A program made the translations under genes and the position numbers. A stretch of DNA of 64,000 nucleotides, taken from positions 1,488,001-1,552,000 of the forward strand of contig NZ_OU912926.1 of assembly GCF_918378365.1 (NCBI RefSeq), read 5' to 3'. Positions within the stretch are counted from its first letter, which is position 1. Each line of letters starts with the position of its first letter. This document shows positions 1 to 64,000 of the stretch, piece after piece. This stretch comes from Candidatus Nitrotoga arctica (lineage in GTDB: Bacteria; Pseudomonadota; Gammaproteobacteria; Burkholderiales; Gallionellaceae). Under the pieces are notes generated by a model. That model was not told where the DNA came from. It saw only the letters and a list, made by a program, of their open reading frames with translations, and ran no database searches.

Positions 1-1
1 G

Positions 2-292
2 GGTACTGGTTCCCAAGAAGGTACTTTCATGATTGAGCGCAGCTTGCGCAGTCGCATGCAATTCATGCAAATCAATCTGAATACAACACTGCCGAAGCTG
101 GGCGAGTTTGACGTTATTTTTCTGCGTAATGTCATGATCTATTTCGACATGGATACAAAACGCCAAGTAGTTGCACGCATGTTGCCATTTTTGAAGCCTG
201 GCGGTTATTTTATTGTCAGCCATTCAGAAAGCCTTAATGGAATCACCGATGGCCTGAAATTGGTATCCCCATCTATATACAGCAAACCATGA
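2..292 (+). CDS. cheR: CheR chemotaxis methyltransferase, C-terminal part (cut by window edge)
   Basis: C-terminal 96 residues of a CheR-type SAM-dependent methyltransferase, which methylates glutamates on chemoreceptors. The frame is open to the left edge, so the N-terminal part lies outside the window. The visible part carries the family motif FDVIFLRNVMIYFD and the end SHSESLNGI. It is almost base-for-base identical to the end of the complete cheR at 6572-7378; only two silent changes appear, at the very end. Its stop overlaps the cheD start (ATGA). Whether this copy is full length cannot be seen here. Confidence 0.9.
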   Translation, partial: GTGSQEGTFMIERSLRSRMQFMQINLNTTLPKLGEFDVIFLRNVMIYFDMDTKRQVVARMLPFLKPGGYFIVSHSESLNGITDGLKLVSPSIYSKP

Positions 293-819
293 AGCGGTCT
301 GGAAATGTCATTGAAGTATTTTTACAGCCGGGAGATTTTTATTTCGGTGATACGAATACTCGCATCCGTACTCTTCTTGGATCCTGTGTATCTATTACCA
401 TGTGGCATCCGACAAGATTAATTGGTGGCATGTGTCACTACCTGCTACCTGCTCGGGAAAACGCTTCGGCGAATTCGCTCGATGGCCGTTATGCGAAGGA
501 AGCCATGCAAATGTTTGCGCGGGAAATTCGGGCAGCCAAAACACACCCTTCAGAATATACCGTGAAATTATTCGGGGCGGGCAACATGTTTCCCGGTATA
601 AAAAAAAAGAACCCGTGCGATCTTAAAGGCTGCACTGATAGTATAAATATATGCATGAACATCTCCTGCAAAAACATGACTATTGCTCGCTCGCTTGTTG
701 CTTCACACGGATTCGTGGTCACAGCCGAAGACTTGGGAGGGGCTGGCCATCGGCAGATTGTATTCGACATTCATAACGGCAATGTCTGGGTGCGCAAACC
801 CGGCGTAACCCAAGCATGA
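289..819 (+). CDS. cheD: CheD receptor deamidase, copy 1
   Basis: CheD deamidates specific glutamines on chemoreceptors to glutamates and in many bacteria also interacts with CheC. At 176 aa it has the usual length. The catalytic cysteine lies in LLGSCVSITMW and the catalytic histidine in GGMCHYLLP, both near the N-terminus as expected. The start overlaps the cheR stop by four bases, indicating translational coupling, and cheB follows 18 bases downstream. It differs from the second cheD (7375-7905) at only a few residues: T for M in FGDxNTRIRT, and LGGAGH for MGGNSH near the C-terminus. Both copies look intact. Confidence 0.95.
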   Translation: MKRSGNVIEVFLQPGDFYFGDTNTRIRTLLGSCVSITMWHPTRLIGGMCHYLLPARENASANSLDGRYAKEAMQMFAREIRAAKTHPSEYTVKLFGAGNMFPGIKKKNPCDLKGCTDSINICMNISCKNMTIARSLVASHGFVVTAEDLGGAGHRQIVFDIHNGNVWVRKPGVTQA

Positions 820-837
820 TTTAAAGAGCATAAATAA

Positions 838-1905
838 ATGAAAAAAATTAAAGTGTTATTGGTCGACGATTCGGCTGTAGTGCGGCAAGTATTGCAGGCA
901 GTATTGGATCAGGAACCGGACATTCAGGTAATTGGCGCGGCATCCGATCCTATTTTTGCCATGGAAAAAATGACTCGCGAATGGCCGGATGTCATCGTGC
1001 TAGACGTGGAGATGCCGCGCATGGACGGCATCACCTTCCTCAAAAAAATAATGGCTGAACACCCCACGCCGGTGGTGATCTGTTCTACGCTCACGGAAAA
1101 AGGTGCGGAAACCACCATGCAAGCGCTTGCCGCTGGAGCAGTTGAAATTATTACCAAGCCCAAAGTCGGGTTGAAAAGTTTTTTGCAGGAATCATCAAAC
1201 GATTTAGTAGCTGCAGTCAGGGCGGCAGCCCAGGCCAACGTCAGGCGCCAGGTCAGAGCGGCAGCACCGCTACCACAAGTGGCAGTAAAACTTAATGCCG
1301 ATGCTATTCTCTCAGCAGCCACTGCACATTCCATGGCGCAAACCACCGAACGAATTGTTGCCATCGGTACCTCGACCGGTGGTACACAGGCTCTGGAAGC
1401 CGTGTTGACAGCATTGCCGCGAGTTTGCCCCGGCATAGTTATCGTGCAACATATGCCGGAAAAATTTACTGCCTTATTTGCTGAACGTCTCAACGGTCTG
1501 TGTCAAATAGAAGTGAGAGAGGCAAAAAATAACGATCGTGTTATTCCGGGTCTTGCCCTGATTGCTCCCGGTGGCAAGCATATGCTGCTTAAGCGTAGCG
1601 GCGCGTATTACCATGTTGAAGTGGTGGATGGCCCCTTGGTTAATCGCCATCGTCCGTCAGTGGATGTGCTGTTCCGCTCAGTGGCCAAGTTTGCGGGAAA
1701 AAATGCCACCGGCATCATCATGACAGGCATGGGTGACGATGGTGCACGCGGCCTGAAAGAAATGCTGGACGCAGGAGCTCCCACGGTGGCGCAGGATGAA
1801 GCTACATGTGTTGTATTCGGTATGCCCAAGGAAGCCATTAAGCTGGGCGCTGCAAAAAAGGTGGTGCCATTGCATGAAATGCATTGGGCTATTTTGGGAA
1901 GATAA
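838..1905 (+). CDS. cheB: CheB protein-glutamate methylesterase/deamidase
   Basis: 355 aa. The N-terminal receiver domain (about 1-120) has the acidic pair in VDDS, the phospho-acceptor Asp in [10 protein letters not shown] and the conserved Lys in ITKPK. The C-terminal methylesterase domain (about 165-350) has the catalytic serine loop [10 protein letters not shown], the histidine in QHMPEKF and the aspartate-containing GMGDDGA. It removes methyl groups from chemoreceptors when phosphorylated by CheA, opposing CheR. It follows cheR-cheD copy 1. No cheB follows the second cheR-cheD copy, so this is the only cheB in the window. The start ATG is followed by a Lys-rich [12 protein letters not shown], typical of receiver proteins. 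Confidence 0.97.
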
Positions 1906-3552
1906 ATGGGGCTGGCAGGTATCGAGTCTTGAGGTGTTAAATTATGCACATTCAGCTTGGATGCAGACGATTAAAATTATTTATATCTAAGCTGCGTTAA
2001 CCCACTTATTTAAGTCGGGTGTAGTTGAGTTACAGTGATTTTTCGGTTTGGTTGTCGTGGCATTGCTTGGATTTCTGCCTCATCCAAAAATGAAATCCAA
2101 CATTTATTTTGTAGTGTGTGTTGCGAGTTTTGGAAGGCATAGTTTGGCCTATCTAAATGTTGCTGCAACAGAACGGAATATTCACATCGACCGAAATTAG
2201 CAATAGATCATTTTTGTTCAAAAGAGCTGTAAGCCTGGTCAATTCCAACTGCTTTGTTGTAGCGGATACTTGGGCAAATATTTAGTTTTGCATCCGCTCC
2301 CGATTAATTATTATCTGTTTCGCAGGTTACCAATTAATACCTGTGGCGACATTAATAATCGACAGATTTACAGGTAGCCAAGAAAAAAAGTTCATGACAT
2401 AGCTCATCACTTCTGTGTGGCAACTTTCTCGCTATTGATGAACTATGAAAGTCTGCTTGGAACGGAAGCAAGCTTTTGGGTGTAGCTGACCAGTCTCTCT
2501 GGGTATTGTTAATGCTGCTGGTATATAAAGAAAAATTCCTGTCCCCAGCAGCGTAACTTTGCAATCAATTTTTTAAATTTCACGATTCCTCCACTGTTTT
2601 CAAATTCATTAAAAATTTGCTCACACTTCCGCTACTCCTCATTCAGTAACGGCTGTATAACTTGTAACTTTATAGCGCCCTTGAGTTTTGAAAGAAATTT
2701 CAAACTATGATTTCAACGCTAGAAGAGCAAGTGTATGAACCGGAGGACAAGGGATCCTGTATGTGTTGATGGTCAAACACGTTGATCATGAATTCTTGAT
2801 TTGTGGAGTGATTGCATTGCCGCGCAAGCTTGAAACATAAGCATAACCGGCTAATATCGCCAGGAATGGACAGTCACCCTGTGCTCATGATATTGCGCGT
2901 TTCGGATGCATTCTGGCTGCTGTCATGCAGAATGTGTTGCTTAATAAAACAATATATCAAACTCAGTTTGTTATTAATATTTCTGTCGCTATCTCGGCAA
3001 ATCTCAAATACCAAATTCAACTACCACCTACTAAAGTAGGTGGGTTGAGGCTACGTCCGCCGCCCACTAAGAGTGAGCGAACCGTGGCGGACTACGCTAA
3101 AACCATATTCACAGAGCATGTAATGAAACTCATAGCATTTAAAACCTTAAATGCACCAGCTAAAGCAGGTGGTTTTTACCAATTGATGGAAAATTAAAGT
3201 AATGAATAAAATATCCGTTAAAGATACATAGAAAGTACATTTTCTGGAAATAGTTACTTATCCAGAACGTAGTGGCAGTTAAATATGGCGCTGTATGCGG
3301 CGTATATGTTGTAGATAGCAGTCGGGTGAAATTCAGGCTGTGATAAGTTGTTGAGCAAGATATTCAACCCCTCAGTGTGAGATTAGTGGCACCCCTATAT
3401 CGGGCAGCAATGAAGTAGCACTGATTTTAGATGTGTAATTGTTGGTTCAATAATTAGCCAATCGGAAAACATGTCTATGTAACGAATGTAGGTGCCTCGC
3501 TCAATATGGGGTTCCATATTTATATTTAAAATATTAACAAGAGAGGCTGGTT
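1906..3552. other. Gene-poor stretch between cheB and mcp
   Basis: About 1.6 kb with no convincing gene on either strand. The few short open frames have no recognisable protein features, and the 90-codon one at 2925-3197 merely runs through the hairpins described at 3024-3177. The sequence is AT-rich. I see no clear terminator behind cheB and no convincing sigma-28 or sigma-54 site in front of the MCP at 3553. The stretch sits between the two copies of the cheR-cheD duplication and may be rearrangement debris. Confidence 0.6.
3024..3177 (+). repeat. Three-hairpin palindromic element (IS200/IS605-end-like)
   Basis: Hairpin 1 (3024-3043) is a perfect 9-bp stem, CCACCTACT-AA-AGTAGGTGG. Hairpin 2 uses GTCCGCC (3055-3061) with GGCGGAC (3086-3092) around an inner GCCCACT/AGTGAGC stem. 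Hairpin 3 (3154-3171) is CACCAGC-TAAA-GCAGGTG with one mismatch, followed by TTTTT. Hairpins 1 and 3 share the pattern CACCnnCTAAAGnAGGTGG about 130 bp apart. Paired subterminal palindromes like these mark IS200/IS605 ends and their transposase-less derivatives. That assignment is inference; a structured RNA is the alternative. Confidence 0.5.
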
Positions 3553-5871
3553 ATGTTTAAAAACATGAAAATAGGTATGCGTCTTGGATTTGGATTTAGT
3601 TTGGTATTGATTTTACTAATAATAATAGCGTCGATAGCAATTACACGACTTTCAAAATTGAATGAAATGTTGGATCTGGTGGTTAGTGATAGAAATATTA
3701 AAGTGGCTATGATTACGGATATCAATAATGAAACCAATAAAATTGCTATCGCGCTAAGAAATATGTTGCTCACAGATAAACGCGATGATCTGGTAAAGCA
3801 GGAAGATAAGGTTATCGAAGCGCGGAAAAAAATTCAAGACAATGTAGATAAGTTACAAAAGCTTATCGCATTGCCGAAAGGAAAGGAGATGCTGCAACAT
3901 ATTCTGGATGATCGCGCAAAGTATATCGATAGCCAGAAAAACTTGATAACCATGATTAAAGATGGGAAGAAAGACGAGTCGCGGGCATTTATGACTAACG
4001 TACTACGGCCCACCCTGGAAGCTTATCAAGCTAATTTGAATGTTTTTAACGATTTTCAAGTTGAGTTAGTTCGGACAACCGCCAAGGAGGCTACCGAAAA
4101 CTATAACTTTGCACGTAACTTAATGCTGGCCCTGGCAACAATTGCTTTAGGGCTAGCTGCAGGTATCGCCTACTGGGTCACGCGCAGCATAACAAATCCA
4201 TTGAATGAAGCAGTGAGTGTGTCTAATCAGTTGGCTAAAGGTGATCTGACTGTCAAGGTCAATGTAAATTCTAAAGATGAAACTGGCCAACTGCTCGCAG
4301 CCATGCAAATCATGGCAGACAATATTCGTTCGAACGTAGAGGAGGCGGCAAAAATTGCCAATGAAAATCTGCGTATTAAGATCGCATTGGATAGCGTTAG
4401 TACCAATGTGATGATAGCCGACAATGATCGAAATATTATTTACGCGAATGCCGCTGTTGTAAGTATGTTGTCTAATGCTGAAGCTGACATGCGCAAGGCT
4501 TTGCCTAATTTCTCGGTGGCGAGATTGGTCGGTTCCAATATCGATCAATTCCACAAAAATCCGTCACACCAGAAGCACTTGCTTGCCACTTTCAACAGTA
4601 ACCACAAGGCGCAAATTACCGTGGGTGCCCGTATATTTGGGCTGTCGGCTAATCCGGTGTTGAACGATAAGGGTGAGCGCCTTGGCAGTGTTGTCGAATG
4701 GAATGATCGCACTGTAGAGGTGGCGATCGAAAATGAGATCAGTTCTATTGTTGAAGGGGCAGTGAATGGTAACTTTACTTTACGGGTTGTAGAAGAAGGG
4801 AAAACCGGTTTCTCCGCTAAAGTTAGCACAGACATCAATCAATTAATGGCAACCAGCGAGGAAGGACTGAACGATGTATTGCGTGTTCTTGCAGCCCTTG
4901 CTCAAGGCGATCTAACGAAAACCATAGAGAAGGAGTACGCGGGAACATTTGGTGAATTGAAGGTGGCTAGTAACGAAGTAGTTGAAAAATTATCGCATAT
5001 TGTTACCGACGTAATCAGTTCAACGGATGCCTTGTTACAAGCCTCAGAACAGGTTAGTGCCACTTCACAATCGTTGTCACAAGCTGCTAGCGAACAGGCA
5101 GCCAGTGTGGAAGAAACCAGTGCCTCGATCGAGCAGATGAGCGCTTCAATCAGCCAGAATACCGAAAATGCCAAGGTTACCGACGGTATGGCCAGCAAGG
5201 CAGCCAAGGAAGCGACCGAGGGTGGCGAGGCGGTCGGGCAGACAGTGTCGGCCATGAAGGAAATCGCAAAGAAAATCAGCATTATCGACGACATTGCCTA
5301 TCAGACGAATTTGCTTGCGCTCAATGCTGCCATCGAAGCAGCCCGGGCGGGCGAACATGGCAAGGGTTTCGCAGTAGTGGCAGCGGAGGTGCGCAAACTG
5401 GCTGAACGCAGCCAGGTGGCGGCGCAGGAAATTGGCGAGCTGGCCTCCAGCAGCGTCGGGATGGCGGAGAAGGCTGGCAGACTGTTGGATGAAATGGTGC
5501 CCTCCATTAACAAGACTTCCGATTTGGTACAGGAGATCAGCGCCGCATCGGAAGAGCAATCTTCCGGCGTGAGTCAGATCAACAACGCCATGGGACAGTT
5601 GAATCAGATGACTCAGCAAAATGCATCGGCATCCGAAGAGCTGGCTGCAACCGCTGAGGAAATGAGCGGTCAGGCGGATCAACTGCAAGGGATAATGGGA
5701 TTCTTTACAGTAAAGACGAATACCAGCGGCAGCCAGCAACGTCAGGCTGCTGTAAACAGGGTAGCTGCATCTACAAATAGCAAAGCTGCACGCCCGGCCA
5801 AGGCAAAAGCAAAAGCTGCCATGCACGCCCTTGCTGGCATCCCGAATGAAGCTGAATTTGCCCGATTTTAA
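3553..5871 (+). CDS. Methyl-accepting chemotaxis protein with PAS-like segment
   Basis: 772-aa transmembrane chemoreceptor. TM1 is at about 13-31, followed by a helical periplasmic domain of four-helix-bundle type (about 35-190), TM2 (about 190-208) and HAMP (about 210-262). A PAS-like segment follows (about 275-390, [20 protein letters not shown]), then a second HAMP-like stretch (about 400-490). The cytoplasmic signalling hairpin has its tip near 575-620 ([20 protein letters not shown]). The tail is Ala/Lys-rich and ends in aromatic-containing EFARF, which might serve as a CheR/CheD tether, but that is a guess. The RBS GAGAGG precedes the ATG. The cheW gene follows after 12 bases, so the two are probably co-transcribed. 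The ligand is unknown. Confidence 0.95.
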
Positions 5872-5883
5872 TAGGAGATAGCC

Positions 5884-6423
5884 ATGGGCGCACTAGTTAA
5901 AAAGGAAATTCATGCGGCTGTCGTGCAGCAGGAAAGGGGGCAATATCTAACCTTCCTGATTGGAGGCGAGATGTTTGCCATCAGCATCCTCGGCATCAAG
6001 GAGATCATCGAATACGGCAACCTCACTACCGTACCCATGATGCCGGATTTCATTCGCGGCGTGATAAACCTGCGGGGTGCAGTGGTGCCGGTAGTGGACA
6101 TGTCGGCACGCTTCGGCCGCACCGCATCCGAAGTAACGCGGCGTAGCTGTATTGTCATCATTGAAGTCGAAGCGGATGACGAAAAGCAGGATGTCGGCGT
6201 AGTCGTGGATTCGGTATCAGAAGTGCTCGAAATACCAGCCGCTGAAATTGAGCCGGCACCGAGTTTCGGTGCCAGGATCCGGGCTGACTTCATCAGCGGC
6301 ATGGGTAAAGTAAACGGTCAGTTCGTGATCATACTCAACGCTGACCGCGTACTGTCAGTGAATGAAATGGCCATGCTGTCAGGGGCAAGCGTGACGGAGA
6401 TTGCTGAGGCAGTATTAGCGTAA
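5884..6423 (+). CDS. cheW: CheW coupling protein
   Basis: 179-aa CheW-like adaptor that links chemoreceptors to the CheA kinase. The fold-defining stretches are visible: YLTFLIGGEMFAISILGIKEI near the start, the conserved PMMPDFIRGVINLRG receptor/CheA interface at about 52-66, and VGVVVDSVSEVLEI further on. An AGGAGA ribosome-binding site precedes the ATG, and the gene lies 12 bases downstream of the MCP. A 148-bp gap separates it from the complete cheR. Confidence 0.95.
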   Translation: MGALVKKEIHAAVVQQERGQYLTFLIGGEMFAISILGIKEIIEYGNLTTVPMMPDFIRGVINLRGAVVPVVDMSARFGRTASEVTRRSCIVIIEVEADDEKQDVGVVVDSVSEVLEIPAAEIEPAPSFGARIRADFISGMGKVNGQFVIILNADRVLSVNEMAMLSGASVTEIAEAVLA

Positions 6424-6571
6424 GCAAGCAGAACACGCATGGTGAGCGACGGATGGGTGAAAGTTGGCGTAATTTACCAAACTTTCTCCATCCTGATGCC
6501 ATCCACTTCGGCAGTTTTGCCGATCCCAGGTAGACCAAGCGTTTACAATAAACTGTAGAACGAAAAAACCA

Positions 6572-7378
6572 ATGCATACCGCCACGCTAAGAGATGATGA
6601 ATTTAACCAGTTCCGTAGCTGGTTACATCGCACCGCCGGGATTAATCTCTCCGACGCAAAAAAAGCGTTGGTCTCAGGACGTCTGTCCAAGCGGCTGAAA
6701 CACTATGATTTGACCAGCTATGGTGATTATTTCCGGCTGATTACTCAGAGCACCGAAGCAGCGGAATTACAGACTGCACTGGATCTGCTTACCACCAACG
6801 AGACCTATTTTTTTCGCGAACCCAAACACTTTGATTTTCTGCGAGGGCAGATTTTACCCAAGGCGCATGCAGGCAAAACATTTCGCTTATGGAGTGCAGC
6901 CAGCTCGTCCGGCGAAGAACCTTACAGCCTCGCCATGACACTTGCCGATGGTTTGTCTAGCACGCCTTGGGAAATCGTCGCGTCCGACATCAGCACCCGC
7001 GTTCTCGAAAAAGCCCGCTCTGGCCACTATGACATGGAACGGGCGCACAATATTCCGCAGTCTCTGCTCTCTAAGCACTGCCTGAAGGGTACTGGTTCCC
7101 AAGAAGGTACTTTCATGATTGAGCGCAGCTTGCGCAGTCGCATGCAATTCATGCAAATCAATCTGAATACAACACTGCCGAAGCTGGGCGAGTTTGACGT
7201 TATTTTTCTGCGTAATGTCATGATCTATTTCGACATGGATACAAAACGCCAAGTAGTTGCACGCATGTTGCCATTTTTGAAGCCTGGCGGTTATTTTATT
7301 GTCAGCCATTCAGAAAGCCTTAATGGAATCACCGATGGCCTGAAATTGGTATCCCCGTCTATATACAGCAAGCCATGA
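6572..7378 (+). CDS. cheR: CheR chemotaxis methyltransferase (complete)
   Basis: 268 aa, the usual CheR length. The N-terminal helical domain (about 1-75) includes GINLSDAKKALVSGRLSKRL. The methyltransferase domain has TTNETYFFREPKHF, the SAM-binding WSAASSSGEEPYSLA (about 110-124) and FDVIFLRNVMIYFD (about 209-222). It methylates receptor glutamates, opposing CheB. Its last 291 coding bases are duplicated at the left edge of the window. The stop overlaps the start of the second cheD by four bases. Confidence 0.96.
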   Translation: MHTATLRDDEFNQFRSWLHRTAGINLSDAKKALVSGRLSKRLKHYDLTSYGDYFRLITQSTEAAELQTALDLLTTNETYFFREPKHFDFLRGQILPKAHAGKTFRLWSAASSSGEEPYSLAMTLADGLSSTPWEIVASDISTRVLEKARSGHYDMERAHNIPQSLLSKHCLKGTGSQEGTFMIERSLRSRMQFMQINLNTTLPKLGEFDVIFLRNVMIYFDMDTKRQVVARMLPFLKPGGYFIVSHSESLNGITDGLKLVSPSIYSKP

Positions 7379-7915
7379 AGCGGTCTGGAAATGTCATTGA
7401 AGTATTTTTACAGCCGGGAGATTTTTATTTCGGTGATATGAATACTCGCATCCGTACCCTTCTTGGGTCCTGTGTATCTATTACCATGTGGCATCCGACA
7501 AGACTAATCGGTGGCATGTGTCACTACCTGCTACCTGCCCGGGAAAACGCTTCGGCGAATTCGCTCGATGGCCGTTATGCGAAGGAAGCCATGCAAATGT
7601 TTGCGCGGGAAATTCGGGCAGCCAAAACACACCCTTCAGAATATACCGTGAAATTATTCGGAGCGGGCAACATGTTTCCCGGTATAAAAAAAAAGAACCC
7701 GTGCGATCTTAAAGGTTGCACTGATAGTATAAATATATGCATGAACATCTCCTGCAAAAACATGACTATTGCTCGCTCGCTTGTTGCTTCACACGGATTC
7801 GTGGTCACAGCCGAAGACATGGGAGGGAATAGTCATCGGCAGATTGTATTTGATATTCATAACGGCAATGTCTGGGTGCGCAAACCCGGCGTAACCCAGG
7901 CATGATTTAAAGAGC
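7087..7915 (+). repeat. cheR-cheD duplication, copy 2
   Basis: Second copy of the segment at 1-829. It starts inside cheR because copy 1 is cut by the window edge. It ends at 7915 after TTTAAAGAGC. Beyond this point copy 1 continues into cheB, while this copy continues into the interior of a GGDEF-EAL gene. Confidence 0.95.
7375..7905 (+). CDS. cheD: CheD receptor deamidase, copy 2
   Basis: 176-aa CheD with the same catalytic Cys (LLGSCVSITMW) and His (GGMCHYLLP) as copy 1, and overlapping the complete cheR by ATGA. It reads MGGNSHRQIVF near the C-terminus, where copy 1 reads LGGAGHRQIVF. The remaining base differences are nearly all synonymous, so both copies have been under protein-level constraint or kept similar by gene conversion. 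No cheB follows. Confidence 0.95.
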   Translation: MKRSGNVIEVFLQPGDFYFGDMNTRIRTLLGSCVSITMWHPTRLIGGMCHYLLPARENASANSLDGRYAKEAMQMFAREIRAAKTHPSEYTVKLFGAGNMFPGIKKKNPCDLKGCTDSINICMNISCKNMTIARSLVASHGFVVTAEDMGGNSHRQIVFDIHNGNVWVRKPGVTQA

Positions 7916-7949
7916 GGCAGTTGAAGCAGCTAAAGTTCAGCTAGATCAT

Positions 7950-9251
7950 TTGGCCCCTCATGATGTTCTCACCGGTTTGCCTAATCGTATATTGTTTCAA
8001 GACCGACTTAACGAAGCGATTGAGTTGGCCTGTCGTCAAGGTAGGCAAATTGCACTGTTGTTTGTGGATCTTGATCAATTTAAACATATCAATGACTCAT
8101 TAGGACATGGGGTGGGTGACAAACTGCTGCAATCGGTTGTGCAACGCTTGGTAAGTTGTGTGCGTCACTCGGATACCATCAGCCGTCAGGGCGGTGATGA
8201 GTTTGTCCTGCTCTTACCTTATATAAAGCATCCGGAAGATGCTGCTATTTGTGCGCAAAAGATATTGGCCGCGCTCGCCCTACCTCACAATATCGATCAA
8301 AACTATCTTTATATCAGTGGAAGTATTGGTATCAGTATTTATCCTGATGATGGGAAGAATGGGGAGACCCTCATCAAGAGCGCGGATACTGCGATGTATT
8401 TTGCCAAGGACAACGGCCGCAATAATTACAAGTTTTTCAAGCAGGACATGAATGATCGCGCCGTCCAGCGGCAAACCATCGAAGCCAGCTTGCGTCGCGC
8501 ACTTGAACGACAGGAATTTGTGTTGTATTACCAACCAAAAATAAATCTTACAAGTGGTGCGATTGTCGGTGCCGAGGCGCTTATCCGCTGGCAACATCCG
8601 GAACGAGGGCTGATACCGCCAGGACAATTCGTGGCTATCGCCGAAGACTGTGGCTTGATTCTGCAGTTGGGCCGTTGGGTGCTACGGGAAGCTTGTCTCC
8701 AGGCTCGATCTTGGCAGCAGGCTGGGCTACCGCCCATTATTGTTGCAGTTAACACCTCTGCGCTCGAGTTCTGCGCCAGGAATTTTTTAGATAATATCTG
8801 TGCAGTGTTCAAGGAAACTGGCTTGGAGCCGCGCTATCTGGTACTGGAATTAACCGAAAGCGTCCTCATGCAAGATGCCGGGTGTACTGATTCTATGCTT
8901 CATACACTTGCAGATTTGGGTGTAAAGCTTTCGATCGATGATTTTGGTACTGGCTATTCCAGCCTGAGTTACCTGAGACAATTTCCGATCGACACCCTGA
9001 AGATTGATCAGTCGTTCGTGAAGCAAATGTGCAGCAACGCGGACGATGCTGCCATCGTCAGTGCGGTGATAAGCATGGGTAAAAATCTCAAGAAACGTGT
9101 CATTGCGGAGGGTATAGAAACACGAGAGCAATACGAACTTCTTCTTGCTCAGGATTGCGACGAGGGCCAAGGCTATTACTTTAGCCATCCGGTGACTGTA
9201 AATGATTTCACAGCTTTATTGCAAACTGGCATTTCACCTACAAGGGATTAA
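7950..9251 (+). CDS. GGDEF-EAL c-di-GMP enzyme, 5'-truncated
   Basis: 433 residues from a TTG codon. The GGDEF domain (about 1-165) has DVLTGLPNR, an I-site-like RHSD five residues before an intact GGDEF motif, and the EAL domain (about 180-430) has GAEALIRWQHP, LELTES, DDFGTGYSSLSYL and DQSFV. Both catalytic cores look intact, so it could make or degrade c-di-GMP. The frame is open upstream only to the stop at 7908-7910 and reads AAVEAAKVQLDHLAPHD, the linker that normally joins a sensor (PAS or similar) to GGDEF. No ATG, GTG or Shine-Dalgarno sequence is visible before TTG 7950. The frame begins exactly at the end of the cheR-cheD duplication, so the sensor part was cut off by rearrangement. 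Expression is uncertain. Confidence 0.85.
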   Translation: MAPHDVLTGLPNRILFQDRLNEAIELACRQGRQIALLFVDLDQFKHINDSLGHGVGDKLLQSVVQRLVSCVRHSDTISRQGGDEFVLLLPYIKHPEDAAICAQKILAALALPHNIDQNYLYISGSIGISIYPDDGKNGETLIKSADTAMYFAKDNGRNNYKFFKQDMNDRAVQRQTIEASLRRALERQEFVLYYQPKINLTSGAIVGAEALIRWQHPERGLIPPGQFVAIAEDCGLILQLGRWVLREACLQARSWQQAGLPPIIVAVNTSALEFCARNFLDNICAVFKETGLEPRYLVLELTESVLMQDAGCTDSMLHTLADLGVKLSIDDFGTGYSSLSYLRQFPIDTLKIDQSFVKQMCSNADDAAIVSAVISMGKNLKKRVIAEGIETREQYELLLAQDCDEGQGYYFSHPVTVNDFTALLQTGISPTRD

Positions 9252-9290
9252 TCAAAACAACCCCTGCTTGGGCTACTTTTAGTCGATCGT

Positions 9291-9317
9291 TACAGTTCAG
9301 TACTATTCTGCCGATAC
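9291..9317 (+). promoter_or_regulatory. Sigma-28 (FliA) promoter of the second mcp
   Basis: TACAGTTC - 11 bases - GCCGATAC matches the FliA consensus TAAAGTTT-N11-GCCGATAA at 6/8 and 7/8 positions with the exact spacing. It lies about 105 bases before the MCP start at 9424, with no other gene between, so this receptor would be a late (class III) flagellar-regulon gene. Confidence 0.75.
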
Positions 9318-9423
9318 GAATACAAGTAGGGGAATTGTGAAAATGCCTTCTTCAATTTTCGACAATCAGGCATTCAATCCGTGTTGAGCAGGTCGCTAGC
9401 TGAATCACAATAAGAGGTTTTAC

Positions 9424-11061
9424 ATGCAGATACTGAATAACATCAAATTAGCTTATCGTTTTGGCTTAATCGTTTTGTCCGTTGTCGTCGGCTTCTCTAT
9501 TTATGGTATGTGGTCATTCAAGACGCTCAATGAGCTGAAGGTCAACGGCCCAATTTATCACCGCATAGTTCAAGGCAAAGATTTGGTAGCAGATATTCTT
9601 CCTCCTCCTGAATACATCATCGAATCCTATTTGGTTAGTTTGCAGTTGGAAGAGAGCGATAAAAACGATCAGCCCTCATTGATTGCTCGCCTTAAAACGC
9701 TAAAAAACGAATATGACACTCGTTATGAATTTTGGAAAACAGAAAATTTATCACCAGATCTTAGTGAACCTCTACTCAAGGATGCGCACGAACCAGCTGC
9801 CGCATTCTATGAAATGGCACTTAAAGAGTTTGTTCCTGCGATAGAGAGCGGAAATAAAGATGTCTCTGAGAAAGCAATGAAAAAAATGAAATCAGCTTAT
9901 GAACATCACCGCAAAGCCATTGAGCGCGTGGTTGAAAATGCTAATAAACGCTTCGTTGCTGATGAAAATACCGCGGCTGCTCGAATAAATTCAGCGACGT
10001 TTTTAATGTTAACGGTCTTAGTTATATCAGTGGCTGTAACAGTTTGTATCTCTATGCTGATCTCTAAGTCGGTTACGGCTTCTCTACTAAATGTGCAGCG
10101 TACGATGCTCGAAATTAAAAACACTAATGATCTTACACGCCGAATAAATATCGAAAGTGATGACGAAATTGGTCAGACTTCAAAAACATTCAACGAGCTG
10201 ATTATTAGCCTGCAAAGCTCTTTACTATCACTCACTAACAACGCAAACGGTGTATCACAAGCGGCCCTTGAGTTATCTTCTTCCGCTCAGCAAGTAGCAC
10301 GTAGCTCAGAAGAGCAGAGTTCATCTGCGTCTGCGATGGCGGCAACTGTAGAGCAAGTAACCGTCGGAATAACGCTCATTACTGATGGTGCACGTGAAGC
10401 ACAGGATATTTCAATCAAATCAGGTAATCTATCCAGCCAGGGTGCTGAAATCATTCAAAATGCAGCTGTAACGATGATGCAAATAGCTGAGACGGTTAAG
10501 CAAACCTCCACATCAATTGAAGTACTTGGCTTACGGTCCAACCAAATATCTTCCGTTGTTCAGGTAATCAAAGAAGTGGCTGATCAAACCAACTTGTTGG
10601 CACTAAACGCTGCGATTGAGGCAGCCAGAGCAGGTGAGCAAGGTAGAGGGTTTGCCGTTGTAGCAGATGAAGTTCGAAAGCTAGCTGCACGCACCTCTAA
10701 AGCCACAGAAGAAATTTCGCACATGATACAAAGTATTCAGAGCAGTACGAATAATGCCATGGAGACAATGAAAGTTGCTGTAACTGAGGCAGACAGAGGT
10801 GCGGTATTGGCTCAAGAAGCGGGAGTATCCATTATTCAAATCAAAGACGGATCTTCAAAAGTGGTGGCAGTGGTGAATAATATTTCCGACTCGCTCAATG
10901 AACAAAATAGTGCAAGCCAAGATATTGCTGTTCACGTTGAGCGGGTGGCTCAACAGGCAGAAGAAAATACTGCTGCTGCTGGCCAGACCGCAAGCTCTGC
11001 AATTCAACTCGAAAAACTAGCAAGCGATATGCTTGCTACAGTAGGTAAATTTAAGTTGTAG
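9424..11061 (+). CDS. Methyl-accepting chemotaxis protein
   Basis: 545-aa chemoreceptor. TM1 is at about 10-30, followed by a periplasmic helical domain (about 31-190) beginning with the [20 protein letters not shown] type of sequence. TM2 is at about 191-215 and HAMP at about 216-268. The cytoplasmic signalling domain has its hairpin tip at about 385-420 ([20 protein letters not shown], then [13 protein letters not shown]). No extra sensory domain and no CheR-tether pentapeptide is evident at the C-terminus, which ends [10 protein letters not shown] sigma-28-type promoter precedes it. The ligand is not known. Confidence 0.95.
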
Positions 11062-11132
11062 TCTTACAGTTGTGCTCTGTCCACTTAGTTTTTATGAGCG
11101 AACTTTTTTAGCAACTCGATAATAAGGCTGTT

Positions 11133-11477
11133 TCATTTGTGTGGTTTGTATTGAGTTGCCAGATGGATAATCTTTGCACTTCTAGCAGGTTGAGCTGATA
11201 AGTTTGTTGATTTGCAATCCCTTCCCACTAAGGTGCTCAATGAATTATTTAAATCCACGAATGCATCCCACATCAAGGTTGATAGTCGCAAACAGGACTT
11301 CAACGGGGTGTGAGCACGTATTCTTTCCATATCAATACGGCATTGCAATCCTCGCAGGCGGAAAACATTGTCACTACTGGAGATTTGACTTTCGATAACA
11401 GTACGACGTCGCAACTCAAAGTCATCCGGATCCGTTCTCGCCAGCCTAGCCCAATCATCGAAATCGAAGTTATCCAT
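11133..11477 (-). CDS. DUF3135-type hypothetical protein
   Basis: 114-aa soluble protein starting MDNFDFDDWARLARTDPDDF, with RLRGLQCRIDMERIRAHTPL in the middle. This fits the DUF3135 family of small proteobacterial proteins of unknown function, as far as I recognise it. It lies alone between the second MCP (opposite strand, converging) and the flagellar fliR end. Residues after about 95 look poorly conserved. No function is assigned. Confidence 0.65.
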   Translation of the reverse strand: MDNFDFDDWARLARTDPDDFELRRRTVIESQISSSDNVFRLRGLQCRIDMERIRAHTPLKSCLRLSTLMWDAFVDLNNSLSTLVGRDCKSTNLSAQPARSAKIIHLATQYKPHK

Positions 11478-11589
11478 TGAGTCAAACTTAAAGCATTCAA
11501 TGGAAAAAGTCTAGGCTTACTATCAAATTCAATCTGTGCGGAGGAAAGCTATAGAAGGCTGCCTACGGGCAACTTCGACCAAAAGGTAG

Positions 11590-11624
11590 ACAGGTCCTGG
11601 GTTCGAGTCCAGGTCGGGGGGACA
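11590..11624 (+). other. tRNA 3'-half-like remnant
   Basis: CCTGG-GTTCGAGT-CCAGG forms a T-arm-like hairpin containing the invariant GTTCGA, followed by an acceptor-like GTCGGGGGGAC. No matching 5' acceptor strand or D and anticodon arms can be folded upstream, the loop is one base too long, and no CCA is encoded. It is not a functional tRNA. It may be a relic of a tRNA gene or an attachment-site scar. Confidence 0.35.
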
Positions 11625-11692
11625 AACAGGCTTTTGCCAGTTGGCGAGCGTTGCTAATTACATGCGGCCTCTAGGAATCATATAGACCCTTG

Positions 11693-12481
11693 TTATGGCT
11701 TGCCAAGTAGATGCATGACGCGCTGCACAGTGTCCAGACTGGTGTGGGTGATGTTTTCCAGTAGCGGTATTATGTGGGGCAGCAATAGCATCACTGTTGC
11801 AAAACCGATTGTTAAAGTAATCGGGAAGCCGACCGCGAAGATGTTCAGTTGTGGCGCGCTACGGGTTAGGATGCCAAGTGCAAAATTAGAAATTAGCAGC
11901 GCGCCGATCACTGGCATGCTTAGTTGTAGCGCATTAGAGAATATGCTACCGCCCCATGAGGCCAGAGTATGCAGCGCGATTGCCGCAGGGGGTGCGCTAT
12001 TAACGGGAAAAGCGCGGAAGCTGTCTGCTAGCGCTTCCAGCATGATGAGATGTCCATTGAAGCTGAGAAAGGCGAGCATAGCGAGGACGCTTAAAATTTG
12101 CGCTATCACTGGCGTGTAGGACGTGTTCTGCGGGTCATAGAAAATAGCGAAACCTAGTCCCATTTGAATTCCGATCATATCCCCGGCCATTTCAATTGCC
12201 GTGAAAATCAGGCGCATGGTGAAACCTATAGCCAGCCCGGCTAGAAGTTGCTGGATCAGAATAAAAAAACCAAGCGCAGAAGCTGGGTCAATATTGGACT
12301 GTACAGTTAAGGTAGGCACCATAATTATGGTTAATAGTATGGATAAACCGATCTTTATACGTACCGGAACTTGCTTATTGCCCAGGATAGGTGAACTGGC
12401 GATCATGGCCAGGATGCGTACAAACGGAAAAATGAATAGGGCGAGCCAGGAAGATAACTGGGCGCTGGTGACAGTAATCAT
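11693..12481 (-). CDS. fliR: Flagellar export protein FliR
   Basis: 262-aa polytopic membrane protein of the flagellar type III export gate, which forms a complex with FliP and FliQ at the centre of the MS ring. Hydrophobic segments run through the whole length. Family landmarks include FVRILAMIASSPILGNKQVPVRIKI near the N-terminus and GFPITLTIGFATVMLLLPHI near the C-terminus. It is the last gene of the long minus-strand fliF-R series, 51 bases after fliQ. Confidence 0.96.
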   Translation of the reverse strand: MITVTSAQLSSWLALFIFPFVRILAMIASSPILGNKQVPVRIKIGLSILLTIIMVPTLTVQSNIDPASALGFFILIQQLLAGLAIGFTMRLIFTAIEMAGDMIGIQMGLGFAIFYDPQNTSYTPVIAQILSVLAMLAFLSFNGHLIMLEALADSFRAFPVNSAPPAAIALHTLASWGGSIFSNALQLSMPVIGALLISNFALGILTRSAPQLNIFAVGFPITLTIGFATVMLLLPHIIPLLENITHTSLDTVQRVMHLLGKP

Positions 12482-12532
12482 TGCAATTATTTAACGGGTG
12501 AGATCGTCATTACGCACTTATCTGGAACATCA

Positions 12533-12802
12533 TTACCCAACCAGCCAGGGAATGCTGCTGAACAGGCGCTGGATATAATCCAGCATCATGCCCACCATCC
12601 ACGGGCCGGTGATGATCAGCACCCCAAACATACCGATCAGCTTTGGAATAAATGACAGAGTCATTTCGTTGATTTGGGTGGCTGCCTGGAAAATGCTGAT
12701 CAGCAGCCCGATGATTAGAGCCGTTAACAGTGCAGGAGCTGATACCATCAGGGTTAGCTCCAGTGCCTGGCGGCCAAGTGTCATTACGCTTTCAGGGGTC
12801 AT
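12533..12802 (-). CDS. fliQ: Flagellar export protein FliQ
   Basis: 89-aa export-gate subunit with two transmembrane helices (about 15-38 and 52-75) joined by the conserved QAATQINEMTLSFIPK loop. The length and motif are typical of the family. It lies 12 bases after fliP and before fliR, the usual order. Confidence 0.96.
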   Translation of the reverse strand: MTPESVMTLGRQALELTLMVSAPALLTALIIGLLISIFQAATQINEMTLSFIPKLIGMFGVLIITGPWMVGMMLDYIQRLFSSIPWLVG

Positions 12803-12814
12803 GGTTGTTTAGCC

Positions 12815-13561
12815 TCAAGTATAAAAACTGTGTACTAGCGATCCGATCAGCAGGTTCCAGCCATCTGCCAGCACGAATAGCATAATCTTGAAGGGCAATG
12901 AAATCATCGCTGGCGATACCATCATCATACCCATAGACATCAGTATGCTGGCCACCACCATATCGATGATTAGAAACGGGATAAATATTACGAAACCAAT
13001 CTGGAAGGCTGTTTTTAGTTCGCTGATGACATAGGCTGGCACCAGGATTTTTAGGGGTACTTGATCCGCACTTTGCAGCGGCTCGCTATTGGAAATTTGA
13101 ACGAAAAGAGCGAGGTCTTTTTCACGCGTTTGTCTCAGCATAAATGCCTTGAGCGGTACGCTGCCGGTATCGAATGCTTGTGCTAGCGTCAGTTTGTTCT
13201 CGCTGAATGGCAGGTAGGCGTCAGTATAAATTTTATCCAGCACCGGCGACATAACGAAGAAAGTGAGAAACAAGGCTAGTCCGACCAATACCTGATTGGG
13301 CGGAGAGGAGGGCGTGCCGAGAGCGGAGCGTAACAGTGATAGCACGATAATAATGCGGGTAAAACTGGTCATCAGCAGCATTACGGCCGGTAAAAAACTT
13401 AGCGAGGTAAGCAGAAGCAGCGTTTGTAAGCTAAGCGAGTAGGTCTGCCCACCACCTGATGTAGCGGTGCTAGTAAATGCGGGCAGGCCAAGATCAGCCG
13501 CAAATGCTGCGGGGATTAGGCTAAATAGCAGGGTTGCTACTAGAAGTGAACTAAGGCGCAT
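12815..13561 (-). CDS. fliP: Flagellar export protein FliP
   Basis: 248-aa export-gate protein. A cleavable signal peptide (about 1-21, ending AAFA) precedes four transmembrane segments. Diagnostic stretches are [36 protein letters not shown] (about 66-101, read in two parts) and [19 protein letters not shown] near the C-terminus. Its start overlaps the fliO end by 11 bases. Confidence 0.97.
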
Positions 13562-14033
13562 TACGCTTTTCCATCATTTGTTTCAGCCAAGCCTGGAATT
13601 TTCCATTGGTATTGATAGCCATGCTCACTTGTGCTGTGGGTAATTCGGCTTTGGGCATGCTGTGCAGGGTGCGCACCTGTCCGGGAGCAACGCCTACTAC
13701 CAGCCAGGTATCGTTGATTTCCACTAGTACGATGCGTTCGCGTTGACCTACCGCCACCGCGGCTTGCACCTTAATCAGGTTGCCGGCGGCATGTTGAGGT
13801 AGATTGATGCGTTTTAATATCCATGCAACCAGCACCACCGCTGCCAATACCAGTAGCAAGCTGAAAATGACCTGCATGATGCTGCCGGACGATATTGTTG
13901 CAGGTGACGGAGGAGTGTAAGCGGGGCGTGTGTTTTGCGCTGTTGCGAGCAGAGGTGTGTAAAAGCCGGTGATGAGGCAGAGGCGCGCGCAGATGAATCT
14001 TGGTTTGTTCAATAGATTGCCAAAAGTTTTCAT
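13551..14033 (-). CDS. fliO: Flagellar protein FliO
   Basis: Small membrane protein that helps assemble FliP in the export gate. An N-terminal signal-like stretch is followed by one transmembrane helix ([19 protein letters not shown]) and a cytoplasmic domain with [26 protein letters not shown], characteristic of FliO. I use the ATG at 14033, one base past the fliN stop, giving 160 aa. An upstream start at 14078 (175 aa) would overlap fliN and looks less natural. FliO is the least conserved member of the operon, and identification rests on position as well as sequence. Confidence 0.9.
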
Positions 14034-14034
14034 T

Positions 14035-14448
14035 TCAGCGGCTGAGGCGGCGTAAACGTTCAGATGGGGTGATAACATCGGTGAGGCGGATACCGATTTT
14101 TTCGTTCACGACGACGACCTCACCTTGTGCGATCAGAAAGCCGTTGATCATTACATCGAGCGGTTCGCCCGCCTGGCCGGTCAGTTCTACCACCGATCCT
14201 TGCGCCAGTTGTAGCAGATTTTTGATGGGCATCTTGGTGCGGCCAAGCTCAACCGTTAGTTGAACCGGGATGTCCATGATCATATCGAGATCGTTGTGCA
14301 CGGCCGTGCCAGCTGCGCTGGTGAATTGCGAGAATGCATGCGGTTGAGCAGCGGGTTGTGATTCGCTGGATGGTGTGCTGGTAGCCTGTTCAGCCATTGC
14401 TGCACCCCAGTCATCAGCGCTAATTTCATCCATATTGTCGTCAGTCAT
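14035..14448 (-). CDS. fliN: Flagellar motor switch protein FliN
   Basis: C-ring subunit. The C-terminal SpoA domain has DIPVQLTVELGRTKMPIKNL, ELTGQAGEPLDVMINGFLIA and GEVVVVNEKIGIRLTDV, followed by SERLRRL. The N-terminal ~60 residues are acidic and low-complexity, with ISADDWGAAMAEQ as in other FliN proteins. I place the start at ATG 14448 because GGAGA lies six bases upstream and the next protein residues are MTDDNMDEIS. The longer frame from 14475 has no ribosome-binding site. It overlaps the fliM end by eight bases. Confidence 0.95.
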   Translation of the reverse strand: MTDDNMDEISADDWGAAMAEQATSTPSSESQPAAQPHAFSQFTSAAGTAVHNDLDMIMDIPVQLTVELGRTKMPIKNLLQLAQGSVVELTGQAGEPLDVMINGFLIAQGEVVVVNEKIGIRLTDVITPSERLRRLSR

Positions 14449-15442
14449 CATTGTCTCCATTAGCCAAATTGCCACTTGTATTGCTCAACATTTTTTCCAC
14501 TTTAAGGGCGTACTGGTTGTTGAAAATGCCGTACTTGCATTTCATTACGGGCACTTCATCCACTAGCGCCGTAATACTGTCTGCCACATCTAATGGGATG
14601 AAGTCGCCGTTGCGCATTCCCAGCACCTGTTCAAATGTAATTTGAGCTTGACCGAGAATCGCAGTCAATTCAATTTCTGCGGATTGCACCTGTTTGGATA
14701 GTGTGCGCAGCCATCGCTTGTCTACAACCATATGGTCGCCTTGCATGCTGCTATAGAGCAGCTCGCGAATTGGCTCTATCATGGAATAGGGTATTAATGC
14801 ATGAAATGCACCGCCTACGCCGCCGAATTCAATGTCGAAAGTGGTGGTAACAACTACTTCGTTCGGCGTGGCGATATTGGCGAACTGCGGGTTCAATTCC
14901 GATCGCACAAACTCAAATTTCAACGGATATACGGCTTGCCAAGCTTTGTTATAGGACTCGAATACGGCAGCCAGTAGTTGCTGGATGATGCGCTGTTCGG
15001 TCTGGGTGAATTCGCGTCCCTCGACCCGGGTGTGAAATCGCCCATCACCACCGAACATATTGTCTACTACTAAAAAAACCAGGTTGGGATCGAAAATAAA
15101 CAGCGCGTTGCCCCGTAAAGGCTTGGCTTGCACGATGTTGATGTTGGCAGGTATCGGTAGATTGCGGAGGAATTCGCTGAATTTCTGTACGCGTATGGGC
15201 CCCACTGAAATTTCCGCAGTGCGCCGGATCAAGTTGAATAAAGTTATTCTGAACAGACGCGCAAAACGTTCGTTGAGGATTTCCATCGTGGGCATACGCC
15301 CACGCACGATTCGTTCCTGCGTACCCATGTTATACGGGCGCACAGTGCCTGGTGCTTCGGCTGGCGCAGCTACCTCATCCGCCTCCCCTGTTACTCCCTT
15401 GAGCAGTGAGTCAACTTCGTCCTGTGAGAGAAAATCGCTCAT
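14441..15442 (-). CDS. fliM: Flagellar motor switch protein FliM
   Basis: 333-aa C-ring protein that binds CheY-P and reverses motor rotation. The N-terminal CheY-binding peptide is visible as FLSQDEVDSLLKGV. The CheC-like middle domain (about 45-230) includes PTMEILNERFARLFR and a C-terminal SpoA domain has QVQSAEIELTAILGQAQITF. Its length is normal. It lies 7 bases after fliL and overlaps fliN. Confidence 0.97.
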   Translation of the reverse strand: MSDFLSQDEVDSLLKGVTGEADEVAAPAEAPGTVRPYNMGTQERIVRGRMPTMEILNERFARLFRITLFNLIRRTAEISVGPIRVQKFSEFLRNLPIPANINIVQAKPLRGNALFIFDPNLVFLVVDNMFGGDGRFHTRVEGREFTQTEQRIIQQLLAAVFESYNKAWQAVYPLKFEFVRSELNPQFANIATPNEVVVTTTFDIEFGGVGGAFHALIPYSMIEPIRELLYSSMQGDHMVVDKRWLRTLSKQVQSAEIELTAILGQAQITFEQVLGMRNGDFIPLDVADSITALVDEVPVMKCKYGIFNNQYALKVEKMLSNTSGNLANGDNDD

Positions 15443-15449
15443 GACCTTA

Positions 15450-16118
15450 TTACTGGATGATGAAAGAGGTAAATAGAACGTCCACGATGCTGTTCTCCTT
15501 TTCGCCGTTGGGCTTGGCGGATTCCACTTTTGAATCTGATGTGGCGGATGACTCTTCGGCGCTTGTTGCTTCTACTGGACTAGTTGCTTCTACGCTGGAT
15601 ACAACACCGGATTTTGCACTTGCATCAGCAATTGCATTGGAGACGGCGGGCGCAGTACGCAGGCCAAGCACGATCTCGGTTTCAGCAATAATTTCATTGA
15701 CGAGTTTTTTTTTGCCTTTGGATGCAGTTAATTCTGAAGGGTATTTGCCGGACAGCAGTACCAACAGGCGGCTGCGAATTTCTGGAAGATTTTGCTTAAT
15801 TTTTTCTTCCAGTTCTGGCTGAACGATTTTTAGTGTGATGCCGATTTGTAAAAATTGGTCAGCTGTCTCGCGTTGCAAGTTAACCGTAAAAGGCTCCAAC
15901 GCAATAAATTTTATGTGCTCGGATGATTTGGTAGTCTTTTTGTCGCTCTTGCCGTTGTGATTTTCGCCCTTGGTAAAGTACCATCCTGCGCCGCCCGCAA
16001 TCCCTAAAACCAAGACACTCCCTATGATGATGAACAATATTTTTTTGCTTTTTGGTTTTGTCTGGACTTCAGTAGGTAGAGGATCCGACTCTGTTTTTTT
16101 AGTTACCGGTTTTACCAT
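15450..16118 (-). CDS. fliL: Flagellar basal body protein FliL, with C-terminal linker insertion
   Basis: 222-aa inner-membrane protein that surrounds or supports the stator. It has a cytoplasmic N-terminus, one transmembrane helix (about 27-47) and a periplasmic SPFH-like domain starting FIALEPFTVNLQ. The final strand VDVLFTSFIIQ is typical. Between the last long helix and that strand lies a low-complexity stretch of about 45 residues rich in Ser/Ala/Glu (about 160-207), containing the tandem VEATSPVEATS, which ordinary FliL proteins lack. A 217-bp gap separates it from fliK. Confidence 0.93.
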   Translation of the reverse strand: MVKPVTKKTESDPLPTEVQTKPKSKKILFIIIGSVLVLGIAGGAGWYFTKGENHNGKSDKKTTKSSEHIKFIALEPFTVNLQRETADQFLQIGITLKIVQPELEEKIKQNLPEIRSRLLVLLSGKYPSELTASKGKKKLVNEIIAETEIVLGLRTAPAVSNAIADASAKSGVVSSVEATSPVEATSAEESSATSDSKVESAKPNGEKENSIVDVLFTSFIIQ

Positions 16119-16335
16119 TGCAGCTCCTTAATTTTCTGAGTTGAATTATCAGAGAAATTCAATCGGTATGATAAATGGAATAAGGCGGAGAATTCCCGCC
16201 AACTTGGCATTTAGTAATGTTCTGGTTCGGTAACGCAGTTTTCTTTTCTGTTGAGAGGAGAGAATAAAACCGTGGTTATTTCTAACCCCCTAAAATTAGG
16301 AACTCGCATAATTACCGTATTTATTGCGTTGTTCA
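16119..16335. other. fliK-fliL intergenic gap with palindrome
   Basis: The only sizeable gap in the fliF-fliR series. It contains a short palindrome GGCGG-AGAATTC-CCGCC near 16181-16197, followed on the minus strand by TTATT. This could act as a weak terminator or operator between fliK and fliL. A poly-purine GGAG lies before the fliL start. I could not identify a sigma-28 or sigma-54 promoter with correct spacing. Confidence 0.4.
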
Positions 16336-17409
16336 TCAGGCAAACGTATCCACTGATCCCTGCTGATAGCGCCCAGACCTGACTTGGGTGCTGCTGACGA
16401 GGATAGCGTCATCTATTTTTGCTTGCCGGCTTTCTCTTCTATGCTGTTGGTCAGTTTGTTTCGTTTGCTGTTCTCTGGGAGATTGGTCGCTTACTGTGGC
16501 ATTGCTCAGCATAATTCCATTATCGGCCAGCATTTCACGAAGCTTAGGCAGTGCCTGTTCTATCGCATCGCGTACAACGGCATGTGCTGAAGTGAAGATC
16601 GCAGTAGCCTGGCCACCATCTACTTTTATTAATACATCCACCGGGCCGAGTTGCGGCGGATTCAGGTGCAGTTCTGCACTTTGTCCGTGCTGAGTAGCTA
16701 CCCAAACAATCTTCTGGCTAAACTCATCGGCCCAAGCCTTATGTGTCACGGGCATGTTTACGGAAAGTGATATCGGTGAATTTAAGTGCGTGACATTTGA
16801 CACCGGTGCTTGTAGTGCGACCAGAGTCGTTGCATCAGGCTGTGGCGCGCTTGCCTGATTGGATAATTCGGTTGTGAGTTGTGCATCGGCCAATAATGTC
16901 ATGCTTTTGCTACTATGACCGGAATTCAAGATTTCCAGTGTAGTGGCAGGTGTGGCAGGTGTGTCGTACCCAAAGGACATTTTACTTGTAGCGATAGATT
17001 GTGCTCGATTGCGTGAGAGAGCTTCTGATTGAGTTGGCTGTGCGCGGCTGATGGATATTTGCGGGGCAAGGTTAGATGGCAACAATGCTGCCAGCATATC
17101 GTTGGGTAATGCGCTGAGACTATCCAGTGTTGGTGCTTGTGGTTCGATAGATTGCTCATTACTGGAAGTTGCGGTGAGTATGGTATCCGTGGCGGGGCTG
17201 GAAGTAGCGGAGAGTATGTTCTCCGTGGTGGACAATGCGGGTAGACGTGTGTCAGGAGTATTGGTTTTTGTAGGCTGAGCGCTATCCGCGAGCTGACGCG
17301 CCAGCACGTTGCCGAAAGTTTCTGTCGGCAACGTACCATCGTCCGCTACTACTGGGGACGTATGCGCCGCAACGGCGGGCGAGGTCACCGGGATGATTAT
17401 GTTTTGCAT
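16336..17409 (-). CDS. fliK: Flagellar hook-length control protein FliK
   Basis: 357 aa. The N-terminal two thirds are low-complexity, rich in Thr/Ser/Pro/Gln, as in the secreted ruler part of FliK. The C-terminal domain (about 235-320) has the conserved LHLNPPQLGPVDVLIKVDGG and AHAVVRDAIEQALPKLREML, which signals the FlhB export switch. The C-terminal tail is Gln/Arg-rich. It sits between fliJ and fliL. A second protein with a related C-terminal domain lies at 25352-26389. Confidence 0.93.
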   Translation of the reverse strand: MQNIIIPVTSPAVAAHTSPVVADDGTLPTETFGNVLARQLADSAQPTKTNTPDTRLPALSTTENILSATSSPATDTILTATSSNEQSIEPQAPTLDSLSALPNDMLAALLPSNLAPQISISRAQPTQSEALSRNRAQSIATSKMSFGYDTPATPATTLEILNSGHSSKSMTLLADAQLTTELSNQASAPQPDATTLVALQAPVSNVTHLNSPISLSVNMPVTHKAWADEFSQKIVWVATQHGQSAELHLNPPQLGPVDVLIKVDGGQATAIFTSAHAVVRDAIEQALPKLREMLADNGIMLSNATVSDQSPREQQTKQTDQQHRRESRQAKIDDAILVSSTQVRSGRYQQGSVDTFA

Positions 17410-17423
17410 GATGTCTCCTGAGT

Positions 17424-17885
17424 TTAGATATCGTCTTGTGCAGCCATGACTTTGCGTGCAGAGTGACGCCCTGTGTGTTCGTCCTGTTGTCGCTGTTCTA
17501 ATTTTTCTTCCAGTTTTTTTTCTTTTTCTATATGGCGTTGTGCCAGCGTATCGAAAGATCTCATTTTGCGCTGCGTATTTTCCAGTTCATTTCGTCCGGT
17601 TTGGATCGAGTGGCTTATTTGTTCAAGGGCATTGCGTTGTTGTGTAACTGCTTCGTCCAGACGGCGAATAAAATTTTGAAAATTACGCAAATTAATTTGA
17701 TTGATACCGTTCTGAATCTCTTGCTGCAAGCGCATCTGATAGTCTTCGCGATATTGTTCCAAGGTATGTAGCTTAGTTTGTGCGGCCTGCTGTTGCTGGA
17801 TTAACTGGCCGAATTTTCGGGTGGCATCATCATTTTTCTGGTGTGCCAAATGTACCAGCGGTTGCATGGAAAATATCTTGGACAT
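17424..17885 (-). CDS. fliJ: Flagellar export chaperone FliJ
   Basis: 153-aa, highly charged coiled-coil protein that binds the FliI ATPase ring and helps deliver substrates to the export gate. Near-continuous heptads run from about 15 to 140, with QLIQQQQAAQTKLHTLEQYR and NFQNFIRRLDEAVTQQ typical of FliJ. It lies 12 bases downstream of fliI and 14 bases before fliK. Confidence 0.94.
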   Translation of the reverse strand: MSKIFSMQPLVHLAHQKNDDATRKFGQLIQQQQAAQTKLHTLEQYREDYQMRLQQEIQNGINQINLRNFQNFIRRLDEAVTQQRNALEQISHSIQTGRNELENTQRKMRSFDTLAQRHIEKEKKLEEKLEQRQQDEHTGRHSARKVMAAQDDI

Positions 17886-17897
17886 GGTTTAGTTACC

Positions 17898-19346
17898 TCA
17901 GTGTAGATCTTCAAATAGATGGTTAAAGGCGGTGATACCGCTAGCATAGGATTCACGCTCGAACATACCTTGCTTGAGGAAACGTTCCATATAGGGATAG
18001 AGCGTAATCCCTTCGTCCAATAATGGATCGCTGCCGTTGACATATGCGCCAACACTGATTAAATCGTGGTTACGTTGATAATGTGCATATACGTGTTTGA
18101 AGCGGTGTACCAAGGTGAAATGCTGTTCTGAAACAAGGGAATTCATAGCGCGGCTGATGGAGGCCTCGATGTCTATGGCAGGGTAATGACCTTGTTCAGC
18201 CAAGCGGCGCGATAACACAATATGGCCATCTAAAATGGCCCGTGCGCTATCGGCGATAGGATCTTGTTGGTCATCTCCCTCCGTGAGGACAGTATAGAAC
18301 GCGGTGATTGAGCCGCCCCCTTCGGTGCCGTTACCGGCACGTTCCACCAACTGGGGCAGCTTGGCGAATACCGAAGGTGGATAGCCTTTGGTGGCGGGGG
18401 GCTCGCCAATCGCCAGTGCAATTTCGCGCTGCGCCATGGCATATCGGGTGAGTGAATCCATAATAAGCAATACATGCTTACCCTGATCACGAAAATATTC
18501 GGCGATAGTGGTGGCATAGGCGGCGCCTTGTAAACGCATCAGCGGACTGGTGTCGGCAGGGGCTGCGACCACAACTGAACGCGCCATGCCTTCTTCTCCC
18601 AGAATATTAGTGATGAATTCCTTCACTTCGCGTCCGCGCTCGCCGATTAATCCCACTACGATGACATCGGCACTGGTATACCGCGCCATCATGCCGAGTA
18701 ACACACTTTTTCCGACACCACTGCCAGCGAATAGTCCCATGCGTTGGCCGCGTCCGACAGTGAGCAGATTATTAATAGCCCGTACGCCGACATCCAGAAC
18801 ATCCTCGATCGGTGCGCGGTTCAGTGGATTGATGGGACGGCTTTGTGAGGGTGCGGTTGTTACTGCCACTAGCGGTCCCAACTGATCCAGTGGACGGCCA
18901 GCTCCATCCAGCACTCGGCCAAGTAACTTGTCACCTACTGGCAGATGGCGTGTGTGATCAGTTGCGCGCCGCCGGAAGGTACGCTGTTTGCCGCCCAGCA
19001 GTGGCGCACTCACCGGTTCTAGCGGCACTACGCGCGCGCCGGGTATCAGTCCATGAACGTCATTTTCTGGCATGAGAAATAGTTTTTCCCCAGAGAAACC
19101 GACCACTTCCGCTTCGATTCGATTGTTGGGTAATTCGATAACACAAGTGCTACCAACTGCCATCTTTAAACCGACCGCTTCCATTACGAGCCCGGTGACC
19201 TTGGTCAAGCGGCCACTGATTAATAAAAGTTTGCTCTGTGCGACGAATTTCTGGTTGTTTTGCAGGCAGGCTTGCCAATGCTGGGCATGGTCGTCCATGG
19301 GAGCCAGAATGGCGGGGGGAGGGGAGTGAATGATAGGGGAGGTCAT
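17898..19346 (-). CDS. fliI: Flagellum-specific ATPase FliI
   Basis: About 482 aa. F1-type ATPase of the flagellar export apparatus: Walker [16 protein letters not shown], Walker [20 protein letters not shown], the conserved [25 protein letters not shown], and the family stretch [21 protein letters not shown] use the ATG at 19346, which overlaps the fliH stop as ATGA. A start at 19358 is also possible. It works with FliH and FliJ. Confidence 0.97.
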
Positions 19347-19963
19347 GATTCCAGCCATGCGTTGTCTTGCCCGATAGAGGCGACTACTCGTTGCCAGCGT
19401 TTAGGCAAAGTAGCATCAATCTGGCTATGTGCTGTTTCCACACGGCAACCTCCGCGTTCAATTTGGCTATCCTCGAAAATTTTCCAACCGGTATGGAGCA
19501 ACTGCTCACCCATGCTTGTGCGTAGTAGTTCTGCATCGTCAGTATGCAATACAAGATGGGCATGTTGATTGAAATACGGCAGTTCACTAATAGCTGAGCG
19601 CACCACATTTAGCAGCAGCTCGGGCTTGATTTTGAGTGCTTGTTGTAACATCTGTTTAGAAATTTCTAATGCCAGATTCAGCAAGTCCTGTGCGATTCGC
19701 TGATCCACTTGCTGCAATTCTTTGTTCAGTGATTCCAGCATGTTTGTTATGCGCTGTGCTTCAGTGCCGGCTTGTTTCATACCCTCGGCATAACCAGCCT
19801 GATAGCCTTCTTCATGCGCCTGTATATGTATGTCTTCAAGCTGGGCTGCAGTGGGCAAGTCGATCGTGGGAGGTGTACCCGCTTCCTTCACCATATCGAA
19901 GGCGGGCAGCTCCCAGCGCTGATAGGCAGTAAGGTTTCCCTTGGGGGTGACAGCGTCAGGCAT
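19343..19963 (-). CDS. fliH: Flagellar assembly protein FliH
   Basis: About 206-aa negative regulator and scaffold of FliI. The N-terminal part contains an [16 protein letters not shown] glycine-spaced helix, as in other FliH proteins. Then comes [31 protein letters not shown] and a C-terminal domain with [21 protein letters not shown], the conserved end of the family. The ATG at 19963 has a strong GGGAGAAG sequence at the right distance. The 19987 start does not. It overlaps the fliG stop. Confidence 0.94.
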
Positions 19964-20954
19964 AGGATTCTTCTCCCCCTTTTCCACCTAGAGCGATCTG
20001 CCCTTCGTCCGCAAGGCGGTGTACTATTCTGAGAATTTCTTTTTGTTCCGCTTCTACTTCGCTGACCTTGACTGGACCTTTCCCACTCAAATCTTCGCGC
20101 AGCATTTCGCCAGCGCGTTGCGACATATTTTTGAAGATTTTTTCACGTAGTTCTTCGCTCGCGCCTTTAAGTGCAACAATTAGAGATTCGGATTGGACCT
20201 CACGCAGAATGAGCTGAATACCGCGGTCATCCACTTCCAGGAGGTTTTCAAAGACAAACATTTCATCAAGAATTTTTTGTGCCAAGTCAGCGTCATGACT
20301 GCGGACTATTTCAATGACGACACCTTCCTGTACGCTGCCCATGAAGTTGAGGATTTTCGCTGCGGTGCGAACACCGCCCTTAATGCGCTTCTTGTTGACC
20401 GCGTTGCCAGTGAGCAGCTTGGTTAATACATCGTTAAGTTCACGTAGCGCGGTGGGTTGTACCCCATCCAGGGTGGCAATGCGCAATAGTACGTCGCTAC
20501 GCGTACGTTCCGTCAATAAACCCAGGATGCTGGCAGCCATATCAGGTTCGAGATGCACCAGGATGGCGGCTATGATCTGCGGGTGTTCGTTGCAGACCAG
20601 TTCGGCGACCGATGCTGGATCCATCCACTTCAGACTTTCAATACCGCTAGTATCACTATTGTGCAAGATGCGATCGAGCAAGCCAGCTGCTTTGTCGTCT
20701 CCCAGTGCCTGGGTTAGCATGCTGCGGATATAATCGCTTGCATCCATGCCGATGGTTGTTTTTTGTGCGGCAATTTCGTGAAATTCATCGAAAACATTGC
20801 TAACCTGTTCACGCGTCAGATTTTTGAGCGTTATCATCGCGGAACTGATCTTCTGCACCTCCCTCGGCTCAAGATATTTAAGCACCTCCGCTGCTTCGCG
20901 CTCACCCAGCGTCATGAGCAGAATCGCGCTTTTGGTGATACCTGCATCACTCAT
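19956..20954 (-). CDS. fliG: Flagellar motor switch protein FliG
   Basis: 332-aa rotor protein carrying the charged torque helix. The N-terminal domain binds FliF (KSAILLMTLGEREAAEVLKYL). The middle domain has EHPQIIAAILVHLEP (EHPQ motif, about 120-135). The C-terminal torque domain contains FVFENLLEVDDRGIQLILREV and LRKI-like AGEMLREDLSGKGPVKVSEVE. The length is standard. It overlaps the fliF stop by eight bases. Confidence 0.97.
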   Translation of the reverse strand: MSDAGITKSAILLMTLGEREAAEVLKYLEPREVQKISSAMITLKNLTREQVSNVFDEFHEIAAQKTTIGMDASDYIRSMLTQALGDDKAAGLLDRILHNSDTSGIESLKWMDPASVAELVCNEHPQIIAAILVHLEPDMAASILGLLTERTRSDVLLRIATLDGVQPTALRELNDVLTKLLTGNAVNKKRIKGGVRTAAKILNFMGSVQEGVVIEIVRSHDADLAQKILDEMFVFENLLEVDDRGIQLILREVQSESLIVALKGASEELREKIFKNMSQRAGEMLREDLSGKGPVKVSEVEAEQKEILRIVHRLADEGQIALGGKGGEESYA

Positions 20955-22584
20955 TGCTATTCACCCATCCCTGAACAACTGATGCCACGATCTTGGGATC
21001 TTGTCCTGCTATTTTTTTTGCGGCTTCTAAATTAGTTTCATAAGAGTTATTTGCCTGCTGTGCTGCGTTTTGCGCTGTGCTGCGTTCTTGAGCCGCAGTT
21101 TCCACGGCATTATCAGTTTTGCTCGCCACTGTTGGTGCAGACGCGGCGGAAAAATTTCTGAAAGCTGGGCGAATGACACCGAACAGCAAAAACAGCCCGA
21201 TACCCGTGATTAATAGATACTTCAATAAGTCCTTCGCCAACGCGATCATTTCTGGCTGTTTCCAGAAGGGTTCTTCTGGAGTTATAGTTTCTTTTTCAAC
21301 GTTGAAGGCGCTGTTTAGAACGTTCAGACTGTCACCGCGGCTGACGTTGAAGCCCATGGCGTCTTTTACTAGTGCGGTGATTTGCTCCTTCTCGCTGTCG
21401 TTAAGTGGTTTGGAGCTTTTCTTTCCATTTTTGTCGGTAATGGTACGATTGTTGAGCACTACTGCAACTGACAAGCGCTTAATGCTGCCTACAGGCAATT
21501 TGGTGTGGCGGATGGTGCGATCCACTTCATAATTGACGGTGGATTCCTTGAGGGAGCTTGTCACACCGCCGCCATTTGCAGCAGGCACAGAGCTGGACGG
21601 GGCGACGATGGGCGCGGTGGCAGGAACTGGTGGCTGATTCGATAACGCACCCGGTACGCCAGATGCATTTTGGTTTCCGCCATTCGTTGAAGCCGTGGTT
21701 TGCTGGCTGCGTAAAGTGGACTCTTTTGGATCCTGGTTGGGCTTGTAGCTTTCGGCCGTCTGCTCGGTTTGTGCGAAATCGACGTCTGCTGTGACTTGCG
21801 CACGTACGTTGTTAGCGCCGATTAATGGTGCGATGATGGCTTCAATGCGATTGATATAGGCTTGTTCAATCTGCCGTACGTAACTGATTTGAGTAGCGTC
21901 CATCTGCCCGACAGTGCCCTCTTTGACAGAGCTCAACAGAGAACCACTTTGGTCAACTACGGTAACATTTTTGGCTGGCATATTAGGCACGCTGCTGGAA
22001 ATTAGATGCACGATGCCGCTTATCTGGCTGCCATCCAGAGTACGGCCAGGGTGTAGTGTCAGTACCACGGACGCGCCGGGTTGCTGTTGTTCTTTCACAA
22101 ATACTGTCGGTTTTGGTATGGCCAGGTGTACTCGTGCGCTTTGCACCGAAGCCAGTGTTTGTACCGAGCGCGCTAACTCACCTTCCAAAGCACGTTGGTA
22201 ATTCATCTGTTCGAGAAATTGGCTGGTGCCGAACTTCTGATTTTCCATCAATTCGAACCCGGCTAAGCTTCCCTTTGGCAGACCTTGTGAAGCCATGCGT
22301 AGACGCACCTCATGCACCTGATCGGCGGGGACCAGCAGGGCACCGCCGCCTTCAGCGAATTTATAAGGCACGTTCATTTGTTGCAGTGATTCGATGATAG
22401 CTCCGCCATCGCGATCGGAAAGATTGCCATACAACACGCGGTAGTCTGGAGTTTTTCCCCACGTCCACATGCCAAAAAGTAGCGCGACCATGGCCGCAGT
22501 AGCGACCAATAGCCCTACGCTTTGCTTGCTATTGAACCCTGAAAACGTTTGTATCAGCGTAGGGGTTGGATTGAGCTCTGCCAT
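20947..22584 (-). CDS. fliF: Flagellar MS-ring protein FliF
   Basis: 545-aa inner-membrane ring protein. It has two transmembrane helices (about 24-43 and 437-458), ring-building motifs in the periplasmic part (FGTSQFLEQMNYQRALEGEL, RVHLAIPKPTVF, and the LKESTVNYEVDRTIRH stretch after a Ser/Gly/Ala-rich loop), and a cytoplasmic FliG-binding tail ending VVQGWVNSNE. It is the first gene of the minus-strand series down to fliR and diverges from fliE. Confidence 0.97.
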   Translation of the reverse strand: MAELNPTPTLIQTFSGFNSKQSVGLLVATAAMVALLFGMWTWGKTPDYRVLYGNLSDRDGGAIIESLQQMNVPYKFAEGGGALLVPADQVHEVRLRMASQGLPKGSLAGFELMENQKFGTSQFLEQMNYQRALEGELARSVQTLASVQSARVHLAIPKPTVFVKEQQQPGASVVLTLHPGRTLDGSQISGIVHLISSSVPNMPAKNVTVVDQSGSLLSSVKEGTVGQMDATQISYVRQIEQAYINRIEAIIAPLIGANNVRAQVTADVDFAQTEQTAESYKPNQDPKESTLRSQQTTASTNGGNQNASGVPGALSNQPPVPATAPIVAPSSSVPAANGGGVTSSLKESTVNYEVDRTIRHTKLPVGSIKRLSVAVVLNNRTITDKNGKKSSKPLNDSEKEQITALVKDAMGFNVSRGDSLNVLNSAFNVEKETITPEEPFWKQPEMIALAKDLLKYLLITGIGLFLLFGVIRPAFRNFSAASAPTVASKTDNAVETAAQERSTAQNAAQQANNSYETNLEAAKKIAGQDPKIVASVVQGWVNSNE

Positions 22585-22870
22585 TTTATTCGCCGCATTT
22601 TATGCTTAATAGATTTTTGAACAAAAGATGAAATATCGTAAGTTGTGCCAACACATTAGGTAACAAAGTTTTGTGCAGGCGCATGCAATAAAATCATTGT
22701 CGCTTCTAAATGTATCTTTAAGAATTGTTGATCCAGTAACGTATGCTATGCATTATCACCAGACATTTCAGATGCCGTACGGTGAAAAGCGAGAGAATTC
22801 TGCTGCTTTTCTGGCGCTAACATAGTAGGGGCGGGTGATAAAGTGCATGCTTCAATAGAAGAGGTGAGTC

Positions 22871-23191
22871 ATGAATGTCTCTGGAGTGGGTGGTTTGCTG
22901 GCTGAAATGCGCGCAGCAATGGTTGTCGCGCAAGGCGGATCTGCACCGAAAATCGACGCAATTGCAACGACAGATTTCGCCAGCGTGCTGAAATCTTCAC
23001 TGGATGGAGTAGCTCAGGCGCAGAATCACGCCGAAACCATGCAAAAAGAATTTGTACTGGGTAATGATAAAGTTAGCTTAAGCGACGTGATGATAGATAT
23101 GCAAAAAGCGAATATTTCATTTCAGGCTACTGTACAGGTTCGCAACAAGGTGATCGCTGCCTATAACGATATTATGAACATGCAAGTGTAA
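22871..23191 (+). CDS. fliE: Flagellar hook-basal body protein FliE
   Basis: 106-aa rod/MS-ring adaptor with the typical C-terminal half: FASVLKSSLDGVAQAQNHAE, LSDVMIDMQKANISFQATVQVRNKVIAAYNDIMNMQV. An AGAGGTGAG ribosome-binding site precedes the ATG. It is on the plus strand, divergent from fliF across a 286-bp gap. In most related genomes fliE is the first gene of the fliEFG operon, so this is an inversion of that single gene relative to the others. Confidence 0.96.
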   Translation: MNVSGVGGLLAEMRAAMVVAQGGSAPKIDAIATTDFASVLKSSLDGVAQAQNHAETMQKEFVLGNDKVSLSDVMIDMQKANISFQATVQVRNKVIAAYNDIMNMQV

Positions 23192-23278
23192 AGGCAGCAG
23201 TATCTTGACCTTCATTAAAAATTCGTGGGCATGACGAATCGTACTATTAAATGGCCGGCTACTATAAAGCAGTCGAAC

Positions 23279-23983
23279 CTATAGCGATTGTTCCATCAAC
23301 TTGTGATATACGAACGCTAGCAAGGGAATCGAATCTTCGGTGGATATGTCTACGAATTGGAGGCCGAGCTGGCATGGCAAATCGGTATCCTTGAACTGAT
23401 GGGTATTGACGGATTTAATAACGGCATCCAGTTTCAGGAAGGTCTCGACACCGTTGACGATCACCTTGAACTTGATGCTAAGCTTCTGGCCTTTGTGTCC
23501 GAATACCTTTTTAACCCCAACCATTGCACCTTCAATGCTTATATTAACAATGGTTCCGGCTTCTTGGAGCTGAACGTCGTCGTAACCGGTGATAGCGCAA
23601 ATCAACTTGACCTTGGCACGATCGCCTTTACGCACGACTAGCGACCGAACCTCCCGAGGATAGGCGAGGTGTAGGTAAGGATAGGGCGTATGTAGGCTTT
23701 TGAGTATATGCGTCGTAAAGGCAAAGGCGCTCCTGCCCGAAAATACTCTCAAGATATAAGTATGGCCAACGCGCATCAACTCATATTTTCCGTCGATCAT
23801 CGGCGTGGTCACAAGCACGCTGTGACCATGGGAAAGCCCGATTAGTGTGGCTGAATAGCGCTCATCGGCACCCTCGGTCAGAATTTGTAAGTTGACGAGA
23901 TCGCCTATCTGAAGGCGCGCTTCTTCCAGTGTGGTTATCTTCTCGGATATTTTTTCCTGCGCCTGTTTATGAATTGGGGTCAT
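23279..23983 (-). CDS. PilZ-domain flagellar brake-like protein (YcgR type)
   Basis: 234 aa. The N-terminal YcgR-like beta domain (about 20-100; GDLVNLQILTEG, YSATLIGLSHGHSVLVTTP) is followed by a PilZ-type domain (about 108-230). Where a c-di-GMP site RxxxR is expected, it reads YPREVRSLVVRKGDRAKVKL, with arginines present. The D/NxSxxG motif appears as NISIEGAMVG. It probably binds c-di-GMP and acts at the flagellar motor or a related target. The neighbour at 24095-24856 is a second protein of the same general type. Confidence 0.8.
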   Translation of the reverse strand: MTPIHKQAQEKISEKITTLEEARLQIGDLVNLQILTEGADERYSATLIGLSHGHSVLVTTPMIDGKYELMRVGHTYILRVFSGRSAFAFTTHILKSLHTPYPYLHLAYPREVRSLVVRKGDRAKVKLICAITGYDDVQLQEAGTIVNISIEGAMVGVKKVFGHKGQKLSIKFKVIVNGVETFLKLDAVIKSVNTHQFKDTDLPCQLGLQFVDISTEDSIPLLAFVYHKLMEQSL

Positions 23984-24094
23984 TAAACGGTACCCTCACG
24001 ACATGAGATTGCAATATGCAAACGTTTCATTGTAAGTGATAAACGGGAACCCCCAACTTTGTTTTTTCATTGCCGACTAAATCGACATACTTAA

Positions 24095-24856
24095 TTAACG
24101 TTGTGAGAGATTTTGGCTTTGTAGGTTTGTAAGGTAACGTTGTAGCATGATGGCCATCGTGCCATTCAAGTGGAGGAATTTGCAGCCTGCACGTTTCTTG
24201 ACCTCTCCATTATGCATGGTAATTATAAAAATATTCTTTACTAGTATAGTGGCAGTCAACATGCCAATATTGGGCAGATGAATATGGCAGACTGAGTAAA
24301 CCTTCCCCGGTTGAAATTCAGTGTCACTCTCTTGGCATTCTAGTGCCACGCCTCCAACACTGATATCCATAATGGTCGGGCTACTCTTGAGAGTTGGCGC
24401 GTCTGACTTGGCTGGAATGACACAAATGAGTGGCTTTTTCACAGGCACAATTAAGCGGAAATAATCGCGCCGTTGTAAGTACAGCAGGCTATTGGGCATC
24501 GGTAAAAAAAATGCTTCTTTATTCTTGAATAAAGCGTTTTCGATTTGGTGCGCTACGAACTGCACTTTCACCTGCAGGTACGAACTGACAAAGATTATTT
24601 TATGGCTTGGCAGGATACGCCGATTGTCTGCCTCTCGGAGGCTGATATCCAGCCACACATTCTGTTCGTCAATCCCAAGCAGCTTGGTTAGAATGAAATC
24701 ATTTTCATCGTCATAGTAAAGTGCCGCGAGCGAGCTGGATTTCACAATACCGCGGAGTATGGATTGAATTTCCTTGTTTGAGTGTATGCGGAATTCACTA
24801 TCTTCACCGTCTGAAATGAGCTCTATTTTTAACGGAATTTCTTTTTCTTTGGCCAT
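24095..24856 (-). CDS. ycgR: Flagellar brake protein YcgR (PilZ domain)
   Basis: 253 aa with the YcgR architecture. The N-terminal domain (about 20-125) has IQSILRGIVKSSSLAALYYD and a C-terminal PilZ domain has RRDYFRLIVP (RxxxR, arginines at about 130-135) and DISVGGVALE (D/NxSxxG). These two motifs form the c-di-GMP site. In enteric bacteria, YcgR with c-di-GMP slows the motor by binding FliG/FliM/MotA. It lies between the flagellar clusters, consistent with that role. Confidence 0.88.
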   Translation of the reverse strand: MAKEKEIPLKIELISDGEDSEFRIHSNKEIQSILRGIVKSSSLAALYYDDENDFILTKLLGIDEQNVWLDISLREADNRRILPSHKIIFVSSYLQVKVQFVAHQIENALFKNKEAFFLPMPNSLLYLQRRDYFRLIVPVKKPLICVIPAKSDAPTLKSSPTIMDISVGGVALECQESDTEFQPGKVYSVCHIHLPNIGMLTATILVKNIFIITMHNGEVKKRAGCKFLHLNGTMAIMLQRYLTNLQSQNLSQR

Positions 24857-25080
24857 GCTGCACCTAATTAAAAATTAAAATCAACACATCTCTAAAAATT
24901 CCACCGAGATTTTTTTTTCCGGCAATACTTAAATAAGATGGTAGTTTTTTATGCTTAAACTGGAACGATCAAGTGAAGAGTTTTTTGCTGTCATGGTTAT
25001 GAAGCGTAATAACATATTGAGTTAATTAAATTTTAATTATAAGTCATAAAAGATGGTGATATTATCATTGCATTCCGCAA

Positions 25081-25368
25081 TCACATCTCTGGGTTAGCGG
25101 GAGTTTCTCCATGCTCCAAGCGGTATAGCCAAGCTAGTAGTTCCGCCACAGCCAGATAAAGCTGCGGTGGAATGTGCTGATCCAGCTCAACTTGCATCAG
25201 CAATCCCACAAGATCCTCCGATTCATGCACAAACACGCCATGCTCTTTGGCACGTTTGATGATTGCCTGTGCGATCAAGCCACGACCCTGTGCCACGACT
25301 CTGGGGGCTGATTCGTGGTCATGATAAGCCAGTGCGACAGCAATTTGGCGTTTATTGGGTGGGCTCAT
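25081..25368 (-). CDS. FlhB C-terminal-domain-like protein (EscU/YscU/HrcU family)
   Basis: 95-aa protein corresponding only to the cytoplasmic C-terminal domain of FlhB: RQIAVALAYHDHESAPRVVAQGRG, IAQAIIKRAKEHGVFVHES, ELDQHIPPQLYLAVAELLAWLYRLE. It has no transmembrane part. The NPTH autocleavage site of true FlhB is absent, and the corresponding position falls at the very N-terminus. Stand-alone copies of this domain (often called FhlB or FlhB2) accompany FliK-like proteins in many proteobacteria. Its start overlaps the end of the FliK-like gene by 17 bases. Confidence 0.88.
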   Translation of the reverse strand: MSPPNKRQIAVALAYHDHESAPRVVAQGRGLIAQAIIKRAKEHGVFVHESEDLVGLLMQVELDQHIPPQLYLAVAELLAWLYRLEHGETPANPEM

Positions 25369-26389
25369 GTTGCGTGATTAGCGTACTGACAATTGGAATT
25401 CCACAGTCGGACATGGTAGCGACTAGTTGCGAACTGGCATTGCCCAGTGTGGCAAGTGTCGTTGGGGAACTGGCATTTAGTATTAGGCTTAGGCCTGTAT
25501 TATTGAAATTTAATGTGGCAGAAACCATGCCCAGGTTGGGCAAATCAAGATGGATTTGTGTGGCCCATTGCTGCTGGTTATCTGTTGCAGGCGTTTGCGA
25601 AGCTTGTTCGTGAATTTCCCATTGCATAGCTTGGCCTGGCCAGATATTACCTTGCCATAACATCTGCTGTGTTTCCAATGCGTTGATTTGCTGCTGTATG
25701 AGTGGTTGTAGATGGTGGGGAATTAATGGAATTTTTTCTTCTGCTAAGGCTGCCGTATTTAATTGGCTTGTAGAGGGGATGTTACCGTCAGGTAAAGACA
25801 ATGTTTTAACGTTTGTTGAAGGGTTCGCTGTTGCGGAATTCTGTGGTTCTTGCAGAAGTTGCGAAGTGCTGCGCGCGCCTTCTAGCCACTGAACCTGATG
25901 TGATTCATAGAATAGACCGCTGTTACTCAAAGCATCGTGCAGCAGTCCGGCCAGTTGCCCGCTTTGCGTGGTCTGGGGTGTTGTCCACAGTGGCGGGCTT
26001 TTCATCGCGCGCATATCAATTTGCTCGCGCGGTTGCTGGGATAGAGCAGATAGCAGCCGTGATACCGAACTTAATTCCTCCTGTGTGGATAACGGGTTGT
26101 TTGAAGCGGACATGCTAAAGGTCAGGCGGGGAGTTGTGGCGATGACTTGCAGTTTGATCGTGTCGCCGCTATGGATAAAATCTGGAAGCAGTATTTGAGT
26201 AAGTTGTTCGCCAACACGAACATTGAATAACCCGGGGGATACTTGATTTTGTACAATGCCCTGAATTTTTTGCCCCGGCTCAAACTGTCCCGTTTTAGGT
26301 GCCGTGTCAATAGCAGCTGTCGGAAGCGTTTTTTGCGCTAGTCCGAGCACCTTGAGTGTATTCAGGAGTTTGACAGGCAGCATGTACAT
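25352..26389 (-). CDS. Second FliK-like protein (hook-length control C-terminal domain)
   Basis: 345 aa. The N-terminal part resembles a ruler-like region rich in Gln/Ser/Thr/Pro. The C-terminal region (about 240-340) has WEIHEQASQ, WATQIHLDLPNLGMVSATLNFNNTG and LNASSPTTLATLGNASSQLVATMSDCGI, the layout of the FliK C-terminal (Flg_hook) domain. It is paired by overlap with the FlhB-C-like gene, suggesting a FliK/FlhB-type switch pair. The exact role is unknown. It is not the main fliK, which is at 16336-17409. Confidence 0.75.
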   Translation of the reverse strand: MYMLPVKLLNTLKVLGLAQKTLPTAAIDTAPKTGQFEPGQKIQGIVQNQVSPGLFNVRVGEQLTQILLPDFIHSGDTIKLQVIATTPRLTFSMSASNNPLSTQEELSSVSRLLSALSQQPREQIDMRAMKSPPLWTTPQTTQSGQLAGLLHDALSNSGLFYESHQVQWLEGARSTSQLLQEPQNSATANPSTNVKTLSLPDGNIPSTSQLNTAALAEEKIPLIPHHLQPLIQQQINALETQQMLWQGNIWPGQAMQWEIHEQASQTPATDNQQQWATQIHLDLPNLGMVSATLNFNNTGLSLILNASSPTTLATLGNASSQLVATMSDCGIPIVSTLITQHEPTQ

Positions 26390-26465
26390 TTAGCGTGTTA
26401 TGCAGAATGCTACAGTATTTCCCCGCTTTCCTAAAGCATGGTTATGCCTGCACGCATTCTAATTG

Positions 26466-26789
26466 TTAATATTCGCTGGAGTAAGTCTGCTGCAAACGGC
26501 GTTCTTGCCCCGTGCTACGCATGATGCGCTGTAATTGCTCAACCCACGGTTCTGTATGGTTACGGATTTCCGCATCGTCTGCGAGGATTTTACGGATCAA
26601 CTCCACTTTACACAATCGTGTACTCTCGTTAGGCGGGATGCCTATATCTTGAGTTTTCATGATTTCTACATGTTGGCTACATTGTTTCTCCAATTCTACC
26701 AACTGATCCCACTGGCCATCTATGGCGGCTACGCGCATCTGGGCGGTGATAGATGAAAGAAATTCGTAATTTTCGATAACTGGATTCAT
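26466..26789 (-). CDS. fliT: Flagellar protein FliT
   Basis: 107-aa helical protein, probable chaperone of the filament cap protein FliD. Sequence features such as NYEFLSSITAQMRVAAIDGQWDQLVELEKQCSQHVE, with WDQLVELE, are typical of FliT. A sigma-28 promoter lies about 100 bases upstream. It is the first gene of a probable operon with the FliK-like and FlhB-C-like genes. Confidence 0.85.
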   Translation of the reverse strand: MNPVIENYEFLSSITAQMRVAAIDGQWDQLVELEKQCSQHVEIMKTQDIGIPPNESTRLCKVELIRKILADDAEIRNHTEPWVEQLQRIMRSTGQERRLQQTYSSEY

Positions 26790-26890
26790 GGTCTACATCC
26801 TTTAATCTTGGTTTATTGATTGCGTAACTATGTTGTTGACCATTTCGATTCGCTTTATGTTGCAGGTATAACCAAGCATCGTCGTTCAGG

Positions 26891-26917
26891 GTATCGGCTA
26901 GCGTCTAGAAAACTTTA
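26891..26917 (-). promoter_or_regulatory. Sigma-28 (FliA) promoter of the fliT operon
   Basis: Read on the minus strand: TAAAGTTT - 11 bases (TCTAGACGCTA) - GCCGATAC. The -35 is a perfect match to the FliA consensus and the -10 matches 7 of 8, with ideal spacing. It lies about 100 bases before the fliT start and downstream of the fliS stop, so fliT and the FliK-like/FlhB-C-like pair would be late flagellar genes. Confidence 0.88.
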
Positions 26918-26984
26918 ACTGGGTTCTAGGATTTTTATCCGCTCTACTGTAATGCGTTAGAGCGAGTAGGCTCTTATTCACTGT

Positions 26985-27515
26985 CTATACACCTCCATAA
27001 GCTGACATGGCATGTCTGACGGTTGCTGACTGGGGAGTGGAAATTGATTGGACGTTGACTACTTGCGGTTTAACAGTGGAGACTGCCTGTTGCCGCGCGA
27101 TGATGGGGACAGCAGGCGAGGTTGATGTGGTTTCTGGGCGTATGCTTTCCCAAGCACCTTTCAGATCATTCAACAGGCGAGTAACTTCATTCAGAGCGAT
27201 CTCGTCGTTCTTCAAGTTGGCGGTCAGCAGGCGGTTGGTCATGTAGTCATACAAGGCCGCGAGGTTGTGTGCCAATTCGCCGCCCACGTCTTTGTTCAGG
27301 CTGGCTTTCAGACCATCATCAATGATCAGAATGGCTTGGGAAATGGCAGCACCTTTGGCAGGAATATCTTTGCGCAACATTCCGTTCTTTGCATTGACAA
27401 TAGCCAACAATGCGCCTTGAAACAACATCAAAATCAGTTGGTGCGGGTCTGCTGCCGCTACGCCGGATTCGACCCTCACTTTGTTATAGGTTCGGATTGC
27501 AGTCATTGTGTTCAT
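26985..27515 (-). CDS. fliS: Flagellar export chaperone FliS
   Basis: 176 aa. The N-terminal ~125 residues match FliS, the chaperone that keeps flagellin monomeric: RTYNKVRVESGVAAADPHQLILMLFQGAL and LYDYMTNRLLTANLKNDEIALNEVTRLLNDLKGAWE. The last ~50 residues are an extension rich in Thr/Ser/Val/Gln without known features. It lies 13 bases downstream of fliD. Confidence 0.95.
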   Translation of the reverse strand: MNTMTAIRTYNKVRVESGVAAADPHQLILMLFQGALLAIVNAKNGMLRKDIPAKGAAISQAILIIDDGLKASLNKDVGGELAHNLAALYDYMTNRLLTANLKNDEIALNEVTRLLNDLKGAWESIRPETTSTSPAVPIIARQQAVSTVKPQVVNVQSISTPQSATVRHAMSAYGGV

Positions 27516-27528
27516 GATTTTCTCCTAC

Positions 27529-29535
27529 TTAAAATTTTGGTAAATTGGCAAGTTGCTGGGTCAGGTAGGTGCTGGTCTGGTTCATGCTGGTTAACATGGC
27601 ATCCAACGCACTATATTGCATGCGATAACGTTGCTCGATGCCGACCAGCCGCGCCTGTAATGTGGTGCGCCGGTTGCCGATGTCTGCAATGGATTTGTTG
27701 ATGCCATTGGTACGACTCACCAGAACTCCATCGCCAGCAAGAATGGATGTTGACCATTTATTCAGTGAGTAGGCATAGCCTTGTGAGTAATTCAACATGC
27801 CGCGTGCCCCCAATACTCCGCCGTTGATGCTGATGCTTAAATCTTGCGGATCGCCGCTGGTTGCGGTTAGAGTTTGACCAGAGCCGGTCGCAGTTATCCC
27901 ACCAATGGTACCGGCTACATTTACTCCGGCCGACTGTATCGGTGCACCACCCATTAAGTCGAGCGCTCCGTTGCCACCGGCGATGGCGACACTGGAGCCA
28001 GAACCATAATTAGCCGCAGTCACCGAAAGCACGCCGGCATTTTGAGTAACGGCAACCGAAATACCCGCTGCGGATAGCTCGCTCGCGCTGTTGATTTTCG
28101 ATTGCAGCTCGGCCGCTAGCGACTGTGCAGTATAGGTAGCGGCAGTCAAGGTCACGGAAGTGCTGACCCCGTTGATGATAAAGCTCAATGTGTCATTGGT
28201 GGCCGTAGTGATGGTGGTATTGGCAGCGGCTGATCCAACGGCTGTGCCTCGGGTAGCCAATTGGCTGATGTTCACCGCATAGTTTCCAGGTTTGGTGGCG
28301 TTGCTCGCAGAATTAAAGTTGACCAGGCTGTCCGTGGCATTTCCCACTGCGGCAAACAAACTGGCAATGTCGTTAAAGTTGTTAGAGATTGCGTTGCCGA
28401 GTTTGGTGCTATCCAGAGCCAGTGCCCCATCTTTTTGGAAAGAAACGCCTACCTGTGAAAGTGTGGTCAATGCGCCAGAAGTACCCGCAATGGTAGTTGT
28501 TAATGCGGCGCGCAATTGTGACTGCAGGGAGCGTACCGTGCTATCGCCTTGCAACAGTGCGCCTGTTTTAGATGCAGGATTGTAAGCCGACAATGTTGTC
28601 AATGTAGAGGATAAATCGTTGTAAGCCTTAACGAATCCAGAGATGGAGTTGCTGATTGCGGCGGTGTCGCGTACTACCGTCAGGCTTGTAGCTGAAGTAG
28701 TGGTCTTGTTCAGATTGAGGGTCACCCCTGGAATTACGTCAAAAATGGTGTTAGAGCTTTTGCTCACCGTTACGCCATTCACCTTGAAGTTGGCATTCTG
28801 AGCAGTGACAGTCTCGGCGAGATGCTGTATGCCAGCCGGATCGTTTGCTAGCAGGTTACTTACTGCAGTGTCGCCCGTCACGTTGATCTTGAGGCTGTTG
28901 TTCGCGCCATTGTTATCCGAAGACAGAGCAAGACGATAGGGGGTGCCGCTACCGTCGTTGATGATGGTTGCTGTTACGCCCATCTTGCCAGCATTGATAG
29001 CATCACGGATACCTTGCAGCGAATTATTAGTGCTGTCTATGGTGATGCTCTTGGTAGCGTTGCCATTGCTGGTAAACGCTGCGCCGGTATAAACTCCGGT
29101 GACGGCACTGAAGGTACCACCGCTGATGGAACCAAAATCGAACGTCACTGTAGTTGTAGCACCTGCGCCGATCGCAGCGGTGCTGCTCGTTTGCCCGGAG
29201 GCAACCAACTTTTGTGCCTGGGCTAGGCTAGTCACATCCAAAGAATAAGAGCCCGCTATTGCAGTGCTGGCGGCAGTAGCGGAAAAAATGGTGGCGTCGG
29301 AAGGGGTAGCATTGACCGCTTGAAATTTGCTGGCATTACTTAGCCCTTGCAAGGCAGTTTGGAAGGTTGCCAAGGCACTTTTGATTGTCCCAAAGGCGGA
29401 AAGTTTGGCCTGATAGCTGGCTTCTTTGACATTCAGTTTGGTAATGGGTTGTTGTTCCACCGTCATCAACTGACTGACGATGCTGTTGACGTCGATGCTT
29501 GTGCCAGTCGTTGCAGATGCGGTGGTAGTCACCAT
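27529..29535 (-). CDS. fliD: Flagellar hook-associated protein 2 (filament cap) FliD
   Basis: 668-aa cap protein. The N-terminal domain (about 15-115) begins with IDVNSIVSQLMTVEQQPITKLN, typical of FliD. A Flagellin_IN-like repeat lies within the middle (about 420-520, INGVSTSVTLTAATYTAQSLAAEL). The C-terminal domain ends with RYRMQYSALDAMLTSMNQTSTYLTQQLANL, the conserved coiled-coil tail. It is longer than many FliD proteins because of extra Ala/Ser/Thr-rich middle domains. It lies between flaG and fliS. Confidence 0.96.
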   Translation of the reverse strand: MVTTTASATTGTSIDVNSIVSQLMTVEQQPITKLNVKEASYQAKLSAFGTIKSALATFQTALQGLSNASKFQAVNATPSDATIFSATAASTAIAGSYSLDVTSLAQAQKLVASGQTSSTAAIGAGATTTVTFDFGSISGGTFSAVTGVYTGAAFTSNGNATKSITIDSTNNSLQGIRDAINAGKMGVTATIINDGSGTPYRLALSSDNNGANNSLKINVTGDTAVSNLLANDPAGIQHLAETVTAQNANFKVNGVTVSKSSNTIFDVIPGVTLNLNKTTTSATSLTVVRDTAAISNSISGFVKAYNDLSSTLTTLSAYNPASKTGALLQGDSTVRSLQSQLRAALTTTIAGTSGALTTLSQVGVSFQKDGALALDSTKLGNAISNNFNDIASLFAAVGNATDSLVNFNSASNATKPGNYAVNISQLATRGTAVGSAAANTTITTATNDTLSFIINGVSTSVTLTAATYTAQSLAAELQSKINSASELSAAGISVAVTQNAGVLSVTAANYGSGSSVAIAGGNGALDLMGGAPIQSAGVNVAGTIGGITATGSGQTLTATSGDPQDLSISINGGVLGARGMLNYSQGYAYSLNKWSTSILAGDGVLVSRTNGINKSIADIGNRRTTLQARLVGIEQRYRMQYSALDAMLTSMNQTSTYLTQQLANLPKF

Positions 29536-29547
29536 TCTGAATTTCTC

Positions 29548-29940
29548 CTAGGCCTTCTGTGTCAACAATAAACCATTTTGAATGCGGTCTATTGCGCGAG
29601 TAAGTGACAGTCCTTCTTCAGAAGGGAATTGACGAATCAGATCGCCGGTTGTCGAATCAACCACTTTAATTATAGATTTCTTGGTGCTGTCGTCTACGCT
29701 GAACTCAACGTCCTTGTTAGCCTGCTGCAACATTTGATTGATGTTGTCTACCGCACTCTTCAATTCTGTTGCGGAGGTCTGCTGTTTGGCGATTTGTTGC
29801 GCCGCAATTTCAGGCAACTCTGAGGCTACACCAGGCCTGGAAACAACCACACCAGGCTCGCCATTACTGGCGAGCCTGTCATTTGTGAGACTAGCAGGCT
29901 GTTGAGCCTGAGTCGTGTTGCTTATGTTTGGGATGAGCAT
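29548..29940 (-). CDS. flaG: FlaG family protein
   Basis: 130-aa protein with the FlaG core LKSAVDNINQMLQQANKDVEFSVDD followed by KSIIKVVDSTTGDLIRQFPSEEGL, which define the family. FlaG proteins modulate filament length in some bacteria. The gene lies between fliC and fliD, the usual place in betaproteobacteria. A strong terminator stands between fliC and this gene, so its transcription depends on read-through or another promoter. Confidence 0.93.
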   Translation of the reverse strand: MLIPNISNTTQAQQPASLTNDRLASNGEPGVVVSRPGVASELPEIAAQQIAKQQTSATELKSAVDNINQMLQQANKDVEFSVDDSTKKSIIKVVDSTTGDLIRQFPSEEGLSLTRAIDRIQNGLLLTQKA

Positions 29941-29961
29941 TTTGCTTCTCCTTCTCTTAAA

Positions 29962-29989
29962 AACCTAGCCGAATCGCTTCGGCTAGGTT
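29962..29989 (-). terminator. Rho-independent terminator after fliC
   Basis: A perfect 12-bp stem AACCTAGCCGAA / TTCGGCTAGGTT with a four-base loop lies 17 bases past the fliC stop. On the minus strand it is followed by a T-rich TTTAAGA. It should stop most fliC transcription before flaG. Confidence 0.92.
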
Positions 29990-30005
29990 TATGTAGCTAA
30001 CTAAC

Positions 30006-31499
30006 TTATCTCAACAGCGCCATTACTCCGTTCGGGATCTGGTTCGCCTGCGCCAACATCGCTGTACCGGCTTGTTGCAAGATCTGGTTGCGGGATAATG
30101 AAGCAGTTTCGGCAGCAAAGTCGGTATCCACGATGCGGCTGCGTGATGCAGTCAAATTTTCTGTAGAGGTTTGCAGACTGGTTACCACCGATGCGAAACG
30201 GTTTTGAAAAGCACCGAGTGAAGCGCGTGAGCTGTTTATTGAGACTAATGCACCGTCAAGAGCGGATAGTGCTGCAGTCGCACCTGCTGCGGTTGAAATG
30301 TCCAATGCCGATATGGAGGAGACCGAGGAGACGGTAGTGGCTGCTGTGACGAGTCCGCCGGCTGTAAGTCCGGCGCGTGCTGCTGCGCCGCCGCCCTGCA
30401 CGATGCCCGCTGCATTGGTGCTGTTCAGCGTGATTGTACCGTGAGTCGTTACAGCGGCAACTGGGCCTGCAACGTCACCGGTTACCAAACCAAAGGTCGT
30501 TAAAGCAGTAGCAGCATTGGTAGTACCTAGTGCTAGCAGACTGATGTCACGTCCATCCACAGCTGATAGACTAACCACTCCAGTGGACGCATTTGCTGTG
30601 GCTGTCACCCCGGATTGGTCGGAAACCGAGTTGATGGCTGCCGCAACGTTGGCACCTTGACCTGCGGCCGTAGCACCGCCAGCAATCGCGCCTACTGCGA
30701 TGCCGTTTACACTGAAACTGTTGGCGGCAGTAACGCCAGCAAATACCGATGCTGCAGCGCCAGTGAGAGTGGTTGCATTCGCTGTTGCAGTGACACCTGA
30801 CTGAGAGGAAATGGCATTGATGGCTGATGCGATGGAATAGGCACTGGCGGCACTCTGGCCGGGCAATGAACCGATATTTGACGCGCCTACCTGGAAACCA
30901 TTCAGCGTTACATCACCAGCAACAAGCGCGGCTGTTGTGGCTGCTCCGGTTCGTGTGGCCGCAGTTGTTGCTCCAGCGCTGCCCAGTTGTGTGGTACGTG
31001 CGCTGGAAATCGTGTTGATCGAGATTTGGTCGTTGGCAGTTCCACCTGCGCCGACTTGGAAGTTCTGTGCAGTGAACGTACCATCCAACAGCTTCACGCC
31101 GTTGAATGAGGAGTTTTGTGCAACACGGTCGATTTCAGCACCTAGCGATTGCATTTCGCTATTCAGTGCGGCACGGTCAGACACGGAATTGGTGCCATTG
31201 GCCGATTGAACCGCCAAGTCACGCATCCGTTGTAAGTTGGCACCGATCTGTGACAAATCGCCTTCAGCTGTTTGCGCCAAGGAGATGCCATCGTTGGCGT
31301 TACGTGCGGCTTGGGTGTTACCGTTGATTTGTGAAGTCATACGGTTCGAAATCGCTAGTCCCGCTGCGTCGTCTTTGGCGCCGTTGATGCGTAAGCCGGA
31401 AGACAAACGTTGCAAGGAGGTTTGCAGCATGCTTTGCGATGTGTTCAGGTTGCGTTGTGCATTCAGGGATGAAATGTTGGTATTAATGAATGAAGGCAT
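30006..31499 (-). CDS. fliC: Flagellin
   Basis: 497-aa filament subunit. The conserved N-terminal D0/D1 region begins PSFINTNISSLNAQRNL and includes LSSGLRINGAKDDAAGLAI. The C-terminal D0 region has ENLTASRSRIVDTDFAAETA and NQIPNGVMALLR. The middle variable domain holds two related Flagellin_IN-like blocks (about 195-245 and 260-310), both containing AINxxSxQSGVTATAN, so it has grown by internal duplication. The gene is monocistronic: sigma-28 promoter upstream and terminator downstream. A single flagellin gene is visible. Confidence 0.97.
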   Translation of the reverse strand: MPSFINTNISSLNAQRNLNTSQSMLQTSLQRLSSGLRINGAKDDAAGLAISNRMTSQINGNTQAARNANDGISLAQTAEGDLSQIGANLQRMRDLAVQSANGTNSVSDRAALNSEMQSLGAEIDRVAQNSSFNGVKLLDGTFTAQNFQVGAGGTANDQISINTISSARTTQLGSAGATTAATRTGAATTAALVAGDVTLNGFQVGASNIGSLPGQSAASAYSIASAINAISSQSGVTATANATTLTGAAASVFAGVTAANSFSVNGIAVGAIAGGATAAGQGANVAAAINSVSDQSGVTATANASTGVVSLSAVDGRDISLLALGTTNAATALTTFGLVTGDVAGPVAAVTTHGTITLNSTNAAGIVQGGGAAARAGLTAGGLVTAATTVSSVSSISALDISTAAGATAALSALDGALVSINSSRASLGAFQNRFASVVTSLQTSTENLTASRSRIVDTDFAAETASLSRNQILQQAGTAMLAQANQIPNGVMALLR

Positions 31500-31594
31500 T
31501 TTAATGCTCCTTTAACTGTGTTTGTTGTACGGCATGATTGCCATTTACTTTGGCTGGCCAGATTTTTCAGGCTCATCAACCTCGGTTAGTACAG

Positions 31595-31621
31595 TTAACG
31601 GAAAGGGCTGAGAAAACTTTA
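31595..31621 (-). promoter_or_regulatory. Sigma-28 (FliA) promoter of fliC
   Basis: Minus-strand TAAAGTTT - 11 bases - TCCGTTAA. The -35 is perfect and the -10 matches GCCGATAA at 6 of 8 positions. It lies about 95 bases before the fliC ATG, leaving an untranslated leader of roughly 85-90 bases. Confidence 0.85.
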
Positions 31622-31774
31622 GTACATGCTTATTTTTTTGTCTGAGGCGTAGAAGATCTCATTACAATTGGTCGCTGACAGGAATTCTTGCTAATTCATA
31701 ACACTATGTTTATTGTAGTATAATTTACAAAAATCGCATAATGGAACCACTAAATCTGAATCACACTCTTCCCG

Positions 31775-33478
31775 TCAATCGGCCGCAAATACACGATTTT
31801 TACCGGCTCGTTTGGCGTTGTACATGGCTTTATCTGCCCGTCCGATTGTTGATTCAGGGTCTTCGCCACTAGTATGTAGTGCAACCCCGGCGCTAAAGGT
31901 AATCAGCTGTCGGTTATTGTTATGTAGAAAAAGATTTTTAGTGAGCTCGCGCTGCAGGCGGATTATGGTGGCCATTGCCTCTTCCAGGCTAGTATCTATC
32001 AGGATAATCAGGAATTCTTCGCCGCCATAACGTGCTACTTCATCGGTCGGGCGGAGGGCATTTTTAATTACCTGGATTAAATGCACTAGTGCTTGGTCGC
32101 CGGTCTGGTGACCCAAGGAGTCGTTAAGTTGCTTAAAATTATCAATGTCGAGCAGCGCAATGCTGACTGGCGTTTGCTGGCGGTCTGCGCGTTTTATTTC
32201 GCGATCCAGTACATCATCGAGCCCGCGTCGGTTGAGTGCCCCAGTAAGTTGGTCCTCGCGTACTAATTCGCTTACTTGTTCGAGTTCTTGCTCCAGTTGT
32301 TTGACACGTTCTTCGGCAATGTGCGCCTGTTTTCGTGTGCTAACCAGCTCTTCATGTGAGCGCATTGAGATAGCCTGAATGATGCGCGTGTCTTGCATGA
32401 TGTCGCCCAGGATGTGGCTTAATTCAGTTAAGTTATCTGCTTGTCCGATTTCCAGGCTATAACCTTCAATTTTAGTGTGATATGCACTAGTGCTGTCGGT
32501 CATTTCGCTCAGGCGATCGATGAAGGTGGTCATCAGACTTTTAAGCGTGATCTTGGCATCGATCATGTTTTGTCTTAGCAAGCCTTGCTTAATGATCGTG
32601 CTGCGCAGGTTGCGTTCCGCAGTGGCGATTGTGTGTTTACTGATGGGATTCTCGATGATTTCCTGTAGGTTAAGAATCTGGTCGTGCAGCCACTTGTCTT
32701 CGGTCACCAGTTCGCCGACGTTTTCCACCAACAGGCGAAATAGACGCATCAATCCTTCCTGAATGTTGAAATTATCGTTGTCGCGTAATTCCAGCTTTAT
32801 CCAGAGCTTGCGTAGTTGCTTATTCAGCTTAATGGCTTGACCATAATCGCCGGTGGCGCGTGTCTGTTGGGCCAGTACCTGAATTTCACTCTTCAAATCG
32901 GGATCTTCGTTGTTTATGCTTTCAAGAGACTGCGCCAGCAACTCGCGCAGTTGTTCTACCAGTTCAATATCTATTGTCGTATCAATAGCCACGTCAGGAT
33001 GGCTGCTGTGAATAATGTTATTAACATTTACGGTGTCAGGTGGCAAAATGTTATCTTCTGCTTCCGATTCAAGTTTTGTCGGGATTAATTCGCGAGGATT
33101 AGACGAAGTTGTTTCTTTCCAGGAAACTATTAGGCTCTGTAATTTTGTGAACAGGGCATTGGAGTCATTATTGAATCTATTTAGAACGGTTACAACGCTT
33201 TGTTTTTTGCGTGAAATAGTGATGCCTTTGTGCGAAGCTTCCATTTGTGTGAGCAGGTCACGAATCAAATTTGGCCATGCCAGTTTCAATTGGTCGTCGA
33301 TTGATTTTTGAGGAAGCTGCGCCTCTGATGTCAAAATTTGGACCGTACTATTGGCATCGTGGTTGCCACTAATTTCCTGATACAGGCGCGTATAATTATC
33401 CGGCGTTGGAGCGATCTTGCGAGCCGCCAGGGTACTTAGGGTTAATCGCGCGATTTGGGAAGAGGTGTGATTAGGCAT
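31775..33478 (-). CDS. Diguanylate cyclase (GGDEF) with long helical N-terminus
   Basis: 567 aa. The first ~390 residues are a mostly helical region without transmembrane segments, beginning TSSQIARLTLSTLAARKIAP. A coiled coil (about 365-400) leads into the GGDEF domain (about 400-565): DQLTGALNRRGLDD, the substrate-binding DIDNFKQLNDSLGH, the I-site RPTD five residues before an intact GGEEF, and SAGVAL. It should synthesise c-di-GMP with product inhibition. It sits beside fliC on the same strand with its own upstream region. In the same window lie two PilZ receptors, so a motility-switch role is plausible (inference). Confidence 0.93.
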   Translation of the reverse strand: MPNHTSSQIARLTLSTLAARKIAPTPDNYTRLYQEISGNHDANSTVQILTSEAQLPQKSIDDQLKLAWPNLIRDLLTQMEASHKGITISRKKQSVVTVLNRFNNDSNALFTKLQSLIVSWKETTSSNPRELIPTKLESEAEDNILPPDTVNVNNIIHSSHPDVAIDTTIDIELVEQLRELLAQSLESINNEDPDLKSEIQVLAQQTRATGDYGQAIKLNKQLRKLWIKLELRDNDNFNIQEGLMRLFRLLVENVGELVTEDKWLHDQILNLQEIIENPISKHTIATAERNLRSTIIKQGLLRQNMIDAKITLKSLMTTFIDRLSEMTDSTSAYHTKIEGYSLEIGQADNLTELSHILGDIMQDTRIIQAISMRSHEELVSTRKQAHIAEERVKQLEQELEQVSELVREDQLTGALNRRGLDDVLDREIKRADRQQTPVSIALLDIDNFKQLNDSLGHQTGDQALVHLIQVIKNALRPTDEVARYGGEEFLIILIDTSLEEAMATIIRLQRELTKNLFLHNNNRQLITFSAGVALHTSGEDPESTIGRADKAMYNAKRAGKNRVFAAD

Positions 33479-33870
33479 AACTTTAATTAAAAATTAAATA
33501 GTCGAAAATTTGCTTTCTTACAGTTCTCTTTACGAAGTCGAGAAAATGCTCATTTTAGTGTGCGAGAGCAGAGTTAAAACAAAAAACCTCATAAACATTG
33601 TTGATGATCATCGGATGGTGCCCATTGTAGGGTATGTAGCGGGCGGCTAAGCTAGGATTAGCAGCTGATTTCCGCTGTAATTCACTGTGAATGCTTTATA
33701 AATTCGCGTGATGACCGTGCATCAAGCTTATTGATTATTGAATGAACGATAGCTCAAGGCTTCGCTTTTGAAGCTGGCAAGCGATTCTTGCAATTTCGTC
33801 AAATTTTTTTGGGGGCTGTCACTGGCAGGCTTCAGATCTGTGGGGATGATTTACCCAAGATTCAGCCTAA
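33479..33870. other. Intergenic gap between the GGDEF gene and ispB
   Basis: About 390 bases with no gene-like frame. I see only a minor hairpin (GCTTC-GCTTTT-GAAGC near 33757) and runs of T near 33807. No recognisable regulatory site. Confidence 0.5.
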
Positions 33871-34839
33871 TTAAAATTGCCGTGTGGCGGCAAAATTAGC
33901 TAATTGTAGTAGAGATTGTTTGTAAGCCGTATCGGGCAGGATGGACAGTGCCGCGCATGCCGCATCGGATTCTTTTTTTGCCTGCTGCCGGGTATATTCT
34001 AAGGCGCCGGTTTGTTTTATCACCTGCAATACTTCGGTAAAACCTTCGATGTTACCTTGCTCGATGGCTCGCTTTATCATTGCAGCTTGGCGGGCATCAC
34101 CATGCTGCATGGCATAAATAAGCGGTAATGTGGGTTTGCCTTCAGATAGGTCATCGCCTAAGTTTTTGCCGGTTGTTTGCTCGTCCCCAGAATAGTCCAG
34201 CATATCGTCCACCAATTGGAATGCTGTTCCCAAGTGCATGCCATACTTCGCCACAGCTTCTTCGCTGGCGCTGTCAACCTGCACCAAGATAGCGCCCAGA
34301 CGCATCGCCGCCTCGAATAGTTTGGCTGTTTTGCAATAGATTACGCGTAAATAACTGGCTGCATCTACGCTCGCGTCATGACAGCTCAATAATTGCAACA
34401 CTTCGCCTTCTGCAATAGTGTTAGTAGCATCTGCCAACGTTTGCATCACACGCATGTTATTTACTTCCACCATCATTTGAAAAGCGCGCGAATATAAAAA
34501 ATCGCCAACCAGTACACTGGCTGCATTACCAAATAAGGCGCTGGCAGTTGCGTGCCCACGGCGTAGCTCGGATTCATCCACCACATCGTCGTGTAGCAAC
34601 GTGGCGGTATGAATAAATTCCACTACCGCTGCCAAGCAGTGATGATACTCTCCCGTGTAACCTAATGCTTTGGCGGATAACACCACTAAGGCTGGGCGTA
34701 GCCGTTTGCCGCCATTATTGATAATGTACTCGCTCATTTGGTTGACCAGTGCTACATCTGAATGTAAACGGGTACGTATAATTCTGTCCACAACGGACAT
34801 ATCTGAGGCAAGAGATTGTTTTATAGCTTCAAACGACAC
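33871..34839 (-). CDS. ispB: Octaprenyl diphosphate synthase (polyprenyl synthetase)
   Basis: 322-aa trans-prenyltransferase. First aspartate-rich motif LLHDDVVDES (about 80-90), second motif LVDDMLDYSGD (about 207-217), plus GGKRLRPALVVLSAKA near the N-terminus and KTAKLFEAA. It elongates farnesyl diphosphate with IPP to make the side chain of ubiquinone. Its length and motifs fit IspB. The usual rplU-rpmA neighbours are not in the window. Confidence 0.95.
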   Translation of the reverse strand: MSFEAIKQSLASDMSVVDRIIRTRLHSDVALVNQMSEYIINNGGKRLRPALVVLSAKALGYTGEYHHCLAAVVEFIHTATLLHDDVVDESELRRGHATASALFGNAASVLVGDFLYSRAFQMMVEVNNMRVMQTLADATNTIAEGEVLQLLSCHDASVDAASYLRVIYCKTAKLFEAAMRLGAILVQVDSASEEAVAKYGMHLGTAFQLVDDMLDYSGDEQTTGKNLGDDLSEGKPTLPLIYAMQHGDARQAAMIKRAIEQGNIEGFTEVLQVIKQTGALEYTRQQAKKESDAACAALSILPDTAYKQSLLQLANFAATRQF

Positions 34840-35059
34840 AACAAACCCCTAATAATGACAATTAAAAACGGTGGTAATTAATAAAACCCGCGATGGTATG
34901 GATTGTACAGATACCGTGTCAAGCAAACATCATTTTGCGGTAGCAACCTTGCATAGAAATTAAGTGCCGGAATTGCACTATGGAAATTAATTACCTCTCA
35001 TTAATGGCGATTATACCGGCCGGAAATAAGGTTAGAGGTATGAAATTGTTACTGTTAAA

Positions 35060-36556
35060 TTATCCTTGCCTGCCCATCCTGCGATACTGTACAGCCTCGG
35101 CGATGTGAGAAGCAAGGATGTTTTCGTTGCCTGCCAGATCGGCAATAGTGCGCGCCACTTTGAGCACGCGGTGATAAGCGCGTGCAGACAAATTCAGGTG
35201 ACTGATGGCTTGCTGCAATAGTGCGGCACCTTGTGCATCGGGCGCACAGAGAACGTCAATCTCGCTTACCGTAAGCTGTGCGTTCGGTTTGTTCTGGCGG
35301 GTTAATGCGCGTTGTCGCGCTACGTTTACACGCGCTTGAATATCACTATTTGATTCTCCATCAGCCTGTTTGAGCAGAGTTTCTTGTGGCACCGCGGGAA
35401 CTTCGATCTGAATGTCTATGCGATCTAATAGCGGACCAGAAATTTTGCCGCGATAGCGTGCAATTTGATCGGGGGTGCAACGGCATTTGCCGTTGTAATG
35501 GCCAAAATAGCCACACGGGCAAGGGTTCATTGCAGCAAGTAACTGAAATTGCGCGCGGAAATCTGCGCGGCGCGCAGCGCGCGAGATGGTGATGCGTCCA
35601 CTCTCCAGCGGTTCGCGTAGCACTTCCAGTACATGGCGCTCAAATTCCGGCAATTCATCAAGGAACAGCACGCCGTGCATTGCGATAGAAATTTCACCAG
35701 GACGCGGATTGCTGCCGCCGCCGACCATAGCTACCGCGGATGCGGTGTGGTGCGGTGATCGGTACGGTCTCGTTTTCCAGCGGCTAACATCAAACATGCC
35801 GCCTAACGATTGCATGGCCGCACTTTCCAATGCTTCAGCTTCAGTCATTTGCGGCAGGATGCCGGGGAAACGCGCTGCCAGCATTGATTTCCCGGTACCA
35901 GGCGGACCGCACATCAACACGCTATGGCCGCCAGCGGCGGCAATCTCAAGCGCGCGCTTGGCCTGCCCTTGACCCTTCACTTCACACATGTCTGGATAGT
36001 CCGGCATAACAGGCTGTGCACTGGCAACTTGACGGGTGAGTGCAGCGCGACCAGATAAATGTGCCGCCACCTGCAACAAGGATTGTGCTGGATAGACTGC
36101 TGCATCTTCTACCAGCGCCGCTTCGACAGCATTTATTTCGGGAAGAATAAATGCCCGCCCGTTGGATGCTGCGTGATAGGTCATTGCAAGCGCCCCGCGT
36201 ATCGGTCGTAGTTCGCCGGTAAGCGCCAGTTCACCGGCAAATTCATATTCGGCAAGGTGGTTTGAGGGTATCTGCCCGGATGCGGCGAGAATGCCTAGCG
36301 CGATGGGTAAATCAAAACGTCCGCTTTCCTTGGGTAGGTCGGCCGGCGCGAGATTAACAGTGATGCGGCGACTAGGAAATTCAAATTGGCAAGTCAGTAA
36401 GGCTGCACGGACGCGATCCTTACTTTCTTTCACTTCGGTTTCAGGCAGGCCGACAATGGTAAAGCTGGGTAGGCCGTTGGCCAGATGCACCTCGACCGTG
36501 ACCAGCGCAGCATCCATGCCGGAAAGGGCGCGGCTATATAAAACCGCGAGGCTCAT
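35060..36556 (-). CDS. comM: Mg-chelatase-like AAA+ ATPase ComM/YifB
   Basis: 498 aa. N-terminal Lon-substrate-like domain (about 1-170) beginning with SLAVLYSRALSGMDAALVTVEVHLANGLP. AAA+ domain with Walker A GPPGTGKSMLA (about 217), Walker B GVLFLDELPEF, a four-cysteine zinc site (NPCPCGYFGHYNGKCRCTP), and a C-terminal LSARAYHRVLKVARTIADL. ComM is the helicase that drives branch migration during natural transformation. It suggests competence potential but does not prove it. Confidence 0.95.
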   Translation of the reverse strand: MSLAVLYSRALSGMDAALVTVEVHLANGLPSFTIVGLPETEVKESKDRVRAALLTCQFEFPSRRITVNLAPADLPKESGRFDLPIALGILAASGQIPSNHLAEYEFAGELALTGELRPIRGALAMTYHAASNGRAFILPEINAVEAALVEDAAVYPAQSLLQVAAHLSGRAALTRQVASAQPVMPDYPDMCEVKGQGQAKRALEIAAAGGHSVLMCGPPGTGKSMLAARFPGILPQMTEAEALESAAMQSLGGMFDVSRWKTRPYRSPHHTASAVAMVGGGSNPRPGEISIAMHGVLFLDELPEFERHVLEVLREPLESGRITISRAARRADFRAQFQLLAAMNPCPCGYFGHYNGKCRCTPDQIARYRGKISGPLLDRIDIQIEVPAVPQETLLKQADGESNSDIQARVNVARQRALTRQNKPNAQLTVSEIDVLCAPDAQGAALLQQAISHLNLSARAYHRVLKVARTIADLAGNENILASHIAEAVQYRRMGRQG

Positions 36557-36560
36557 TTAT

Positions 36561-36800
36561 CTACGGGTTGCGTTGTGCTTCAAGGGCGACGACTCGAGCT
36601 TCCAGTGCCGTCAATTTTTCGATTGTGTGTGATAACAGTTGGGTTTGTACATCGAATTCTTCACGCGTCACAAGATCCAGTTTGGTAAACCCTTGCGCCA
36701 GCAAAGCGCGGGCATTTTTCTCAACATCTTTTGCCGGGCTGTTAGCCACTGCTTTGCTTAATTTGTCGGAAATTTCATCGAAGAATTTTGTATTGAACAT
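36561..36800 (-). CDS. ubiK: Ubiquinone biosynthesis accessory factor UbiK (YqiC/BMFP family)
   Basis: 79-aa protein with a helical N-terminus (FFDEISDKLSKAVANSPAKDVEKNARALLAQGF) and a C-terminal coiled coil (LSHTIEKLTALEARVVALEAQ), the two-part structure of the BMFP family. UbiK binds UbiJ and aids aerobic ubiquinone synthesis. It lies 4 bases upstream of comM, the usual neighbourhood. A short spacing suggests an operon. Confidence 0.92.
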   Translation of the reverse strand: MFNTKFFDEISDKLSKAVANSPAKDVEKNARALLAQGFTKLDLVTREEFDVQTQLLSHTIEKLTALEARVVALEAQRNP

Positions 36801-36966
36801 TATGTATCTCCATACTTATGCATGAGGTATGTAGTGTAGCAAACTTTGTTTGAGCTATAGTTGTGTCTGATAATTCAAATATAAGAAATACCGCATGAAA
36901 TGTTCGCGGTAACTTACCGTGATTGCCATCATCATGGCCAGCGCGAAAGTTAGAACGAGATGTGCT

Positions 36967-37824
36967 TTATGATGCATCGTCGTTTTTCCAACGCCAACGA
37001 TTAATGGCGTAATCCGTCACCTTGCCGATGAATGGCAACATTAAGATACCTGGCAGCCAAACACAGTGATTGACCTCACGAAAGGTGCTGATGCCAGTAG
37101 TCATATCCTCGTGCCCCGCGCGAGGTTGATCGCGGTAGGTGCCGAAAAGCCGATCCCACATGGACAGATTAAAAGCGAAGTTGCTATTAGTCTCATCCTC
37201 CTCGATAGAATGGTGTACGCGATGCATGTCAGGCGTCACCAAGAGCAAGCGTAGCAATCTGTCCAGCGCCGGAGACATACGCACATTGCCGTGGTTGAAC
37301 AGGGAGGTGGCGTTGAGCAATACCTCAAAGATCACCACCGCCACCACGGGCGGGCCCAGTAACAGGATCACCGCAGCCTTGATGAGCATGGACAGCATGA
37401 TCTCGATGGGGTGAAAACGTGTACCCGTCGTTACATCGATATCGAGATCGGCATGATGCACGCGATGCAGGCGCCACAGCAGCGGCACGGCGTGGAACAT
37501 CACGTGCTGGAGATAAATAACGAAGTCCAGTAATACAACCGAGATCAGCACGGCCATCCACAATGGGATGACGAAATAATTCAGCAGTCCCCAGCTCTGC
37601 TGGGTGGCAAATGCTGCCACTCCCACCGCCGCAGCCGGGAACAGCGCACGTAACAAAACGCTGTTGAGCACCACCAGCACAAGGTTGTTTGCCCAGCGCA
37701 AGTGCTTGGACACGGTGGGCCGACGCCGCGGCGCGGCAAGCTCCCACAGTGACATGCTGCAGAATACACAGAAGAAGCAGGCCAAGCGAATGGCAAGTTC
37801 ATGTTGCAGCATGAATGCGTTCAT
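36967..37824 (-). CDS. Sterol desaturase / fatty acid hydroxylase family membrane protein
   Basis: 285 aa with several membrane segments. The di-iron histidine motifs are present: QHVMFH (about 107), HRVHHAD (about 120), FNHGN and MHRVHH (about 200). These are typical of the fatty-acid hydroxylase superfamily, which hydroxylates or desaturates lipids using O2. The substrate cannot be told from the sequence. It lies 142 bases beyond the ubiK start on the same strand, with no sign of a shared operon. Confidence 0.88.
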   Translation of the reverse strand: MNAFMLQHELAIRLACFFCVFCSMSLWELAAPRRRPTVSKHLRWANNLVLVVLNSVLLRALFPAAAVGVAAFATQQSWGLLNYFVIPLWMAVLISVVLLDFVIYLQHVMFHAVPLLWRLHRVHHADLDIDVTTGTRFHPIEIMLSMLIKAAVILLLGPPVVAVVIFEVLLNATSLFNHGNVRMSPALDRLLRLLLVTPDMHRVHHSIEEDETNSNFAFNLSMWDRLFGTYRDQPRAGHEDMTTGISTFREVNHCVWLPGILMLPFIGKVTDYAINRWRWKNDDAS

Positions 37825-38298
37825 AACAGAAATCCCTTTGTCACATCATAGCTTGGCCACACATCTGCGCCATGCGCTTACTTCGCATGTTTTTGCAAGA
37901 ACTTGACGACGGTTTCGAACGACCCACGAAGGAAGTATCTACTGGCTCGTTGTTCACCCAAACTTGATATTCCACTTTACGCCTAATCTCGAGTTTGTTT
38001 GACCAGATTGAAATTATGATGCGGAATTTTGCAGCGCGAAGCACTGCGGGAAGCAAGTTTTGAAAGTATTGACAAGCTTACGCAAGTTATTTAAAGACTT
38101 CACGGCTGCGCATAATTTAAGAATGTATTGCCGTTCGCTTGGCATGAGCGAACAGTCAAAGGTATCGAGCTTTGCAATATTATTAACTTGTGCAATTAAA
38201 CACTACATCAGCATCTTCTAACCAGCGGGATAGAAATTTATTTCGTCAGCATATTTTTTCAAAATATATATTTACTAAGAATAAAAATGGAAGCATTT
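37825..38298. other. Intergenic gap between hydroxylase and thiO
   Basis: About 470 bases. A 71-codon minus frame (37841-38056) shows no family features and overlaps the likely promoter area of the hydroxylase gene, so I do not call it. The rest is AT-rich with no terminator-like hairpin that I could confirm. Confidence 0.4.
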
Positions 38299-39387
38299 TT
38301 AAGCGCCCCACCCAGCCTGATAAGGTGTGACATCGAATGGTTGTTGCGCACCTGTGATTTCATTTAACAGAATTTCGACGCTGGACGGAGCCATGGTCAC
38401 GCCATAACGAAAATGCCCGCTATTAAGGTAAAGATTGTCCAGCTGCGGATGTCGTCCGATGGTGGGGATATTGTGCGGCGAAGCGGGACGCAATCCGGCC
38501 CAGTGTTGTACCAACGACATGTTGCGCAGGGATGGTAACAATTTTTGGGCACGTTGCCACAACATGTCGCGTGCCTCACGGGTCGTGCGCTGATCAAAAC
38601 CTACGTCCTCCAGCGTACTACCGACCAGTAGGTGTCCATCCCGACGCGGGATCAAATACAAACCGTCTTGCAACACAATATGACGGAGCGGCGACACATC
38701 GAACTTGAACAACAGCATCTGCCCGCGTATCGGCTTAATATCTAATCGTAGTGCATTTCGTCCCAATACTTCCTTGCTCCATGCTCCGGCGGTAACGATA
38801 TAGTTCTGTGCGTTACACTTGCCGCTGGACGTGATGAGTGTTTGTACTCGCCCATTTTCGACCACAATATCACTTACTGCACATTGTTCGATGACACGCC
38901 CCCCAAGCGATTCCACATGCTGACGCAAGGCGCGCAATAACCTCGGATTACGTACCTGAGCGACTTCCGGCAAATAGAGCGCATCGCCTTGCGCGAGCAG
39001 GTTATAGTCTGTTGCACGGACTTGATGCACTGAATAAGCCCTATGCGCCGCGCACCATTGCTCTGCTTCCTGTGTATCAAATGGTGGCAAAACCACCATT
39101 CCGCTTGTCTCATATTCCGGATCTATGCCAGTAACCGCATGCAATTCTTTTGCCCATGCCGAAAATAGCTCTGCGCCACGAGTAGTTAGGCGCGTAACTT
39201 CATCGGGATAATTCCACGGACACAGCGGCGACAAAATGCCGCCGCCTGCCCAAGAAGCTTCCTGTCCAACCTCACCACGCTCCAGCAGGGTCACTAACGC
39301 CCCTTGCTGCAGCAAACGTTGCGCAGTCGATAACCCGGCCACGCCGCCCCCAATGATTAAAAAATCGGAATTCAAGTATCTAATCAT
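38299..39387 (-). CDS. thiO: Glycine oxidase ThiO
   Basis: 362-aa FAD-dependent amine oxidase. N-terminal dinucleotide fold FLIIGGGVAGLSTAQRLLQQ, then the DAO-family stretches SWAGGGILSPL and GLYLIPRRDGHLLVGSTLEDVGFD, and a C-terminal HFRYGVTMAPSSVEILL. ThiO oxidises glycine to dehydroglycine (iminoglycine), which goes into the thiazole half of thiamine. No other thi gene and no TPP-riboswitch-like sequence is visible near it. Confidence 0.92.
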   Translation of the reverse strand: MIRYLNSDFLIIGGGVAGLSTAQRLLQQGALVTLLERGEVGQEASWAGGGILSPLCPWNYPDEVTRLTTRGAELFSAWAKELHAVTGIDPEYETSGMVVLPPFDTQEAEQWCAAHRAYSVHQVRATDYNLLAQGDALYLPEVAQVRNPRLLRALRQHVESLGGRVIEQCAVSDIVVENGRVQTLITSSGKCNAQNYIVTAGAWSKEVLGRNALRLDIKPIRGQMLLFKFDVSPLRHIVLQDGLYLIPRRDGHLLVGSTLEDVGFDQRTTREARDMLWQRAQKLLPSLRNMSLVQHWAGLRPASPHNIPTIGRHPQLDNLYLNSGHFRYGVTMAPSSVEILLNEITGAQQPFDVTPYQAGWGA

Positions 39388-40341
39388 TGATTAGGTTCGC
39401 TATCAAGCCCGGCACAATAAAATTGTTGGCGTGTACTTAAGAAATCGCCCATGGTTAGTTCTTTGTAATAAAAAAATTATTGATTGTAAATCATAAGATC
39501 TTGGTTTTATAGCTGCTACGAAAGACATTTCTAAATGTATTGAGGGCGTGCGTAATCGTAGGTTTCGATTACGACTAAGCCCCAGGATGCCATTAGTTTT
39601 GCTGCTTAAGGTTGCACAAGAGTCGGTACAGAGGTGAGTGCACAGAAATTTAATTGCGCAGTCCGACACTCCCCTGAGTACTAAGCAAAATTAGTAATAT
39701 TATTTCTTCCAATATTGCATTCCATCTACAATGTGAATATAATTACGAATCGTTATCATTAATAATTCTATTTTTGGTCTTTTAGCTGCACGTTAATTAA
39801 GAAAAATTAAACTTTAAGATACTTGTGATGTATAAATTTCAATTTTTAATTGACAGCAAAGTAAGCTTTTTTTTAAGTAGAATTTCAGTGTTCAGTGTGT
39901 AATACAGAATTTTTCCATCCCGCGCTAGCACATCCCGCGCAAGCCAATTATGGCTGGATCCTAGTCTTAGCATGGAACAACAACAATGCAGGAAATCGTC
40001 TTCGACCTATGTGTGTAGCGCTTGCATTATCAGCTTATGGCCCCTCCAGCTGTACAAATTACCGGGTTCATATGAGTGTGTTCGACAAGCTATTGAAAAG
40101 TGCCGTCGAATATCTACGCTACATAACAGATACATCATGGTACCGGAAACTGCTGGACATCGATTTTTACGATGTGCAAGGACTTAACTTATTGTTAAGT
40201 GGTAAGTTGAATTTTGCCAAGCCAGAGCAATCAATACGCGGATGCAAAAAGCATGGATAAAATCTGGGTACAGGTATTTTTGACTGTAGCCATGCATGTC
40301 ACAGCGTGGGGTGCACATAACCCATACCCGCGGAGATAAAG
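39388..40341. other. Long intergenic region between thiO and tonB
   Basis: About 950 bases. It has an 8-bp hairpin CGTAATCG/CGATTACG at 39551-39573, the Fur-box-like site at 39742-39760 and a long AT-rich stretch to 39890. Short plus-strand frames at 39895-40260 and 39972-40187 have no recognisable protein character. A small uptake-related protein or a long leader could be hidden here, but I cannot support one. Confidence 0.5.
39742..39760. promoter_or_regulatory. Fur-box-like operator
   Basis: ATTACGAATCGTTATCATT compares with the palindromic Fur consensus AATGATAATnATTATCATT. The right half (GTTATCATT) matches 8 of 9 and the left half 5 of 9. It is in an AT-rich promoter-like area upstream of tonB-exbB-exbD, which are classic iron-regulated genes, though it lies some 580 bases before the tonB start. 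Confidence 0.55.
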
Positions 40342-42558
40342 TTGAATCCACTTTCATATATTTATCCTCCCACCCCAGCCTCGCGTGAGCGAGCGGTTGT
40401 CGTTGCGGTTGTCGTGGTACTGCACTTAGTCGTTTTGTATCCCACAATGGCACAATCACAGGGGGCTTCCAAGCCGATGCGAGAGATGAAGGTGACAGTT
40501 GCGATGGCTGACAAGCCTGCTCCACTTTCTGCATCACCATCAACTGCTGCTCCTTCCTTGCCTGGTAAGAAAAAGCCGCATGTTGCTGAGCCAGTGCCTG
40601 ATCCATTGAAGCCTGAGCCTGTTGCACAGGCAGTAGAAATACCCATTGAGAAACCTGTCGAGCCGGAAAAAAGTTCAGATCCAATAAAAATTGATACCGA
40701 AACGGCGGAAAAAATCAGGCTAGAGCAAGAAGCTGCGCTCGCCAAAGCGAGAGAGGAAGCAGAGGCTGCACAACGCAGGGTAGAACAGGAAGCAGCAAAA
40801 ACCAAAGCCGAGCAAGCCGCTGCGCTAGCCAAGGTACAAGCAGAAGCCAAAGCAAGAGTAGAAAAGGAGCTTGCCCGCCTTGAAGCAATGCAAGAAGCGA
40901 AAAGAGTCAAGGCAGAGCAAGAAGCAGCAGAAGCCAAAGCACAAGCAGAAGTTAGGGCACAAGCAGAAGTCAAGGCGAGAGCAGAAGTCGAAGCTGTAAG
41001 ACTCAAGGAAGAACAGGAAGTAGCAAAAGCCAAGACGGAACAATTAGCTGAGCAGGCTAGAGCAAGAGCAGATGCCTTAGCGCAAGCACAGGCCAAAGCT
41101 GAAGCCGAAGCAATACGTCTTAAGGCGGTGCAGGAGGCAATAAGAGTCAAGGCAGAACACGAAGCAGCGCAAGCTCGGGCAAAAGCTGACGTCTTGGCCC
41201 ATGCGGAGGCTGTCCGTATCAAAACGGCGCAGGAAGCAGCAAGAGCGAGAGTAGAGCACGAAGCTGTACAGGCTCGGGTAAAAGCTGCAGTCATGGCTCA
41301 TGCCGAAGCTGTACGCATTAAGACGGAGCAGGAAGCAACAAGAGCGAGGGTAGAGCACGAAGCTGCGCAGGCGCGGGCAAGAGCAGAAACCGTAGCGCGT
41401 GTAGAAGCCGAAGTTCGCCTTAAAGCAGATCAGGAAGCGGTGAGAGTCAGGGCAGAACAAGAGGTCGTGCAGGCCCGAGCGAAAGCTGAAGCCATGGCAC
41501 ATGCGGAAGCTCTACGGTTCAGGGCAGAGCAAGAAGTTGCCCGAGCCAGAGCAGAACATGATGCCGCTCAGGCCAGAGCAAGGGCAGATGCCATGGCACG
41601 TGCGGAAGTTGAAGTTGCCCGAGCCAGAGCAGAACATGAAGCCGCTCAGGCCAGAGCAGAACATGAAGCCGCTCAGGCCAGAGCAAGGGCAGATGCCATG
41701 GCACGTGCGGAAGTTGAAGCTGCCCGAGCTAGAGCAGAACATGAAGCCGCTCAGGCCAGAGCAAGGGCAGATGCCATGGCACGTGCGGAAGTTGAAGCTG
41801 CCCGAGCTAGAGCAGAACATGAAGCTGCTCAGGCTAGAGCAAGGGCAGATGCCATGGCACGTGCGGAAGTTGAAGCTGCCCGAGCTAGAGCAGAACATGA
41901 AGCTGCTCAGGCTAGAGCAAGGGCAGAAGCCATGACACGTGCGGAAGCCGCACGGCTTAGAGCAGAGCAAGAAGCTGCACAAGCCCGGGCAAGAGCAGAA
42001 GCCATGACACGTGCGGAAGCCGAGGCCGCCCGTCTCAAGGCAGAACAGGAAGCGGCGAGACTCAGGGCGGAACAGGAAGCTGCACTCGCTAAGGCCAAAG
42101 CTGAAGCCATAGCGCGTGCAGAAGCCGAAGCTGCCCGCCTCAAAGCTGAGCAGGAAGCGGCGAGAATTAGGGCGGAACAGGAAGCGACGCTCGCTAAGGC
42201 CAAAGCTGAAGCGGACGCCAAAGCGCGTGCCGCAGCCGAAATGGCTCGCCTCAATGCAGAGCAAAGCGAGCCAAGTTACAAAGCATTTTATCACCTGAAA
42301 AATGCGAGCCCATCATACCCAGTTGCAGCACGTCGCATGGGTTTGCAAGGCAAGGTGATATTGAATGTAGAAGTACTGGCCGATGGTTCGTGCGGTCAAG
42401 TCAGTGTGGCTAAGAGCAGCGGTCACACCATGCTCGATGACAATGCGTTAGAAACCGTGAGATCTTGGCACTTTATCCCTGCCCGTCAGGATGGGGAGGC
42501 AATTAACAAATGGTTTAAGGTACCAATCATTTTTTCTTTGAAAGATAACGAAACATGA
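40342..42558 (+). CDS. tonB: TonB-family protein with long TolA-like helical domain
   Basis: 738 aa from a TTG start preceded by GGAG. A single N-terminal membrane anchor (about 16-34) is followed by a Pro/Lys/Glu-rich stretch (about 55-115). A very long Ala/Glu/Arg/Lys helix (about 120-640) of AExEAARxRAEHEAAQARA type follows, like domain II of TolA. A TonB C-terminal domain (about 650-735) ends it: YPVAARRMGLQGKVILNVEVL, and SSGHTMLDDNALETVRSWHF. Ordinary TonB is about 240 aa. Next to exbB and exbD it should energise outer-membrane uptake receptors. The ATGA overlap with exbB indicates coupling. Confidence 0.9.
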   Translation: MNPLSYIYPPTPASRERAVVVAVVVVLHLVVLYPTMAQSQGASKPMREMKVTVAMADKPAPLSASPSTAAPSLPGKKKPHVAEPVPDPLKPEPVAQAVEIPIEKPVEPEKSSDPIKIDTETAEKIRLEQEAALAKAREEAEAAQRRVEQEAAKTKAEQAAALAKVQAEAKARVEKELARLEAMQEAKRVKAEQEAAEAKAQAEVRAQAEVKARAEVEAVRLKEEQEVAKAKTEQLAEQARARADALAQAQAKAEAEAIRLKAVQEAIRVKAEHEAAQARAKADVLAHAEAVRIKTAQEAARARVEHEAVQARVKAAVMAHAEAVRIKTEQEATRARVEHEAAQARARAETVARVEAEVRLKADQEAVRVRAEQEVVQARAKAEAMAHAEALRFRAEQEVARARAEHDAAQARARADAMARAEVEVARARAEHEAAQARAEHEAAQARARADAMARAEVEAARARAEHEAAQARARADAMARAEVEAARARAEHEAAQARARADAMARAEVEAARARAEHEAAQARARAEAMTRAEAARLRAEQEAAQARARAEAMTRAEAEAARLKAEQEAARLRAEQEAALAKAKAEAIARAEAEAARLKAEQEAARIRAEQEATLAKAKAEADAKARAAAEMARLNAEQSEPSYKAFYHLKNASPSYPVAARRMGLQGKVILNVEVLADGSCGQVSVAKSSGHTMLDDNALETVRSWHFIPARQDGEAINKWFKVPIIFSLKDNET
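41539..41955 (+). repeat. 78-bp minisatellite inside tonB
   Basis: Five tandem units begin at 41539, 41617, 41722, 41800 and 41878. Each codes for 26 residues of the pattern ARARAEHEAAQARARADAMA plus RAEVEA. The second unit has an extra internal duplication of 27 bp. Nucleotide identity between neighbouring units is very high, so they arose by recent slippage or recombination, always in multiples of three. Confidence 0.93.
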
Positions 42559-43211
42559 ACAATCTATTTTCCGTTGGTTCGCCTGTTGTAGCTGCCACAC
42601 TGCTACTTCTTATTTTTCTGTCCGTAGCGACTTGGTCAATTGCCTTGCTCAAACTATGGCGGCAAATGCGGAACGATAAATCCAATCGTGCCTTCAGTGA
42701 TGTCTTCTGGGCCGCACGCGACTGGCACGCTGCGGCTGAGGTGGCGCAGCAAGGTTCGAGCGACTTGGCGCGGTTGGCGCAAGCAGGTTTTGCCGAAGTG
42801 AAAAACTTGAGTGCTGAACAGCAAGACTTGAAACATATCGGTGCGCCGCAAGACGTATTGGAACGCATGCTGCGGCAGCAAGTGGAAAATATGCAACGCT
42901 ATCATGAACGTGGCTTGGCCGAACTCGCTACGATAGGCTCGACCTCGCCGTTCGTCGGTTTGTTCGGTACGGTCTGGGGCATCATGCACGCGTTGCAGGA
43001 CATAGGCACAAGCGGTTCAGCCAGTCTGGATGTGGTTGCCGGACCGATAGGTGAAGCGCTGATTGCGACTGCCATCGGTATCGCCACTGCGCTCCCCGCA
43101 GTGTTAGCTTACAACTATTTCCTGCGCCGCCTGCGCGTGCAAGTAACAGAGCTGGAAAATTTCGCGCACGATTTCGTGCGGCTGGCATTTAAACATAATT
43201 TCAAACTGTGA
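42555..43211 (+). CDS. exbB: ExbB/TolQ proton channel protein
   Basis: 218-aa MotA/TolQ/ExbB family protein. Three transmembrane segments are seen: about 10-32, 128-150 and 165-190. The family region is GLAELATIGSTSPFVGLFGTVWGIMHALQDIG, and it ends with GPIGEALIATAIGIATALPAVLAYNYF. It forms the proton-conducting complex with ExbD that powers TonB. It starts inside the tonB stop codon (ATGA) and lies 7 bases upstream of exbD. Confidence 0.95.
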   Translation: MNNLFSVGSPVVAATLLLLIFLSVATWSIALLKLWRQMRNDKSNRAFSDVFWAARDWHAAAEVAQQGSSDLARLAQAGFAEVKNLSAEQQDLKHIGAPQDVLERMLRQQVENMQRYHERGLAELATIGSTSPFVGLFGTVWGIMHALQDIGTSGSASLDVVAGPIGEALIATAIGIATALPAVLAYNYFLRRLRVQVTELENFAHDFVRLAFKHNFKL

Positions 43212-43218
43212 GGTCATT

Positions 43219-43629
43219 ATGGCAATGAGTAATTCAACGCAACAGGGAATGATGAGCGAAATCAATGTAACGCCGCTAGTAGATGTGATGCTGGTGCTGC
43301 TGGTGGTCTTCATCGTTACTGCACCACTGCTTACCCCGCAGTCGCTCAAAGTTGCTCTGCCCAAAACTACAGCGGTAGCAGCCTCGGACCCGATAAAACT
43401 GCTTCCAGCATTGCTGACTGTAGATGCACACGGACAGATCGAGCTTGACAACAACGCTTTGAGTGACTCGCAACTGGCAGACATTTTAAAACAGCGAGCG
43501 GCCGATCCGCAGTTTCAGATGAAAATTGAGGCAGACAAGGCCGTGCCTTATGGTCGCGTGGCGGAATTTATGGCAATTGCGCAACATGCCGGGGTAACCA
43601 ATCTGTCTTTTGTAACAATTCGTCAGTAA
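43219..43629 (+). CDS. exbD: ExbD/TolR protein
   Basis: 136 aa. One N-terminal transmembrane helix with the conserved proton-channel aspartate in NVTPLVDVMLVLLVVFIVTAPLL, followed by a periplasmic domain (about 45-130) ending AIAQHAGVTNLSFVT. It completes the TonB-ExbB-ExbD complex. Confidence 0.95.
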   Translation: MAMSNSTQQGMMSEINVTPLVDVMLVLLVVFIVTAPLLTPQSLKVALPKTTAVAASDPIKLLPALLTVDAHGQIELDNNALSDSQLADILKQRAADPQFQMKIEADKAVPYGRVAEFMAIAQHAGVTNLSFVTIRQ

Positions 43630-43779
43630 CGAGAACTATTGATGTACCGTTTAAAACTTAATTACTATTACTTGGTGCTGATGCTACTTGATGATGAGTG
43701 AAGTTACTTATTATTATTCGCAATCAGATGGGATAAAATCACTCGGTAAATTTGAACTGTCTACTCTGGAAAGCTCACC

Positions 43780-44835
43780 ATGAATTTCTTACACCTAACG
43801 ATTTTATTCTTGTTTGTCACCATTCTTGCTGCTTGCTCTACTACTGAAAAAACGGTTGTTAAAGAGGTTCCTGGCGTATCAAAAGAATTGTCACCAGAAA
43901 ACATATTGACGCCAATGCAGCAGGAGATTGAAACAGCAAATACAAAAAAGCAATTGGATATCAAAAATATCAATGATCAAGATTTAGATGTTCGTAAACC
44001 TGCAAAAACTATTGAGTCATATCAGAAAGAAGCGGCCCAAGGGGATAGTAATGCCGAATATGCACTGGGTATAAAGTATCGTAATGGCGATAATGTCGCC
44101 CAGGACTATGCTAAAGCCAGAGAGTGGTTTCAGAAATCTGCTACTCAGGGACATGCGGCTGCACAGACCATGCTTGGTAATATATACCGCAAAGGCGAGG
44201 GTGTAGATAAAGATACTAATAAAGCCATAGAGTGGTATGAGAAGGCCGCTGCACGGGGAGACGCAGGTGCGCAACTTAATCTTGGCTGGATGTATCGTAA
44301 TGGCGAAGGCGTTGCCAAGGATGCTACTAAAGCCGTAGAGTGGTACCAAAAAGCTGCTGCACAGGGAGATCCTAGTGCGCAATATGCAGTTGGTATGATG
44401 TATCGCAAAGGGTTGTTAGGCGTACCCAAGGACGCCGCTAAGGCAATTGAGTGGTATGAGAAAGCTGCTGTGCAGGGAGATGCGGGTGCGCAATTTATCC
44501 TTGGCGGAATGTATCGCAATGGCGAAGGCGTTGCCAAGGATGCTACTAAAGCCGTAGAGTGGTATCAGAAATCTGCTGAGCAAGGATATCCGATTGCGCA
44601 AACTCTCCTTGGTCATATGTATCGCAATGGCGAAGGCTCAGCCATAAATGCAGCTAAAGCTGCGGATTGGTATCAAAAAGCTGCTTTACAGGGAGATCCA
44701 GAAGCGCAATTCATACTTGGCTCGATGTATCAAATTGGTGAAGGAATACCAAAAGATGATGCCAAGGCACGCGAATGGTGGCAAAAAGCCGCGGCACAGG
44801 GAGATCCTAATGCACAAGCTGCGCTGGCACGGTGA
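43780..44835 (+). CDS. Sel1-repeat lipoprotein
   Basis: 351 aa. Lipoprotein signal peptide with lipobox ILAAC (Cys19). From about 85 to the end come about eight Sel1-type (TPR-like) repeats of 36 residues, each with the pattern A-x-LG-x-MYRNGEGVAKDATKAVEWYQKAA. Such proteins are scaffolds for protein-protein contacts at the envelope. Its partners are unknown. It lies 150 bases after exbD with no obvious shared operon signals. Confidence 0.93.
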   Translation: MNFLHLTILFLFVTILAACSTTEKTVVKEVPGVSKELSPENILTPMQQEIETANTKKQLDIKNINDQDLDVRKPAKTIESYQKEAAQGDSNAEYALGIKYRNGDNVAQDYAKAREWFQKSATQGHAAAQTMLGNIYRKGEGVDKDTNKAIEWYEKAAARGDAGAQLNLGWMYRNGEGVAKDATKAVEWYQKAAAQGDPSAQYAVGMMYRKGLLGVPKDAAKAIEWYEKAAVQGDAGAQFILGGMYRNGEGVAKDATKAVEWYQKSAEQGYPIAQTLLGHMYRNGEGSAINAAKAADWYQKAALQGDPEAQFILGSMYQIGEGIPKDDAKAREWWQKAAAQGDPNAQAALAR

Positions 44836-45165
44836 ATTGCAATCATCCTCGCCCAACCACCCACCCAGACAATACGTCTTATGCGCAGCGATGACTTTGC
44901 CACGCTGTACCTACACTTCCGCGTAACGTCATTCACCCACCTCCCTTTCCTTGAAGTTTGACTGCATGCCTACGCCTTTCGGTTAATGTCTGCATCGAGG
45001 TATCATCATTAAGTTTAATATTTAACTGTCGAGTAAATAATCTGCGCGGCATAAAGGTACACCTTCGGCTAATCAATAAAAATAGCACTCTGTTCAAGCG
45101 CATGGTGATAATCCGAGCGATAAGTGGATTCATAAAGGGTGCGGTAACGTTATAATCGCAGCACT
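44836..45165. other. Gap before aroE with possible near-leaderless promoter
   Basis: 330 bases without a gene. A perfect TATAAT at 45151-45156 with TTCATA 16 bases upstream stands only 9 bases before the aroE ATG. If it is a sigma-70 promoter, the aroE transcript would have almost no leader. No Shine-Dalgarno sequence precedes the ATG, consistent with that but not proof. Confidence 0.35.
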
Positions 45166-46044
45166 ATGACTGACCGTTACGCCGTAATCGGCAACCCAAT
45201 TTCGCACAGTAAATCCCCGCTTATTCACGCTCAATTCGCCCGTCAGACCGGGCAGGATTTAAGCTATGAGGCCATCTCCGCACCGCTGAATGGCTTCCGA
45301 GACACCGTGCTGGCTTTACGAGATGAGGGATGTCGCGGCATGAACGTGACCGTTCCGTTCAAGTTTGAGGCGTTCCAGCTTGCCACTCAACTCACCGTCC
45401 GCGCACAAGCGGCTCAGGCCGTGAATACTCTAAAGTTTGATGGTACAGAGATAATAGGCGATAACACCGACGGCGCAGGATTAGTAGCAGACATCGAACA
45501 TAATCTTGGTTTCATATTTCAAGGCAAGCGCGTATTGCTAATGGGGGCAGGGGGTGCGGCCTATGGCGTGGCGCTACCATTACTCAATGCAGGAGCAATT
45601 ATCACGGTAGCGAATCGCACTGAAGATAAGGCTTACCAATTGGCTGCTCTATTTTCCGCGCACGGCCCCATTCAGGGTAGCAGCTACATCGCACTTGCAG
45701 GTTCGCAATTTGATTGCGTGATTAATGCGACTTCCAGTAGCTTGGCAGACTCACTCCCACCGTTGCCGCGAGGAGAAAGCGCTTTCTCACTTTCTTCCCC
45801 TAACTTACCTTTTTCAATTGAAGAAAACCCGAAATATGGAGGGATTTTCGCGCCTAATGCGCTGGCCTACGACATGATGTATGGAAAAGAAACCCCTTTC
45901 TTGATTTTCGCTAAAGAGCAAGCCGCAGCGCGGCTTGCGGATGGACTCGGCATGCTGGTTGAGCAAGCCGCCGAGTCATTTTTTCTATGGCGCAACATAC
46001 GCCCCGATACCGCCCCTGTCATCGCCAAACTGCGTCTGATTTGA
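45166..46044 (+). CDS. aroE: Shikimate dehydrogenase AroE, with in-frame insertion
   Basis: 292 aa. NADPH-dependent reduction of 3-dehydroshikimate in the shikimate pathway. Substrate-site motifs NPISHSKSPLIH and NVTVPFK (catalytic Lys) and the nucleotide-binding GAGGAAYGVALPLL are intact, as is the C-terminal GLGMLVEQAAESF. Between LPPLP and FAPNALAYDMMYG there are about 22 extra residues (about 202-226) that typical AroE proteins of this kind lack. The DNA there contains a perfect 16-bp palindrome. The gene is followed by mtgA after 22 bases. Confidence 0.95.
   Translation: MTDRYAVIGNPISHSKSPLIHAQFARQTGQDLSYEAISAPLNGFRDTVLALRDEGCRGMNVTVPFKFEAFQLATQLTVRAQAAQAVNTLKFDGTEIIGDNTDGAGLVADIEHNLGFIFQGKRVLLMGAGGAAYGVALPLLNAGAIITVANRTEDKAYQLAALFSAHGPIQGSSYIALAGSQFDCVINATSSSLADSLPPLPRGESAFSLSSPNLPFSIEENPKYGGIFAPNALAYDMMYGKETPFLIFAKEQAAARLADGLGMLVEQAAESFFLWRNIRPDTAPVIAKLRLI
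45773..45788. repeat. Perfect palindrome at the start of the aroE insertion
   Basis: GAGAAAGCGCTTTCTC, a perfect 16-bp palindrome at the beginning of the extra residues within aroE. It may be part of a small inserted repeat. Confidence 0.6.
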
Positions 46045-46066
46045 GCAAACTGAAGGGCACGACGCC

Positions 46067-46762
46067 ATGAAAAAACTGTGGTCGTGGATATGGCGAATAG
46101 TTGGAGCGCTACTGCTACTTTTATTGCTCTACCAACTGTGGATTTTTGCGCATATTGCATGGTGGGTAAAAAACAATCCCTCCACTAGTTCTTTCATGGA
46201 TCAACGATTGTTAATGATGCAAAACAAGCATCCGGATGCTGAATTACGGCACCAGTGGGTACCCTATGCAAAGATATCCAACAATCTCAAACGCGCACTG
46301 ATTGCTTCTGAAGACGCAAAATTCGTTGACCATGAAGGCTTCGATTGGGAAGGCATCCAGAAGGCTTACGAAAAAAACATGAAAAAGGGCAAGATCGTGG
46401 CAGGTGGCTCTACCATCAGTCAGCAGTTGGCAAAAAATCTATTTTTATCTACCAAGCGCACGCCATGGCGTAAGGCAGAGGAAGTTCTCATCACCATAAT
46501 GCTGGAACAGATGATGACCAAACAACGAATTTTTGAGATTTATTTGAACGTTATAGAGTGGGGCAATGGCGTGTTCGGTGCTGAGGCAGCAGCTCGGTAT
46601 TATTACCGTGTCAGCTCAACGCAGCTTTCTGCGACACAAGCCGCCAAACTTGCCGCCATGGTTCCTAACCCGCGCTACTATGACCAACACCGCGAAGCGC
46701 GAGGTATGTTAAGAAAGGCAGACATTATTTTAAGACGGATGAATTTTGCGGAAATCCCTTGA
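46067..46762 (+). CDS. mtgA: Monofunctional peptidoglycan glycosyltransferase MtgA
   Basis: 231 aa. One N-terminal transmembrane anchor (about 8-28) and a GT51 transglycosylase domain with the catalytic glutamate in RALIASEDAKFVDHEGFD and the second motif GGSTISQQLAKNLFLS, followed by KAEEVLITIMLE and IYLNVIEWGNGVFG. It polymerises lipid II into glycan strands. Linkage to aroE is common in betaproteobacteria. Confidence 0.96.
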   Translation: MKKLWSWIWRIVGALLLLLLLYQLWIFAHIAWWVKNNPSTSSFMDQRLLMMQNKHPDAELRHQWVPYAKISNNLKRALIASEDAKFVDHEGFDWEGIQKAYEKNMKKGKIVAGGSTISQQLAKNLFLSTKRTPWRKAEEVLITIMLEQMMTKQRIFEIYLNVIEWGNGVFGAEAAARYYYRVSSTQLSATQAAKLAAMVPNPRYYDQHREARGMLRKADIILRRMNFAEIP

Positions 46763-46850
46763 ATATTAACGCAAGACCCTAGAACATAAACGATATTTTT
46801 CCTCGTTTTTAGTTGTCGAAGATTTCTAACTCAAAGCATAACGGGTGAAT

Positions 46851-47390
46851 TTATTTGGCGACAGACAAAAAGACTTTGATATAAGCTGAAGGAATAATAA
46901 AAGTCTCTTCTCCCCCTTTACCGCTTACCTTAAAAATAATCCCATTCTCCTGATTTTTTTCCAAGTACTCTCGCGATACATTCATTCCCAGATGTTCATG
47001 GTGGGCGCAGGTAGAGTAATCACAAGAGCTAACATCTCGTGAATTAAGTGTAATATTAAGAATACTGCCTTTTGAATCAGAAGCCGTATCGTAAAAACGC
47101 CAATCGCCATGGTAGTAATCTACAACGTAAATCTGATAACTTAACCCTCCACCCTCATCTGATTTCCATGCGCGTAACAAAACGGTGTCCAGAATACCTT
47201 TGCTACTGTTTGGCCCCTTGAAGTTTGTCGTTTTCTTTAAATCGTCGCGTTGAACACTGATTGCACTTGCAATGGATTGAACGTCATTCCAATTTATTTT
47301 CGGCTTTGGCGCAATGCTTAGCCCCGGCTCAGCACATCCGGCGAGCATGAAAATGCCTGTAACAAGCATGGTGATTATTAAAGTTTTCAA
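46851..47390 (-). CDS. Hypothetical lipoprotein
   Basis: 179 aa with a clear lipoprotein signal (lipobox MLAGC, Cys19). The mature part has no family that I recognise. It includes WNDVQSIASAISVQRDDLKK, YQIYVVDYYHGDWRFYDTA and two close cysteines (SSCDYSTCAHHEHLGM), compatible with a secreted beta-rich fold. It lies on the minus strand in an AT-rich area between mtgA and the zinc-ribbon gene, near an IS30 element. It may belong to an accessory patch. Confidence 0.75.
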   Translation of the reverse strand: MKTLIITMLVTGIFMLAGCAEPGLSIAPKPKINWNDVQSIASAISVQRDDLKKTTNFKGPNSSKGILDTVLLRAWKSDEGGGLSYQIYVVDYYHGDWRFYDTASDSKGSILNITLNSRDVSSCDYSTCAHHEHLGMNVSREYLEKNQENGIIFKVSGKGGEETFIIPSAYIKVFLSVAK

Positions 47391-47482
47391 TCTGGTTCTC
47401 CTTGTTGCGAATGTCTATGGTAAAAGTTAAATCACATTATGAGCTTAGCTCGCACGAGCTAACCATATTCGTTATGTATTTG

Positions 47483-48040
47483 TCATTTCAGAGATAGTTC
47501 AAGAACGTCTTTTTTATTGTTGGCCATATTCCTATCAAGGCAAATTGATTGGCATGCACGCTTTGATATCAAAGCCCTTGATCCATCTCGTGATATCTCA
47601 AAGAAACAACGATTACCAGCAGCCATATAATTTACCGGAATCCCGTTGCTATTTTTTGATATCAAGAATTTAATTTCTGCCCTTTGTGCATCTTCTGAAG
47701 CAAATTCAAAGTTATCGTCAACGCCATCGAATTTTAACGACTCAGCATATTTGTCAAGGCCGGGGCATACAGCCCTGAGTTTTAGAAAACTATTTTCAAT
47801 TAATAGTCTTGTTTCGGCTTTCGTACCATCAGGTATGGTAATGCTAATTTTTGAATTTTTTTTATTTGAGTCGTTGCCCGATGAGCATTGGGTAACGAGC
47901 CACCCCATGAATAGGAGGGTTAATACGCCAACCACTATGGTTTTGGCAGCGACCCCTGGATTCTTAACGCCGCAATGTGGGCACGTCTTAGCGCTTGATG
48001 AAACATCCTTTCCACACTCTTTGCATTTTTTCAATGCCAT
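47483..48040 (-). CDS. Zinc-ribbon membrane protein of unknown function
   Basis: About 185 aa. The N-terminus is a zinc ribbon (CKECGKDVSSSAKTCPHCGVKNPG, cysteine pairs CxxC...CxxC). One transmembrane helix follows (about 33-52), then a C-terminal domain of about 130 residues with LLIENSFLKLRAVCPGLDKYAESLKFDG and four further cysteines. I chose the ATG at 48040 because GAGG stands eight bases upstream. The longer frame to 48076 has no such site. The IS30 element ends only about 25 bases upstream of the start, so the native promoter region may be lost or replaced. Confidence 0.72.
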   Translation of the reverse strand: MALKKCKECGKDVSSSAKTCPHCGVKNPGVAAKTIVVGVLTLLFMGWLVTQCSSGNDSNKKNSKISITIPDGTKAETRLLIENSFLKLRAVCPGLDKYAESLKFDGVDDNFEFASEDAQRAEIKFLISKNSNGIPVNYMAAGNRCFFEISRDGSRALISKRACQSICLDRNMANNKKDVLELSLK

Positions 48041-48064
48041 ATGGGTTACCTCGGCGGATTCAAG

Positions 48065-49149
48065 AACCAACCACAACAGTTAATGTTTAGTCGCGAATTT
48101 AGCGAATTCCATATTGAGCAGGAGCTCGTTGTAAACCGCTACGGGTGTTCGAAATCCGAGCGATTTCCTCGGACGTGTATTTAAACTCCAAGCAATTTCA
48201 TCCAACTGTTCTTGCGTGTAGGTCGACAGGTCTACTCCCTTCGGCAAATACTGGCGCAGCAGTCCGTTCGTATTTTCGTTCAAGCCGCGTTGCCACGGGC
48301 TGTGCGGGTCGCAGAAGTAAACCGCCATACCCGTTCGTTCAGTCAGTTGCACGTGTTTGCTCATCTCGCGCCCCTGATCGTAGGTGAAGGTCTTGCGTAG
48401 CTCTGGCGGAATTGCACTGAGCGCTTCACTGAAACCGTCCAGGGCAGATTGCGCCGTGCCATCAGCCATTTTGGCTAACACCACCAGTAATGTAGTGCGT
48501 TCGACCAGCGTGCCGACTGAGGAACGGTTCATCGCACCTTTGATCATGTCGGCTTCCCAGTGCCCCGCTATCAAACGATCCGCCACTTCCGGCGGACGCA
48601 GGTGGATGCTCTGCATTTCTGCGATATGTCCGCGACCATCTGGAGCACGGGTCTTGGAACGGCGCTTGTCACGACTCCAGCGTAAGCTGGCAATCAATTC
48701 ACGGCGCAGTTCACCACGCGGCATGGCGTAAAGGGTGTGGTAAATCGTTTCATGGCTTACACGTTGTGAAGGCTGATCTGGGTACATACTTTTAAGTGTG
48801 CCTGCAATTTGCTCAGGTGACCATTTCTTCTTGAGATGTTCCTTCACAACTTCAAACAACGGATTCCCCTCCACGAGCTTCAATGGCCTACGGGGCTTGA
48901 TTCGCAAACGGCGTGCCTGTTCGCCAGCCAAGGAGGCAACGTAGCCAGACTCACATCCCAAATCTCGTGCAATCTCGTTTGAGATAGTGCTTGGCGAGCG
49001 TTTCAAGAATCGCCCAATTTCCCTCAGTCCACTTCCTTCTCGTTTCATTAGCATAATCGTCGCGCGCTCTTCAGCATTCAACTGCTTGTAATGCTTTCCT
49101 GATTTCTCCATTCCAACACCTTAACCTCTCCAAGGTGTTGCGGTTGGTT
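48065..49149 (-). mobile_element. IS30-family insertion sequence
   Basis: A 1.08-kb element with one transposase gene and imperfect terminal inverted repeats: AACCAACCACAACA at the left and, in inverse, AACCAACCGCAACA at the right. A subterminal 8-bp palindrome (AACACCTT/AAGGTGTT) lies inside the right end. I see no clear target duplication (AAG left, ATT right), so the exact ends or age are uncertain. Confidence 0.85.
48080..49111 (-). CDS. IS30-family transposase
   Basis: 343 aa, the full length for the family. N-terminal helix-turn-helix (about 8-60; LNAEERATIMLMKREGSGLREIGRFL, RSPSTISNEIARD). DDE integrase-like domain with GHWEADMIKG (first Asp), FTYDQGREMSKH (second Asp) and a third acidic residue near NENTNGLLRQYLPKG, plus the family end LNTRPRKSLGFRTPVAVYNELL. 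It appears intact and possibly active. Confidence 0.96.
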   Translation of the reverse strand: MEKSGKHYKQLNAEERATIMLMKREGSGLREIGRFLKRSPSTISNEIARDLGCESGYVASLAGEQARRLRIKPRRPLKLVEGNPLFEVVKEHLKKKWSPEQIAGTLKSMYPDQPSQRVSHETIYHTLYAMPRGELRRELIASLRWSRDKRRSKTRAPDGRGHIAEMQSIHLRPPEVADRLIAGHWEADMIKGAMNRSSVGTLVERTTLLVVLAKMADGTAQSALDGFSEALSAIPPELRKTFTYDQGREMSKHVQLTERTGMAVYFCDPHSPWQRGLNENTNGLLRQYLPKGVDLSTYTQEQLDEIAWSLNTRPRKSLGFRTPVAVYNELLLNMEFAKFATKH

Positions 49150-49529
49150 ATTGAGCGCGCCCTTTTAATAACGTAAAAAATGGTCTGCGCGCTTTTACGC
49201 AGTTCCGTTTGACTGTCGGGTTGGACGAAGCCGCTACGCGGAGAGTTCAGTTTCGACGGGCCGAAGTAAAAATATAACCTCCCCCCCCTTTCGCGATGGA
49301 TTATTCCATGACGAACTATGAGTTTATCTTAAGATGGAAGCATGATCCGACGCAAATTTCAGACTGAACTGCCAGCCGGGTTAGTTGGGCTAAATGAAAT
49401 GAAGCCCAATATCACAGGTGAACACATGCGTTACTTAAGCTCTAATAAACTCACTTGCGGTAAAATGATAATCTTGCCACTGGTGGGCTTCTTCTTACTC
49501 CCTGACAGAATATTTACGGAATACTGTGC
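49150..49529. other. Gap between IS30 and FAD gene
   Basis: About 380 bases. It contains a hairpin CTGCG/CGCAG near 49186-49203, a run of eight C bases near 49281 and a 66-codon frame (49342-49542) with no protein features. No function seen. Confidence 0.4.
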
Positions 49530-51140
49530 ATGTTGCGATTGACTGAAGTTAAGCTTCCTTTAAACCACCCTGATGATGATCTCAAGGCCGCGCTTCTGAA
49601 ACGGCTGGGTATTAGTACGGATGAACTGATTAGCTATGCAATATTTCGCCGTAGCTATGATGCCCGCAAGCCATCGGCCATTGTTTTTACGTATACGCTG
49701 GATATTGAGGTCAAGAACGAAGCTGCACTGTTTCAGCGCCTGCAAGACGATAAGCATATCTCGCTCACACCCGATACAAGCTACCATTTTGTAGCACATG
49801 CGCCGGCCAAGCTGGCTTCTCGCCCAATCGTGATTGGTACCGGTCCCTGTGGAATATTTGCGGCCCTGATTTTAGCGCAGATGGGTTTCTGTCCGATTGT
49901 TCTGGAGCGCGGTAAAGCCGTGCGTGAGCGCACCAAAGACACTTTTGGTCTGTGGCGGCAAGGAATACTCAATCCAGAATCCAACGTGCAGTTTGGTGAA
50001 GGTGGCGCGGGAACATTTTCTGACGGCAAGCTGCACAGCCAAATTAAAGACCCCAAACACTACGGTCGCAAGGTGCTCGCAGAATTCGTCAAGGCAGGTG
50101 CCCCAGAGGAAATCCTTTACGTGAGCAAGCCACATATTGGCACGTTTCGGCTGGTGGGGATGGTGGAAGAAATACGCGCGAGTATCGAAGCCCTAGGCGG
50201 AGAAGTTCGTTTTCAGAGCAAGGTTGAAGATATCGTCATAGACAACGGACAAGTTAGGGGAGTAGTGCTGAGTAGTGGCGAATTCATTGCCAGCGATTAT
50301 GTCGTGCTCGCTGTTGGGCACAGTGCCCGCGATACCTTCCACATGTTGCATCAGCGCGGCGTATACATGGAGGCCAAAGCGTTCTCCATAGGTTTTCGCA
50401 TCGAGCATCCGCAACCGCTGATCAATCACTGCCGTTTTGGCAAGAACGCTGGCAATCCACTGCTGGGCGCGGCCGATTACAAGCTGGTGCATCACTGCGA
50501 CAATGGCCGTTCAGTCTACAGCTTCTGCATGTGTCCGGGCGGCACCGTGGTAGCAGCAGCTTCCGAGGAAGGCCGCGTCGTTACCAACGGCATGAGCCAG
50601 TATTCGCGTAATGAGCGCAATGCCAATAGCGGGATTGTTGTGGGCATCACCCCCGCTGATTATCCGGGAAATCCATTGGCGGGCATCGAGTTACAACGGT
50701 ACTGGGAAGCGCGCGCCTTTGAGTTGGGCGGCAGTAATTACCGTGCACCGGCACAAAAAGTCGGTGATTTTCTCGCAAGCCTACCCTCGACCACGCTTGG
50801 GTCTGTTGTGCCGTCTTACGCACCAGGTGTGCACCTATGCGATCTTTCTACGTCATTGCCGGATTACGCTATCGCAGCGATAAGAGAAGCCATTCCGGCA
50901 TTCGATAAGCAGCTTAAAGGGTTTGCTATGTTTGATGCCGTGCTTACCGGCGTGGAAACACGAACTTCTTCCCCCGTACGCATCAAGCGCCGCGAAGATT
51001 TTCAAAGCCTGAATATCTCAGGGCTCTATCCGGCAGGAGAAGGCGCGGGTTATGCAGGCGGCATACTTTCCGCTGCAGTGGACGGTATACAGGTCGCTGA
51101 AGCCGTGGCATTGAGCATGATCCAGCATGGCAAATGCTGA
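49530..51140 (+). CDS. FAD-dependent oxidoreductase (COG2509 type)
   Basis: 536 aa. N-terminal ~90-residue alpha/beta domain (LRLTEVKLPLNHPDDDLKAALLKRL...) precedes an FAD-binding dinucleotide fold (PIVIGTGPCGIFAALILAQMGF, about 96-117). Other motifs are NVQFGEGGAGTFSDGKLHS and the C-terminal GLYPAGEGAGYAGGILSAAVDG, where the FAD pyrophosphate is held. This is the layout of the COG2509 uncharacterised FAD dehydrogenases. The substrate is unknown. Confidence 0.92.
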   Translation: MLRLTEVKLPLNHPDDDLKAALLKRLGISTDELISYAIFRRSYDARKPSAIVFTYTLDIEVKNEAALFQRLQDDKHISLTPDTSYHFVAHAPAKLASRPIVIGTGPCGIFAALILAQMGFCPIVLERGKAVRERTKDTFGLWRQGILNPESNVQFGEGGAGTFSDGKLHSQIKDPKHYGRKVLAEFVKAGAPEEILYVSKPHIGTFRLVGMVEEIRASIEALGGEVRFQSKVEDIVIDNGQVRGVVLSSGEFIASDYVVLAVGHSARDTFHMLHQRGVYMEAKAFSIGFRIEHPQPLINHCRFGKNAGNPLLGAADYKLVHHCDNGRSVYSFCMCPGGTVVAAASEEGRVVTNGMSQYSRNERNANSGIVVGITPADYPGNPLAGIELQRYWEARAFELGGSNYRAPAQKVGDFLASLPSTTLGSVVPSYAPGVHLCDLSTSLPDYAIAAIREAIPAFDKQLKGFAMFDAVLTGVETRTSSPVRIKRREDFQSLNISGLYPAGEGAGYAGGILSAAVDGIQVAEAVALSMIQHGKC

Positions 51141-51606
51141 AGGGGAAAATTTGAAATTTCATTCAGCCAAAATGGGTATCTCCTTGACGCACGTAGTATT
51201 ACGTTTCAGCAAATCAGTTGCCGTTCGCGGTGAGCTTGTCGAACCGCTGGTTCCGCGCCAGCACTGGCCTTCGACAAGCTCAGGCCGAACGGCGTCTTGT
51301 CATTTTTGGTGAATCGATCTGTTACGTGCGTGAAGTGGATACTCATTTCAGCCAATTTCATGATATCAGCGAGTTTTACATGTTATTGCAGTGCACTATC
51401 CCTGCTACAATCCTTTGCCCAGCTTGCAAAGTTCTATACGTCCATCAAGCGAATTCATGAACGCTCAGATTGAGCATGTAAATATGCTCCTTACGGCAAG
51501 TTCAGATAGACACTCCACTCGTGATACCTGTGCAACTAGAAAATTTCTGGTTTTTTGCAAGGAACACCGTGATTCAAGAAATATGCGCATTCCAAACGGA
51601 CTATAA
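51141..51606. other. Gap between FAD gene and murJ
   Basis: About 465 bases. It holds the REP-like inverted repeat at 51221-51292 and otherwise no gene-like frame. The 60-80-codon frames here run through the inverted repeat and are not supported. Confidence 0.5.
51221..51292. repeat. REP-like inverted repeat
   Basis: Arms CCGTTCG...GAGCTTGTCGAA and TTCGACAAGCTC...CGAACGG face each other across a 30-base loop. This GAGCTTGTCGAAC type of palindrome is widespread as a dispersed repeat in intergenic regions of many proteobacteria. Only this copy is present in the window. Confidence 0.75.
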
Positions 51607-53142
51607 ATGAACCTGCTTAAAGCTCTTGGTACCATAGGCAGTTTTACGCTGGCTTCGCGCATACTTGGCATAATCCGCGATGTATTAGTTGCGCGCGTTT
51701 TCGGCGCGGGCATGGCGACCGATGCTTTTTTCGTCGCCTTTAAGCTACCCAACCTGTTGCGCCGCTTATTCGCGGAAGGTGCATTCTCCCAAGCCTTCGT
51801 GCCAATTTTGGGTGAATATAAAAACCGTCGTGGGCATGAGGAAACCAAGCTGTTGGTCGATCATGTAACCACATTGCTGGCAATCATCCTGTTCATTGTT
51901 ACGCTCATCGGCGTTATTGCTGCGCCGATTTTGGTCTACATCAGTGCACCGGGTTTCGCAGTTACACCGGCGAAATTTGATCTTACTGTCCAGTTGCTAC
52001 GCATTTCTTCTCCTTACATATTTTTCATTTCGCTGGTCGCCGTGGCGTCGGGGATACTCAATACCTACAATAAATTTTGGGTGCCTGCATTTACCCCCAT
52101 TTTGCTCAACGTGTGTTTTATCGGCGCTGCGCTGTGGCTGGCTCCGTATTTTGAACCACCTATCATGGCGCTGGCATGGGCGGTATTCATAGCGGGATTT
52201 GTGCAGCTTGCATTCCAGCTGCCATTTCTGAAAAAAATCGGTATGCTGCCGACCCTACGTCCCAACCTGAAAGATGCGGGCGTGTGGCGTATCATCAAAC
52301 AGATGGGACCAGCGGTATTCGGTGTATCGATCAGCCAGATCAGCCTTATCATTAACACCATCTTCGCCTCTTTTCTGGTGGCGGGCAGTGTATCCTGGCT
52401 TTATTACGCCGACCGCCTGATGGAGTTTCCATCTGGCGTATTGGGTGCGGCAATTGCCACTATTCTGCTGCCATCTTTATCCAAACATCACTCCGATGGC
52501 CATCTGGTTGAGTATTCCAAGTTGCTCGACTGGGGGTTACGCCTGACCTTCATGCTCACCTTGCCCGCGGCTCTCGCACTAGGCATGATTGCGGTGCCAC
52601 TTCTGGCAACCTTCTTTCAGCATGGCGCATTTACTGCGCACGACGTGCTTATGACGCGTAACGCGCTGGTCGGCTACAGCGTCGGCCTGATCGGCATTCT
52701 CTCGGTGAAAGTTCTGGCACCGGGTTTCTATGCTCGTCAGGATATCAGGACCCCGGTGAAAACCGGCATCATCACCTTGCTCGCTACCCAAGCGATGAAT
52801 TTGCTGTTCATCGGCTGGCTGCAACATGCAGGGCTGGCGCTGGCCATCGGTCTTGGTTCTTGCCTTAACTCTGCCATCCTGTTCTACCTGCTGCGCAAGC
52901 GTGATATCTACCAGCCAGAACCTGGCTGGGGAAAGTTTCTCGCCAAGCTGGGTGCGGCAATGCTGGTGCTGGGATTGACGCTCTGGTTTGGTATGGGTAG
53001 TGAGCAAAGCTGGCTGACCAGCGGCGGCTGGATACGTATCTGGCGACTAACTGGATTGGTAGTGATGGGTATGACGGTGTATTTTGCCGTGCTGTGGTTG
53101 CTCGGTTTTCGACTTAAAGATTTTTCAAGGCGCGGTGCATGA
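51607..53142 (+). CDS. murJ: Lipid II flippase MurJ
   Basis: 511-aa MATE-like membrane protein with about 14 transmembrane segments. MurJ signatures: LASRILGIIRDVLVARVFGAGMATDAFFVAFKLPNLLRRLFAEGAFSQAFVP near the start (read in parts; conserved Arg residues), and FPSGVLGAAIATILLPSLSKHH in the middle. It translocates lipid II across the inner membrane for peptidoglycan synthesis. It stands alone with no rpsT seen nearby. Confidence 0.96.
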   Translation: MNLLKALGTIGSFTLASRILGIIRDVLVARVFGAGMATDAFFVAFKLPNLLRRLFAEGAFSQAFVPILGEYKNRRGHEETKLLVDHVTTLLAIILFIVTLIGVIAAPILVYISAPGFAVTPAKFDLTVQLLRISSPYIFFISLVAVASGILNTYNKFWVPAFTPILLNVCFIGAALWLAPYFEPPIMALAWAVFIAGFVQLAFQLPFLKKIGMLPTLRPNLKDAGVWRIIKQMGPAVFGVSISQISLIINTIFASFLVAGSVSWLYYADRLMEFPSGVLGAAIATILLPSLSKHHSDGHLVEYSKLLDWGLRLTFMLTLPAALALGMIAVPLLATFFQHGAFTAHDVLMTRNALVGYSVGLIGILSVKVLAPGFYARQDIRTPVKTGIITLLATQAMNLLFIGWLQHAGLALAIGLGSCLNSAILFYLLRKRDIYQPEPGWGKFLAKLGAAMLVLGLTLWFGMGSEQSWLTSGGWIRIWRLTGLVVMGMTVYFAVLWLLGFRLKDFSRRGA

Positions 53143-53354
53143 AGTTGCGAACGCAATGTCCTCAGGCACCACTTGTCTTATCGAGTTGATCCTCTGCCAG
53201 TGGCAAGCAGCTTGTTACTGGCAAACCTTCAGGGCAGCACTCCCAGGCCCTGCATCCTTTGAGCGCAATGCGCTAATGGGTCAAGTTCATTGTGGCTTGG
53301 GAATGGACTGTTAGTGCTTTATTGAATTATAAATTTAATAAGACCGCAGTTTTG

Positions 53355-54281
53355 TTAAGCGTGAAGTCTACCGTTTTCAGATTTGCGGCGGCGCAATCCA
53401 CCCATACATGCAAGGGCCAATCCCATCAGAGCCAAAGTGCTGGGTTCTGGGACGGAAGTCAAGGTTGGAGGGGTATTGCCGATTCCATCACTTACCACAA
53501 CCGAATAGCCGGGATGATCTAAAGCCCAAGTTGGGTCGATTGTTATTACTGGATCGATAAGACCACTAAATGTGTACGTTTCATTGGCATAACTCCTTAC
53601 ATATGGCGTGTTTTCGTAGAGAAAGGCACCAACTTCCATTATGATTAGATTGGCATTATTCGGAGTAACCCAAAAGTCAAACGACTCACTAAAATCTGAA
53701 TACAGATGACTTGACCCACCGTTCTGCTGCGTGAAATTTTCAGTGGGCTGCACGTTAGTTATTCCTAAGCCTGAATTCCCACCGGTTCTCAATCCATAAG
53801 TTCTTTGATCATACCCGCTAGAGGTATTTGTGCCGAAATATGATGTTATATAACTATTCGGAGAATTTGGGTTCAGATTATAAGTATTGAGTTGGTAAGG
53901 AAGGTAACTATAGTCATTGTTAATCCACCCAGATGTTGAAATGTGAACCAGTACCGGTGTGCCAGCAGCGCCCTCAATTACCCACTGGTAAGTTAAGCTG
54001 GCCGAGAGCGAGGGTGCATTTACCGATGTTGTGGGGGTTGTAGCTAAAAATTGAATGAATGGCGATCCTGATAAATTTCCACTGATTGTCGTTCTTCCTT
54101 CACCTATTCCAGATACAGAATGTGTTCCAAAAATGGTTTGATTGGATGCTGTTGGCTGGCTGTATGGATAGGTATATATATTAGAGTTAACTGTAGCCTC
54201 CATAAGAATCGTTGCATAAGCATTTTGAGCTGTGCTTGCTAGTGAAATAAGCAGGGCCAGAATTAATTTTCTCGCAGTCAT
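53355..54281 (-). CDS. PEP-CTERM sorting-domain secreted protein
   Basis: 308 aa. Signal peptide (about 1-24), a beta-rich mature domain with no recognised family, rich in Ser/Thr/Asn/Tyr, and a C-terminal tripartite PEP-CTERM signal: VPEPSTLALMGLALACMGG followed by RRRKS. Such proteins are sorted by exosortase A and anchored or released together with exopolysaccharide. No exosortase gene is in the window. AGGAGG ribosome-binding site and a sigma-54 promoter lie upstream. Confidence 0.92.
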   Translation of the reverse strand: MTARKLILALLISLASTAQNAYATILMEATVNSNIYTYPYSQPTASNQTIFGTHSVSGIGEGRTTISGNLSGSPFIQFLATTPTTSVNAPSLSASLTYQWVIEGAAGTPVLVHISTSGWINNDYSYLPYQLNTYNLNPNSPNSYITSYFGTNTSSGYDQRTYGLRTGGNSGLGITNVQPTENFTQQNGGSSHLYSDFSESFDFWVTPNNANLIIMEVGAFLYENTPYVRSYANETYTFSGLIDPVITIDPTWALDHPGYSVVVSDGIGNTPPTLTSVPEPSTLALMGLALACMGGLRRRKSENGRLHA

Positions 54282-54635
54282 TGTAGTAATCCTCCTGAGT
54301 TAAACCACGCCAAATAACACGTACCTGATCAATAAGCAAGAAATGCGCCATTAAGTATTTTTTTACTATTGTGTTTACTAATCAATTTATTAGTAAAACA
54401 GCAAGAGCAGATATCCGCAGATATAACAGAGTAATGTAAAAAAATCTGACACTCAAAGTGCTGGTGATTGAACTTTACACAGTATCCATGAAGGGCAATT
54501 TGTATTGAGTTGTTTGCATGTGCAGGGGTAAAACGTACCTGAAATTTGGAACACGATGCTTGCGGTATATCGCACTACGCTCACGTAAATTCGTGTGGTT
54601 AGTTTTTGCTGATTGCACCACCAGAACCTGTAAAA
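54282..54635. other. Divergent intergenic region with two regulated genes
   Basis: Between the PEP-CTERM gene (minus) and the transporter leader (plus). Beyond the sigma-54 promoter there is an AT-rich stretch to 54450 that could hold enhancer sites for an RpoN activator, including a TGTCAG-type half-site near 54446. I could not define a complete activator palindrome. Confidence 0.4.
54335..54350 (-). promoter_or_regulatory. Sigma-54 (RpoN) promoter of the PEP-CTERM gene
   Basis: Minus-strand TGGCGC-ATTTC-TTGCT fits the RpoN consensus TGGCAC-N5-TTGCA with the invariant GG and GC exactly ten bases apart. The -12 element lies about 55 bases before the ATG. PEP-CTERM genes are known to be RpoN-dependent through PrsK/PrsR in some betaproteobacteria. 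Confidence 0.82.
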
Positions 54636-54789
54636 TGGACATTGTCACTGGGGAGTAGTCCTCGTCCGACCTTGTCCAGTCATTGGAGCTTTTTATGCTA
54701 GAAAATCTTCACCCTCTGATATCCGAACTCATTTCTTTTGGAAATGCGCAGTTCATAAGACATTTGCATGCAATATTGAGGGGAGACGA
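54636..54789 (+). promoter_or_regulatory. Leader with yybP-ykoY-like motif (candidate Mn2+ riboswitch)
   Basis: The leader of the cation transporter contains CTGGGGAGTAGTCC at 54648-54661, matching the highly conserved GGGGAGUAG loop of yybP-ykoY (manganese) riboswitches, which often precede metal-ion transporters. The second conserved loop (GGCGAGACC) is not evident; a weaker GGGGAGACGA lies just before the transporter start. A partial match only. Confidence 0.35.
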
Positions 54790-54793
54790 ATGA
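54695..54793 (+). CDS. Small coupled ORF upstream of the transporter
   Basis: 32 codons from ATG with GGAG six bases upstream. The sequence begins MLENLHPLISELISF and ends with ILRGDE. The stop TGA overlaps the transporter ATG (ATGA), an arrangement typical of translational coupling. The peptide is amphipathic and has no known family. It may be a real small protein, a coupling leader peptide, or an accident of the riboswitch-like leader. Confidence 0.45.
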   Translation: MLENLHPLISELISFGNAQFIRHLHAILRGDE

Positions 54794-55800
54794 CTAATCT
54801 TGTTTTAGAGCTGGTTATGATGCTTTTTATCATTCTGGCCGCCTCCGAACTCTTCACCAATGCATTAGAGCACCTTGGCGAGCAACTAAAAATATCGGAA
54901 GGCGTGACCGGTTCGGTGTTCGCTGCTATCGGAACGGCTTTGCCCGAAACAATGGTTCCGCTGCTCGCATTGTTCGCCGGTACGAAAAACATCAGCATTA
55001 ATGAAGAAATTGGTGTCGGCGCTATTCTGGGCGCACCCCTAATGCTATCAACACTCTCTACTTGCCTTATGGCATTTGCCATTCTTCATCGGCGTGGATT
55101 CAATGGCTATGTTCGTCCGGAACGTAGTGGTTTCATACGTGATTTAAATTTCTTTCTGTTTGCTTTTATTCTCGCCGCTGTGGCTATGTACATTCCGCAG
55201 GATGCACGCACCCTCCGTGGCGCGTTAAGTTTTGCACTGGTTCTCACCTATTTCATCTACATTTTACTTACGTTGCGTGCCTCGGAAAAGCTGGTCGAGG
55301 ATGGACATGGCACGGCGGCTGAAGGCAAGATGTTCTTTGCCAAACTGGGGTTGCCGACTAATCTATGGATCATTTTGCTGCAACTAGGGATCGGGTTGGC
55401 TCTGCTGATTTTTGGTGCCAAGGGGTTTATCCACGGTATTGAAGGTACTTCGCACATCTTGGGTATTTCTGCATTGCTGCTGTCTCTGCTCATTATTCCG
55501 ATAGCGACCGAGCTTCCTGAAAAAGTAAACAGTATTTTATGGATTCGGCGTGGTAAAGATACGTTGGCTTTCGGAAATATTACTGGCGCGATGGTGTTTC
55601 AAGGAACGTTGTTACCTGCCATTGGAATTATGCTAACACCTTGGCAACCGCGTATAGAAGTGTTGACCGGTGTACTGATTACCTTGGTTGCCGCCGCATG
55701 GCTCCGTTTCCATTCTCGTTCAGGCGGATTACCGGTGTGGGCGCTACTTGTAAATGGCGGCTTTTACGTTATCTTTCTCGCGATCACATTATCGCGATAG
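54790..55800 (+). CDS. Na+/Ca2+-exchanger-family cation antiporter
   Basis: 336-aa membrane protein with about 10 transmembrane helices in two inverted halves. The two ion-binding alpha-repeats are GSVFAAIGTALPETMVPLLALFAG (about 44-67) and LSLLIIPIATELPEKVNSILWI, each with the acidic residue that binds the cation. This defines the CaCA (YrbG-like) superfamily. Exchange of Ca2+ or another divalent ion for Na+/H+ is expected; the ion cannot be told. If the leader is a Mn2+ riboswitch, it may move manganese. Confidence 0.9.
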   Translation: MTNLVLELVMMLFIILAASELFTNALEHLGEQLKISEGVTGSVFAAIGTALPETMVPLLALFAGTKNISINEEIGVGAILGAPLMLSTLSTCLMAFAILHRRGFNGYVRPERSGFIRDLNFFLFAFILAAVAMYIPQDARTLRGALSFALVLTYFIYILLTLRASEKLVEDGHGTAAEGKMFFAKLGLPTNLWIILLQLGIGLALLIFGAKGFIHGIEGTSHILGISALLLSLLIIPIATELPEKVNSILWIRRGKDTLAFGNITGAMVFQGTLLPAIGIMLTPWQPRIEVLTGVLITLVAAAWLRFHSRSGGLPVWALLVNGGFYVIFLAITLSR

Positions 55801-55874
55801 GGCGTGAATTAGCTGCACATGGGGCGGGGAAGTTCTCGGTAAAAAATAGAATGAACGAACCAAGGTGATATATT

Positions 55875-56645
55875 TTATGTGGCCGAATTCAAAAATAAAC
55901 GACGGAAATTTGTTGTAGTAGCATGCGCCACCTCTGAAAGAGAAATGCCACGCAATTTGGCTATTTCTTCCGCTACATGCTTAACATAGGCGGGTTGGTT
56001 GAGTTTGCCGCGATAGGGCACCGGGGCGAGATAGGGTGAGTCAGTTTCAATCAATATGCGCTCAAGTGGAATATGCCGCGCTACTTCTTTCAACAAAATA
56101 GCATTCTTGAAAGTAACGATACCGGAAAAGGAAATGTAGAAGTTCATTTCAATAGCTGCTTGGGCGACTTCCAGGCTTTCGGTAAAACAGTGCATGACGC
56201 CGCCAATTTCGGCAGCGCCTTCTTCAGCCATAAGGCGCAAGGTGTCTTGTGCCGCCTCACGGGTGTGAATAATGAGAGGTTTACGGCACTCGCGTGCAGC
56301 GCGAATATGGGTGCGGAAGCGCGCACGTTGCCACTCCAGATCACCTTTTAAACGAAAATAATCGAGGCCGGTTTCCCCGATAGCAATGATTTTAGGGTGC
56401 TGTGCCAGCTGTACCAGTAACGCTTGGGTTGGCTCAGTATCTGATTCATGGTCTGGGTGCACACCAACCGAAGCATAGATATGCTCATATTTTTCTGCGA
56501 GCAATTGAATTTGAGGAAAGTCTTCTAAATTTACCGAAACGCACAGCGCGTGAGTAATTTCGTTCTGGCGCATGTTTGCCAAAACTTCATCGAAGATTGC
56601 GGTTAGTGCCGGGAAATTGATGTGGCAATGCGAATCTATAAACAT
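55875..56645 (-). CDS. tatD: TatD family metal-dependent deoxyribonuclease
   Basis: 256 aa. Metal ligands are seen in FIDSHCHINFPAL (HxH at the N-terminus), GETGLDYF (Glu), IIHTREA (His), GVMHCFTE (His) and ETDSPYLAP (Asp), in the order of the TatD amidohydrolase fold. It ends with EEIAKLRGISLSEVAHATTTNFRRLF. Nuclease activity is known for the family. It lies 52 bases downstream of holB. Confidence 0.96.
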   Translation of the reverse strand: MFIDSHCHINFPALTAIFDEVLANMRQNEITHALCVSVNLEDFPQIQLLAEKYEHIYASVGVHPDHESDTEPTQALLVQLAQHPKIIAIGETGLDYFRLKGDLEWQRARFRTHIRAARECRKPLIIHTREAAQDTLRLMAEEGAAEIGGVMHCFTESLEVAQAAIEMNFYISFSGIVTFKNAILLKEVARHIPLERILIETDSPYLAPVPYRGKLNQPAYVKHVAEEIAKLRGISLSEVAHATTTNFRRLFLNSAT

Positions 56646-56697
56646 AAAGTATTAGTGAGTAAAAGATTATTATGGCGCTCTTGGTGATCATCCAGTG

Positions 56698-57783
56698 TCA
56701 TATATTGGCTCCTAACATCATGTGCCGGTAAGACAGCAGGATGGATTCAAATAATAGCTTGGGATTCAAAGGATGCAACGCCTCACGTTTTGCGATGATT
56801 AACTCATTTTGATAACGTAGCAGGTTGAATATGGCAATATTATTGGAAAGATTTTTTAATAAATCAGTAAGATAAGGATGATATCTAACCTTTCCCGTGA
56901 GCTTCGCGCTGCCTAAATCATAGCACCATTGTTGCAACCAATGGATGACATGAATCGGTTCTATGCGTTGCAACTGTTCGGCCAAAGCAAATACATCGAA
57001 TTGGGCGGGCTGTTTGATTTCCTGCAAAAAAAGACTGTACTCACTTTCCCCTATAGCTTCCTCAGCCAGGCGTGCCGCTAGTAACGGAGCAAAGCCAGCC
57101 CGTGCCAACATTGCTAGTGGATTGGCATATTTCTGCTGTTGCAGCCAGGTAAAACTTGCCTCGAGTGATGGCATTGGAGCCTCGAGAGTGAGGCAGCGGC
57201 TTACGATAGTGGGTAGCAATTGCTGTGGTTTATGGCTAATCAAAATAATCAGCATCTGCTCGGGGGGTTCCTCCAGCGTTTTGAGCAAGGCATTCGCTGC
57301 ATTGGTATTCATTGTTTCCGCGGGATGAATCACTACTACACGATGGCCACCCTGATGTGTGGATAGGTTGATGAAATTCGCGAGCGAGCGCACTTGATGA
57401 ACAGAAATCTCTTGGCTCGGTTTTTTCCCTTTCTTTTGTTGTTCCTCAAGAACTTCTTCAGCGATTCTCTTTGTCCAACTCTTCAAGGTCAAAGATGCTT
57501 GAGTTTTGCTGGATTCCTGCATTTCGATCGATTGCGCGCCCGATATCAGCAAACGAAAATCAGGGTGAGTACCTTGTTCAAACCAGTGACAGGAAGTGCA
57601 ACCTTGGCAAGCCAACTTGCTACCCAATGAGTTTTTGCACAGCAAAGAGCGGGCGAGATTCATGGCGAAATCTAACTTACCTATTCCTTGTGGCCCTTTC
57701 AATAGGATTGCATGCGGCAAACGTGCACGCAATCCGATCCAGCGTTGCCAAAGCTCATCTTGCCATTCGTACAGTTCATTCAT
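56698..57783 (-). CDS. holB: DNA polymerase III subunit delta'
   Basis: About 361 aa from the ATG at 57783. Clamp-loader delta' with the P-loop-like GPQGIGKLDFA, a four-cysteine zinc module (LLCKNSLGSKLACQGCTSCHWF), VVIHPAETMNTNAANALLKTLEEPPEQ and the SRC motif (IVSRCLTLEAP). It loads the beta clamp with the other clamp-loader subunits. A TTG start at 57819 is possible but adds 12 residues unlike the family. The usual tmk partner is not next to it here. Confidence 0.95.
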   Translation of the reverse strand: MNELYEWQDELWQRWIGLRARLPHAILLKGPQGIGKLDFAMNLARSLLCKNSLGSKLACQGCTSCHWFEQGTHPDFRLLISGAQSIEMQESSKTQASLTLKSWTKRIAEEVLEEQQKKGKKPSQEISVHQVRSLANFINLSTHQGGHRVVVIHPAETMNTNAANALLKTLEEPPEQMLIILISHKPQQLLPTIVSRCLTLEAPMPSLEASFTWLQQQKYANPLAMLARAGFAPLLAARLAEEAIGESEYSLFLQEIKQPAQFDVFALAEQLQRIEPIHVIHWLQQWCYDLGSAKLTGKVRYHPYLTDLLKNLSNNIAIFNLLRYQNELIIAKREALHPLNPKLLFESILLSYRHMMLGANI

Positions 57784-58034
57784 TAACAAATTTATATTTT
57801 TCAAGTAATTAAGAGTCAATCACAACTGGTTTTAGCTTTTGAGCTTATTGGTTAGCGCGGGTTATCACAAACCTGTGTTGCAAATTAATATTCAAGCATC
57901 TCCACCGATGCTGTTGTTATTGGGAGGGTTTCAGAAACAAAAGAGTATTGATATATCGCGGATAATGCAGCTCTGACGAGTATTGAATTAGACTAGTGGT
58001 ATTTACTGCATTCTTACTACACGCTTCAGCACAT

Positions 58035-59009
58035 TCACTGCCCCCTATAGCGAACGGAATCGGCGACCTGCATTACTGTGCGTGGAGGGACTTCGCCAAC
58101 CACCGTTACCAAATAATCGCCCTTTTCTTTACTGTAAACATGGATTGCCCCTCGGCTGGATAGACCAAGTTTTCTATTAAAATGATTCCCCAATGTTTCG
58201 ATAAACACGGAGATGCCAGCCAATCCGTCAGAAAATACAAAATGGATCACGTCTGTCTTTTTACCAGGCAGTGGGCGACGCATTTCCATGATTTTCTTGA
58301 AACCGGAAGGAACGGCAACGACCTTCCAATCGTTCGTTGCAGTCTGTGTGCTGGTTTCGGACGGCGTGGCATGAGATTGTTGCTGTAAAGTGGTAGTGGA
58401 TTGACCCGTTATCACCTGCGTACGCTCAATGTCACCGCCTATTTTTAGCTGGATAAAAGTATATTGCTCCACCATCTGTCTACGTTCGTCCAGCACGGCA
58501 GCTTTTAACAACAGGCCGGAATCCCTGTGTGCCCACATTTTATGAGTATAGCGCAGCGTATCTTTAGGCTGGAATACGATGGCCTGAGTGTCAAAACCGG
58601 CGATGCGTGCCTGTTCGGCGGTATGAATCAAGTAATTCTCGTTAAGCGCAGATAGTTGCTCCGGTAGCAGAGCAGGGAAACTTTTACCGCTATATTGCCT
58701 TTCGACCTGCACGGCTTTGTGGTCACCCACATACCACAAAATTTCTTTGTTATTACGGATGAACTCACGACGTGGGCCTTCCAGACTTTCAAGCTTCTCG
58801 TGCTCACCGTTCTGGTCGGAGATGTGAGTAATCCGCGCGGTCTCCATATTACCGTTATGCTGATATACAAAAGTCCCACTGTAATCGGTTTGGTGCGTAG
58901 CAAAAGCAATAGTTTGCAGCCAATCTAAGTCAACTTGCCTGCCAGTGTCGGCGAATGCTGGAGCGACGGCAAAAAATAAAACCACGATCAGCGCACATCT
59001 GGCCTTCAT
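58035..59009 (-). CDS. rseB: Sigma-E regulatory protein RseB/MucB
   Basis: 324-aa periplasmic protein with a signal peptide (about 1-20). The N-terminal LolA-like domain begins with DLDWLQTIAFATHQTDYSGTFVYQHNG and a C-terminal domain has GFKKIMEMRRPL and FSDGLAGISVFIE. It binds RseA and blocks its cleavage until outer-membrane stress signals arrive. Two bases separate it from rseA, in an rpoE-rseA-rseB operon. No mucD/degP follows here. Confidence 0.95.
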   Translation of the reverse strand: MKARCALIVVLFFAVAPAFADTGRQVDLDWLQTIAFATHQTDYSGTFVYQHNGNMETARITHISDQNGEHEKLESLEGPRREFIRNNKEILWYVGDHKAVQVERQYSGKSFPALLPEQLSALNENYLIHTAEQARIAGFDTQAIVFQPKDTLRYTHKMWAHRDSGLLLKAAVLDERRQMVEQYTFIQLKIGGDIERTQVITGQSTTTLQQQSHATPSETSTQTATNDWKVVAVPSGFKKIMEMRRPLPGKKTDVIHFVFSDGLAGISVFIETLGNHFNRKLGLSSRGAIHVYSKEKGDYLVTVVGEVPPRTVMQVADSVRYRGQ

Positions 59010-59011
59010 GG

Positions 59012-59503
59012 TTACTTATCCTCCTGAAGACGTGCCACTGTATGAACATAGGAAGTCATACCATAGACATCGGAACTGGGTGAAAACTCCTGATGTGCTA
59101 TCAGATAATCATCCAAGCCGTTAGCAGGCAGGCTAGCAGAATGTACTGCATTTGACTGTAGCATGGCGATTTGCGGAGCAGTCTCAGGCCCAATTTGCAC
59201 TGATAGCCATGCTACTAGTGTTAATGCCATAATTGATGCAGCGGCAGAAAGCGCGAACCATTGGACATTATGGCTAACACGACTGTGCGGTGCGATAACC
59301 GTGGGTTCGGCCTGTAAACGTTCCCGTATGGCAATATTAATATTGGCATGAACATGATCGGATTGGCGCAATACATCGCTAATCAGATGATAGGTTCGCC
59401 ATTCGTCATGTTTGTCAGGATTTCGCTTCAATTTGTCGAGAATTGCTTCCGCATCGTCATCGAACAACTCACCATCCATTAATGCTGAAATTTCCTGCTT
59501 CAT
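59012..59503 (-). CDS. rseA: Anti-sigma-E factor RseA/MucA
   Basis: About 163 aa from ATG 59503, preceded by AGGTGG. The N-terminal sigma-binding domain MKQEISALMDGELFDDDAEAIL and a single transmembrane helix (about 88-110) are visible, followed by a short periplasmic domain. It holds RpoE inactive at the membrane. The GTG at 59512 is a possible but weaker start. Confidence 0.94.
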   Translation of the reverse strand: MKQEISALMDGELFDDDAEAILDKLKRNPDKHDEWRTYHLISDVLRQSDHVHANINIAIRERLQAEPTVIAPHSRVSHNVQWFALSAAASIMALTLVAWLSVQIGPETAPQIAMLQSNAVHSASLPANGLDDYLIAHQEFSPSSDVYGMTSYVHTVARLQEDK

Positions 59504-59505
59504 GT

Positions 59506-60105
59506 TCACCACCTCTTGTCTTTACTAGTTCCCAGCAATGGCCGTAAATTTGTTGCAATCGCTTCACGCGCTCGAAAAATACGAGAACGCACGGTGCCGA
59601 CCGGACAATTCATCGCGGCTGCGATTTCCTCATAGCTCAATTCTTCGATTTCACGCAAAGTGAGTGCGGTACGCAAATCATCAGGCAACTCCTGCAAAGA
59701 TAAGTTCACTACGTCAACCACTTGTTTACTCATTAATTCGTTTTCAGGTGTGCTAACTTCATGTAACAACCCCGCATCCTCGAAGCCTTCTGACTCTTCC
59801 GCATCGAATAGGGTAGTGGTTGGAGCGCGTCTCTTGAGCGCTTGTAGATGATTTTTAGCGGTATTAATGCCAATGCGATACAGCCAAGTGTAGAACGCAC
59901 TTTCTCCGCGAAACGTCGGCAAGGCACGATAAGCCTTTATAAAGGCTTCTTGAGTCACATCCTCGACCTCAACTGAATCGCGCACGAAACGCGAAATTAA
60001 TCGCGCCAGCCGACGCTGGTATTTGGAGACTAATAATTCGAAGGCGTGCTTATCCCCGCGCTGTGCGCGATCAACCAATTGCTGATCGACTTCCTTCTCG
60101 CCCAT
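59506..60105 (-). CDS. rpoE: RNA polymerase sigma-E factor RpoE
   Basis: 199-aa ECF sigma factor. Region 2 is DKHAFELLVSKYQRRLARLISRFVRD and VEDVTQEAFIKAYRALPTFRGESAFYTWLYRI; region 4 is LRTALTLREIEELSYEEIAAAMNCPVGTVRSRIFRAREAI. This is the sequence of the RpoE/AlgU type that controls envelope stress. It heads the operon with rseA and rseB and diverges from the nadB remnant, the same order as in Escherichia coli where nadB is intact. Confidence 0.97.
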   Translation of the reverse strand: MGEKEVDQQLVDRAQRGDKHAFELLVSKYQRRLARLISRFVRDSVEVEDVTQEAFIKAYRALPTFRGESAFYTWLYRIGINTAKNHLQALKRRAPTTTLFDAEESEGFEDAGLLHEVSTPENELMSKQVVDVVNLSLQELPDDLRTALTLREIEELSYEEIAAAMNCPVGTVRSRIFRAREAIATNLRPLLGTSKDKRW

Positions 60106-60128
60106 TCTGTTACCCTAAGTTTTATCAT

Positions 60129-60145
60129 GCCGCCTCCAAGGCGGC
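60129..60145. other. GC-rich hairpin in the rpoE leader
   Basis: GCCGCC-TCCAA-GGCGGC forms a 6-bp GC stem about 25-40 bases upstream of the rpoE start. On neither strand is it followed by a run of T, so it is not a clear terminator. It may be a leader structure. Confidence 0.4.
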
Positions 60146-60369
60146 TCGCTAGTATAACCGGACAGGCGAGAGGAATCAGGCCCACCGTATAAATTTGGCA
60201 AAGCATAAAAGCATAATGAAATTAGTTCATATATAGCAAAGGTCATTTTTCCGCAAACAAGCAAGATTTGCCATAGTTCAAATTCAATAAAAACATGAAC
60301 TTTAGGTTTGTTCTAGTCTGTGTAATAAGATAATTCCCTTTAGAGTTAACAACCAACCGGATAGCTAGC

Positions 60370-60575
60370 ATGTTGCAATTTGATATTCTGATTATAGGTA
60401 GCGGACGGGCAGGGCTTTCATTGGCGTTGGAGCTTGCCGACCAGCGAAAAATCGCCGTCATCACCAAGAAATCGTTATTGGAAGGTGCAAGTGTTTGGCA
60501 CAGGGTGTTACGGATACAGACGATTGGTGGAAAATGCCAGCCGATAAGCATTGGTTAACTGATATCAATCGCTTT
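60370..60575 (+). pseudogene. nadB: nadB (L-aspartate oxidase) N-terminal fragment
   Basis: The first ~43 residues (FDILIIGSGRAGLSLALEL, KKSLLEGASVW) match the N-terminal FAD-binding fold of L-aspartate oxidase (NadB), which makes iminoaspartate for NAD. Near 60498 a base seems to be missing in TGGCACAGG: in the next frame AQG and TDTDD continue the NadB-like sequence (normally WAQGGIAAV...). The frame ends, and at 60576 the sequence is cut by a MITE. Over 450 further residues are absent. The position divergent to rpoE is the classic place for nadB. Confidence 0.8.
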
Positions 60576-60680
60576 CTAGGGAAGCGCTGATTAATTCGCG
60601 TTTCAAAATTTCACACATTAATAATCAATTGGTTACGCGCGAAATTCCGCGAAATTTTGAATTAATCAGCGTCTCCCTAG
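60576..60680. mobile_element. IS5-type MITE with CTAG target duplication
   Basis: A 97-bp element (60580-60676) bounded by CTAG direct repeats (60576-60579 and 60677-60680), the YTAR target typical of IS5-group elements. Terminal inverted repeats: GGAAGCGCTGATTAATTC at the left and, inverted, GGAGACGCTGATTAATTC at the right. There is no coding sequence. It lies within the degraded nadB. Confidence 0.85.
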
Positions 60681-60801
60681 GTTTAAAACTTGGTGTTTCA
60701 CTCAGTGATTAATGTCTGAAGTATGTACACGGGCAAACAATTGAGTTGCTACTGCTCAGCAGCCTAGAACGTCATGTTCTTATCCACGATGCGGCAGTCA
60801 T

Positions 60802-61347
60802 CTATCTGCTGTTGGTGATTTTCTGAAACTCGGGCTCGGGAATGAAGCCGTCCCGATTGGGCATTTTTATTTTCGGCAATGTGTCCTTATCAAGCTTCTC
60901 GTCTTGAGGCACAATTCCACTCAAACTTAGAACATAGGCCGTTACTGCGTAGGTATCGTCGATACTGAGCGATCCAGGTGTCTGGTAAGGCATGGCCCGG
61001 CGAATGTAATCGAACAGTGTTGTTGCATAAGGCCAGTAACTGCCTACAGTTTTAATAGGTTTCTCCGAAGCCAGCGTACCCAGTCCACCGGCCAGCCGAT
61101 CCTTGATGCCGTCCTTGCCATTGGCTCCGTGACAAGCCATGCAGTTCAGTTCATAGACGGTCTTCCCGTACGCCACTGTGCCGCTACCGGCCGGGAGGCC
61201 TTTGCCATCCGGTCTGACATCGATGTCCCACAGTTTGATTTCCTCCTGTGTCGCTGGACGTCCGAAATCATGGGCAAATGCCGAGAATGTAAGCGAAGCG
61301 GTAGCAATTGCGCCCACCATGATCATGATGTGTTTATGCAAGAACAT
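60802..61347 (-). CDS. SoxD-like c-type cytochrome (partner of SoxC-like protein)
   Basis: About 181 aa from ATG 61347, which follows a strong GGAGGG. Signal peptide (about 1-25, ending AFA). Heme motif CMACH at about 69-73 and a likely distal Met in MPYQTPGSL. The sequence FGRPATQEEIKLWDIDVRPDGKGLP resembles the N-terminus of SoxD-type cytochromes. There is only one heme motif, whereas classic SoxD has two. The start overlaps the molybdoenzyme end by 14 bases, so they should form one complex in the periplasm. Confidence 0.85.
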   Translation of the reverse strand: MFLHKHIMIMVGAIATASLTFSAFAHDFGRPATQEEIKLWDIDVRPDGKGLPAGSGTVAYGKTVYELNCMACHGANGKDGIKDRLAGGLGTLASEKPIKTVGSYWPYATTLFDYIRRAMPYQTPGSLSIDDTYAVTAYVLSLSGIVPQDEKLDKDTLPKIKMPNRDGFIPEPEFQKITNSR

Positions 61348-62608
61348 TACGAACCCTCCCTTCCGCGTTGATGCTCCAGGTTTGCTGTGCGTTATAGTGA
61401 AAGAGTGCATTCGTTCCCATATGATTTATCAGTGTTTTTCGATCAGGTTGCACATTTCCCTTTTCGTCTGTCGATCGGCTGACAATCTTGGTAGGCTTGC
61501 CATCCCATTCCCAATCCATCTGAAAGCGTGCCTGCGCTTTGGGCAGAACAGGATAGTTCAATTGCGCGCTGCTCCAGGTCTTGCCAGCATCGGTGCTGAT
61601 TTCGACATCCTTGATTTTGCCATGCCCACTCCAGGCAAGACCGGTAATGCGGTTGTACCCCGGCTTGATTTCCATCATCCCGGAGGGGGACGTGATCACC
61701 GAGTTGATTTCCTGTCGTAATTGGAACTGCCTGGCTTTGCCATTGGGCATTAGACTGGTGTAGCGCGCGGTTTCCCAGCGAGTCATAAACGGCTGATTGC
61801 CGAATTTCAGTCGTCGCAGCCACTTCACGCTCAAGTTGCCTTCCCATCCCGGAATGAGCAACCGAATCGGAAAGCCGTGCGCAGGCCTTAGCGGCTCGCC
61901 ATTCTGGGCATAAGCGACAATCGCCTCATTCATGATTTCGTCAGTCATGGGGATGCTGCGTGCCATACCTGCAGCATCGCCTCCTTCTGCCAGCATCCAT
62001 GTTGCTTCAGGTTGCATGCCGACGATATCGATCAGAAATCCAAGCGGAACCCCCGTCCATTCATTAGTGCTAATCAGGCCATGCGTGTTCTGAACGGTCA
62101 GACTCTCGTCGGCCTGCTTCCAGTTTTCCCACCCGTTGCCTGAGCACTCGATGAAGGCGATACGCGAGACCGCGGGCATGGTTTTAAGATCATCCACTGT
62201 CAGGACCAAGGCTTTCTTCGTCATGCCATGGATCAGGAGCCGGTGTTTGATTGGATTGAGATTGGGCACACCTGAGTGGCTACGCTCGTAGTGCAAGTCC
62301 GATGGCGTTATGGTGCCCACTAGCTTGTTCAAAGGCGTCTTTGAATTAATGGCGACACTCGGGTTAACATTGCGCAACCCGGGGCCCGCTTCGGGGATTC
62401 GGCTGAGCTGAACAAACTCTGATCGTTCACTGTGCCCGCTCAGTGGCGCCCCGACTGCACGAACTGGCACGTCGTTGAGACTGTCGGCCAACGCGTGGCG
62501 CCCGACGACGGTTCCGATAACCCCGACAGTTGCAACCCTCAAGAACTTTCTACGGGATGCAGGGCCAACCTTCGGTACAATTGGTTCATGGTCATTGTTC
62601 GACATCAT
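61334..62608 (-). CDS. soxC: SoxC-like sulfite/sulfur dehydrogenase, molybdopterin subunit
   Basis: 424 aa. A twin-arginine signal (SRRKFLRVATVGVIG, about 19-33) targets it to the periplasm with folded Moco. Sulfite-oxidase fold with ISTPSDLHYERSHSGVP-like ITPSDLHYERSHSGVP, then FIECSGNGWENW, whose Cys ligates molybdenum, and a C-terminal dimerisation domain. This is closest to SoxC. SoxC with SoxD acts as sulfur dehydrogenase in thiosulfate oxidation; a sulfite dehydrogenase (SorA) role is possible. No other sox gene is in the window. An AGGAGGT sequence precedes ATGATG. Confidence 0.88.
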   Translation of the reverse strand: MMSNNDHEPIVPKVGPASRRKFLRVATVGVIGTVVGRHALADSLNDVPVRAVGAPLSGHSERSEFVQLSRIPEAGPGLRNVNPSVAINSKTPLNKLVGTITPSDLHYERSHSGVPNLNPIKHRLLIHGMTKKALVLTVDDLKTMPAVSRIAFIECSGNGWENWKQADESLTVQNTHGLISTNEWTGVPLGFLIDIVGMQPEATWMLAEGGDAAGMARSIPMTDEIMNEAIVAYAQNGEPLRPAHGFPIRLLIPGWEGNLSVKWLRRLKFGNQPFMTRWETARYTSLMPNGKARQFQLRQEINSVITSPSGMMEIKPGYNRITGLAWSGHGKIKDVEISTDAGKTWSSAQLNYPVLPKAQARFQMDWEWDGKPTKIVSRSTDEKGNVQPDRKTLINHMGTNALFHYNAQQTWSINAEGRVRNVLA

Positions 62609-62871
62609 CTACCTCCTACTTTGGTGTGATCTATCTCGATGCGGGATTGTCTCGACAATGATCGTGCCCCTGTTGTCCGCACGCCATAGGCTGCCCATTA
62701 TGGGGACTTCCCGGCGGCTGTCAAATAAATTGACGCCTGAAGTGGGGTGAGTTATTTTAAAATGTGATGCGATTGGCCGTGGCGCAGCGACAACGGCAAT
62801 GGCTCGAGGATCTTTGGGCTCAAGCCGCAACCAATCCGGGTCCGTCTCGGTTTGGGCATGACTGAGAAGTG
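62609..62871 (-). other. Unresolved protein-like frame upstream of soxC
   Basis: A minus-strand frame reads on from about 62871 to 62609 without stops (PDWLRLEPKDPRAIAVVAAP at one point; it ends RSHQSRR). The composition looks protein-like, but there is no good start codon (GTG/ATG with RBS) and I recognise no family. It could be a fragment of a decayed gene, or coincidence. It lies directly upstream of the SoxC-like gene. Confidence 0.3.
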
Positions 62872-62896
62872 ATTATTTCTAGTGGATTATTTGGGA

Positions 62897-64000
62897 TTAT
62901 TGAAATGTTGATATAATAGTTTTCGCACACAGCATTCCACTCATCACTGCTCCTTCCAGCGTAGCCGGATAATCGCCTGCCGTGTAATCGCCAGCTAACA
63001 GTACGTTGGTAAGCATTGTGGTATGGGCAGGACGAGGCAGGTTCGTTTCGCAGGAGAAGGTGGCACGTTTCTCTGCAATAACTTTGTGCCACAAAGGCGC
63101 TTCCATTATTCCAAGTTGTTCGCATATCTCTTGCGCTACTTTCTGCGCTAACAATTCATGTTTTAAATTCTGATGTTTCCCTTGCGCGCTAATGACGGCG
63201 GCGATGAGACCGTGCTGTCCGGCGATCTGTCCTTTATCAAACAACCATTGAGTAAAGCAGCGGTCTAAACCCAGCATCGGTTGTGGCAAGCGCACCTGTT
63301 CGGGGTATTGTAGATATAGGGTGTAAATAGGTTGATGCGGAATGGCTGCAATCTGCTCAGCTATGAATGCAAGTTGCGGCACGGTACGGAACAGTCGTGC
63401 AGCTGGAATGGGCGAGACTGCACAGATGACATGGCTGAATAGTTGGGTGTGCTCTGAGGCTATTGTAGTTGGCCGGGTAATTAATTCGATTTTATCGCCG
63501 TGTGGAATGATGGCTTCTACGCTGCAAGCGGTCAGCACCTTGCCCCTATGTTGTTTGATATATTCGCTTGCGCGTTTCGGAAAAAGTGCTGTGAAATCAA
63601 CGCGTGGAAGCAACATGTCGCTATCGCTGCGCAAACCATTCAGACTATCGCGCAACACATGCAGTAACACTTGGGCAGAGGCAATGTGTATCGGTGTGTT
63701 GAGTGCCGAGATGCAAAGTGGCTCCCAAAGTAATCGTATCAGCTCGTCACCTTGACCATGCTTGCGTAACAATTTCAATACACTGATGTCGTGTGGCAAG
63801 GTGAAATTAATGCGGCGTAGCGCCAGCATAAAACGTGCGGCGCGCAAGCGGTCGCCGAATGACAGTCCTTTTGCGCTGAGCAACCCAGCCAGCAGATGGA
63901 AAGGGGCGGGAAGGCGGGGTGCTTTTAATTCAAAGCGATTGTGTAGTGTGAGTTGCAGCGGCAAATGCAGGAAATCATGCTCGATGTTACCGCCGACTTG
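62897..64000 (-). CDS. hpnE: HpnE hydroxysqualene dehydroxylase (N-terminus beyond window)
   Basis: At least 367 residues of an FAD-dependent amine-oxidase-like protein; the frame is open at the right edge, so the FAD-binding N-terminus is off the window. Visible parts: GGNIEHDFLHLPLQLTLHN, PAPFHLLAGLLSAKGLSF, ALNTPIHIASAQVLLHVL, and the FAD-contacting LLAGDYTAGDYPATLEGAVMSG near the end. This is the squalene-associated desaturase HpnE, which reduces hydroxysqualene to squalene for hopanoid synthesis with HpnC and HpnD. Confidence 0.92.
   Translation of the reverse strand, partial: QVGGNIEHDFLHLPLQLTLHNRFELKAPRLPAPFHLLAGLLSAKGLSFGDRLRAARFMLALRRINFTLPHDISVLKLLRKHGQGDELIRLLWEPLCISALNTPIHIASAQVLLHVLRDSLNGLRSDSDMLLPRVDFTALFPKRASEYIKQHRGKVLTACSVEAIIPHGDKIELITRPTTIASEHTQLFSHVICAVSPIPAARLFRTVPQLAFIAEQIAAIPHQPIYTLYLQYPEQVRLPQPMLGLDRCFTQWLFDKGQIAGQHGLIAAVISAQGKHQNLKHELLAQKVAQEICEQLGIMEAPLWHKVIAEKRATFSCETNLPRPAHTTMLTNVLLAGDYTAGDYPATLEGAVMSGMLCAKTIISTFQ

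Follow-up and report, generated by a model that had tools for sequence, protein, structure and literature searches.

TolA and TonB are homologous, and a 2025 survey of the two gives a domain II of 40-245 aa for TonB (median 113; mostly Pro-rich, in some cases helical) and of 110-335 aa for TolA (PMC12204202). According to this survey, domain II of gamma-proteobacterial TolA is typically far longer than the periplasm is wide, and the lengths of TolA and TonB correlate weakly (0.28); periplasm width is named there as a possible, untested cause, with few periplasm measurements at hand to test the link (PMC12204202). Excess length of a TolA is therefore in itself no proof of a wide periplasm. In Escherichia coli, the number of tandem repeats in tolA varies and matters for stress tolerance, which provides a precedent for tuning by repeats (PMC3477136). 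One study reports an inter-membrane distance of 30-32 nm for E. coli under hyperosmotic conditions, and of 32-36 nm for Lpp+21 cells, in which the tether from the outer membrane to the peptidoglycan is longer (PMC8824477). Nitrotoga makes it testable how envelope-spanning machines come to fit the width of the periplasm: it is a wide-periplasm genus with ordinary relatives, one clade in which four proteins are stretched, and further proteins that kept their length and serve as internal controls. Among the open-access papers listed in our searches, we found none linking Nitrotoga to TonB, TolA or Tol-Pal.

The window, by which we mean the whole stretch of 64,000 nucleotides that was analysed, lies in a one-contig genome of 3.30 Mb (G000). 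An rpoB tree places this genome among Candidatus Nitrotoga, and the ExbB encoded in the window shares 86-99% identity with that of eight Candidatus Nitrotoga records (98-99% in five, HW29 at 99% among them). The features of the locus are collected in the table. An earlier note, made from the letters of this DNA, had described a TonB C-terminal domain joined to a single membrane anchor by an Ala/Glu/Arg helix of about 500 residues, with exbB and exbD adjacent, and our analysis bears this out: the anchor is a clear hydropathy peak, the C-terminal domain is matched by PF03544 and is also above the cut-off of TIGR01352 (76.9 vs 27.1 bits), and the run free of Pro and Gly, composed of 36% Ala, 17% Glu and 13% Arg, is 529 residues long. 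The predicted product, which we call TonB1, belongs with the TonB energy transducers of ExbB-ExbD-TonB systems. There is no in-frame ATG upstream of the anchor; a TTG sits behind GGAG, a layout kept in four of the five full-length Nitrotoga tonB1 genes, and the fifth (G004) has an in-frame ATG.

Features of the tonB1 locus (positions in the window)
Feature	Position	Strand	Basis
tonB1, 738-aa TonB with very long, predicted helical domain II	40342..42558	+	ORF and profile match
Shine-Dalgarno-like GGAG and TTG start codon of tonB1	40332..40344	+	Sequence
Predicted transmembrane anchor of TonB1, residues 19-37	40396..40452	+	Hydropathy peak 2.52
Pro-rich stretch, putatively left over from an ordinary domain II	40507..40695	+	Sequence; like the Pro-rich linker of short outgroup TonBs, e.g. 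L074
Predicted Ala/Glu/Arg helix, 529 residues, Pro/Gly-free	40684..42270	+	Composition; AlphaFold2
Tandem repeat, in-frame, 99-bp unit, 2.7 copies	41126..41388	+	Tandem Repeats Finder
Minisatellite, in-frame, 78-bp unit (26 aa) with 105-bp variants	41524..42019	+	Tandem Repeats Finder
Tandem repeat, in-frame, 105-bp unit, 2.1 copies	41994..42212	+	Tandem Repeats Finder
TonB_C domain (PF03544), residues 656-733	42307..42540	+	E 2.1e-24, 86.2 bits, cut-off 24.6
exbB (MotA/TolQ/ExbB family), ordinary length	42555..43211	+	PF01618, E 3.7e-36
exbD, ordinary length	43219..43629	+	PF02472, E 1.9e-27
Sel1-repeat gene between exbD and aroE	43780..44835	+	PF08238, 7 stretches

TonB1 resembles described TonB proteins in its anchor with a conserved His (H28, invariant in 5/5 Nitrotoga rows), in its TonB_C domain above the cut-off and in the exbB-exbD pair directly downstream. 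It differs in domain II, which in the full-length Nitrotoga genes measures 348-601 aa and is predicted to be helical, compared to the 40-245 aa, mostly Pro-rich, of the survey (PMC12204202). Domain II of the window protein spans 601 aa with 16 Pro and lies outside this Pro-rich range, which is typical and not strictly defining. A disordered, Pro-rich stretch separates the anchor from the helix, and AlphaFold2, run on five orthologues, predicts helices at residues 119-313, 334-457 and 461-640 with moderate confidence (mean pLDDT 63, pTM 0.21). TolA also has a long Ala-rich helical spacer, and the earlier note had proposed a fusion of Tol- and Ton-like architecture. This proposal is not supported: TonB1 follows the TonB domain plan throughout, carries TonB_C, sits with exbBD and not with tolQ/tolR/tolB/pal, and stays below the tolA_full cut-off (37.6 vs 59.45 bits). 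The genome has a separate TolA in a tol-pal cluster (contig C1, about 953000-964500), and the nearest outgroup orthologues of TonB1 (C-terminal region 61-69% identical) are Pro-rich TonBs of the ordinary kind. The window genome has 13 places with a Plug domain, candidates for receptors that TonB1 may energise. A match of residues 417-536 to lysostaphin among solved structures was dismissed as a chance hit of low-complexity sequence.

We measured domain II by the survey definition, from the end of the anchor to the last 100 residues (PMC12204202), setting the anchor by hydropathy. The gene is whole in five Nitrotoga genomes, two of one contig and three drafts, with frames of 745, 705, 680, 521 and 492 aa and domains II of 601, 561, 536, 377 and 348 aa, respectively. 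The corresponding domain measures 68-101 aa in 20 of the 22 family orthologues read outside the genus (two could not be parsed), so that the earlier estimate of a spacer three or more times longer than the ordinary one was an understatement; domain II appears to have been lengthened about four- to seven-fold. In the family at large (158 genomes), the TonB C-terminal region occurs at 83 non-genus places scoring at least 91.9 bits, 77 of them in frames of at most 275 aa. Six frames longer than 300 aa (G025, G031, G033, G036, G097, G098) were examined as candidates for a long TonB elsewhere and rejected, as only their open frame extends upstream and domain II is 78-101 aa. Because the long form is found within the genus and its orthologues outside are ordinary, we conclude that the long TonB1 is a lineage trait and not an artefact. 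The long-form domain II opens with a Pro-rich stretch like that of the short-form TonB, and the helix is most simply read as a lineage-specific insertion between this putative remnant and TonB_C, probably dating to the ancestor of Nitrotoga proper. Four of the 14 members of the clade defined below (G009, G012, G015, G017) have no TonB1 orthologue. Receptor loss did not provide a clean explanation for this, the Plug counts being 4-8 in these genomes vs 6-14 in TonB1 carriers. A length of only 408 aa is seen in two Nitrotoga-like TonBs from metagenomes.

The helix is encoded in part by tandem repeats. The 78-bp minisatellite of the earlier note was called correctly, and units of 99 and 105 bp are present besides it. 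Its expectation that length could change without a frameshift agrees with periods that are all multiples of three and with an array that differs between species. The 26-aa units read AEVEAAR, AEAEAAR or AEADAAR depending on the species, with a distinct unit in G005, as lineage-specific minisatellite turnover would give. The E. coli tolA repeat is likewise an in-frame tract of variable length in a periplasm-spanning protein (PMC3477136); Nitrotoga differs from it in that four genes are affected, at the level of a clade, and with much longer spacers. To assess how unusual the helix is, we searched ORFs of at least 200 aa in 364 kb of the host genome, namely the window and 15 evenly spaced 20-kb samples, the tol-pal locus lying outside them. 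In these 364 kb, the TonB1 helix alone stays free of Pro and Gly over 150 aa or more with an A+E+K+R+Q content of 55% or more, and it is thus more than chance; no equivalent run was found in 300 kb of the relative G029.

Elongation extends to three proteins of the Tol-Pal system. Domain II of TolA measures 273-374 aa in 12 members of the genus, 120-139 aa in three (G010, G011, G018) and 85-133 aa in nine genomes outside it (G002, G007, G015 and G016 were unreadable). The distance from the anchor to domain III is 311-413 residues in the 12 Nitrotoga compared to 122-193 in 37 outside genomes (40 tried, three unparsed). At least 20 non-genus genomes have TolA frames of more than 320 aa; the 20 listed were all read, and at 122-177 residues from anchor to domain III none of these is a long TolA. 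The "TolA" matches in G015 and on contig C21 of G004 belong to a protease/TolA_C fusion paralogue and were left out of the count. AlphaFold2 predicts TolA helices at residues 109-181, 192-292 and 301-416 (mean pLDDT 64, moderate confidence), and domain II of the window genome's TolA seems to contain an internal duplication (44% identity across 112 residues, with an E-value of 5e-24 that is inflated by composition). The linker of Pal measures 202-405 aa in 10 genus members, 41-80 aa in four (G007, G010, G011, G018) and 36-62 aa in eight genomes outside the genus; three genus genomes were cut by contig ends, and in two no Pal was found. Among the matches listed, Pal-like frames outside the genus are 165-277 aa long. 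The long protein of the window genome has the lipobox LVAC, and the better of two matches to TIGR02802 in that genome has an E-value of 1.9e-37. By these lengths, Pal is stretched about six-fold, like TonB1. For CpoB, the frame is 676-840 aa in 11 genus members, 258-382 aa in four (again G007, G010, G011 and G018) and 253-343 aa in ten genomes outside the genus, four genus genomes remaining unread.

The repeats of TonB1, TolA, Pal and CpoB differ in sequence and period, which argues that no single repeat spread among the four genes. Among clade members, the Pal linker tends to be longer where domain II of TolA is longer (r 0.88, n=10, not corrected for descent); between TonB1 and TolA lengths there is no clear correlation (rho 0.5, n=5). 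As a separate observation, the window genome has, after pal and cpoB, another pal whose linker is a Gly-Ser repeat, as well as a short cpoB-like ORF; a second Pal of 224-264 aa lies near the first in other clade members.

All elongated genes fall within one clade of 14 genomes (SH-aLRT 100), with G007, G010, G011 and G018 outside it. The underlying tree was built from TolQ, TolR, TolB and the C-terminal domains of Pal and TolA by a short search with SH-aLRT as the only support; G002 is absent from it, and it does not recover the genus as a single group. Reversion to the short form was seen in none of the clade members read (0/12 for TolA, 0/10 for Pal, 0/11 for CpoB). A nitrite-oxidoreductase-like alpha subunit, which has a frame of 1155-1169 aa and stays under the family cut-off, served only as a lineage marker; it was found in 11 of 13 elongated and none of four short genomes (Fisher p 0.006, not corrected for descent); G002 and G016, in which none of TolA, Pal and CpoB could be read, were left out of this count. 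We infer that this subunit is NXR.

Other envelope proteins of Nitrotoga have kept their length. TolQ, TolR, TolB and ExbB are not stretched. A second TonB of the window genome (TonB2) has an ordinary domain II of 107 aa, and the TonB2 frames of 13 genus genomes range from 242 to 266 aa (that of a fourteenth is cut); some TonB therefore works without the long helix. TamB was considered as a further stretched bridge and rejected, as it measures 1304-1318 aa in five Nitrotoga vs 1501 aa in the outgroup G112 (it was found in 7 of the 25 genomes searched). Two OmpA-domain proteins of 256 and 323 aa in the window genome proved to be MotB-type stators, which connect the inner membrane to the wall, and they are not stretched either; the stators of other genomes were equated with these by score and length only. 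With the stators unchanged and Pal stretched, the evidence points to the part of the periplasm between wall and outer membrane. TonB2 and TamB, which have kept their length, speak against a periplasm that is wide throughout: both may be confined to sites where the two membranes lie near each other, or only parts of the periplasm may be widened.

The name Nitrotoga refers to a wide periplasm. Such a periplasm has been reported in print for the genus (PMC8494671). We consider it probable that the lengthening of TonB1, TolA, Pal and CpoB serves to bridge a widened envelope, above all the gap between outer membrane and wall. This reading starts from four observations, namely the anatomy of TonB1, the restriction to one clade, the co-elongation and the controls of unchanged length, and from them we infer that spacer length matches periplasm width and that the long helices are extended in vivo. 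In such a mechanism, ExbB and ExbD would drive the TonB1 anchor with the proton gradient, as in any Ton system, the long helix would relay the motion of the anchor over a periplasm too wide for an ordinary TonB, and TonB_C would contact the TonB box of outer-membrane receptors. The long, putatively helical Pal linker would allow the peptidoglycan-binding domain to contact the wall even with the outer membrane far away, the lengthening of TolA and CpoB would keep Tol-Pal coupled, and repeat slippage or recombination would supply the variation in length. A helix rises 0.15 nm per residue, which gives a rough helical reach of 75 nm for TonB1, 44 nm for TolA and 54 nm for Pal; with extended non-helical parts included, the rough figures become 106, 64 and 68 nm, the outgroup values being about 29, 33 and 17 nm. 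The 245-aa survey maximum for TonB is surpassed by every full-length Nitrotoga TonB1 (five of five), and the 335-aa maximum for TolA by 8 of the 12 TolA, some by a few residues. Taken together, the data suggest that bacteria can lengthen their envelope bridges to match the width of the envelope.

Several observations count against this reach reading. The length of TonB1 varies near two-fold where TolA hardly varies, with no clear correlation between the two, and TonB1 is absent from the four clade members named above. The ordinary TonB2 and TamB, the 408-aa metagenomic TonBs and those TolA that stay within the survey range or barely exceed it weigh in the same direction. Moreover, N. fabula KNB is said to have a periplasm "not enlarged as much" (PMC6050957), and N. 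fabula ZN8 (G001) nonetheless has the long forms (TolA domain II 317, Pal linker 326, CpoB 726). More tentatively, we suggest that Pal, with CpoB, could be the ruler that makes the "toga" of Nitrotoga, a linker of up to 405 residues setting the gap between outer membrane and peptidoglycan and TolA and TonB1 being stretched in step; we regard this as possible and somewhat doubtful. If true, periplasm width would have changed in nature in a way that defines a clade and is encoded in repeat numbers. The closest parallel is Lpp+21 E. coli, in which a longer outer membrane-to-peptidoglycan tether goes with the wider periplasm given above (PMC8824477). The Nitrotoga case differs from it in being natural, in having Pal as the proposed tether and in the lengthening of the bridging transducers as well.

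Could the long helices have arisen without any relation to envelope width? The main rival to reach across a widened envelope is neutral expansion, in which domain II tolerates almost any length and slippage grew Ala-rich helices without selection. E. coli tolA keeps at least partial function over a range of 2 to 39 repeats, and strains differ in this tract (PMC3477136); the almost two-fold range of TonB1 inside the clade would fit the same tolerance, and repeats are not rare in this host, where 5 tandem arrays of 150 bp or more (3 in ORFs) were counted in a 300-kb sample, vs 2 in G029. Neutral growth would nonetheless have to account for four functionally linked proteins stretched in the same clade by unrelated repeats, while TolB, TonB2, the MotB-type stators and TamB were spared, for long forms in every clade member read (12/12 TolA, 10/10 Pal, 11/11 CpoB), and for the lack of a further long Ala/Glu-type helix in the 364 kb searched; we hold it to be unlikely. 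A selective alternative is that the helices replaced polyproline for better force transfer, or for bundling with CpoB, and that width is incidental. The survey does tie a helical domain II to higher transduction efficiency than polyproline, and the TolA of gamma-proteobacteria, with its typical great excess over periplasm width, would suit such a role (PMC12204202). Pal, however, is an outer-membrane tether and no transducer, and it is stretched about six-fold all the same; with TonB1 far above the surveyed maximum in addition, we think selection for force improbable.

There is also the possibility, raised in the earlier note as a short TonB in close relatives, that the assembly over-expanded the repeat and that the true tonB1 is short. 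The 78-bp copies are near-identical, and contigs stop inside the repeat in five of the eight drafts with the locus, the N-terminal half lying at the end of another contig in G013. The fear was not realized within the genus, where the long gene is whole in a second one-contig genome and three drafts with different unit sequences; in addition, a large part of the helix lies outside near-identical repeats and can be aligned between species. An artefact of this kind seems to us very improbable indeed.

The surroundings of tonB1 are conserved to different degrees. The start of exbB overlaps the stop codon of tonB1, exbD comes next, and an exbB orthologue at 86-100% identity is present in 10 of the 19 genus genomes, in open frames of 219-230. 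ExbB and ExbD score nearer to the tolQ/tolR than to the exbB/exbD equivalog models and are below every equivalog cut-off. The Sel1-repeat gene was not found at L017 or L019, two loci outside the genus, and is at most a possible associate of the Ton system. Among the nine Nitrotoga loci searched it occupies the same place in seven, the exceptions being L014 and L016.

Between exbD and aroE, a gene containing a 108-bp repeat encodes Sel1 repeats; it is present in 7 of the 9 Nitrotoga loci searched, and it was not found in either of the two outgroup loci searched. The metagenomic protein P0003 (507 aa) has a TonB C-terminal domain 71% identical to that of TonB1 in the window; its N-terminal part contains several hydrophobic segments and the protein is without the long helix.

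In two other genomes of the genus (G004 and G015), a TolA C-terminal domain match is joined to an Ala/Glu/Lys helix. From its sequence, the same protein also appears to include a trypsin-like protease region and MORN-like repeats, to which the G004 version seems to add Sel1-like repeats.

In the tol-pal cluster of the genome holding the window, the linker of the second Pal is a (Gly-Ser)n stretch, for which 15.5 copies of a 6-bp repeat code. The cluster also contains a short cpoB-like ORF and is followed by ORFs that look like queE and queC. Elsewhere in this genome, the array in L341 is possibly a CRISPR array. A molybdopterin-oxidoreductase-type alpha subunit (1169-aa frame) occurs in three copies with almost equal scores and is probably nitrite oxidoreductase.

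Locations of the features (G000, genome holding the window; C1, its single contig; L numbers, loci cut from genomes)
Feature	Location	Remark
Sel1-repeat gene	window 43780-44835	between exbD and aroE
Protein with a putative protease region and a TolA C-terminal domain match	G004:C21:110500-115000 (L140); G015:C89 (L130)	
tol-pal cluster encoding the very long TolA, Pal and CpoB	G000:C1:953000-964500 (L122 and L310)	outside the window
153-bp tandem repeat in each of two adjoining ORFs (655 and 716 aa)	L338 (G000:C1:760001-780000), 15791-16316 and 17586-17962	
2-kb array, periods of 71-72 bp and multiples	L341 (G000:C1:1420001-1440000), 3548-5516	outside long ORFs
Three alpha-subunit copies	G000:C1, about 203755-205920, 548931-551096 and 690047-692212
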